From Bacillota bacterium (GTDB lineage: Bacteria > Bacillota > Clostridia > Lachnospirales > CAG-274), in assembly GCA_017444985.1 (NCBI GenBank), contig JAFSVK010000041.1, positions 1-35,960 of the forward strand: 35,960 bases of DNA. The letters are read 5' to 3'. Each line of letters starts with the position of its first letter. The stretch's first letter is position 1. Below the pieces are notes generated by a model, which ran no database searches, had not been told where the DNA came from, and worked only from the letters and a program-made list of their open reading frames with translations. Positions 1-35,960 of the stretch are shown here, one piece after another. The position numbers were made by a program, and so were the translations under genes.

Positions 1-426
1 CGCCTTAAATCTTCTTTCCAAAGCAAAAATAATAAGGTCTGCGATAAATTTTTCCTCACAAGGATAATTTATCAGCAGCTCCGACCGCTTTTGCTGTGAC
101 AGCGTTTCATCATCGGCAACAAGCGTGTAAAGCTCCCGTGCCGCCATATCCTTATCGTAAAGACAAGGCAGCAGGAACTCCCGAACATCAAGAACCAACT
201 TGTTAAAGTTTGATGTGCTGCGTGCGTAAAATCTGACTATCTTCGGGCTGACTGCCGCTGTACCTTTTAGCCAACGGCACACCCGACCGTTATCGAAGAA
301 AAAATCTTCATTCTTCTCAACAAAATAGCCAAAAAGATTGCAGATAAAATTCACTTGATTTAGGCGTTTACTCTCCCTTATGTAGCTGTCTATCACGGAC
401 ATCAAATTTTTAAAATTAAGTTTCAA
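1..426 (-). CDS. Partial uncharacterised protein of the integrated element
   Basis: An open frame of 142 codons reads leftward and runs off the window edge, so the C-terminus is missing. The start is taken as TTG at 426 because GGGGG lies seven bases before it; an in-frame ATG at 402 has no comparable site. The visible protein is soluble-looking, rich in Lys, Asp and aromatic residues, and has no signal peptide or membrane segment. Its middle carries a W-L-K-G-T motif after an F-F-F-D-N-G run, and then a stretch rich in Arg, Leu and Asp. I do not recognise the family. It is divergent from the serine recombinase at 622 and shares its codon style (CGC/CGT Arg, GCG Ala), unlike the rest of the window, so it most likely belongs to the same mobile element. 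Function unknown. Confidence 0.6.
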   Translation of the reverse strand, partial: MKLNFKNLMSVIDSYIRESKRLNQVNFICNLFGYFVEKNEDFFFDNGRVCRWLKGTAAVSPKIVRFYARSTSNFNKLVLDVREFLLPCLYDKDMAARELYTLVADDETLSQQKRSELLINYPCEEKFIADLIIFALERRFKA

Positions 427-539
427 ATTTATTCCCCCTAACTAAAAAAAGCAGAAATATAGCAATTTCCACTCAATGATATACCGCCGAAAATATCTTA
501 TAATGGTAGTATAAAAAATTTTATTACGGCGGATAGGTA

Positions 540-568
540 TTTACTTTTATGTGAATGTATAGTACAAT
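540..568 (+). promoter_or_regulatory. Candidate sigma-A promoter of the serine recombinase
   Basis: TTTACT and TACAAT are separated by exactly 17 bases, and the -10 ends 53 bases before the ATG at 622. Just upstream, CCGCCG near 485 and CGGCGG near 528 form a spaced inverted repeat in the divergent intergenic region, which could be an operator or a recombinase site. Inference from consensus only. Confidence 0.5.
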
Positions 569-621
569 GTTATTATGCAAATACATCAATGCTTATCCGC
601 TGTGGAAAGGATAGAAAAACT

Positions 622-2214
622 ATGAAAAAACAGCAGATAAAAAAAGCGGCGTTATATTGCCGTTTAAGCAGAGATGACGAATATATGGGCGAAAGTATGA
701 GTATACAATCTCAAAAAACAATGCTCGCCCAGTATGCTAAAAGCAACGGTTTTTGCGAATACGAATTTTATGCGGATGACGGTTACACGGGCACCAATTT
801 CAATCGCCCCGATTTTCAAAGAATGATCGAGGATATTGAAAACGGTCAAATATCAACGGTAATAGTCAAGGACTTATCCCGATTGGGCAGAGAATATCTG
901 CAAACAGGCTATTACACCGAGATATTTTTCCCCGATAATGATATTCGTTTCATTGCTATCAACGATAATGTAGACAGCGACTGCGGCGAAAATGAGTTTA
1001 CGCCGTTCAAGAATATCATTAATGAATGGTACGCAAAAGACACAAGCCGCAAGGTACGTTCGGCTATCAGGGCAAGGGCAAAAAACGGCGAATACACGGG
1101 CAGCCGCCCTGCGTTTGGCTATACCAAAGAAAAAGATAACTGCCACCGCCTTATCCCCGATGAAAATACCGCACATATCGTGAAAACTATGTTTCAAATG
1201 GCTTTGGAGGGTACAAGGTGCTATGATATAGCGCAATACCTTAAAAAGCATGGTATTCCCACACCGAGAGCCTATACAGACCGCACAAAAACAAATCATT
1301 TTGTGGACTCGACCAAGTATCCTTGTGATTGGTCAAAAACTTCCGTTTATCAGATATTGAGCAATCCTATCTATACGGGAAATCTTGTTCAATGCCGCAA
1401 AAGGGTAAAATCTTTCAAGAATAAAAAACTTATCTTTACAGACCCAAGCGAATGGATAACGGCTGAAAATACGCACGAAGCACTTGTTTCACAAGAGGTT
1501 TTTGACCTTGTTCAAGACCGCATAAGTGTAAAAAAGCCGAAATATCCGTTAAATCCCAACAATATTTACAGAGGATTGATGGTCTGCGGCGAATGCGGCA
1601 ACAAAATGGTTTGGCAGCACGATAAACGAAAATCACATATCGGCTATTATTCCTGTAATCTTTACAAGCGTTACGGCGGAGAAGAATGTACTTTCCATCA
1701 CATAAGGGTCGAAACCCTTAACGAAATAGTGCTTGAAAGCATCAAGTCAAACGCTGCACTTGCAGCAGCTGATGAGGAAAAATACATACAGTATCTTGTC
1801 AGTCAAGCAGAAATGAAATTCAGCGTTGAAAATGCCGCCAACGAAAAGGAAGTAGCCAAGATAAAAAAGCGTATTGAAGAGATCGACAAACTGATTTTGA
1901 AGATTTACGAGGATAACGCTTTTGGCAGAATATCCGATGAACGCTTTACATCACTTTCCGAAAGTCTTGAAACCGAGCAAAAGGAATTGAAACAGCGATT
2001 GACCGAGATTGCCGCATATAAACGCAAAATGAACAATAAGGCTGTAGAGTGCGGGCAGTATGCCAACCTTATAAAAGAATATACCGACATAACGGAATTG
2101 ACCGCCGAAGTCCTTAATCAGCTTATTGAAAAAATCGTTATTCACGAATATATCAATGACGGAGAAAGGCTGAAAGAGGTCGAAATATATTACAGATTTG
2201 TCGGTCACATCTGA
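622..2214 (+). CDS. Large serine recombinase (TndX/TnpX-like)
   Basis: A 530-residue site-specific recombinase expected to excise and integrate a mobile element through a 5'-phosphoserine intermediate. The N-terminal resolvase domain begins with YCRLSRDDE, placing the nucleophile at about Ser16, and continues with the VKDLSRLGRE region around residues 85-95. The central recombinase domain is followed by a zinc ribbon (CGECGNK, then YYSC and a later Cys, about residues 325-365), a Glu/Lys-rich coiled coil at about 395-490, and a C-terminal IEKIVIHEY...YYRFVG segment of the DUF4368 type. This architecture and length match clostridial transposon and ICE recombinases such as TnpX and TndX. I chose ATG 622 because AAAGGAT precedes it; an upstream in-frame ATG at 589 lacks a site. 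Codon use (CGC Arg, ATT/ATC Ile) differs from the chromosomal genes here, consistent with transfer. The stop codon is almost at the inferred element end. Confidence 0.93.
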   Translation: MKKQQIKKAALYCRLSRDDEYMGESMSIQSQKTMLAQYAKSNGFCEYEFYADDGYTGTNFNRPDFQRMIEDIENGQISTVIVKDLSRLGREYLQTGYYTEIFFPDNDIRFIAINDNVDSDCGENEFTPFKNIINEWYAKDTSRKVRSAIRARAKNGEYTGSRPAFGYTKEKDNCHRLIPDENTAHIVKTMFQMALEGTRCYDIAQYLKKHGIPTPRAYTDRTKTNHFVDSTKYPCDWSKTSVYQILSNPIYTGNLVQCRKRVKSFKNKKLIFTDPSEWITAENTHEALVSQEVFDLVQDRISVKKPKYPLNPNNIYRGLMVCGECGNKMVWQHDKRKSHIGYYSCNLYKRYGGEECTFHHIRVETLNEIVLESIKSNAALAAADEEKYIQYLVSQAEMKFSVENAANEKEVAKIKKRIEEIDKLILKIYEDNAFGRISDERFTSLSESLETEQKELKQRLTEIAAYKRKMNNKAVECGQYANLIKEYTDITELTAEVLNQLIEKIVIHEYINDGERLKEVEIYYRFVGHI

Positions 2215-2246
2215 TAATTTATCGGGCGGCGAGTGTTCCGCAATGG
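2212..2246. mobile_element. Inferred right end of the element / insertion junction
   Basis: The recombinase stop (2212-2214) is followed within about 30 bases by a frame encoding the interior of a DUF6273-type protein (V-P-Q-W-I-T-R-P-Y at 2235 onwards) with no start codon or ribosome binding site. The sharp change from element-style to chromosome-style coding places the junction here. TndX/TnpX-class elements carry the recombinase gene at one end, which fits. The exact crossover cannot be fixed without the left end, which lies outside the window. Confidence 0.55.
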
Positions 2247-3032
2247 ATTACTCGCCCCTACGATAATGAAGCGGGTTTTTTAAATGAGTTTACCGATAAC
2301 GAGAAAAAATTAATAAAGACCGTAAATCAAAAGCAGATATTGGATAAAAACGAATACAGTACAGAGGATGCCGAGAATTATCACATTTTCCATGTGGAAA
2401 GAGACGGTTATTACACTGTTTCTCCCATAGATCATTTGCTTCAAAATTACGACAGCGCATACTGTGAATATTCCGATGATAAAGTCTTTTTGCTTGATGT
2501 AAAGCAGGCTTACGAGCTTTATAAGAATTTTGGAGATTACCTTGCCGCAGAGCCTACGGAAAAAGCCGTGAAACATGTAAGGGAAAACTCGGGTACGATA
2601 TATGCCTATGTTCATGAATGGAGCTATTTCCTAAGAACTCCCAGTAATCATATGAACGGCAGCAACGAAGTGCGCACCGTCAGACAACGCTCGGACAGTA
2701 CCGAAACATTTAACATCTATGAAGACCAAGCCTATGATTATAGTGGCATTCGTCCCGCTTTTTACCTTGATACAAATAAAGCTTATGTTTTAAGCGGCAG
2801 CGGTTCAGCCTCGGACCCTTATGTCTTATACGATGGCATTTTGGGAGATGTAAATTCGGATTCTGTAGTGGATGCCAAGGATAGCACTCTTATATTACAA
2901 CATATAAGCGGTGTTACGACTATAGAAGGCGAAAGCCTTTCATTAGGGGATGTTAACAAGGATAAAACCATAGATGCCAAGGATGCCTCTTTAATACTTC
3001 AATATGTTGTGGGAACCTCTAAAAAGTCATAA
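2223..3032 (+). pseudogene. 5'-truncated DUF6273-dockerin protein
   Basis: The open frame lacks an N-terminus: it runs in frame from the recombinase end without a start codon preceded by a ribosome binding site. The first part (W-I-T-R-P-Y, F-L-N-E-F, D-N-E-K-K-L; DKVFLLDVKQAY; WSYFLRTPS; SGIRPAFYLD) matches the pattern of the DUF6273 domain found in surface proteins of gut Firmicutes. The last 65 residues are a type I dockerin: two calcium-binding repeats, GDVNSDSVVDAKD and GDVNKDKTIDAKD, each followed by an LILQ helix. Dockerins bind cohesins, so the intact protein was probably secreted and attached to a cohesin scaffold or the cell surface. The final residues GTSKKS and the stop are encoded by the left terminal repeat of the MITE at 3011. 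Truncation is attributed to insertion of the upstream element. An internal restart, for example at TTG 2340, cannot be excluded but would lack a signal peptide. Confidence 0.75.
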
Positions 3033-3166
3033 ATCGTAAAATTGGCTATCTTGCAAAGGTTAGTCGTCAATGTCTCTCACCAATGCTCTACATTGGCTTC
3101 GAGCCATTTCCCGGTCCTCGAACAAGAAGCTTAATTTTACTTCAATAGCACTTTTTAGAGCTCCCC
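3011..3166 (+). repeat. MITE-like interspersed repeat, copy A
   Basis: About 155 bp bounded by terminal inverted repeats: GGGAACCTCTAAAAAGT at the left and ACTTTTTAGAGCTCCC at the right. Inside lie GTAAAATTG/CAATTTTAC, CTTG/CAAG and CCAATG/CATTGG inverted pairs, so the whole unit can fold as one long hairpin or cruciform. It is nearly identical to copies at 12015 and 35822. It has no open frame, so any transposition would be in trans. Its left end forms the last six codons and the stop of the dockerin gene. Confidence 0.85.
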
Positions 3167-3196
3167 TTGTGGGGATCGTAAAATCATTCTAAAAGT

Positions 3197-3215
3197 TTGT
3201 TAAATATTTTAACAA
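3197..3215. promoter_or_regulatory. TTGTTAAA-TAT-TTTAACAA palindrome upstream of pgk
   Basis: Perfect 8-bp arms around a 3-bp centre, about 80 bp before the pgk -10. It resembles a Rex (NADH-sensing repressor) operator, TTGTTAA-N4-TTAACAA, but has one extra central base and lies far from the visible -10. Candidate operator only. Confidence 0.3.
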
Positions 3216-3296
3216 TTGCCTTTTTAGACAAATTATATATAGTAAAAAAATAAAATATTGTTAAAAAAGTATAGGGTAAAAACTAAACATATATGG

Positions 3297-3302
3297 TATA
3301 AT
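3297..3302 (+). promoter_or_regulatory. Candidate -10 box for pgk
   Basis: A consensus TATAAT lies 52 bases before the pgk ATG in an AT-rich stretch. The matching -35 position is poor. The region between the MITE (ending at 3166) and this box holds only the palindrome at 3197. Confidence 0.45.
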
Positions 3303-3354
3303 GATTAAGAAAGTGAATGCCGTTGCACAGAGTAACGAGCGAAAGGAGAAATTT

Positions 3355-4566
3355 ATGTTAAACAAAAAAAGTGTTGACGATTTGAAGGTAAAAGGCAAAA
3401 AAGTCCTTGTAAGATGTGACTTTAATGTACCTCTTCAAGATGGTGTTATCACTGACGAGAACAGAATAGTTGCAGCTCTTCCCACTATAAACAAGCTTAT
3501 AAGCGAAGGTGCAAAAGTTATACTTTGCTCCCATTTGGGAAAGCCCAAGGAACCCTCCGAGCAGTTCTCTCTTGCTCCTGTTGCAAAGAGACTTTCAGAA
3601 AAGCTTGGTAAAGAGGTAGTTTTTGCGGCTGATGATACCGTAGTAGGCGAAAATGCAAAGGCAGCCGTTGCCAATATGGCTGAGGGAGATGTGGTTCTTC
3701 TTCAAAACACACGTTTCCGCAAGGAAGAAACAAAGAATGAAGAAGCTTTCAGCAAGGATCTTGCATCCCTTGCAGATATATATGTAAACGATGCTTTCGG
3801 TTCATCTCACAGAGCACACTGCTCAACCGTTGGTGTTACCCGGTTTGTTGACGAGTGTGCCGTAGGTTACCTTATGCAAAAGGAAATTGAGTACCTCGGT
3901 AATGCCGTAAATAATCCCGTAAGACCTTTTGTTGCCATCCTTGGCGGTGCAAAGGTAAGTGATAAGATAGCAGTTATAAACAACCTTCTTGAAAAGGTAG
4001 ACACCATTCTTATAGGTGGCGGTATGGCATATACCTTCTTTAAGGCTATGGGCTACAATGTAGGTAAGAGCCTTCTTGAAGAGGACAAGATGGAATACGC
4101 TCTTGAAATGCTTAAAAAGGCAAAAGAAAAGGGTGTTAACTTCCTTCTTCCTATTGATACCGTAGTATCAAGCGAGTTTGGTCAGGGTAAGCCTCATCAC
4201 ACCGTTGATGTACCTACAGAGCAGGGTCAGCCCTATATCTCAGACGATGAAGAAGGTCTTGATATAGGTGAGAAGACAAGAGAGCTTTTTGCAAGTGAAG
4301 TTGCAAAGGCTAAGACTGTAGTATGGAACGGACCTATGGGCGTATTTGAGATACCCGACTATGCTGTAGGAACAAAGGCTGTAGCTAAGGCTCTTGCAGA
4401 CAACAAAGATGCTACTACAATTATAGGCGGTGGCGACTCTGCGGCTGCTGTAAATCAGATGGGCTTTGGCGATAAGGTATCCCATGTATCCACAGGTGGC
4501 GGCGCTTCCTTGGAATTCCTTGAGGGTAAGGAACTTCCCGGCGTATCCGCAGCTGACGATAAGTAA
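3355..4566 (+). CDS. pgk: Phosphoglycerate kinase
   Basis: Glycolytic enzyme of the cytosol that transfers phosphate from 1,3-bisphosphoglycerate to ADP. The 403-residue length fits the family. The N-terminal substrate domain shows [11 protein letters not shown], the basic patch SHLGKP and the [11 protein letters not shown] motif. The C-terminal nucleotide domain shows [19 protein letters not shown] and the terminal GGGDSAAAV and STGGGASLE loops. All catalytic motifs appear intact. ATG 3355 is preferred because AAAGGAG lies seven bases upstream; an in-frame ATG at 3301 overlaps the -10 box and has no site. Neighbouring glycolytic genes (gap, tpi, gpm) are not adjacent. The gene appears monocistronic, closed by the hairpin at 4577. 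Upstream it is bordered by a MITE and a palindrome that could be a redox operator. Confidence 0.98.
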
Positions 4567-4576
4567 AAAAAGATAT

Positions 4577-4609
4577 AAAAGCGAGGTCATATTTGACTTC
4601 GCTTTTTTT
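4577..4609 (+). terminator. Rho-independent terminator of pgk
   Basis: AAGCGAGGTC and GACTTCGCTT pair with one mismatch around an ATATTT loop, followed by an uninterrupted T run, 11 bases after the pgk stop. Confidence 0.85.
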
Positions 4610-4642
4610 AGAGATATTCAATATTGATAGTCCGCAGAAAAC

Positions 4643-4658
4643 TTTAGAGGTACCCATA
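4643..4658. repeat. Solo MITE-type terminal repeat relic
   Basis: TTTAGAGGTACCCATA matches the right terminal repeat seen at 18110-18125 and in the full elements, but no partner end or element body is visible next to it. Probably a decayed copy, or a chance match. Confidence 0.35.
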
Positions 4659-4693
4659 AATTATTACAAATTTCGTACTATTGTAATTATAGA

Positions 4694-4722
4694 TTGAAAA
4701 CAGAAGATAAATATTGTAAAAT
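4694..4722 (+). promoter_or_regulatory. Sigma-A promoter of the 4796 gene
   Basis: TTGAAA, 17 bases, TAAAAT. The start point would fall near 4729, leaving a leader of about 65 bases that contains the duplicated palindromic 15-mer at 4743-4772. Confidence 0.65.
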
Positions 4723-4742
4723 AACATTTGAAAACTATTCGG

Positions 4743-4772
4743 GGGGAAACTTGTTTCGGGGAAACCTGTTTC
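4743..4772 (+). repeat. Two tandem 15-mers with internal dyad in a 5' leader
   Basis: GGGGAAACTTGTTTC is followed directly by GGGGAAACCTGTTTC. Each unit contains GAAAC-NN-GTTTC dyad symmetry. The pair lies in the inferred leader between promoter and ribosome binding site, so it could be a repressor site or a small RNA structure affecting translation. Confidence 0.6.
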
Positions 4773-4795
4773 ACCGACTTTGAAAGGAGAAAACT

Positions 4796-6355
4796 ATGGA
4801 TAACGAGTATATGAATAACGGAAACGGCAATTCTTTTGCCGATCCTAACAATCAGCAAAATCCCAATGCAGGTGGACAGTACGGTGCACCTCAGGGTGGA
4901 CAGCCCTACGACGCACCTCAAGGCGGACAGCAGTTTGGTGGCCCTCAGCAGTTTGGCGGTCCTCAACCCTTCGGTGGCTTTGAGCCTCCCAAAAAGAGCA
5001 ACAAAGGTCTTGCCATAGGTATAGGCGTTGTTGTGGGTGTTGTGGCTTTAGCGGGCATAGGCATTGGTGCCTACACACTTTTAAAGCCTAAGGCTACGGG
5101 AAAGGTGGCTGTTGAAAAGGCATTTACAAATGCTTTAAAGAGCGATAAGCTTATGAATACCCTTGCAGCCGATCCCGAATTGTTGCAAAAAACAGGTGCT
5201 ACCGTAGGCGGTAAATTAGGTTATCAGGGCTATTCCTTTGATTTTGAGGTAGCAAACGATCCCGCTAAAAATGTATTTTCCGAGGATCTTACATTAAATG
5301 TAGGTACATCTTTAAATGTAAAGGCTGTACTTGATGATGATGAGATAAAGGTACAGCTTCCCGCAGTTATGGGCAGTGACTATATACTTTACAACTATAA
5401 AGCAGATGACAATAACGGCTTTATAACGGAAGTATATGATGAAATGGGCATTACCGAAGAACAGGCTACAAAGTTTTTAGCCTCCGTATTCCAGGGTGCC
5501 GATTACGACAAAATGCAAAAGCAGGTAGAGGAAGCCAATAAGAAGATTTGGGACAGTATCGAACTTGAGCCTGTAGAGGCAAAGGAATGTGAGATAAACG
5601 GCAAAACAAAGCAATGCGACGGTTATCTTATAAACATTGATAAGGACCTTATAAACCTTGTTATAGACAATTATGCGCCTCTCTACAAAGACAGCTATGA
5701 TATGGCTGCTTCCATGTCGACATCCGGAGCGGAGGTGCCTTCCTTTGATGAGCTTGTAAGCCAGCTTAAAAGTGAGGTAGGCGACATTCCCGAAATGAAG
5801 CTTACAATGTATGTTGACAATGAGTATCTTGCAGCCCTTGTATTTAAATGCGGTGCCATAAAGGGACAGTACTCCGATACAGACCCCTTTACACTTGAGC
5901 TTGATTTCTTAGGTGGCTCTACACCTACGGAAAATATGAGACTTTTATACAACGATCAGAAGGTTGCGGAGATAGAAGGTTCAAGTAAGGACGGCGTAGA
6001 AAACAGAAAGCTCTATATTCAGGATATGAAACTTATAGAGACCGACTACGACACAAAGAGCGGAGATCTTACCTTAAAGAGCAACTCTCTTATAGGAGTG
6101 GATGCAAAGGCTAAGTTCCTTGAAAAGGACGGAGGCTTTGACTTTGAGCTTGAATCTCTTTCCGTTAAGGGTGAGAGCATAGATGTGGATTGTAAGCTTT
6201 ACCTTAAGCAGGGTGCCGAAATAGCTGAAATAGATGAAAGCGGAAAAGCTATTGATATAGGTAAGATGTCTAAGAGCGAAATAGCCGATGCCGTAGAGGG
6301 CAATTGGAATCTTGACGCATTTAACGACCTTTCAACTGCTTTAAGATCCATGTAA
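4796..6355 (+). CDS. Uncharacterised anchored extracytoplasmic protein
   Basis: A 519-residue protein with three parts. Residues 1-65 are low-complexity cytosolic sequence rich in Gly, Gln, Pro and Asn, with repeats of the type APQGGQ and QFGGPQ. Residues about 73-95 form a single Gly/Val/Ala-rich membrane helix, preceded by PKKSNK, so the N-terminus should stay inside. The remaining 420 residues lie outside and are acidic, with alternating beta-prone segments and almost no cysteine except one pair near residues 262-271. I do not recognise a named domain. The layout resembles clostridial Gly/Gln-rich proteins with one helix and a beta-rich lipoprotein-like exterior. ATG 4796 has AAAGGAGA seven bases before it. 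The gene precedes two permease-like proteins by a short spacer, so a shared envelope role is possible but unproven. Confidence 0.8.
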   Translation: MDNEYMNNGNGNSFADPNNQQNPNAGGQYGAPQGGQPYDAPQGGQQFGGPQQFGGPQPFGGFEPPKKSNKGLAIGIGVVVGVVALAGIGIGAYTLLKPKATGKVAVEKAFTNALKSDKLMNTLAADPELLQKTGATVGGKLGYQGYSFDFEVANDPAKNVFSEDLTLNVGTSLNVKAVLDDDEIKVQLPAVMGSDYILYNYKADDNNGFITEVYDEMGITEEQATKFLASVFQGADYDKMQKQVEEANKKIWDSIELEPVEAKECEINGKTKQCDGYLINIDKDLINLVIDNYAPLYKDSYDMAASMSTSGAEVPSFDELVSQLKSEVGDIPEMKLTMYVDNEYLAALVFKCGAIKGQYSDTDPFTLELDFLGGSTPTENMRLLYNDQKVAEIEGSSKDGVENRKLYIQDMKLIETDYDTKSGDLTLKSNSLIGVDAKAKFLEKDGGFDFELESLSVKGESIDVDCKLYLKQGAEIAEIDESGKAIDIGKMSKSEIADAVEGNWNLDAFNDLSTALRSM

Positions 6356-6369
6356 TAAGTTGTTTTTTT

Positions 6370-6391
6370 GGAGCCGATGTATATCGGCTCC
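6370..6391 (+). terminator. Perfect hairpin between the 4796 and 6405 genes
   Basis: GGAGCCGAT-GTAT-ATCGGCTCC. It is followed only by TTTG and then the GAGG of the next gene, so it is probably a weak terminator or attenuator that limits read-through into the permease genes. Confidence 0.5.
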
Positions 6392-6404
6392 TTTGAGGTT
6401 TTAT

Positions 6405-7622
6405 ATGTTTTTACTTAATTTTCTCTTATTGGAATTTAAAAACGTATTTAAAAATATACTATACTCCTTTTGGGGCTTTGGGGTCTGTGCGGCTGTGATA
6501 GTGGCTGCCGCCTTGGGGATCGCCTTTTTTTCGGGGGGAGATGTTAAGCAAATAGCCTCTGTAGCTATTGCCATACCCGAGGGAAAGTCGGATGAAAGCG
6601 AGCTTATATTCTCTCTTGTAAACGGTATGGACTCTGTTTCACAGGTGTGTAGGGTAGAGAGCCTATCTTATGAAGAAGCGGATAAGGGTTTTAAAGAAGA
6701 TAAGTATATAGCTGTAGTTTATCTTTCGGATAACTTTGTAAGAGATGTATACAACGGCGTAAATACCACCGTTAAAATAAGGCTTAAGAACTCCGCTATG
6801 GGTACCGAAATTTTTAAAGAATTGGTGGAAAGCGGCGTATCTATGATAGATACCACAGAAGCCTCCGTATATGCCGCAAGTGATGAAAACCTGGGTATAG
6901 AGACTAAAATGAGCCAAAGAGATATTCAAAAACTCCTTACGGGTAAGTTTTTCGATGCCATATTTACCAGAAGCTCCTTTTATAAAAATGAGGAAATGAA
7001 GGGCTATGACAATATGACAAAGAATGAATTTTATTTCCTTGGAGCACTCATGAGCCTTTTGTTGGTGTTTATACTTAATTTTTCGGGCACCTACGAAGAT
7101 AAAACAAGGGCAGTAACGGAAAATTTTACATTTAAAAAGGTGGGTAGCCTCGGTATAAATACGGTAAAAGTTTTGGTAAGAGGCTTTTATTTATATGTAT
7201 TTTTGTGGCTTGTGCTCTTCCTTTTTGTGAAAATAGCCTCTATACAGGGTAAGGATAATATACAACTGCAAAGGTTTTTGCTTAATTTTAACATAAAATA
7301 TATTCTTTTTATATTGCCGGTATTGTCTCTTACAGCTTTTTTTCATTTGATATACACTTTTTTTGAAAATAAGTCCAACGGAGAAACGGTGGTGTTTTTC
7401 CTGATAGTTGTTCTCCTTGTGGGAGGCGGTTTATTTATACCCAAAACACAGATGCCTGCCTTAGTGGCAAAAGTTTCTGATTTCCTGCCTATATCGGTTT
7501 GGAAGGAAGGAATAAAAAACGGCTTGTACAATACTTTTGACGGGAAAAATATGCTTTATCAAGGCCTTATAGCACTTTTTGCTCTGATATTTTCCTGCTT
7601 TGCAAGGAGGAAAAGGGTATGA
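6405..7622 (+). CDS. ABC-2-like permease, first of a pair
   Basis: A 405-residue membrane protein. One helix at about residues 18-40 is followed by a roughly 170-residue extracytoplasmic region, then five or so hydrophobic helices between residue 205 and the end. That topology (helix, large loop, helix bundle) is typical of ABC-2 type permeases of the YhgE/CcmB-like superfamily. ATG 6405 has GAGG six bases upstream; the frame is open slightly further but only to a TTG inside the preceding hairpin. It overlaps the next gene by four bases (ATGA), so the two are translationally coupled and similar in layout, suggesting a heterodimer. No ATPase gene is adjacent, which is unusual for an ABC transporter. 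The substrate is unknown. Confidence 0.75.
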   Translation: MFLLNFLLLEFKNVFKNILYSFWGFGVCAAVIVAAALGIAFFSGGDVKQIASVAIAIPEGKSDESELIFSLVNGMDSVSQVCRVESLSYEEADKGFKEDKYIAVVYLSDNFVRDVYNGVNTTVKIRLKNSAMGTEIFKELVESGVSMIDTTEASVYAASDENLGIETKMSQRDIQKLLTGKFFDAIFTRSSFYKNEEMKGYDNMTKNEFYFLGALMSLLLVFILNFSGTYEDKTRAVTENFTFKKVGSLGINTVKVLVRGFYLYVFLWLVLFLFVKIASIQGKDNIQLQRFLLNFNIKYILFILPVLSLTAFFHLIYTFFENKSNGETVVFFLIVVLLVGGGLFIPKTQMPALVAKVSDFLPISVWKEGIKNGLYNTFDGKNMLYQGLIALFALIFSCFARRKRV

Positions 7623-8647
7623 GATATATAGTTCTTTTAAAAAATAAACTTCTTTCCCCTATGTGCTATGTGGAAATAGCCTTGCTTATTTTAATAAGCT
7701 ACATTGCCGCAAATATCTACATACCCTTTGGTAAAAACGACAGCACAAATATATATTTGTACTGTGAGGATAAAGAGTCCGTAGCCTATGATATATGCAG
7801 GCAGCTTGAAGAAAAAAACAGTGTATTTAGGTTCAAAATTACAGATGACCTTGAAAAAGCCGAAGAATATGTGGCATCGGGTAGGGCAGACAGTTTATTT
7901 GTATTTAAAGATAATTTTGACAAAAAGCTCTCCCAAGGGAAGCCCATAAATACCATAGAGTGTAAAACAGGCCTCTACACCGCAAAAGCAGAGGCGGCAA
8001 AAGAGGTCGTGAATGCTCTTATTATTGAAAAAGCCTCTGACTTTATACTTAAAAACAATGAAAGCAAAGTATTTAAAAACATAAGCAAAGATGAAAGCCA
8101 AAAACTTATGAACTATAAGGAAAGCATACTCGAAAGCGATGATGTTTTTAAAGTGGAGTTTATAGACGAAAAGGGAGAGGCAAAGGCGGAAGAAAAACAA
8201 AAAGGCATTTTTATACACCTTGCCGCAGCCTTTATAATATTTTTAACCATATTTTCTTCTTTTGCCGAAAATATTAAAAATACCGCCTCCCCCGTAATCG
8301 GTATGCAACCCGGTAAAAAAATGGTGTATTTAATAACATACCACATAGCAAATATAACACCAATATTTATATTTGCTCTCGGAGCGATATTTATATTTGA
8401 AAGAAATTATAATATAATAACGGAAGCTCTGCTTTTGCTTTTATTCATACTCCACAGCCTTATATTCATAAAGTTTTTTGAACTTGTTTTCGGAAGAAAA
8501 AGATTGCCCTCACTGTCGGCACTTTTTACGGTAGTAAACATGGCAGCCCTTGTGTCGGGTATGGTGACTTACAATAAAGTATTTATGATAACAGAATATT
8601 TTATACCCCTTGGCAGTTATCAAAGATTGTTACAGCTTTTGGGATAA
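7619..8647 (+). CDS. ABC-2-like permease, second of a pair
   Basis: A 342-residue membrane protein overlapping the previous gene by four bases, with AAGGAGG nine bases before its ATG. The same plan repeats: an N-terminal helix at about residues 17-37, a charged extracytoplasmic segment of about 160 residues, then four to five helices (from about residue 198). It is shorter and diverged from its neighbour but is probably its structural partner. With no ATP-binding subunit nearby, the pair could use an ATPase encoded elsewhere or could act without one. Closed by a strong terminator at 8652. Role unknown; export or lipid/polymer handling are the usual roles of this fold. Confidence 0.72.
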   Translation: MRYIVLLKNKLLSPMCYVEIALLILISYIAANIYIPFGKNDSTNIYLYCEDKESVAYDICRQLEEKNSVFRFKITDDLEKAEEYVASGRADSLFVFKDNFDKKLSQGKPINTIECKTGLYTAKAEAAKEVVNALIIEKASDFILKNNESKVFKNISKDESQKLMNYKESILESDDVFKVEFIDEKGEAKAEEKQKGIFIHLAAAFIIFLTIFSSFAENIKNTASPVIGMQPGKKMVYLITYHIANITPIFIFALGAIFIFERNYNIITEALLLLLFILHSLIFIKFFELVFGRKRLPSLSALFTVVNMAALVSGMVTYNKVFMITEYFIPLGSYQRLLQLLG

Positions 8648-8651
8648 AATT

Positions 8652-8687
8652 CAGCGACCTGTGCAAAAGCGAAAGGTCGCTGTTTTA
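8652..8687 (+). terminator. Terminator of the permease pair
   Basis: CAGCGACCT pairs with AGGTCGCTG around a 13-base loop and is followed by TTTTAT, five bases after the stop. Confidence 0.8.
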
Positions 8688-8726
8688 TCGAAAAAATATA
8701 ATAGAAATAAAACCACATTATACCTG

Positions 8727-8755
8727 TTGACTAAAGTCTTTTTATTTTGTAAAAT
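8727..8755 (+). promoter_or_regulatory. Sigma-A promoter of the sugar kinase gene
   Basis: TTGACT, 17 bases, TAAAAT, ending 62 bases before the start codon at 8818. Confidence 0.65.
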
Positions 8756-8817
8756 AATAGTAACGACAAATTTTTAAGCATCACATAAATGTAGGGAATA
8801 CAGAAAGGTGGCATACT

Positions 8818-9903
8818 ATGGAACACAGAAATCCCTTAATAGACAACAATATCGACGAAAAATTTTTGGCTGTGGGTGAGATAATGCTTAGGCTCACACC
8901 TCCCAACTATGAGAAAATTCGTATGGCAAACAGCTTTGAAGTAAGCTATGGCGGTAGTGAGGCAAATATTGCTCTTGCTTTGGCAAACTTGGGAGTAGAC
9001 AGTACATTCTTTACCGTTGTACCCAACAACAGTATAGGAAAAAGTGCGGTGAGAATGCTCAGAAGTAACGATGTACACTGTACTCCCGTTATATTATCCT
9101 CACCCGAGGAAACGCCTACCCACAGGCTCGGCTCCTACTATCTTGAAACGGGCTACGGGGTAAGAGCAAGCAAGGTCACCTACGACAGAAAACACAGTGC
9201 CATTACGGAATACGATTTTTCAAATGTGGATCTCGACTCACTGCTTGGGGAGTTTACCTGGCTTCATTTAAGTGGGATCACCCCCGCTTTAGGTGAAAAC
9301 TGCAGAAAACTTATATTGGATTGCTTGAGGATAGCAAAGGAAAAGGGTCTTACCGTAAGCTTTGACGGTAATTTCAGAAGTACTCTTTGGAGTTGGGAGG
9401 AGGCAAGAGAGTTTTGTACTCAATGTCTGCCCTATGTGGATGTACTTTTGGGTATAGAGCCTTATCATCTTTGGGTGGATGAGGATGACCACAGCAAAGG
9501 CGATTGGAAAGACGATGTACCTCTTCAGCCTACCTACGAACAGCAGGATGAGGTGTTTAAAGCCTTTGTGGATCGCTATCCCAACCTTAAGTGCATTGCA
9601 AGACACGTGCGCTATGCTCACAGCGGAAGTGAAAACAGCTTGAAGGCTTATATGTGGTACGACAACCATACATTTGAAAGTAAGCTTTTTACATTCAACA
9701 TTCTGGATAGAGTGGGCGGCGGAGATGCCTTTGCCTCGGGACTTATATATGCCCTTATGCACAGCTATAAGCCTATGGATATGGTAAACTTTGCCGTAGC
9801 AAGCAGTGTTCTCAAACACACGATCCACGGCGATGCCAACATTACCGATGATGTACAGGCGATCAAAAATCTCATGAATATGAATTACGATATAAAACGA
9901 TAG
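8818..9903 (+). CDS. kdgK: PfkB-family sugar kinase, 2-keto-3-deoxygluconate kinase type
   Basis: A 361-residue cytosolic ribokinase-fold enzyme that probably phosphorylates 2-keto-3-deoxygluconate, the step before KDPG aldolase. The N-terminal half shows the substrate-lid region VSYGGSEANIALALANLG. The C-terminal anion-hole and catalytic motif is DRVGGGDAFASG (about residues 297-308), a variant usual in clostridial KdgK proteins in place of DTTGAGD. It is slightly longer than the 310-340 residues typical of the family, with a 15-residue N-terminal lead. AGAAAGGTGG precedes the start. The gene stands alone between its own promoter and terminator; no aldolase or uronate isomerase gene is near, so the substrate assignment rests on the motif style and could be another 2-keto or pentose sugar. 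Confidence 0.82.
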   Translation: MEHRNPLIDNNIDEKFLAVGEIMLRLTPPNYEKIRMANSFEVSYGGSEANIALALANLGVDSTFFTVVPNNSIGKSAVRMLRSNDVHCTPVILSSPEETPTHRLGSYYLETGYGVRASKVTYDRKHSAITEYDFSNVDLDSLLGEFTWLHLSGITPALGENCRKLILDCLRIAKEKGLTVSFDGNFRSTLWSWEEAREFCTQCLPYVDVLLGIEPYHLWVDEDDHSKGDWKDDVPLQPTYEQQDEVFKAFVDRYPNLKCIARHVRYAHSGSENSLKAYMWYDNHTFESKLFTFNILDRVGGGDAFASGLIYALMHSYKPMDMVNFAVASSVLKHTIHGDANITDDVQAIKNLMNMNYDIKR

Positions 9904-9913
9904 TATTATAAGT

Positions 9914-9951
9914 GGGTGTGAAAAGTAAATATTATTTTTCACACCCTTTTT
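9914..9951 (+). terminator. Terminator of the sugar kinase gene
   Basis: GGGTGTGAAAA and TTTTCACACCC form an 11-bp stem followed by TTTTT. Confidence 0.85.
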
Positions 9952-9990
9952 AAAAAGGTTTAAAACAATAAAGCTAAGGAGAAGGGTAGC

Positions 9991-11426
9991 ATGTTTAAAT
10001 GTGATTATAAAAATTTGAGATTATCTTTCAACGAATTTCATAATTTAACGAAAAAGAATATGCCGGAATACGGTGAGTTCTGTCTGTTGGAGTTGAAGGA
10101 TGGAGGATATACCGCAGGGAAATGGTATCCCAATGATCATGGCAAGGATGTAAAAAAAGTATCGGGGGAATTTGTAAGGGGATTGGCAGATACCATATCT
10201 TTGAAAGAAGTAAAAAGATGGCATTCTCTGGCTCGGTACGACCTTACGAACTGTCTTGAGGACGAGGATGTAAATTATATCAATCTCGGTGTAGAAGAAG
10301 AGGGCAAAAATAACATACAAATGGAGGGCTTTAAGTCTTGTGATGAGGGCGAGTATCCAAAGCAGGAACAGTATTGTCTTTTAATATTAAAGGACGGTTC
10401 TTTGGCTGCCGGAAGGTGGGATTGGTGGCAAGAGGGGGTAGACGGTGGTTTCATATACGCCTCGGCTCTTGCATCTCACGATATGGAAAAAGTATGGGCA
10501 TGGATGCCTCTAAGCAGTGATAAGTTTTTCGAGATGGAAGAAGAAAGTGAAAGACAGAGAAGGGAAGAAGAGGAGCTTAACAAAGATCCCGAGGTGGATG
10601 AAAAGCTGTTTAAATACGGCTTGGATATAAATACCTACTACGAAAAAGCCAACGAAAAACTAAGGGAAAAATACCCTTGGGCTACCGTAAACCAAATGAA
10701 AAAAGCGGGTCTATGGGAAATAGTGCCGAAACACGGCAAATATGTTTTTGGACAGGACCAAGGCAACTATGGGGGTATGAAGATAGTAGAAGATTGGAAA
10801 GACGGCTCTACAGCGGAAGAATTTATAGATTTTCTCTGTGAGTATTCCAAAAAATCAGTGGAAAATTCGGATCCCGAAAAGAAATTTAAATTCGGCATGG
10901 ATATAGAGGTGTATCTTGAAAAGGCATATCAAAATGTTAAAAAAGATTATACCTGGGTAAATAAAAAAATGCTGAATAAGTCCCTGCATTATGATATAAA
11001 GCAAATCAACGGAGATTGGGAGTTTGTAAGAAGATACAAGGGAGATAAAAATATTTCATAGAAGAATACGGCAATGCGGAAGATTTTATAGAAAGTGTGG
11101 AGCGAAGCTACCAACAGGCAGCCCTTGAGGAAAATCCCGTTGTGGCAGAGTATTCACCCGATTTTGGCTGTATAGAGATAAACGGGTGGTTTTTGGAAAA
11201 ATATATGTTCTCAAAGCTTAAAACGGGAGATTATAAAGTAAATGTAACGGCAGGCAACAGAAGTACGGGAGGCAGCAGAGAGTTTTTTATAACACCTTCT
11301 TGCTTTGAAGCAAAAGCCTACGAAGAATTTCTTGACAGATACCTTCAAATAGTCCCCGAGACCTTTGGCTTATCAAAAAAAGACCTTATTAAAGATACGG
11401 GGCTAAAACATTTCTTGGGTTATTGA
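9991..11426 (+). pseudogene. Frameshifted protein of duplicated modules (DUF551-like N-half)
   Basis: The first frame ends at TAG 11059-11061 after 356 codons. Homology-like continuation resumes in another frame (K-Y-F-I-E-E-Y-G-N-A-E-D-F-I-E) and runs to 11426, so one gene of about 478 codons is split by an indel in the AAAAA run at 11047-11051. Two tandem duplications support this. CLLELKDGGYTAGKW and CLLILKDGSLAAGRW form an N-terminal pair, each ending in a Trp-containing segment, reminiscent of DUF551. KYGLDINTYYEKA and KFGMDIEVYLEKA start a second pair, whose ends, AEEFIDFLCEYSKKS and AEDFIESVERSYQQA, match only across the frameshift. The product looks cytosolic and has no enzyme motif. 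AAGGAGAAGG precedes the start at 9991. It could be a real lesion or a sequencing error in a homopolymer. Function unknown. Confidence 0.7.
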
Positions 11427-11541
11427 TACTAAACAACAAAAAACCACAGAAATACAAAAAACACTTGTTTTTACAGGGTAATATTATCGATATGTGATGG
11501 TTTTACCGGAGTTGTCAGTAAGCCCAAAAAACTCAAACAAG

Positions 11542-11577
11542 CCGAAACCCCAAAGGTAAAAGCCTTTGGGGTTTCGG
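11542..11577. terminator. Bidirectional terminator between convergent genes
   Basis: CCGAAACCCCAAAGG-TAAAAG-CCTTTGGGGTTTCGG, a perfect 15-bp stem, sits between the plus-strand gene ending at 11426 and the minus-strand nitrogenase-like operon ending at 11597. The flanks are only moderately T-rich on either strand. Confidence 0.75.
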
Positions 11578-11596
11578 GGAGATCAAATCATGAGAA

Positions 11597-12010
11597 TCAA
11601 ATTCTGGAAAATTTTTGGTTGTTATCAAGCAATCTATAGTAGTTTGCTATTTTTTTGAGAGCCTCATCTATGGGACATTCTATGTCAAATAGTGTTATGG
11701 CTCTTTTTTCAAGCTCCTTTTGTACTTTAAAGCCTGCTTTTTTGCAAAGCAAACATCTGCAATCGGATATCACATCAAGCCTTTGGGATATACCTTCATC
11801 GCCACCGCAGCCGCCACCGCTACCCGAACAGCCATCCTTCTTTTCGGAGCATTTTGAAGGACAGGTATCTTCATTTTTTTGGGTATCGGCACTGCGTTCT
11901 TCTATAAGTACTATATTTTCATCTATACCGTATATTAAAAATTTTTGAGCCTCTCCGAATTTAAGATCTACATTTATACCATCGGAGGAGGCAACAGCTA
12001 TATTATACAT
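11597..12010 (-). CDS. NifX-like cofactor-binding domain protein, Cys-rich
   Basis: A 137-residue protein, last gene of the nitrogenase-like operon. It opens with IAVASSDGINVDLKFGEA and FLIYGID, the pattern of the dinitrogenase iron-molybdenum cofactor domain found in NifX, NafY and the NifB C-terminus, which bind or carry NifB-derived iron-sulfur cofactor. Unlike the other copy (16794), the middle is replaced by a low-complexity Cys/Gly stretch with CPSKC, CSGSGGGCGG and later CRCLLC, a possible extra metal site. The family's later conserved segment then returns as ITLFDIECPIDEALKKI. The frame is open further upstream through the MITE, but ATG 12010 is chosen because it matches the family start and has GGAGG eight bases before it. 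That GGAGG is part of the MITE terminal repeat. Role inferred: cofactor chaperone or delivery. Confidence 0.8.
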   Translation of the reverse strand: MYNIAVASSDGINVDLKFGEAQKFLIYGIDENIVLIEERSADTQKNEDTCPSKCSEKKDGCSGSGGGCGGDEGISQRLDVISDCRCLLCKKAGFKVQKELEKRAITLFDIECPIDEALKKIANYYRLLDNNQKFSRI

Positions 12011-12014
12011 ATAA

Positions 12015-12162
12015 GGGCACCTCCAAAACTCATAAATCGTAAAATTGGCTATTATATCGTCAATGTCTCTCGACAATGGTTTTGGCATTGCCTTCGAGCC
12101 ATTTACCGGTCCTCGAACAAGATATCTCAATTTTCCTTCAATAGCACTTTTTAGAGGTCCCC
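12015..12162 (+). repeat. MITE-like interspersed repeat, copy B, inside the operon
   Basis: About 148 bp with ends GGGCACCTCCAAAA and CACTTTTTAGAGGTCCCC, aligned with copies A and C over the whole length. The central hairpin sequence changes but stays paired (CAATG/CATTG), suggesting structure matters. It lies between the nifK-like stop codon and the second nifX-like gene and is transcribed with them in reverse orientation. Its left end, read on the minus strand, contains TTTTGGAGGTGCCC, which serves as the ribosome binding site of the next gene. Confidence 0.85.
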
Positions 12163-13461
12163 TTAATTAAACCTCTGTACGGCTATGGTGTATATATCTT
12201 CTATAAGCCTTATACCGCCGCTGTAGCCTGCGTAGTAACTGTCGAAAACTACCTTGTTTTGTACGGGCCAGGAAATATTTAAGAAGTTTCCTTTAAGGTC
12301 TTCGGTAAGTTCCTTTTCGTAGTAGCCGCCTAATATAAGGGGATAGCCGTGATAATCATGCTCTTTTATCTGTGAGTGTATTTTGTAGCCGTCTGTTTCA
12401 AAAACAGCTTCTGCTTCTATGCCGAAATTAAGCTCTTTAAATTCCTTCTTGATATCCTCTCTGTAGCTTTGGGGAGTATCATCGGTAATAAACTGCTTTG
12501 CAGGTACGAGACCTAAGTCGTTTGCAAGGAATTTTGTGATACCGAGGGCATAGTGAGCATCGGAAACAACGGAGAACTGCTTGTTTATAACACGGTTTTC
12601 AAGGAAAAGGTCTGCATATCTTTCTATAAGATAGAAGTAGTAGTCCTCGTGCTTTTTAATTACTTCCTCTGTTTTTTCTTTTGAAACTCCCGTAAACTCG
12701 GCTACAGCTCTTAAGAATTTGCTTGTTTCGGTAGCGCCTATAGGCAATGTCTTGTAGTGGAGGTAGGGAGTACCGAACTTTCTTTCAAGCTTTTTAACAT
12801 TTTTAAGACCTACCCAAGGGGAAATGAGAAGATTGTACTCTGCCTTGGGTATTTTGTTTATGTTTTCGATACCTCTCTTGTAGCCGAAAATGGTGTTGGG
12901 TGTAAGACCCAGCTCTGCCACAAGCTTTTCAAGCTCTCTTATATTACCTAACCAGAAAAGATCTTGATAAGGTACATCTGCCCAAATATTTACAAGACCC
13001 TTTTCCTTTTCATCGGTTTTTTCAAGGTATTGGTCTATAATGGCATCTACAACCTGTTCATGACCTATGTAGTTGTTGCCCTTAAATCCTGCTGTGGGAG
13101 CGTATATTACAGGCTTTTCGCTGTCTTTAAATCTTGATACCACTTCCTGTGTATCATCTCCCACTATTTCGGGTATACAACCCGTAAGCACTACATAGAG
13201 GTCTGCATCTATGACCTTCAGTGCGTTTTCAATGGTGGAGTTAAGCTTTTTAACACCACCGAAAACAACATCCTTTTCGTTTATACTTGTACAGGGAAAA
13301 ATATTGGGAGAAAAGTATCCGGAACTTCCCGTAGACTCCGAAAGCTTTTGAGCACAACCTGGACCCGAATGTAATACGGGAAGGGCTCTTTCTATAGCCT
13401 GTACGGTTTGCATTGCGCCCAAAGCACATTTATATCTTTGTTTGTCAAGAAGTTTCGCCAT
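12163..13461 (-). CDS. Nitrogenase component 1-like protein, NifK-type
   Basis: A 432-residue protein of the nitrogenase/oxidoreductase component 1 superfamily, the beta-like partner of the protein at 13462. The three cysteines matching NifK P-cluster ligands Cys70, Cys95 and Cys153 are present: Cys12 in KCALGA, Cys36 in LHSGPGC and Cys95 in LTGCIPEIVGDD. Also typical are DVVFGG and the DADLYVVLTGC strand. It is shorter than NifK (about 520) because the N-terminal extension is missing. It should form a heterotetramer with its neighbour and pass electrons from the NifH-like protein through a P-type cluster to a buried cofactor. It starts immediately after the preceding stop codon (TAAATG), with the ribosome binding site inside that gene. 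Replacement by NifN is unlikely since there is no second D/K pair. Substrate unknown. Confidence 0.9.
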   Translation of the reverse strand: MAKLLDKQRYKCALGAMQTVQAIERALPVLHSGPGCAQKLSESTGSSGYFSPNIFPCTSINEKDVVFGGVKKLNSTIENALKVIDADLYVVLTGCIPEIVGDDTQEVVSRFKDSEKPVIYAPTAGFKGNNYIGHEQVVDAIIDQYLEKTDEKEKGLVNIWADVPYQDLFWLGNIRELEKLVAELGLTPNTIFGYKRGIENINKIPKAEYNLLISPWVGLKNVKKLERKFGTPYLHYKTLPIGATETSKFLRAVAEFTGVSKEKTEEVIKKHEDYYFYLIERYADLFLENRVINKQFSVVSDAHYALGITKFLANDLGLVPAKQFITDDTPQSYREDIKKEFKELNFGIEAEAVFETDGYKIHSQIKEHDYHGYPLILGGYYEKELTEDLKGNFLNISWPVQNKVVFDSYYAGYSGGIRLIEDIYTIAVQRFN

Positions 13462-14928
13462 TTATTTTGCCTCCTCAAAGAAAGTATCTACATTTTGTTT
13501 GTACCACCAATCGGTGTAGGGAAGCTTGGATCTTCTTGCAAGGTTTTCTTCAAAGCTTCTGTTTTTCACCGCATCAAGTATGGACTTGGCAAACTCCAAG
13601 GTATGCTTATAACCGAATATCATATACTCATCTGCCACATATATGGCAGGAGTACCGTTTTTAATAGCCCAAACGGTGGAACCGGGATGACGGGATAAGT
13701 ACATATCGGGTTTATACTTGTTAAGTATATTCATTACCTCGTAATTTTGCTGGTCGGAAACACTTGTTTCAAAGTTTATATCGTTATCGAGAAGATATTT
13801 CATTGAAGGGGGAACGTCTCCGTTTTCGTACTTCTTGTCGTAGTGCCATGCAAGTGCCCACACTACCTTTATACCCAGCTCATCAAGAACTCTTGACACC
13901 TCAAAGGTGTAGCCGGGTCCCATACCGAGCACAGCCGTAAGGCCTTTAAGTTCCTTCTTTACCTCTTCTATTTGAGGGAGATATTTCTCTCTTTCACTTG
14001 CTATATAAGCCTCTACCTTTTCGCTTCTTCCCGTAACTTTGCCTATTTCTCTGAGCCAAGTTTCAAAGCCCTTTATACCGCACTGATTTATGCTTCTTAT
14101 GTAGGGTACACCGTATTTTTCTTCAAGGGCATTTCCGAGGTAGTTGCCTAAAGTACCGCATATACAGGTGGTCGCAAGGCTCTCGGATATATGAGAAAGC
14201 TCTTCCACCGTGGAGTTACAGTAAAGGAAAACGGGTTCAAGGTCGAAATTTTTAAATATTTCTATAATTTCGGGTCTTGCACTTTCAAAGAAGTTTTTAA
14301 AGTTTATTTTGTTGGATACAACACCCTCTCTGGGAGGTTGTACTATCTCCTGCATTACGGCATGATCCGCAATATCAAAGCCCGTTGCCCATATTCTGGA
14401 CTTAAAGCCCTCGCAGTGTACCGCAACTATAGGTACGGATACTTCCTCTTTAACATCTTCTACGATACTGTCTATATCCTCACCTATAATACCTGTGGCA
14501 CAGGAGCTGGATACGAATATAGCCTTGGGGGAGTATCTTTTGTTTACCTCAAGTATGACCTTTCTGAGGGTCTCTGTGGAACCGAAAATAGTATCGTTTT
14601 CGTTCATATCGGTACCAATGTAGACGGTATCACTTGTAACGCCTCTCTTTTTTGCCATTACCTTTGACATATAGTAGGCACTTGCTCCCGTTACCGAACA
14701 TCCTGCGGGACCGTGGTGTATAACGGCTACATCTCTTATTGCCGCAAGCTGTGAAAGTCCGCAGGAAGACAAACAAGTACTTGATTGTGAAAAACATCTG
14801 GAGCATCCCTTAAGGGTCCCGCAACTGCTTTGCGTGGCAAGGTCTTTTAAAGTACCTACATAGCCTGTAATGGAGCCTATTCTGTTTTCTCTTGTTGCTA
14901 TATTTGAGTTGGATAGATTTATAGCCAT
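13462..14928 (-). CDS. Nitrogenase component 1-like protein, NifD-type catalytic subunit
   Basis: A 488-residue alpha-like subunit. HHGPAGC (Cys77) and SSSCATGIIGEDID (Cys143) match NifD P-cluster ligands Cys88 and Cys154; Cys52 or Cys56 probably matches Cys62, within an unusual run of five cysteines (36, 42, 45, 52, 56). VHCEGF (171-175) is the NifD signature. Cys257, twelve residues before EEKYG, aligns with the cofactor ligand Cys275. In the motif after CEGF, nitrogenase Gln191 and His195 align with Trp180 and Phe184. The residue aligning with His442 is Ala432 or Asp433, not His. The sequence therefore suggests a P-cluster plus a Cys-anchored NifB-type cofactor in a pocket altered for a substrate other than N2. 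It follows cysK1 by nine bases and abuts the nifK-like gene. Related known enzymes include methylthio-alkane reductase; the exact group cannot be assigned here. Confidence 0.9.
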   Translation of the reverse strand: MAINLSNSNIATRENRIGSITGYVGTLKDLATQSSCGTLKGCSRCFSQSSTCLSSCGLSQLAAIRDVAVIHHGPAGCSVTGASAYYMSKVMAKKRGVTSDTVYIGTDMNENDTIFGSTETLRKVILEVNKRYSPKAIFVSSSCATGIIGEDIDSIVEDVKEEVSVPIVAVHCEGFKSRIWATGFDIADHAVMQEIVQPPREGVVSNKINFKNFFESARPEIIEIFKNFDLEPVFLYCNSTVEELSHISESLATTCICGTLGNYLGNALEEKYGVPYIRSINQCGIKGFETWLREIGKVTGRSEKVEAYIASEREKYLPQIEEVKKELKGLTAVLGMGPGYTFEVSRVLDELGIKVVWALAWHYDKKYENGDVPPSMKYLLDNDINFETSVSDQQNYEVMNILNKYKPDMYLSRHPGSTVWAIKNGTPAIYVADEYMIFGYKHTLEFAKSILDAVKNRSFEENLARRSKLPYTDWWYKQNVDTFFEEAK

Positions 14929-14937
14929 ATTTCCTCC

Positions 14938-15933
14938 TTATCCTACATAATCTTCATTGAAAAGATTTGTGGAAAGATATCTAAGTCCCGTATCGGGTAA
15001 TACCGCTACTATTGTTTTGCCTTTGTTTTCGGGGCGCTTTGCCAGCTGTACTGCGGCATAAACTGCAGCTCCCGAGGAAGTGCCCACAAGTATACCGTCT
15101 GTTTTTGCTATTTCTCTTGCGGTAAGGTAGGCATCTATTGTTTCAGCTTCAAACTTTTCATCGTAAATGTTTCTGTCCATGGTTGAGGGTATTCTCTCAT
15201 CGGGTACGCCCTCAAAGGGATGTACACCCGTTATCTCTTCGGGAGTGGGGTTAGCATCACCGGGAAGAGAATTGGGGCCAGGTTGTATGGCAACTACCTT
15301 TATATTGGGGTTTTTGCTCTTTAAAAACTTGCCTGTACCCGATACCGTACCGCCTGTTCCTACATTTGCAACGAAGATGTCTATCTCGCCCTTGGTGTCT
15401 TCCCATATCTCGGGACCTGTTGTAGAGAAATGTATGGCAGGGTTTGCGGGGTTTGATACCTGGTCTACAAAAAATATGTTCTCTTCCTTTGAAAGTACTT
15501 CGGAGCGAAGGGCATTTATAGCAGCTACAAAATCGCCCCCTGTTTCTTTAAGCACCTTATCCACTACAGGCTCTTCGGAAAGCTTTATGGTAGTACCTCC
15601 AAAGGCTTGTATAACTTTAAATCTTTCCTCGCTTACATTATCTTGAACGTAAACTCTGAATTTATATCCCTTTGAAGCGGCGATGGCGGCAAGGCCTATA
15701 CCCGTGTTGCCACTTGTGGTCTCCACAATTGTGTAACCGGGCTTTAAAAGGCCTTTTTTCTCCGCATCTTCCACCATAGAAAGGGCTATTCTGTCCTTTA
15801 CGCTTTGGTTAGGGTTAAAATATTCCAGCTTTACAAGTACTTTTGCTTCCAAAGAGTGTTTTTTCTCATAACCTGTAAGTTCTAAAAGTGGGGTCTTTCC
15901 CACAAGTTCCGATATAGATTTGTATACGGGCAT
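14938..15933 (-). CDS. Divergent cysteine synthase-like PLP enzyme inside the operon
   Basis: A 331-residue fold-type II PLP enzyme of the O-acetylserine sulfhydrylase family. The PLP lysine is Lys46 in NQSVKDRIA (canonical is GGSVKDR or AGSVKDR), followed by the substrate loop TTSGNTG and the phosphate loop GTGGTVSGTG. It departs from the normal enzyme: VQDNVSEERFKV replaces the usual PETMSxERR segment, and a longer PGDANPTPEEITGVHPFEG stretch replaces the usual loop before the C-terminal region. The family joins a sulfur nucleophile to aminoacrylate from O-acetylserine. Here it lies between the nifH-like and nifD-like genes with gaps of 15 and 9 bases, so it is co-transcribed and probably acts on the product of the reductase. 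Alternatives are a cystathionine beta-synthase-like or other beta-replacement activity. ATG 15933 has AAAGGAGAA upstream. Confidence 0.9.
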   Translation of the reverse strand: MPVYKSISELVGKTPLLELTGYEKKHSLEAKVLVKLEYFNPNQSVKDRIALSMVEDAEKKGLLKPGYTIVETTSGNTGIGLAAIAASKGYKFRVYVQDNVSEERFKVIQAFGGTTIKLSEEPVVDKVLKETGGDFVAAINALRSEVLSKEENIFFVDQVSNPANPAIHFSTTGPEIWEDTKGEIDIFVANVGTGGTVSGTGKFLKSKNPNIKVVAIQPGPNSLPGDANPTPEEITGVHPFEGVPDERIPSTMDRNIYDEKFEAETIDAYLTAREIAKTDGILVGTSSGAAVYAAVQLAKRPENKGKTIVAVLPDTGLRYLSTNLFNEDYVG

Positions 15934-15948
15934 ATTCTTTCTCCTTTA

Positions 15949-17151
<1,203 letters not shown>

Positions 17152-17159
<8 letters not shown>

Positions 17160-18024
17160 GGGAAAAAGTCTCCTTTACCTTTAGCCTGTTTAAATATATC
17201 TGCTGTGAAAATTCACTCTTCCCGGGCACACCTATCGCATCGGCACGACAGTGTTGACAGTGTCTGAATACATCTATATACTTTGAGGCTCTTGTTCTTG
17301 CCAGGTCTATATCCTTACATTCGGGAGCCTTAAAGTCTTTAAATTCATACTGAGGTATAAGGGGGATTATGTTGTATATCTTAGCCCCCGCTTCTTTTAC
17401 TTTTTTAGCTATCTCCTCAATATGATCCCCATTTATCTCGGGCACAAGTACGGTATTGACCTTTACCGTTATGCCTGCATCACTTATTTTTTTGATTCCC
17501 CTAAGCTGATTTTCAATAAGTATCTTTGCACCTTCCGCACCCTCTATTTTCTTGCCGTGGTAGATGATATGGCTGTTTAGTTTTGCCTCTATCTCGGGAT
17601 CTACGGCATTTACGGTGACGGTAAGGGAGTCTATACCTACCTCTATAATTTCGTCCGCTCTTTCATAGAGCAAAAGTCCGTTGGTACTCATGCACTTTAT
17701 TAAGGAAGGAAACTTTTCCTTTATTATTTTAAATGTGTTAAGAGCATGGTCTGTTGCAAGAGTGTCTCCCGGACCCGCTATGCCCGCAACTCTTATATCC
17801 GGACAAAGTTCCAGGGCTTTTTCAAGTATTTCGACACAATCTTCGCTCTTTAATATTTCCGATGTTACGCCGGGTCTGTTTTCCGTGGTGTTTATACTTC
17901 TTTCACAGAAGCGACAGGCGATGTTACATCCGGGACTTACGGGTAGATGTATTCTGCCTGCGTTATTTTTTTGCCCCCCAAAGCAAGGATGTGAATTTTG
18001 TAAATTCTCGTATGTATTAGCCAT
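17152..18024 (-). CDS. nifB: NifB-type radical SAM cofactor synthase
   Basis: A 290-residue radical S-adenosylmethionine enzyme. NifB fuses two [4Fe-4S] units and inserts a methyl-derived carbide to make NifB-co, the eight-iron precursor of nitrogenase cofactors. The radical SAM motif is Cys33-x3-Cys37-x2-Cys40 in SPGCNIACRFC. NifB-specific features are Cys14 in SHPCFGG, the RPGVTS motif after the cluster loop, GPGDTLA, and the C-terminal HCQHCRADAIG pair. It lacks the fused NifX domain, which is encoded next. ATG 18024 has AAAGGAGAG five bases upstream; an open frame extends further but through two hairpins. No nifE, nifN, nifV or molybdate genes are present, so the D/K-like pair probably uses NifB-co or a close derivative. 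Separated from cysK2 by two terminator-like hairpins. Confidence 0.93.
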
Positions 18025-18052
18025 ATACTCTCCTTTATCCGAATAAAATATT

Positions 18053-18084
18053 ACACGGGAGTATCTCTGGGAGTGCTCCCGTGT
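18053..18084 (-). terminator. Second hairpin of a cysK2-nifB attenuator-like spacer
   Basis: ACACGGGAG pairs with CTCCCGTGT. On the minus strand it is followed by AATATTTTATT and, 18 bases later, the nifB ribosome binding site. It could stop most cysK2 transcripts or protect a processed nifB message. Confidence 0.6.
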
Positions 18085-18091
18085 ATAAAAT

Positions 18092-18125
18092 ATGGGTACC
18101 TCTAAAAAGTGCTTAGAGGTGCCCA
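18092..18125. repeat. Short MITE derivative made of the two terminal repeats
   Basis: ATGGGTACCTCTAA and TTAGAGGTGCCCAT flank AAAGTGC: the two ends of the MITE joined with the body missing. Read on the minus strand the stem is followed by TTTTATA, so it can act as a terminator directly after cysK2 (stop at 18131). Confidence 0.7.
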
Positions 18126-18130
18126 TATGA

Positions 18131-19066
18131 TTATGAGTTAAACAAAGGCGTTGAAAGGTATCTGTCACCCGAGTCGGGTAATATAACAACTATGGTCTTG
18201 CCTTTGTTTTCGGGCCTTTTTGCTAAGATCTCTCCTGCCTTTAAAGCGGCACCGGAGGATATTCCCACAAGTATACCTTCGGATATGGCAAACTTCTTGC
18301 CCTCTGCAAAGGCATCTTCATTCTTTATGGGTATTATCTCATCGTATATCTTTGTGTTAAGTACATCGGGTACGAAGCCTGCACCTATACCCTGTATCTT
18401 ATGAGCACCTGCCACACCTGTGGATAAAACCGCACTTGTTTCGGGCTCTACAGCCACAACCTTTATATTGGGGTTTTGAGATTTGAGATACTCGCCTACA
18501 CCCGTTATAGTTCCGCCCGTACCTACACCTGCTACCACGATGTCAACTTTACCCTCTGTCTGTTTGTATATCTCGGGGCCTGTGGTGTTCTTATGTACTT
18601 CGGGATTTGCAGGGTTTACGAACTGCCCAAGTATTACGGAACCTTCTATTTCTTTGTTAAGTTCCTCTGCCTTTGCTATGGCACCCTTCATACCTGCCTT
18701 GCCCTCTGTAAGTACAAGCTCTGCACCGTAAGCTTTAAGAAGGTTTCTTCTTTCAACGCTCATGGTCTCGGGAAGGGTAAGTATAGCTTTGTAACCCTTT
18801 GCCGCAGCAACCGCCGCAAGACCTATACCCGTATTACCGCTGGTGGGTTCTATTATCGTAGCACCGGGTTTAAGTATACCTTTTTTCTCTGCATCCTCTA
18901 TCATAGCAAGGGCAATACGGTCTTTTACCGAGCCTGCGGGATTGAGGTACTCAAGCTTTGCCAAAAGTGTGGCATCTTTGATGTCGTTCTTTTGGCTGTA
19001 GCGTGAAAGCTTAAGTATAGGTGTGTTGCCGATAAGTTGCAATGCTGATTCTTTGATTTCGCTCAT
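18131..19066 (-). CDS. cysK: O-acetylserine sulfhydrylase (cysteine synthase A)
   Basis: A 311-residue PLP enzyme that makes cysteine from O-acetylserine and sulfide. All canonical motifs are present: Lys48 in [12 protein letters not shown], the substrate loop [11 protein letters not shown], the [18 protein letters not shown] segment, [16 protein letters not shown], and the C-terminal [10 protein letters not shown] and [10 protein letters not shown]. Length and sequence are normal, in contrast to its paralogue at 14938. ATG 19066 has AAGGAGAG nine bases upstream. It is the first gene on the minus strand after the 428-bp divergent region, and two hairpins follow it, so it may be produced at a higher level than the nitrogenase-like genes downstream. 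Its position argues that sulfide is the output of the cluster. Confidence 0.96.
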
Positions 19067-19086
19067 GATGATCTCTCCTTTTTTGC

Positions 19087-19127
19087 GGGAGCTCTAAAAA
19101 CTGCTGTTGAGTTTTTAGAGGTTTCCC
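19087..19127. repeat. Short MITE-type inverted repeat before cysK2
   Basis: GGGAGCTCTAAAAACT and GAGTTTTTAGAGGTTTCCC flank a TGCTGTT-type loop: a near-complete pair of terminal repeats without the body. It falls in the cysK2 leader, where the RNA hairpin could regulate the gene; it ends 20 bases before the start codon. Confidence 0.65.
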
Positions 19128-19257
19128 TATTTCATAGTGATTTGGTATGATTATCCTACCACAACATATGGCATTTGAAAAGTTTCTAAAATCTATAGTC
19201 AATAATAAGCTAAAGCTATCACAAAATATTTTTAAATTTTTTCTTCTATTTCATAGA
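19127..19257. promoter_or_regulatory. Divergent control region with repeated CTATTTCATAG
   Basis: CTATTTCATAG occurs at 19127-19137 and again at 19246-19256; the second is extended to TCTAT-TTC-ATAGA. Each is a small dyad, and they lie 119 bp apart in the 428-bp spacer between cysK2 and the 19495 operon. They are candidate sites for the LysR regulator encoded at 21824. A clear promoter for cysK2 was not found; TTGACT (minus strand, near 19202-19197) has no good -10. The rest of 19258-19419 is AT-rich with nothing I can name. Confidence 0.4.
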
Positions 19258-19419
19258 TTATATTTAAAATTTCACTCTAAAATTTAATATGATTTTTATA
19301 TTATGGGAATAAGATCGAAAATGTAGGTAAAAATGGGGGTTTCTTACACTGTATAAAGGTCGGTCTCCAAGGAAAAGAGAGTTTATTATAAGTTTTATTT
19401 ATAGCTATCGATAACCTAC

Positions 19420-19449
19420 TTGAATTATACGAATTTCAAATAATATTAT
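19420..19449 (+). promoter_or_regulatory. Candidate promoter of the 19495-22729 operon
   Basis: TTGAAT, 18 bases, TATTAT, ending 45 bases before the ATG. A second TATAAT at 19473-19478 lies too close to the ribosome binding site to serve as a usual -10. Confidence 0.4.
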
Positions 19450-19494
19450 AAAATTATACTTAAATACTGGAATATAATACGGAGGTAATAATAT

Positions 19495-20640
19495 ATGCGA
19501 GGACTTAATACACGCTGTTTACATCTTGAGGAAAGTGAGGGTACTACCGAACATTACGGTGCCTTGAGCTATCCCATATATCAAAGTGCTACCTATGCTC
19601 ATGAGGCTGTGGGGAAAAGCACGGGCTTTGATTACAGCAGACTTCAAAATCCTACAAGACAGAGGCTTGAACAGGTGGTCTGTACACTTGAAGGAGGTAC
19701 CGATGCTTTTGCTCTCTCCTCGGGTATGGCTGCCATATCTCTTTTAACGGAAATATTTGAACCGGGAGATCATATCGTAGCAGAGGCGGACTTATACGGC
19801 GGCTCCATAAGGCTTTTTGAAAATGTATCAAAAAAGAACGGTCTTGAGTTTACAACATTGAACTGTTCACAAGATGATATAGAAAAGGCTGTAAAAGAAA
19901 ATACAAAGGCTATATATATAGAAACACCCACAAACCCCATGATGAATGTTTCCGATATTGAAAAAATATCGGCTATAGCAAAAAAACATTCTCTTATACT
20001 TATAGTTGACAATACCTTCCTTTCCCCCTATTTCCAAAATCCTTTGGCTCTCGGGGCGGATGTTGTGGTACACAGCGGTACTAAGTTTTTGGGAGGACAC
20101 AACGATACCATAGCGGGATTTTTAGTGACAAACAATGAAAAAATACAGGAAAAATTGCGTTTCCTTATAAAAACCACGGGTGCGGGCCTCTCTCCCTTTG
20201 ACAGCTGGCTTATGCTAAGAGGTATCAAAACCCTGGGTTTAAGAATGGAAAGAGCACAGGAAAATGCCCTTTGTCTTGCGGAGTGGTTAAAAAAACAGTC
20301 TGTTGTAAAGAAGGTATACTATCCGGGGCTTCCCGAACATCCCGGCTATGATATAATGAAAAAGCAGGCAAGAGGCTTTGGTTCTATGATAACCTTCGAT
20401 GTGGAGACAAAGGAGCAGGCTCTGAAAATACTTGAAGGAGTAAAGATGATAAAGTTTGCGGAAAGTTTGGGAGGTACGGAAACTCTCATAACCTATCCCA
20501 CCACTCAGACCCATGCGGATGTACCCGAGGAGGTACGCCTTAAAAACGGCATTACCGACAGAACTTTAAGAGTATCCGTAGGTATAGAAGATAAGGAAGA
20601 TCTTATAGAAGAATTGAATAAGGTTTTCGGAGGCTTATGA
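19495..20640 (+). CDS. Cys/Met metabolism PLP enzyme (cystathionine gamma-synthase/lyase type)
   Basis: A 381-residue trans-sulfuration enzyme of PLP fold type I. Visible motifs are the phosphate-binding SSGMAAI, ETPTNPMMNV, DNTFLSPYFQNPL, the PLP lysine in VVHSGTKFLGGHND (about residue 198), and the substrate-binding SLGGTETLITYP. The family covers cystathionine gamma-synthase (O-acyl-homoserine plus cysteine), O-acetylhomoserine sulfhydrylase and cystathionine gamma-lyase; sequence reading alone does not separate them. GGAGG lies nine bases before ATG 19495. It is the first gene of a three-gene operon with a C-S lyase and a LysR regulator, divergent from the cysK2/nitrogenase-like genes. 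This context favours sulfur assimilation or exchange between cysteine, homocysteine and possibly methanethiol. Confidence 0.9.
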   Translation: MRGLNTRCLHLEESEGTTEHYGALSYPIYQSATYAHEAVGKSTGFDYSRLQNPTRQRLEQVVCTLEGGTDAFALSSGMAAISLLTEIFEPGDHIVAEADLYGGSIRLFENVSKKNGLEFTTLNCSQDDIEKAVKENTKAIYIETPTNPMMNVSDIEKISAIAKKHSLILIVDNTFLSPYFQNPLALGADVVVHSGTKFLGGHNDTIAGFLVTNNEKIQEKLRFLIKTTGAGLSPFDSWLMLRGIKTLGLRMERAQENALCLAEWLKKQSVVKKVYYPGLPEHPGYDIMKKQARGFGSMITFDVETKEQALKILEGVKMIKFAESLGGTETLITYPTTQTHADVPEEVRLKNGITDRTLRVSVGIEDKEDLIEELNKVFGGL

Positions 20641-20641
20641 T

Positions 20642-21823
20642 ATGGCAGAAAAAAATTTGAACTTTGATGAAGTTATAGACAGAAAAAACACCGATTGCCT
20701 AAAGTACGACTTTGCAGACCGCAGAGGTATGCCCGAGGATGTTTTGCCTTTGTGGGTGGCGGATATGGACTTTAAAACAACTTCCTATCTTGAAGATGCG
20801 GTGATTGAAAGAACAAAGCATGGTATTTTCGGCTATACGGAAACGAGAGAGGAATATTTTTCGGCAGTAAAGGGTTGGATGAAAAGGCACCACAATTGGG
20901 ATGTTGAAAGGCAGTGGCTCATAAAGACTCCCGGAGTGGTATTTGCTCTTGCTATGGCGGTAAAAGCCTACACCAAAGAAGGCGACGGAGTACTTATACA
21001 ACAGCCTGTATACTACCCTTTTTCCGAGGTGATAGAAGATAACGGCAGAAAGGTCATAAGTAATGACTTGGTACCGGGAGAGGACAATAAATACCATATA
21101 GATTTTGAGGACTTTGAAGAAAAGATAGTAAAGCACGGTATAAAGCTTTTCTTGCTTTGCAATCCCCAAAACCCTACGGGAAGAGATTTTACAAGACAGG
21201 AGCTTGAAAGGCTTGGGGATATTGCCCTAAGACGGGGCGTGATAGTTGTAAGTGATGAGATACATTTTGACTTTGTATTTAAGGGCAAGCACACTGTTTT
21301 TACCACCGTTAAAAAGGAGTTTGAAAATATTGCCGTTGTCTGCACCGCACCCAGCAAAACTTTCAACACCGCAGGTATGCTTATATCCAATATATTTATA
21401 CCCAACGGCAAACTCAGAGCAAAATTCAGACATCAGGTAGATGCGGCGGGTATGAGCCAGCTTTCTACCTTGGGTCTTACCGCTACAAGAAGTGTTTACG
21501 AAAATGGTGACACATGGTATCACAGTATGCTAAAATATGTAGAGGATAATATAAACTATGTTAAGGATTTTACCCAAAAGCATTTAAAAGGTGTGAAGGT
21601 CATAGAAGGGGAGGCTACCTATCTTTTGTGGCTGGATTTCAGAGGTACGGGTATAGATTGGGAAGAACTTGACAGAAGGATAATATACGATGCCAAACTT
21701 TGGCTTGACAGCGGAAAAATATTTGGGGAGAACGGCAGAGGCTTTCAGCGGATAAATGTGGCATCCCCCAGGAGTATTGTTGAAGAATGTATGAAGAGAA
21801 TAAAAGAAAGCGTGGTGATATAA
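20642..21823 (+). CDS. PatB/MalY-type C-S beta-lyase (cystathionine beta-lyase)
   Basis: A 393-residue PLP aminotransferase-fold enzyme of the MalY/PatB group, which cleaves the C-S bond of cystathionine or cysteine conjugates to release homocysteine or a thiol, pyruvate and ammonia. Motifs: LPLWVADMDFKT at the N-terminus, GYTE, QPVYYPF, NPQNPTGR, VVSDEIHFDF, and the PLP lysine in APSKTFNTAGM (about residue 239). The C-terminus carries RINVASPRS with the substrate arginine. It starts one base after the previous stop and ends directly at the LysR start. Together with the preceding enzyme it makes a complete trans-sulfuration pair from cysteine to homocysteine. A role in freeing a thiol from an organosulfur substrate is also possible. 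Confidence 0.92.
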   Translation: MAEKNLNFDEVIDRKNTDCLKYDFADRRGMPEDVLPLWVADMDFKTTSYLEDAVIERTKHGIFGYTETREEYFSAVKGWMKRHHNWDVERQWLIKTPGVVFALAMAVKAYTKEGDGVLIQQPVYYPFSEVIEDNGRKVISNDLVPGEDNKYHIDFEDFEEKIVKHGIKLFLLCNPQNPTGRDFTRQELERLGDIALRRGVIVVSDEIHFDFVFKGKHTVFTTVKKEFENIAVVCTAPSKTFNTAGMLISNIFIPNGKLRAKFRHQVDAAGMSQLSTLGLTATRSVYENGDTWYHSMLKYVEDNINYVKDFTQKHLKGVKVIEGEATYLLWLDFRGTGIDWEELDRRIIYDAKLWLDSGKIFGENGRGFQRINVASPRSIVEECMKRIKESVVI

Positions 21824-22729
21824 ATGACCATATTACAGCTTAAGTACGTGCTTGAAGTGGCAAGAAGCGCATCTATGAGAAAGGCGGCAAGTAAGCTCTA
21901 TGTATCTCAGCCCGCCCTTTCCACAAGTATAAGAGACCTTGAAGATGAACTGAACGTAAAAATATTTGAAAGAAGCAACAAGGGTATAATACTTACGGAT
22001 GCGGGACATGAATTTGTGTCTTTTGCCAAACGTGCCGTAACACAGTTTGAGCTTATAGAGGACAGATACCTTTATACCGATAAAGATAAAAGCCGTTTTT
22101 CGGTATCCATGCAACACTATGTTTTTGCCATACATGCCTTTGTGGCGGCATTGCAAAAAAATCCCGAAGAAAAATATATATATTCGGTGCATGAAACAAA
22201 AACAGAAGAAGTACTTGACGATGTACGTTTTTTAAAAAGCGAGATAGGTGTGGTCTCCTATTCTTCCACCTCCGAAAAACTTATGAAAAAGCTTTTCAGA
22301 GAGTATAATCTCATATTTACACCTCTTATGGTAAGGGAGACCTACGCCTACGTTAAAAAGAACCATCCTCTTGCCAATGAAAAGATAGTTTCTTTGGATA
22401 TGCTCAAAGATTATCCCTGTGTAAGCTTCGATCAAAGCAGTGAAAAAGAGTTTTATATTTCGGAGGAGGCTTTGGGAGACTACAACTATGATAAACTTAT
22501 AAAATCCAACGACAGAGCTACCTCGGCGGAACTTTTGGTAAAACTAAACGGCTATTCCATAGGCACGGGCATCATGATGGAAAGCAGTGCCATAAAGGAT
22601 GTTTTTGTGGCTATCAAGCTAAAAGAAGAAGATCCCCTCACCATAGGCTATATCACAAAACAAAACCACAAAATGAGTAAAATAGGCGATATTTATATAG
22701 AGGAACTGAAAAAGTATAAGGAAGTGTAG
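21824..22729 (+). CDS. LysR-family transcriptional regulator
   Basis: A 301-residue regulator. The N-terminal winged helix-turn-helix (residues 1-60) shows FxxVAxxxS-type spacing with MRKAASKLYVSQPALSTSI and FERSNKGIILTDAG. The C-terminal effector domain (about 90-295) should bind a small ligand such as O-acetylserine or another sulfur metabolite, as in CysB, CysL or YtlI. It abuts the patB-like stop (TAA then ATG). As the last gene of the sulfur operon, facing the cysK2/nitrogenase-like operon across a shared control region, it is the natural candidate to control both. The repeated CTATTTCATAG at 19127 and 19246 could be its sites. The ligand is unknown. Confidence 0.93.
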   Translation: MTILQLKYVLEVARSASMRKAASKLYVSQPALSTSIRDLEDELNVKIFERSNKGIILTDAGHEFVSFAKRAVTQFELIEDRYLYTDKDKSRFSVSMQHYVFAIHAFVAALQKNPEEKYIYSVHETKTEEVLDDVRFLKSEIGVVSYSSTSEKLMKKLFREYNLIFTPLMVRETYAYVKKNHPLANEKIVSLDMLKDYPCVSFDQSSEKEFYISEEALGDYNYDKLIKSNDRATSAELLVKLNGYSIGTGIMMESSAIKDVFVAIKLKEEDPLTIGYITKQNHKMSKIGDIYIEELKKYKEV

Positions 22730-22771
22730 TATTTTCTAGAGGTTACAGAAAAAGCGACTAACCGCATACCC

Positions 22772-22811
22772 ATTCCCGTACCGCAAAATTGTTTTGCTGT
22801 ACGGGAATTTT
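22772..22811 (+). terminator. Terminator of the sulfur/LysR operon
   Basis: ATTCCCGTACCGCAAAA and TTTTGCTGTACGGGAAT form a long stem with one mismatch and a 3-base loop, followed by TTT. TAGAGG sequences at 22735 and 22812 resemble MITE ends in the same orientation, so the stretch may be another decayed repeat. Confidence 0.75.
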
Positions 22812-22873
22812 AGAGGCACCCTAAATTCCAAAGGGTATATCAAATAAAATATAAAAAAAGTTTGAAAAACCTA

Positions 22874-22902
22874 TTGAAAAAATAAAAAAAATGTAGTATA
22901 AT
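22874..22902 (+). promoter_or_regulatory. Strong sigma-A promoter of the structured RNA
   Basis: TTGAAA, 17 bases, TATAAT: the best promoter in the window. The expected start is near 22909, with no start codon or open frame until 23177. Confidence 0.8.
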
Positions 22903-22908
22903 CTAGAT

Positions 22909-23128
22909 ACTAAAAATTCTGAAATGCTCGTGAACCTGTATGTTTTGAACCTACATGACATAAACGGGGTCCCATACAGTAGGCAGATGCCGGGCCGCAA
23001 GCTAATTCCCTTTGGGCAGCGGAGGGCAGAAAGCCGACTTGCGGATACCCACCTGGTGAGAACTAGGTGTCGAAAATGCGGGAACGGCATTTCGGATTTT
23101 TGTTGTAGGGCGTAAAGCCCTTTTTTTT
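22909..23128 (+). ncRNA. ssrS: Structured small RNA, probably 6S RNA (SsrS)
   Basis: A roughly 190-220 base transcript with its own strong promoter and terminator and no coding potential. The ends close with TCTGAAATGC (about 22918-22927) against GCATTTCGGA (about 23087-23096), extended by CGT/ACG. Inner parts include GAACCTGTATG/CCTACATG, GGGTCCCATACAG, CACCT/AGGTG near 23050-23070, and a GTGTCGAAAATGCGGGAACGG segment. The length, long imperfect rod and closing stem fit 6S RNA, which mimics an open promoter and sequesters sigma-A RNA polymerase; the GTGTCGAAAATGC segment is what I recall from clostridial 6S genes. The call is from memory of pattern, not a covariance search; it is not tmRNA, RNase P RNA or SRP RNA by motif. 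A precise 3' end between 23100 and 23128 is uncertain. Confidence 0.65.
23107..23128 (+). terminator. Terminator of the small RNA
   Basis: AGGGC-GTAAA-GCCCT followed by a run of eight Ts. Confidence 0.85.
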
Positions 23129-23176
23129 AGGTAAAATAATAGTAGGTCAGCTGACTTTAAAACGAAAGGAAAAGAA

Positions 23177-24070
23177 ATGAAGATCAAGATTTTAACATCG
23201 GCAATAGCAGTAATATTGGGACTTTCGGGTTGCAATACATTAAAGACCGTAAATACGGACATGGATGGTACCGAGGTAACATCCTCCGTTTCAAGCGAAG
23301 AAGGAGGGGAAGCTGCATCCTCCGTTGAAAGCGGAGAAGATACGCAAATGTCTGCCGAGGAAGAGGAGGCTGTGTATGAAAGAGCTAAGGCGCTCTATGA
23401 TACAAAGGCGGATACTCTGCCTCAGCTTTCGGAACCTAAGAGCGGAGATACAAAGGTTACTTTACATACCAACAAGGGTGATATCGTGCTTCGAGTTTTC
23501 CCCGAATATGCTCCCAAGGCTGTTGAAAACTTTGTTACCCACGCAAAAGAAGGCTATTACGATGGTTTGACCTTCCACAGAGTTATAAACCAGTTTATGA
23601 TACAGGGCGGCGACCCTAAGGGCGACGGTACAGGCGGAGAAAGTATATGGGGCGGAGGCTTTGGTGTTGAGCCTGCTCTTGCTTTAAAGCATTTCAGAGG
23701 TGCTCTTTGTATGGCACAGTCTTCCATGCCCGACAGTATAGGAAGCCAGTTCTACATCGTACAAAACAGCAAGCTTGATGCTCAAGCGGAGCAGATGTTG
23801 GAGCAGTACGCTCAAAGTGCGGATGAGGTCGCTTATGAGTCACCCAAGGGAGATTTTAAATTGACTACGGGAGATATGTTCCCCAAGGCTGCCATAGAGC
23901 AGTATAAGAAAGAGGGCGGAACACCCCATCTTGATTTTCAATACACCGTATTCGGACAGGTTACGGAGGGTATGGATGTTGTAGATGCCATAGCTTCCGT
24001 AAAGGTAGGGGAAAACGACAAGCCCCTTGAAGACATTATTATAGAAAAGGCTGAAGTAGGTCAGTACTAA
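23177..24070 (+). CDS. Cyclophilin-type peptidyl-prolyl isomerase lipoprotein
   Basis: A 297-residue exported foldase. The N-terminus is a lipoprotein signal: MKIKILT, a hydrophobic stretch, and lipobox LSGC with Cys19 as the lipidated residue. A Ser/Glu-rich linker (about 25-75) leads to the cyclophilin domain (about 90-295) with GDIVLRVFPEYAPKAVENF, LTFHRVINQFMIQGGDP and IGSQFYIV. The catalytic arginine of FHRV and the FMIQGGD motif are kept. An insertion of about 40 residues, rich in Ala, Glu and Gln, lies between SQFYIVQNS and the VFGQVTEGMDVVD end; this is common in clostridial secreted forms. GAAAGG precedes the start. It should assist folding of secreted proteins at the outer face of the membrane. 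Confidence 0.93.
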   Translation: MKIKILTSAIAVILGLSGCNTLKTVNTDMDGTEVTSSVSSEEGGEAASSVESGEDTQMSAEEEEAVYERAKALYDTKADTLPQLSEPKSGDTKVTLHTNKGDIVLRVFPEYAPKAVENFVTHAKEGYYDGLTFHRVINQFMIQGGDPKGDGTGGESIWGGGFGVEPALALKHFRGALCMAQSSMPDSIGSQFYIVQNSKLDAQAEQMLEQYAQSADEVAYESPKGDFKLTTGDMFPKAAIEQYKKEGGTPHLDFQYTVFGQVTEGMDVVDAIASVKVGENDKPLEDIIIEKAEVGQY

Positions 24071-24072
24071 AA

Positions 24073-24100
24073 ATAGGGGATGTGGTATCACATCCCCTAT
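24073..24100 (+). terminator. Hairpin between the cyclophilin and mntP genes
   Basis: ATAGGGGATGTG-GTAT-CACATCCCCTAT, a perfect 12-bp stem three bases after the stop, with only a weak T tract, so partial read-through into mntP is likely. Confidence 0.65.
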
Positions 24101-24116
24101 TGTCGAAGGTGTTTTT

Positions 24117-24686
24117 ATGGGAATATTGGAAATATTATTACTGGCGGTAAGCCTTGCCATGGATGCATTTGCGGTTTCCGTGTCAAAGGGTGTAGCCTCC
24201 AAAACCGTACAAAAAAAAGATGCTTTTATTTACGGGGTAAGTTTTGGTGTTTTTCAGGCGCTTATGCCCGTTATAGGGTTTTTTACGGGTAGACTTTTTT
24301 CGGAGTATATAAAAGCTGTAGACCACTTTATTGCTTTTTTCCTTCTCAGTGTAATAGGTATAAATATGATCGGAGAGTATTTCAAAAAGGAGGAGGAAAG
24401 GGAAGAAACAAGTACGGGAATAAAGCTTGGTGAACTACTGCTTTTATCCGTAGCTACAAGTATAGATGCCCTTGCGGTGGGTGTGACCTTTGCCTTCTTG
24501 GATATAGGGATATGGTTTCCCGTAACGGTAATAGGTGTTGTAACATTCATACTTTCGTTTTTGGGTGTGGCACTTGGTAGGAAGATAGGTGAAAAAGCCG
24601 AGAAATATGCCTCTATACTGGGAGGCGGCATACTTATATTTTTAGGCTTTAAAATACTTATACAGCATTTGTTTTTGGGAGGCTGA
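24117..24686 (+). CDS. mntP: Manganese efflux pump MntP
   Basis: A 189-residue integral membrane protein of the MntP (YebN) family, six helices arranged as two related halves, which exports Mn2+. The duplicated acidic signature is visible: SLAMDAFAVSVSKG near residue 16 and ATSIDALAVGVTFAF near residue 120, each with the transport-essential Asp in a helix. The length is typical. GAAGGTG precedes ATG 24117. No Mn-sensing yybP-ykoY riboswitch is evident in the 46-base gap upstream. One base separates it from the dGTPase-like gene, so they are co-transcribed, possibly from the cyclophilin promoter. Confidence 0.93.
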   Translation: MGILEILLLAVSLAMDAFAVSVSKGVASKTVQKKDAFIYGVSFGVFQALMPVIGFFTGRLFSEYIKAVDHFIAFFLLSVIGINMIGEYFKKEEEREETSTGIKLGELLLLSVATSIDALAVGVTFAFLDIGIWFPVTVIGVVTFILSFLGVALGRKIGEKAEKYASILGGGILIFLGFKILIQHLFLGG

Positions 24687-24687
24687 A

Positions 24688-25695
24688 ATGACTATAAGAG
24701 AACAAACCGAAGAAAATGAAAAAAAAATACTCTCTCCCTTTGCTACCCTAAGTACAAACTCTTTGGGGCGTGTGAAGTACGAAAAGCCCTGTGATATAAG
24801 GACCTGTTTCCAAAGAGACAGAGACAGGATAATACACTCAAAGGCTTTTCGCAGGCTTATGCATAAGACTCAGGTGTTCATATCACCCGAGGGAGATCAC
24901 TACAGAACAAGACTTACCCATACCCTTGAGGTATCTCAAATATCAAGGACTATAGCCTGTGCCCTTATGCTCAACGAAAACCTTACGGAGGCTATAGCCC
25001 TCGGACACGATCTGGGACATACGCCCTTCGGGCATTTGGGTGAGGCGGATCTTAACAGGGTGGTTCCGGGCGGTTTCCACCACAATGAGCAGAGTATAAG
25101 AGTAGTGGAAAAGATAGAAAAAGACGGTGAGGGCTTAAACTTAAGCATAGAAGTATTAGACGGTATTTTAAACCATAGGGGTGCGGGCTCTCCCTCAACT
25201 TTAGAGGGGAAGATAGTGCAAATAAGCGATAAGATAGCCTATGTCAACCACGATATAGACGATGCCATACGCTCGGGTATGATAAGCGAGATAGAACTTC
25301 CCATAGAGTGTACGCAAGTTCTCGGTCACAGTTCCGCCGAAAGAATAAACTTTCTTATAAATGACATTACGGAAAACAGCAGAGATAAGAATGATATCAT
25401 ACTTTCGGAAGAGGCAAGACAGGCTTTGTACGGCCTAAGGAAATACCTTTTTGATAATGTATATTCCTCGGGGAAACTCAGCAGAGAAAGAGAAGAATAC
25501 GGAAATGTGTTGGGTAGACTTTTTACCTACTATTACCATCACTTCTACACTCTTCCCGAAGAATTTTACAAAAGATACGATGCAGACTCCATCCACGAGA
25601 TCAAAGAGCGGGTGGTTGCCGATTTTATAGCGGGTATGACAGACCGATTTGCAAGTAAGATAAAAACAAGTCTTGAAGAAGAAGGGAAAATATAA
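24688..25695 (+). CDS. dgt: dGTPase-like HD-domain triphosphohydrolase
   Basis: A 335-residue cytosolic HD-superfamily enzyme of the deoxyguanosinetriphosphate triphosphohydrolase group, which removes tripolyphosphate from dNTPs. The metal-binding set is visible: RTRLTHTLEVSQ (first His), ALGHDLGHTPFGH (the HD pair) and the later SDKIAYVNHDIDDA. The opening ILSPFATLSTNSLGR and HSKAFRRLMHKTQVF are family signatures. Length fits the shorter Firmicute type rather than the 500-residue E. coli form. The start is one base after the mntP stop, with GGGAGG inside mntP as ribosome binding site. The specific nucleotide substrate is not certain. Confidence 0.92.
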   Translation: MTIREQTEENEKKILSPFATLSTNSLGRVKYEKPCDIRTCFQRDRDRIIHSKAFRRLMHKTQVFISPEGDHYRTRLTHTLEVSQISRTIACALMLNENLTEAIALGHDLGHTPFGHLGEADLNRVVPGGFHHNEQSIRVVEKIEKDGEGLNLSIEVLDGILNHRGAGSPSTLEGKIVQISDKIAYVNHDIDDAIRSGMISEIELPIECTQVLGHSSAERINFLINDITENSRDKNDIILSEEARQALYGLRKYLFDNVYSSGKLSREREEYGNVLGRLFTYYYHHFYTLPEEFYKRYDADSIHEIKERVVADFIAGMTDRFASKIKTSLEEEGKI

Positions 25696-25696
25696 T

Positions 25697-26932
25697 ATGA
25701 AGGGCAAAATAGCAGCGACACTTTTCCTTGCCTTGGCGGTGTCGAACTCCGTTTATGCAGGTGAGACGGCAAAACTTGGGGAGGGGATAGCGATATTGAA
25801 TTTTTTTGAGGGGCAGACAGAGGATATTTACAAATTCGCTAAGGGTTATGTACTTAAAACCCAAGACGGTCTTTTAGAACAAGAAAATAAGGATACTCTG
25901 TCTCTTGCTTATCCTACGGGTATGGAAAATGTTACGGTTTGGCAGGCAACAGAAGAGTCCGAACACTATTGTAACGGTGTATGTATAGCCGAGTTCCAAG
26001 GTAAACTCTACTGTCAGTGGCAAAGCTCCGCCGTAGATGAGGATGCTCCCGATACTCATATATGCTATGCGGTAAGCGAGGATAAGGGCAAGAGTTGGAG
26101 TGAGGCGAAGAAGCTGCCTGTAAATATTGAGGGTGGCTATACATCCTCCGCAGGTTGGTATTCTACAGGAGACAGGCTTGTGGCATACATCAATTTTTGG
26201 CCGGATAATATCAGCCCCAGAGGCGGTTTTACCTACTATGTTGACTCCGCAGACGGAGAGTCCTGGAGTGAACCGAAGCCTGTTACCATGGCTGACGGTA
26301 CCGTACTTGATGCCGTATTTGAGCAGGATCCCCATGTGTTTCCGAACGGCAGGATAGTAAATGCCGCCCACTTCCAAAAAGGTCTTATGGTTTGCCCTAT
26401 ATATACGGATAATAAAGACGGTGTAACGGGCTGGAAAAAAGGAAACTTCACTCCCACAGACTCGGGAGATACCTCAAGAGAAATGGAGCCGAGCCTCTTC
26501 CAAAGAAAAGACGGTACACTTGTAATGATATTCAGGGATCAGGACAGTTCCTACACTAAAAAGGCTGCTTTCAGCAACGACATGGGAGAAAATTGGAGCG
26601 AGGTCACGGACACTGCGGTACCCGATGCCAGAACAAAGCAAAGTGCGGGCAACCTCTCAAATGGCAAAGCCTTTATGGTAGGAAGCCCCGTAGATAATAA
26701 GCTGAGAAGCCCCCTTGCCATACTCTTATCCGATGAGGGTATGCTCTTTGATAAAGCCTATCTCATAAGAAGTGATGCAAGCGACCCGGAGGTAGTGTAT
26801 GAGGGAAAAGCCAAAAGGAAGGGCTTTCACTATGCAAAAAGTTTCGTATATGACGGAAAGGTATATGTAGGATATGCCACAAACAAAGAAGCTGTGGAAA
26901 TAGCCATAATACCCGAAGAAAGTTTAGAGTAA
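25697..26932 (+). CDS. Secreted sialidase-fold (Asp-box) protein
   Basis: A 411-residue exported protein. The signal peptide is MKGKIAATLFLALAVSNSVYA with cleavage after Ala21. Three Asp-box motifs of the S-x-D-x-G-x-x-W type mark a six-bladed beta-propeller: SEDKGKSWSE, SADGESWSE and SNDMGENWSE. DPHVFPNGRIV and EPSLFQRKDGTLVMIFRD are typical of sialidase-superfamily hydrolases, but I do not see a clear FRIP motif or the full arginine triad, so an inactive or different glycosidase (or a lectin-like protein) is possible. ATG 25697 is chosen for the signal peptide; the frame opens slightly earlier inside dgt. It starts one base after the dgt stop, probably by coupling. The operon context does not suggest a specific glycan. 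Confidence 0.82.
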   Translation: MKGKIAATLFLALAVSNSVYAGETAKLGEGIAILNFFEGQTEDIYKFAKGYVLKTQDGLLEQENKDTLSLAYPTGMENVTVWQATEESEHYCNGVCIAEFQGKLYCQWQSSAVDEDAPDTHICYAVSEDKGKSWSEAKKLPVNIEGGYTSSAGWYSTGDRLVAYINFWPDNISPRGGFTYYVDSADGESWSEPKPVTMADGTVLDAVFEQDPHVFPNGRIVNAAHFQKGLMVCPIYTDNKDGVTGWKKGNFTPTDSGDTSREMEPSLFQRKDGTLVMIFRDQDSSYTKKAAFSNDMGENWSEVTDTAVPDARTKQSAGNLSNGKAFMVGSPVDNKLRSPLAILLSDEGMLFDKAYLIRSDASDPEVVYEGKAKRKGFHYAKSFVYDGKVYVGYATNKEAVEIAIIPEESLE

Positions 26933-26960
26933 ATAGTATAAAATATTATATTTTTCATAA

Positions 26961-27004
26961 AAAATGAGGTTGTGAAAGCATTTGCTTTTCACAGCCTCAT
27001 TTTA
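26961..27004 (+). terminator. Terminator of the sialidase-fold gene
   Basis: AAAATGAGGTTGTGAAAGCA pairs with TGCTTTTCACAGCCTCATTTT, a stem of about 20 bp with small imperfections, flanked by T and A runs so it can work on both strands. Confidence 0.85.
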
Positions 27005-27061
27005 AGATTCAAAAGTGAAAATTATTCCAAAAATACTCCAAAACTGTGATATAACCTGTAT

Positions 27062-27083
27062 GGAACGACCCACATGTCGTTCC
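27062..27083 (-). terminator. Hairpin at the 3' end of the minus-strand operon
   Basis: GGAACGAC-CCACAT-GTCGTTCC lies 30 bases beyond the flavodoxin-like stop; no strong T tract follows. Probably the end of the 34066-27115 transcription unit. Confidence 0.55.
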
Positions 27084-27114
27084 GTCGGTGTTTTGAGATG
27101 ACTATAATTTAAAC

Positions 27115-27699
27115 TTACTTCTTTATAAAATTGGTAAATATTTTATCTTCCGCTTCGGGGGCGGGTATACCGTTGTTTTTGCCTGCTTCTATGCACTTTA
27201 AAAGCCAAGCCATATTTTTACCCAGGACACGTATGATTTGGAGACCTTCCGTGTCCTGTTCCACATCCTCGGGGGTGGAGCCGTGTACCATGTTCCAGTA
27301 GCGGGAGGATACTATAGGCATTTGGGCGTAGCTGAAATACTTATTCAAAACATCCAGTGTAGCTGTGGTGCCGCCTCTTCTTGCAGAGGCAACGGCTGCG
27401 GCAGGTTTAAGTTTGAGGAAACTGCCGTCACCCATAAAAAGTCTGTCAAGTACTGCCTTTATCTCGGCTGTGGGTCCTGCAAAATAAACGGGAGAGCCTA
27501 CTACAAGGCCGTCGCTTTTTTCCATTTTTTCTTTTATGGTTTTTACAAGGCTGTCTATATCACCCTTTACAGCCTGTTCTCCCACAAAAAATATTTCGCT
27601 TTCTATACCTTCTTTTTCAAGGGCACTTGCCACCTCGGAAAGTGCGGTATAGGTACAACCCTTTTCTCTTCTGCTTCCGTTTAACATCAATACTTTCAT
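27115..27699 (-). CDS. Flavodoxin-like NAD(P)H-dependent FMN reductase family protein
   Basis: A 194-residue flavodoxin-fold protein. The FMN phosphate loop is LNGSRREKGCTYTAL, and the second signature is GLVVGSPVYFAGPTAEIKAVLDRL, as in iron-sulfur flavoproteins and NADPH-dependent FMN reductases. Only one cysteine lies in the N-terminal loop, so the CxxC-type cluster site of iron-sulfur flavoproteins is absent. It follows the HATPase gene by 11 bases, with AAGGAGAA before the start, as the last gene of the unit. The link to the partner-switching genes is positional; redox sensing or simple co-transcription are both possible. Confidence 0.85.
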   Translation of the reverse strand: MKVLMLNGSRREKGCTYTALSEVASALEKEGIESEIFFVGEQAVKGDIDSLVKTIKEKMEKSDGLVVGSPVYFAGPTAEIKAVLDRLFMGDGSFLKLKPAAAVASARRGGTTATLDVLNKYFSYAQMPIVSSRYWNMVHGSTPEDVEQDTEGLQIIRVLGKNMAWLLKCIEAGKNNGIPAPEAEDKIFTNFIKK

Positions 27700-27710
27700 A
27701 TATTTTCTCC

Positions 27711-28106
27711 TTAAAATTTCTTCGTTAAAAGCAATCTGTTTACGCCGTCTTTGTTTTCGTATTCCATGCTGTCGGTAAGTTTTTTGGCAAGGAATATACC
27801 CAGACCGCCTATTTGTCTTTCCTCGGCATTGGCACTTGTATCGGGGTCTTCTTTTTGCAAAGGATCGAAGGGAACGCCACTATCTTCAAATATAAGTGTA
27901 AGAGTGTTGTTATCCACATCCACCTTTATTATGGCCTTACCTTCTTTGTCTTTGTAGGCATAGCTGGCAATATTTACAAAAATTTCCTCTGCCACAAGAT
28001 TCATTTGGGACACAAGCTTAAAGGGGCAACCCTCAAGACTTTCTTCTATAAATTCAAATACTTGAGGGAGATTTTCGGTTTTTGCATCTATAGTTAATTC
28101 TGCCAT
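27711..28106 (-). CDS. HATPase anti-sigma-like serine kinase (RsbW/SpoIIAB family)
   Basis: A 131-residue GHKL ATPase of the anti-sigma factor/serine kinase type. The N box is VAEEIFVNIASYAY (Glu and Asn in the usual places), G1 is FEDSGVPFDP and G2 is IGGLGIFLAKKL. Such proteins bind and phosphorylate a STAS protein and hold a sigma factor or other target. The start is set at the ATG one base after the SpoIIE-type stop, because the family begins with a short beta strand (ELTIDAKTEN) right there and GGAG lies nine bases before it. An ATG at 28115, overlapping the stop, is also possible. Its phosphatase (28108) and STAS partner (31293) are in the same unit. Confidence 0.88.
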   Translation of the reverse strand: MAELTIDAKTENLPQVFEFIEESLEGCPFKLVSQMNLVAEEIFVNIASYAYKDKEGKAIIKVDVDNNTLTLIFEDSGVPFDPLQKEDPDTSANAEERQIGGLGIFLAKKLTDSMEYENKDGVNRLLLTKKF

Positions 28107-28107
28107 A

Positions 28108-30579
28108 TCATACATCTCCAGTCCTTTTTTTATATTCAAAGCCGAGCATGGTAATATCGTCGAATTGTTCGGCTTTATCTGCAAAGCTTGATATACACTC
28201 CCTTATGAAGGGAAGGGTATCGGTCATTGTTCTCTTTGTGGCGGCATTCAGGCAGTTTAGTGTTCTGTCGGTGCCGAATTGTTCCTCGTTTTCGTTTATG
28301 GCCTCGGGAACACCGTCTGTGTAAACAAAGAGCCTGTCTCCCGGCTCGAGAGTCATCTCGTACTCTTTAAAAGGCATATCTTCCATTGCCGCAAGGGCAA
28401 GGCCGTGTTTGTCCTTGTAAAGTTCCCATTGGGAGTCTTTTCTCTTTATGGCAGGGTACTCATGACCTGCGTTGGCACATACCATTTTTCCGCTTTCAAG
28501 GTCTAAAATACCCATCCATGCCGTTACGAACATATCCGCATCGTTTCCTTGGACAAGAAGGTTGTTTGCCTTAAAAAATACTTCCGAGGGGCTTTTTCCC
28601 GCTTGTGCAAGATTTTTTATGGTGGTCATGGATCTCATCATAAAAAGGGAGGCGGGAATACCCTTACCCGACACATCGGCTATAACAAGAGCCAATTTGT
28701 TGCTGTCAACAAAGAAGAAGTCGTAGAAATCTCCCCCTACTTCCTTTGCGGGATCCATAAGGGCGAAAATCTCAAAATCATCTCTGGGGAATTTGAAGTT
28801 TTTAGGCAGAGCCGCAGATTGTATCTGTCTGGCAAATTCCAACTCTTCTTCTATTTTCTTTTCCGCTTTTGCAATATAACCTTTAAGAGCCTTTACGGTC
28901 AAGTTTATATCGTCGGAGAGGCTGGCAAACTCGCTGGAAGAACGCACATTTACGACTTCACTCAGATTTCCGTTTGTTATTCTGTCAAGAGAATAGTTTA
29001 TTTTATCCAGATCGTTTATTATTATCTTTTGAACGAGGACATATATAACTACGAATATTGCGGTAAATAAAAGTATATCCGCAAGGCCTGTTTCGTATGC
29101 GGAGGCGTTTCTGTCGGAAAACATTTCCGAATAGGGCATGGCAGCTATGAGCATATAGCTATCGTCAAACCTTTCCACATAACAGTAGTTCTTTTCACCC
29201 AATACATTGGCAGTAAAAAACTCACCACTATCGGCATTGTGCTTTGTTAAGCCTAAGTCGTATATGGTTTTGCCTGCTTGGTCGCCCTCAAGTATATCTC
29301 CGTTTTTATCCGCTATGTATATCCTTCCGCTCTCTCCTATGTGTCTGTCGCCAAGTCTTGTTTTATACTCCGTAACGGAGGAGAATTTTTGCAGAAGTTC
29401 ATCGCTTATGGCTACCTGTAAAAGACCGCCCTCGGCTGCAATGCCCACAAACATAAGGGAAAGCTCTTTATCTCTTCCCGAGGGCATAAAGTCTTGGGCA
29501 AGTTCCGTCTTTTTTCCTTCGAGTATTTCCAAGAAGGGACGGGACTGGTCGTCACTGTTCATATCGTAGCCTACCGAAAGAGGATTTGAAGAGTGGACCA
29601 CAAAACCGTCTTTTGATACGCAATCTATTTCGTAAAGGCCATATATTTGGGCAAGGTTTTTGAGTCCATCGTCACTTACATTGTCCACACCACCGAAATA
29701 CTCCACTGCAGAGGCTATGGCTCTTGCATCGGTAAAAAGTTTTTCTTTTACGAAATTACGAGCAGTATTGTAATTGGCTATGGTGTATTCGTAGTCATCT
29801 TTTGCATCTTCAATATTTATAAGTATGGTCTGTTGAGCGTTTTGTACGGCTGTTCTTGTTTGTATGGAGTGGGATAGGGCGGAGGTCACAAGAAGAAGGA
29901 GAACGGTGGAGAAGAAGAGCCATATCTGAAATTTTACGCTTATGGTAATATCTTCGTTTTTTAGCTTGACCTTTCCTAATTTAAGTTTCCCCGAGAGTAT
30001 ATAAAGCAATATACTCGAGACCACCATGGCTATTCCCGAAAAAGTTATCATGGGTATGGCACAGCTGCGTACTACATGGAATGCCATTTTCATATCGTTT
30101 CTGTGGGTTATGAACACCACATACATATGAAATACTTCCGTTACCGCACCCATAAAGAAGGCATAGAAGGGAGAGGGTTTTCTTCCTTTGTATACCTTAA
30201 AGTTAAGAAAAGCGGCAAGGAAGCCCGCAAGGCAGGTGGATAAACTGCAGGCTACCGTAGTATATGCACCTATACCGAAGTAGGTACCTGCTATATACCT
30301 TTCTATTCCGCCTACAAGTCCCGCTATGATACCCGAAACGGGATCGAAGAACAGACCTGCCGCCAAGGGAGCCACGTCCCTTAGGTTTAAGAGCATATCG
30401 CCGTAATCTACGCCGTAATGGGTGGAAAGTATGGCACAAAAGCCGTATATCACACCTATTGCGATTCGCTTTATAAGAGTTATCTCTCTTTTTTCCTTAC
30501 CCGTCCATACCCAAAACAGAAGGGTAAGTGTTACATAGAGTAGGCTTATAAAGCTCATTTTAAATATCATTACAAACAA
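28108..30579 (-). CDS. SpoIIE-family PP2C phosphatase with LytS-type and Cache sensor domains
   Basis: An 823-residue membrane sensor phosphatase. Residues about 5-205 form a multi-helix LytS-like 5TM domain (NLRDVAPLAAGLFFDPVSGIIAGLVGGIERYIAG). After a further helix near 220-240, an extracytoplasmic Cache-type region runs to about 500 (ESGRIYIADKNGDI is typical). A second helix, a HAMP-like segment and a short coiled coil lead to the PP2C/SpoIIE domain from about 590 (DPAKEVGGDFYDF and IADVSGKGIPASLFM with the metal-binding Asp residues, then NAGHEYP and DRLFVYTDGVPEA). It should dephosphorylate a STAS protein on sensing an external ligand. The start is TTG 30579: AGGGGGG lies six bases upstream, whereas ATG 30570 is too far from it. 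It is followed directly by its kinase counterpart. Confidence 0.92.
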   Translation of the reverse strand: MFVMIFKMSFISLLYVTLTLLFWVWTGKEKREITLIKRIAIGVIYGFCAILSTHYGVDYGDMLLNLRDVAPLAAGLFFDPVSGIIAGLVGGIERYIAGTYFGIGAYTTVACSLSTCLAGFLAAFLNFKVYKGRKPSPFYAFFMGAVTEVFHMYVVFITHRNDMKMAFHVVRSCAIPMITFSGIAMVVSSILLYILSGKLKLGKVKLKNEDITISVKFQIWLFFSTVLLLLVTSALSHSIQTRTAVQNAQQTILINIEDAKDDYEYTIANYNTARNFVKEKLFTDARAIASAVEYFGGVDNVSDDGLKNLAQIYGLYEIDCVSKDGFVVHSSNPLSVGYDMNSDDQSRPFLEILEGKKTELAQDFMPSGRDKELSLMFVGIAAEGGLLQVAISDELLQKFSSVTEYKTRLGDRHIGESGRIYIADKNGDILEGDQAGKTIYDLGLTKHNADSGEFFTANVLGEKNYCYVERFDDSYMLIAAMPYSEMFSDRNASAYETGLADILLFTAIFVVIYVLVQKIIINDLDKINYSLDRITNGNLSEVVNVRSSSEFASLSDDINLTVKALKGYIAKAEKKIEEELEFARQIQSAALPKNFKFPRDDFEIFALMDPAKEVGGDFYDFFFVDSNKLALVIADVSGKGIPASLFMMRSMTTIKNLAQAGKSPSEVFFKANNLLVQGNDADMFVTAWMGILDLESGKMVCANAGHEYPAIKRKDSQWELYKDKHGLALAAMEDMPFKEYEMTLEPGDRLFVYTDGVPEAINENEEQFGTDRTLNCLNAATKRTMTDTLPFIRECISSFADKAEQFDDITMLGFEYKKRTGDV

Positions 30580-30614
30580 TATTATCCCCCCTTATTTTAT
30601 GGGAGTAGGATCTG

Positions 30615-31220
30615 TTAGGCTTTATCTTCCCAATCCTTTACTACGATAATGTCTACATTTTTGCCTATGATACCTACTATAACATCATCGGCGATGTTTG
30701 CTATTATGGATTTTTCCAGCTCGTCCCAAGCCAGCTCATCATCTTCTTTTTCAAGAGCCTGTCTGTACATATCCAAGGACCAACTGCTGATATAGTAGTT
30801 AAAGGGCTCTCCCATCATACCCATACTGTAAAAGTCGGTGGGTACATCGGCGGATAAGGATACATAGTCCATAAGCATCATCTCGCAGGCTGCCCTTATC
30901 TTGTTTACGATACCTTTTGCGGAGGCATTTGTCTTTGATGTGGAAAGCTCCATAAGTTTCTCTCTGTCTGCAGAGAATATGTCATCTAAGGTAACGCTTA
31001 TATGGAGGGAGATCTTTTTCCCTTCCGTAGTTACCCAGAAATTACCGTTACAATATTCCAAAAGTTCGGGGAGCATATTTATAAGCTCTTCTGCAAGAAG
31101 TCGCTCTCTTATTATCTGCTTGGTATTTAATCCCTCGTATTTGGAAGCTTTTTCGGTTTCTTCAAGTATCTTTTCCAAAACGTCGGTATTATTTTCAAGT
31201 TGTATAATATCTGATTTCAT
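30615..31220 (-). CDS. Uncharacterised protein of the partner-switching operon
   Basis: A 201-residue acidic, soluble, helix-rich protein with no signal or membrane segment. I do not recognise a named domain. The segment TKQIIRERLLAEELINMLPELLEY, followed by FWVTTEGKKISLHI, resembles the helix-then-strand opening of GHKL ATPases, with the acidic pair where the N box would be, but no G1 or G2 box is visible, so at most it is a degenerate HATPase. SKTNASAKGIVNKIRAACEMML is a second conspicuous segment. AAGGAGAA precedes ATG 31220. It lies between the STAS gene and the phosphatase gene, so a role as adaptor or signalling target in the switch is plausible. A hairpin at 31262 precedes it. Confidence 0.75.
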   Translation of the reverse strand: MKSDIIQLENNTDVLEKILEETEKASKYEGLNTKQIIRERLLAEELINMLPELLEYCNGNFWVTTEGKKISLHISVTLDDIFSADREKLMELSTSKTNASAKGIVNKIRAACEMMLMDYVSLSADVPTDFYSMGMMGEPFNYYISSWSLDMYRQALEKEDDELAWDELEKSIIANIADDVIVGIIGKNVDIIVVKDWEDKA

Positions 31221-31261
31221 AAGTATTTCTCCTTATAGGATGGTGGTAAAATTATAAAATA

Positions 31262-31287
31262 CGGTGCGGTATGAAATGCCGCACCGC
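31262..31287 (-). terminator. Hairpin between the STAS gene and the 30615 gene
   Basis: CGGTGCGGTAT-GAA-ATGCCGCACCG; on the minus strand it is followed by TATTTTATAATTTT. It may lower expression of the distal phosphatase genes relative to exporter, peptide and STAS. Confidence 0.75.
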
Positions 31288-31292
31288 ATATA

Positions 31293-31589
31293 TTACTCTA
31301 TGTTGAGAATGTCTATAAAGCCCGTGACTTCAAATATCTCCATAACGGACTCATTTGCTCCCGTAACTGTCATTTTGCCCTGCTTATTCATGATCTTCTG
31401 AGATGAGAGGAGTACTCTTAAACCTGCGGAAGATATGTATTCAAGCTTTGAAATATCAAAAACAAGCTCTGTTACATTGTCGATATCCTCCTTGAGAGAT
31501 GCCTCAAGCTCGGGGGAGGTAGCGGTATCAAGTCTGCCTTCAAGGGCTACTGTAAGTTTCTTGTCGTTAAGGTCTTTTGTGATCGTCAT
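31293..31589 (-). CDS. STAS-domain anti-sigma factor antagonist
   Basis: A 98-residue single STAS domain of the SpoIIAA/RsbV type. The family pattern is clear: LTVALEGRLDTATSPELEASL near the N-terminus and LVFDISKLEYISSAGLRVLL around the phosphorylation site, with Ser54 at the position of the regulatory serine (D-S-x-G in RsbV, S-S-A-G here, so the usual Asp before it is replaced by Ser). It should be phosphorylated by the HATPase protein (27711) and dephosphorylated by the SpoIIE-type protein (28108). AAAGGAGAA precedes the start. It follows the small peptide gene by 17 bases. Confidence 0.92.
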   Translation of the reverse strand: MTITKDLNDKKLTVALEGRLDTATSPELEASLKEDIDNVTELVFDISKLEYISSAGLRVLLSSQKIMNKQGKMTVTGANESVMEIFEVTGFIDILNIE

Positions 31590-31606
31590 TTTTTTTCTCC
31601 TTTATA

Positions 31607-31867
31607 TTACATTATATTGTTTCCGTATACAAATACTTCCGAACAGCTTGTGCATCTTTGACCGTAGTATGCCGTTCTGCCGTTATCGGTGGTGAATATC
31701 CCATCATTAAGGGAACCTGCACATTTAGGACATTTTTCAAGTTTTGCCCCGACTCTTGTGAATATACCCACAGCGGTTATGGAGGTGATGGATGATCCAC
31801 CCGAGGCTCCGCCTGTGATCTTTGTCAGGTTAAGATCGTTAATGTTTTTGCCTAAGTTCATATTCAT
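31607..31867 (-). CDS. Small double-glycine-leader peptide with zinc-ribbon-like core
   Basis: An 86-residue protein directly after the exporter gene. The N-terminus, LNDLNLTKITGG-type (L12 to G20), resembles double-glycine leaders cleaved and exported by peptide transporters, with a Leu-x-x-Ile-x-Gly-Gly pattern and Gly19-Gly20 as the expected cut site. The next 25 residues are rich in Gly, Ser, Thr and Ile. The C-terminal half contains CPKC (46-49) and CTSC (72-75), spaced as a zinc ribbon or a pair of crosslinkable Cys motifs. AAAGGAGAG precedes ATG 31867. It could be an exported peptide (bacteriocin or signal), or a cytosolic zinc-ribbon protein whose Gly-Gly is coincidental. No modification enzyme or C39 peptidase is encoded next to it. 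Confidence 0.75.
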   Translation of the reverse strand: MNMNLGKNINDLNLTKITGGASGGSSITSITAVGIFTRVGAKLEKCPKCAGSLNDGIFTTDNGRTAYYGQRCTSCSEVFVYGNNIM

Positions 31868-31891
31868 TATATCTCTCCTTTCCTGTTTGCC

Positions 31892-34066
31892 CTATATTTT
31901 CTGCCTTTTTACAAGTTGGGCGAATACACCGTTTTTCTCGCTCAACTCCTTGTAGGTACCTTCCTCGGCAATACTTCCTTCTTTTATGACTATTATCCTG
32001 TCACATTCCATTACCGTTGAAAGGCGGTGTGCTATCACTATCCTTGTACATTTGAGCTTGTCCAAGGCTTGCGATATTTTCTTTTGTGTTATATTGTCAA
32101 GGGCGCTTGTGGCCTCGTCAAACATAAGTATTTTAGGCTTTGAAGCAAGGGCTCTTGCTATGAGTAGCCTCTGCCGCTGCCCTCCCGATATACCCGAGTT
32201 GTTTTCTGTTATAAGTGTGAACATACCCATAGGCATCTGTCTTATATCCTCGGCTATACCTGCGGTCTCAGCCGCCTCCCAAGCCTCATCCATTGTCAGA
32301 GAAGGGGCTGTGAGAGCTATATTTGAATATATATCCCCACGGAAAAGCTTCTCGCTTTGCATAACTATGCCTATTTGTCTTCTTACAGAGCGCATATCTA
32401 TATTTTGTATATCGGTGTTATCAAAATATATGGCACCCGTTTGAGGCTTTTCAAAACCTAAGAGAAGCTTAAAGAGGGTGGATTTCCCCGAGGCGCTTTC
32501 TCCCACCAAAGCCACGTACTCGCCGGGCTTTATGTTAAGGGAAAAGTTTTTTATAACGCTTGGCATACCCTCTTTGTAGGTGAAGGATACATTGTTTATT
32601 TCGATTTTTCCTCTTAAGTGGGTGAGGACCTGCTTGTTTTGAGTAAGTTCGGGTTCCTCTTTAAGTATGGGCATAAACATATCAAGCATAGGCTTTGCAT
32701 CGGCTGCTGTAAGTATTATGCTTGAAAGTGTGGCAAAGGCCGCACTTACCATACCGAAGGAGGTCAAAAAAGCATAGTAGTCGGGGATGGCTATATGGTT
32801 TTTGACCGCAGTATAATATATTATAAGTGTTCCCGCAAGATTTACCGCTGAATTTACGGCGGTATTTATCTTTAGGAAAAAGGGTATGTCGTAAGTAAAG
32901 CGTGACTGCTTGCCGTAGCTTTTTGCCCAATTGGCAAAGGCTCTTTTCTCCGCACCCGCAAGGCGTATCTTTTCCACTCCCGATATAAGGGCGAAGCTTA
33001 AACCACCGTTTTGTGAGGTGTAAAGCATACGCTGTCTGCTTATTTTCATCTGCCAAAGCCCCGCTATAGTGGAAAGCACAAAGGTTATGAGTATCACACT
33101 TAAGGCTACGGGCATAAGTGCGGGAGTAAGGAAAAATATCTGTCCTATGTATATAAGGGAAAACAAGCCGGTGATACCCAATGAAAAGGCACAGTTTACA
33201 ACACAGGAGCAAAATGAGGATATATAGTCTATCCTCTCCGAAAGTTCTCCCGAGGAATAGTTTTTGAAAAATCCTACGGGAAGAGAGAGCATCCTCATTA
33301 CAGCCGCCGCCTTTGAGCCTATGGATATTTTTGTGCCTACGGAAAGAGTGGCTATATCTCTTACTATACCCAAAAGTATACGGGAAAAGGAAGCAAACAC
33401 CATAAATACCGCTATGGATAAAAGTACCGATATACTTTTGCTCTCTACCGCCGTTGAAAAAAGGTACCTGTTGAAAAAGGGAAACAAAAGACCCACACAG
33501 GTAGCGCCGAAGGCGGCAAAACAGAGGGAGAGTATATCGTTTAGGTCTATGGACTTTGCCATGTATTTAAGTATATCTCCCAAGTTTAGTTTTCTTAAGG
33601 GGAAGGGTTTGTAAAAAACAAAGGCATCGCTGTCAAAAAGCTTGGCATTTTTAGGGGTAAGGGTTATGTTCTTGCCCTTTACATCATCAAAAAAAACATA
33701 GCCGTTTATTTTGGGAAGCAGTGCCACAAGACGAGAGTCGTCTTTTCTTTTTGCGAGAAGGGGACCGTAGGCATCTTTATACCAATTGCCCTTAAGCTCC
33801 ACCTTACGATACATTATACCATCGGGTCTGAAAATATAGTCAAGCTTATCGTCTATATTCGTAAGAGAGGAGGGTATCTCCTTGTCTTTTATGCCGAAAA
33901 AACGAAGTATGAGGTTAAAGCTTTCGTTATTATCCGAAGTGATACCGAAAAAAGCCGCAGCCTCGCTACGCCCTGTGACAGAGCTTACAAGCTCCGACAT
34001 AGAGTCCCTAAAAACTATATCATCCTGTTGTTTTCTTTGCAATATTTGTTCGCTGAACCAACTCAT
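31892..34066 (-). CDS. NHLM-type ABC exporter (fused permease/ATPase), no peptidase domain
   Basis: A 724-residue ABC half-exporter. Residues 1-150 are soluble and poorly conserved, as in the second transporter of NHLM (nitrile hydratase leader microcin) export systems, with no C39 cysteine protease motif. A six-helix export domain spans about 165-455. The ATPase domain (about 485-724) shows Walker A GESASGKST, the signature ISGGQRQRLLIARAL, Walker B ILMFDEATSALD and the H-loop IAHRLST, all apparently functional. It should export a peptide, most likely the product of the next gene (24-base gap). Start ATG 34066 has AAAGAGG upstream, with a promoter at 34106-34134. A second NHLM transporter with peptidase, and an HlyD-type partner, are absent from the window. 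Confidence 0.85.
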   Translation of the reverse strand: MSWFSEQILQRKQQDDIVFRDSMSELVSSVTGRSEAAAFFGITSDNNESFNLILRFFGIKDKEIPSSLTNIDDKLDYIFRPDGIMYRKVELKGNWYKDAYGPLLAKRKDDSRLVALLPKINGYVFFDDVKGKNITLTPKNAKLFDSDAFVFYKPFPLRKLNLGDILKYMAKSIDLNDILSLCFAAFGATCVGLLFPFFNRYLFSTAVESKSISVLLSIAVFMVFASFSRILLGIVRDIATLSVGTKISIGSKAAAVMRMLSLPVGFFKNYSSGELSERIDYISSFCSCVVNCAFSLGITGLFSLIYIGQIFFLTPALMPVALSVILITFVLSTIAGLWQMKISRQRMLYTSQNGGLSFALISGVEKIRLAGAEKRAFANWAKSYGKQSRFTYDIPFFLKINTAVNSAVNLAGTLIIYYTAVKNHIAIPDYYAFLTSFGMVSAAFATLSSIILTAADAKPMLDMFMPILKEEPELTQNKQVLTHLRGKIEINNVSFTYKEGMPSVIKNFSLNIKPGEYVALVGESASGKSTLFKLLLGFEKPQTGAIYFDNTDIQNIDMRSVRRQIGIVMQSEKLFRGDIYSNIALTAPSLTMDEAWEAAETAGIAEDIRQMPMGMFTLITENNSGISGGQRQRLLIARALASKPKILMFDEATSALDNITQKKISQALDKLKCTRIVIAHRLSTVMECDRIIVIKEGSIAEEGTYKELSEKNGVFAQLVKRQKI

Positions 34067-34105
34067 GTACGTGGTTACCTCTTTAAGACATTAAACCTTT
34101 TCCGT

Positions 34106-34134
34106 ATTATACCATATCAAAAATATAATGTCTA
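34106..34134 (-). promoter_or_regulatory. Sigma-A promoter of the exporter/partner-switch operon
   Basis: On the minus strand: TAGACA, 17 bases, TATAAT, about 40 bases before the exporter ATG. It is a housekeeping-type promoter, so the unit need not depend on the sigma factor it may control. Confidence 0.65.
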
Positions 34135-34225
34135 CTTTTTTTGAATATTGTTACAAAAATTGAAAGATTTACGAATTGAAAAATTACGCTAAGATACTCA
34201 ATGGTTTTCTTTCCAAGGTTTTGTG

Positions 34226-34254
34226 TTGACCTTTTGTAACAAATTTGTTATAAT
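34226..34254 (+). promoter_or_regulatory. Sigma-A promoter of glyA with overlapping palindrome
   Basis: TTGACC, 17 bases, TATAAT. The perfect palindrome TAACAAATTTGTTA (34237-34250) fills the spacer and overlaps the -10, the usual position for a repressor operator. Confidence 0.7.
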
Positions 34255-34303
34255 AGGGGGAAATGGGGATATCCCTACAAATTTCAATCCAAGGAGGATA
34301 AAA

Positions 34304-35545
34304 ATGTACGACTTAAATGAAGTTAAGGCAGTAGATGCGGAAGTTTGTTCCGCAATAAATCAGGAGCTTACAAGACAGAGAGACAATATTGAGCTTATAG
34401 CATCCGAGAACATTGTTTCAAAGGCTGTTATGGCAGCTATGGGTTCGGTGCTTACCAATAAATATGCCGAAGGTTACCCCGGAAAGAGATATTACGGCGG
34501 TTGCGAAAAGGTAGATATAGTGGAGGATCTGGCAAGAGACAGAGCTTGTGAGCTTTTCGGTGCCAAGTATGCCAATGTTCAGCCTCACTCGGGGGCTCAG
34601 GCAAATATGGCTGTATTCTTTGCCCTTATGGAACCCGGAGATACTTACATGGGTATGAGCCTTGCTCACGGCGGACACCTTTCCCACGGTTCAAAGGTAA
34701 ATATGAGCGGTAAGTATTTCAATGTGGTACCTTACGAAGTAAACGAGGCAGACGGCTGCATAGACTACGATAAGGTAAGAGAGATCGCTCTTGAGTGCAA
34801 GCCCAAGCTTATACTTGCAGGCGCTTCCGCTTATTCAAGAACAATAGATTTTGAGAAATTCTCCGCTATAGCTAAGGAAGTGGGCGCATACCTTATGGTA
34901 GATATGGCTCATATAGCGGGTCTTGTGGCTGCAGGCGAGCATCCCAGCCCCGTACCCTATGCGGATGTGGTAACTACCACCACCCACAAAACTTTAAGAG
35001 GACCCAGAGGCGGTCTTATACTTACAAATGATGAGGAAATATACAAGAAGATAAATAAGGCTGTATTCCCCGGTATACAGGGTGGTCCTCTCATGCACGT
35101 TATCGCCGCAAAGGCAGTTTGTTTCAAGGAAGCTTTGGATCCTTCCTTCAAGGCTTACGCTAAGCAGGTAGTTAAAAATGCCTCCGTACTTGCCAACAGA
35201 CTTGTGGAAAACGGTTTTGCCATAGTTTCGGGCGGTACAGACAACCACCTTATGCTTGTGGACCTTCGTCCCATGCATATTACGGGAAAGGAACTTGAGG
35301 CAAGACTTGATGCCGTTCGTATAACCTGTAACAAAAATGCTATACCTTTCGATCCCGAAAAGCCCGGTATCGCCAGCGGTATACGTTTGGGAACTCCCGC
35401 TGTTACCACAAGAGGTATGGTAGAAGAGGATATGATAGAGATAGCAGACCTTATAACAATGGTGGCAAAAGACTTTGAGGGTACAAAGGATGAGGTCGCT
35501 TCAAGAGTTGAAAAGCTTGTTAAGAAGTACCCTTTATATGAATAA
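34304..35545 (+). CDS. glyA: Serine hydroxymethyltransferase
   Basis: A 413-residue PLP enzyme that interconverts serine plus tetrahydrofolate with glycine plus 5,10-methylene-tetrahydrofolate. Motifs: [43 protein letters not shown], the Asp-x-Ala-His pair in [14 protein letters not shown], and the PLP lysine in [16 protein letters not shown] (about residue 226). The C-terminus is complete. ATG 34304 has AAGGAGG seven bases upstream; the longer open frame to 34223 crosses the promoter and is not used. It overlaps the next gene by one base (TAATG). It supplies glycine and one-carbon units and draws on the serine pool that also feeds O-acetylserine for CysK. Confidence 0.98.
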
Positions 35546-35820
35546 TGGCTTATGTTGTAAGTGCTCTTATATTTAACAGCCTGCTTATAATATTGGGCGG
35601 AGTTGCCATATACAGAGCTTTCAAAAGTAAATATCCTTGGTCCTTCTTTTTTGCGGGGCTTCTTCTCTACAGCCTTTGTGCCTGCGGCTTCCTTTTTGCC
35701 GTAGTAAACGGAGAGGCAATATACCTGGGTGATATCATAAATATAGCAAGCGGTGCGGTAATAGCCCTTGCTATGGGTATAACTATATGGCTCAGGGATA
35801 GGAAAAACAAATATTTATAA
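35545..35820 (+). CDS. Small three-helix membrane protein
   Basis: A 91-residue hydrophobic protein with three predicted membrane helices (about 5-25, 31-52 and 62-82) and a basic C-terminus (RDRKNKYL), so the C-terminus should be cytosolic. The start overlaps the glyA stop (TAATG), with translation probably coupled; no separate ribosome binding site is obvious. I do not recognise the family and see no catalytic or metal motif. The MITE copy at 35822 begins right after the stop. Function unknown. Confidence 0.75.
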   Translation: MAYVVSALIFNSLLIILGGVAIYRAFKSKYPWSFFFAGLLLYSLCACGFLFAVVNGEAIYLGDIINIASGAVIALAMGITIWLRDRKNKYL

Positions 35821-35821
35821 A

Positions 35822-35960
35822 GGGAACCTCTAAAAAGTCATAAATCGTAAAATTGGCTATCTTGCCCGAGTACGTCGTCAATGTCTCTTACCAATGCTCT
35901 ACATTGGCTTCGAGCCATTTCCTAGTCCTCGAACAAGCTATCTCAATTTTACTTCAATAG
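35822..35960 (+). repeat. MITE-like interspersed repeat, copy C (cut by window end)
   Basis: It begins GGGAACCTCTAAAAAGT and is identical to copy A over the first 40 bases, then continues with few changes to CTTCAATAG at the window edge. The right terminal repeat should lie within the next 20 bases. It starts one base after the small membrane protein's stop codon. Confidence 0.85.

Follow-up and report, generated by a model that had tools for sequence, protein, structure and literature searches.

A double-glycine peptide exporter locus in a Bacillota bacterium with a complete partner switch and a putative pseudo-RsbW protein

As likely as not, the locus described here combines one half of a peptide exporter of the NHLM type and one of its Gly-Gly cargo peptides with a complete, sigma-free partner switch that sets the production or export of the peptide. 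Given that the pairing of exporter and switch recurs across many related bacteria, the exported peptide is probably under the control of the switch, or a cue to which the switch responds. Most of what is known about partner switching concerns the freeing of sigma factors, and outputs of other kinds are rarely understood. The lineage-wide association of a switch with peptide exporters, together with the usual location of the P201 family (see below) near STAS, provides a clean system in which to seek a non-transcriptional output, and would link a large, unstudied family of Gly-Gly peptides with a cysteine knuckle, found in gut-type Clostridia, to an assayable sensor.

The whole stretch of DNA that was analysed, 35,960 nt long, is referred to as the window. 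The locus consists of seven genes that occupy one strand (minus) from position 34066 to 27115, with the following features:

34106..34134, minus strand: promoter-like site 5' of the exporter gene, TAGACA-17-TATAAT with an extended -10
31892..34066, minus strand: ABC2 exporter subunit, NHLM-type (permease and ATPase), 724 amino acids; TIGR03797, PF00664 and PF00005
31607..31867, minus strand: double-glycine peptide with a CPKC...CTSC core, 86 amino acids; relatives in six genomes
31293..31589, minus strand: STAS protein of the anti-anti-sigma type, 98 amino acids; PF01740, TIGR00377
31243..31300, minus strand: hairpin with a U-rich run in the STAS/P201 gap (terminator or attenuator, by folding energy)
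30615..31220, minus strand: P201, putative pseudo-kinase, 201 amino acids; fold and profile alignments, no Pfam or NCBIfam family
28108..30570 or 30579, minus strand: SpoIIE/PP2C phosphatase, 820-823 amino acids; PF07228, PF07694 (5TM-LYT)
27711..28115, minus strand: RsbW-like serine kinase, 134 amino acids; PF13581
27115..27699, minus strand: NADPH-dependent FMN reductase-like protein; PF03358 (1.2e-27)

The earlier note on this DNA had described the six genes from the exporter to the kinase, on one strand and in this order, and its description holds for all six, including the identities of the peptidase-less NHLM-type exporter, the Gly-Gly peptide, the STAS protein, the membrane sensor SpoIIE phosphatase and the RsbW-like kinase. 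The intergenic gaps, from the exporter to the FMN reductase, are 24, 17, 72, 35, -8 and 11 bases. The ATG of RsbW at 28115 overlaps the SpoIIE stop codon, and a TTG start that would give 157 amino acids was dropped in its favor; the FMN reductase gene starts 11 bases past RsbW and is probably co-transcribed with it. The site upstream of the exporter has 11 of 12 consensus matches in a consensus scan, a match to consensus only, and this sigma-70-like promoter faces the glyA promoter. A hairpin in the 72-base gap between STAS and P201 has a folding energy of -23.3 kcal/mol (z -5.08, with no shuffled sequence folding equally well); the consensus scan missed it because its loop is 9 nt long. Given this strong hairpin and the U-rich run, transcription may stop or thin at this point, and the possible division of the operon counts against the main reading. 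In two other loci, L024 (in a sister genus) and L025, STAS and P201 are separated by just 20-27 bases. PADLOC returned nothing for the locus beyond generic ATPase matches. Elsewhere in the window (25697-26932, plus strand), there is a gene for a probably secreted 411-amino acid BNR-repeat protein with a sialidase-like fold (PF13088, 3.1e-40).

The best NCBIfam model for the exporter is TIGR03797 (NHLM_micro_ABC2), with a score of 693 bits, 16 bits under the curated cut-off of 709.4; the orthologues in L024, L025, L028 and L039 score 715-722 bits, above this cut-off. No C39 peptidase domain was found in the window exporter by domain search. The genome encodes an ABC1 subunit with a C39 peptidase (L062:5905-8076; TIGR03796, 858.9 bits against a cut-off of 853.3), and the pair of ABC1 and a short HlyD-like protein (mini-HlyD) lies well inside contig C17, away from the contig ends, so that the cassette is divided between two loci in this genome. 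As judged by sequence, the window exporter is one half of an NHLM-type two-ABC system, with the peptidase half elsewhere in the genome. In sister genera, ABC2 always follows ABC1, the C39-peptidase ABC protein, and the mini-HlyD of 74 amino acids. The latter falls short of the full HlyD-type model TIGR03794, covering positions 2-47 of 421 with 34.8 bits against a cut-off of 156.2. ABC2 subunits of 850-950 amino acids with an N-terminal extension of 120-200 amino acids are also encountered, at L119, L120, L122, L123, L163, L172, L176 and other loci.

The kinase, phosphatase and STAS motifs are all intact, and these components travel together. The STAS protein matches PF01740 (1.7e-15) and TIGR00377 (70.4 bits, cut-off 53.45), and its phosphoacceptor motif, YISSAGLR, is retained in its relatives. 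The phosphatase has a catalytic PF07228 domain (1.9e-46, 158.9 bits) that is preceded by a 5TM-LYT region (7.6e-28) and weak Cache and HAMP matches, an architecture common to L024, L041, L056 and L057; the phosphatase of L027 differs in its sensor, which is dCache without LYT. In the kinase (PF13581, 1.9e-22), the N, G1 and G2 boxes are intact, and the conserved residues E44, N48, D78, G80 and GGLG are invariant. The whole genome encodes a single HATPase_c_2 (RsbW) kinase above cut-off, two SpoIIE phosphatases, one stand-alone STAS protein and five STAS fusions (L065:3884-5131, L067:3433-4689, L068:6004-7158, L069:6840-8000 and L066:2726-3862). Four of these fusions join STAS to a kinase-like domain, the TIGR02172/APH-like assignment of which comes from a scan of L065 only, and one joins a methyltransferase to STAS. 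The fusion proteins could be additional clients of the single RsbW kinase.

P201, which the earlier note had left as unknown, is a new protein family: together with 29 aligned relatives, it belongs to no Pfam or NCBIfam family, and it was found in 46 of the 392 genomes of the order. A structure model of middling confidence (pLDDT 70.9, pTM 0.67) aligns with RsbW (6m36_G) with Z 10.9 and rmsd 2.4 over 104 residues (VIA-align), followed by UsfX, SpoIIAB and SiaB (6kko, Z 8.9); histidine kinases and others reach Z 5.2 or less, with the exception of the response regulator LvrC (Z 7.6, over LvrC residues 138-296). The Foldseek match to the RsbW fold has an E-value of only 8e-3. In both local and global profile alignments, the conserved P201 motif LLAEELxxM aligns with the RsbW N-box LVAEEIFVN, and 'WDELEKSIIANLADDVIVGI' aligns with the GGLG helix. 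The N-box Asn is thereby replaced by Met and the GGLG region by DELEKS, in alignments with E-values of only 0.004-0.005, so that the magnesium-binding Asn and the glycines appear to be lost in P201. The local comparison has a probability of 8% (E 0.004) and yet places the N-boxes in register. From fold and profile taken together, P201 is probably a pseudo-RsbW, that is, a pseudo-kinase of the RsbW/SpoIIAB/SiaB fold with a degenerate ATP site. None of the 30 family members matched PF13581 at E up to 0.1, and a PDB sequence search with the P201 profile returned no match. A similarity to RINT1/TIP1 (E 0.06), found in two of the 30 members, was dismissed as noise.

Among 37 P201 gene calls that have 1.5 kb of flanking sequence, two of them halves of one broken gene, 21 directly adjoin a STAS gene and 27 have one within four genes. 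P201-STAS pairs are also found far from any exporter, and in another family, P201 is a 400-amino acid tandem duplicate. In one contig (G036:C108; L022/L032), the P201 gene is broken into two reading frames, of 147 and 63 amino acids, beside intact-looking SpoIIE and RsbW genes, which reflects either decay or an assembly error.

The linkage of the exporter with the switch is not a local accident. Among 46 genomes of the order that have the exporter, which contain 57 ABC2 genes and 108 kinases of the RsbW type, 17 kinase-exporter pairs lie within 10 kb, compared with 1.05 expected, in 16 of the 46 genomes and 11 genera; the Poisson probability is 4e-14 by genome and 2e-8 by genus, both values being optimistic owing to the relatedness of the genomes. 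The two are thus not adjacent in this genome only, which supports the earlier proposal that they belong together. At least one of STAS, RsbW, P201 and SpoIIE is found within 8 kb in 30 of the 60 exporter loci of the order, and two or more in 20, which is the safer figure because a few single-component matches are open to question, the gene being on the opposite strand or the STAS domain fused; the other half of the loci have no switch gene within this distance. A nearly full set of components forms one run in L024, in the order peptide, 410-amino acid protein, peptide, SpoIIE, RsbW, mini-HlyD, ABC1, ABC2, STAS, P201. The order of the components differs in L041, L025, L039, L103, L149, L122 and L148, which suggests that exporter-switch loci were assembled repeatedly. 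STAS-SpoIIE-P201 and P201-STAS sets without exporters are present in L029, L033 and L035. Of the conservation that the earlier note proposed to check in Firmicutes, the linkage stands, above chance and across genera, but the exact order does not, the components being shuffled and some of them missing. A contig scan with one protein recovered only one locus.

No sigma factor is encoded at the locus, as stated in the earlier note, and for the SigB/F/G and ECF types, this is true of the whole assembly, which is 98.5% complete and contains none above cut-off. The sigma factors of this genome are RpoD, an RpoD-like protein (L072, contig C137) and SigH, and no usual target for the switch is evident genome-wide. 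Candidates for a hidden ECF sigma factor were weak matches that turned out to be YlxM (L074) and an MrpORP-like protein (L075). A sigma factor missed in the assembly is possible but unlikely given its completeness.

In the order at large, an ECF sigma gene is located near 14 of the 60 exporters. Of the 30 exporters accompanied by switch components, 8 also have such a neighbor, so that only a minority of the loci (8 of 60) contain both. In the phylum outside the order, ECF sigma genes are present at 9 of the 18 exporter loci and a switch component at 3 of the 18, which makes a neighboring ECF sigma factor seem the wider habit for this exporter type and the partner switch a habit of this order. 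The ECF sigma genes beside NHLM exporters outside the order are those of L160, L163, L166, L169-L172, L176 and L177, in other families; a cursory look at the literature gave no account of this association. A sigma factor as the constant neighbor of the exporter would have told against the earlier proposal; no sigma factor is constant in this way, but ECF genes are frequent enough to leave real doubt. The exporter-switch loci with ECF sigma genes include L100, L103, L145 and L152, so that a transcriptional output is possible there. At two exporter loci, small proteins ending in LSDDEL.FVAAAG directly precede the ECF sigma gene (L103:12213-12431 and L100:8563-8754); they match no NCBIfam family and could be cargo or anti-sigma factors.

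The window peptide, which contains the sequence LTKITGG, belongs to a family with at least 20 members in this bacterial family, often several per genome and often distant from the exporter; a second member is encoded in the same genome, on contig C216. The first Met, the Gly-Gly, the CPxC-type cysteines and QxC are invariant in the 20-member alignment, and the core across this multi-copy family can be summarized as CPxC...CxxC. The AlphaFold (AF2) model has a beta core, with block mean pLDDT of 78-89, and an unstructured leader. The best matches in a fold search were zinc ribbons (RPA12, NrdR, Trm112), all with E above 0.6, so that a zinc-ribbon-like core is suggestive and zinc binding is a guess prompted by the cysteines. 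The window peptide has no match to NHLP or Nif11 leader precursor models of NCBIfam at E up to 1. It is likewise unmatched by bacteriocin_sig (TIGR01847), which a paralogue in L058 matches with 18.9 against a cut-off of 15.7. Lone peptide genes occur elsewhere in the genomes (L052-L055, L058 and L059). Two distinct Gly-Gly peptides, of the SADEM/SADET and ENY/DSY types, are paired before SpoIIE in four loci (L024:254-2045, where they flank the 410-amino acid gene, L027:9015-9570, L056:2342-2907 and L057:9769-10325).

According to the main reading, the membrane SpoIIE phosphatase would sense a cell-surface signal via its 5TM/Cache part and would remove phosphate from STAS, which the RsbW kinase would restore. 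P201 would be a second partner of STAS, the phosphorylation state setting STAS on either RsbW or P201, and the state of the P201/STAS pair would determine the level of peptide production or export. We infer here the P201-STAS binding, the direction of signaling, and export or peptide production as the output. A partner switch that acts on a secretion system has a precedent in BtrUVW of Bordetella (PMC8256260, PMC7498569). The peptide could also be the external signal itself, being exported, relieved of its leader and read by the 5TM/Cache phosphatase in an autoinducing loop, so that the switch answers the peptide; this main rival of the preferred reading, rather unlikely in itself, draws on the zinc-ribbon-like peptide pairs directly before SpoIIE in the four loci, and in particular on L056 and L057, where the phosphatase is of the same 5TM-LYT class and there is no exporter within the stretch read, an arrangement that favors coupling of peptide and phosphatase. 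However, the peptide genes are also found alone, the window peptide adjoins the exporter rather than the phosphatase, and one of the four phosphatases, that of L027, has the different sensor. Control of the peptide by the switch and sensing of the peptide by the phosphatase are compatible, and both can be true. A fuller scheme, in which STAS shuttles between RsbW and P201, P201 gates the exporter post-translationally and the phosphatase reads the exported zinc-ribbon peptide in a sigma-free, quorum-type loop, is speculative and quite improbable as a whole.

An ordinary switch, with a sigma factor elsewhere in the genome (the RpoD-like protein of C137, SigH or a missed one) as its target and the exporter and peptide in its regulon, seems unlikely. 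The genome does have the RpoD-like sigma factor and SigH, the exporter promoter is sigma-70-like, and ECF genes accompany many exporters both in the order and elsewhere in the phylum; but RsbW-class kinases bind SigB/F/G-type factors, which, like the ECF type, are missing from the nearly complete assembly, and of the loci that pair an exporter with a switch gene, only 8 of 30 also have an ECF sigma factor nearby. It is very improbable that the switch runs another process and merely shares the locus. The existence of exporter-free P201-STAS and STAS-SpoIIE-P201 sets and the inclusion of the FMN reductase in the run would fit such a co-location, but the excess of kinase-exporter pairs, in many genera and in varied arrangements, argues against it.

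A limited literature search, with many journals outside its reach, found neither a combination of NHLP with SpoIIE or STAS nor this set of components, a pseudo-RsbW or a lineage-wide bond of a switch with an exporter. The closest relative of the export part is the three-gene NHLM/NHLP bacteriocin export cassette described by Haft et al. 2010 (PMC2887384). The likeness lies in the two ABC subunits, one of them with a C39 peptidase, and in the HlyD-type gene that precedes ABC1. Here, the HlyD protein is cut to 74 amino acids, ABC2 scores slightly below the cut-off, the genes are divided between two loci and the cargo falls outside the NHLP and Nif11 precursors; furthermore, partner-switch genes are attached, which go unmentioned in the searched passages of PMC2887384, the word 'sigma' being absent.

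As for the switch, BtrU/BtrV/BtrW of Bordetella similarly consists of a PP2C phosphatase, a STAS protein and an RsbW-like kinase tied to secretion, with an ABC transporter gene, BtrN, at the locus. The Bordetella locus, however, includes a type III system and the ECF sigma factor BtrS, in contrast to the peptide ABC exporter, the genome without an ECF sigma factor and the putative extra pseudo-RsbW found here. A partner switch with a non-sigma output is also known in Pseudomonas, SiaA/SiaB/SiaC/SiaD, in which the target is the cyclase SiaD and SiaC departs from the ordinary STAS type. The SpoIIE part of the window phosphatase has a SiaA-like stretch (66.9 bits, which does not approach the model cut-off of 700), and SiaB is among the closest structural matches of the P201 model. 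The RsbU/RsbV/RsbW-SigB and SpoIIE/SpoIIAA/SpoIIAB-SigF systems share with the present locus the same three enzyme and antagonist types, with intact motifs, but here there is no SigB, SigF or SigG, the sensor part of SpoIIE is different, and P201 has no counterpart in either of these systems. Every type of part in this locus is known except P201.
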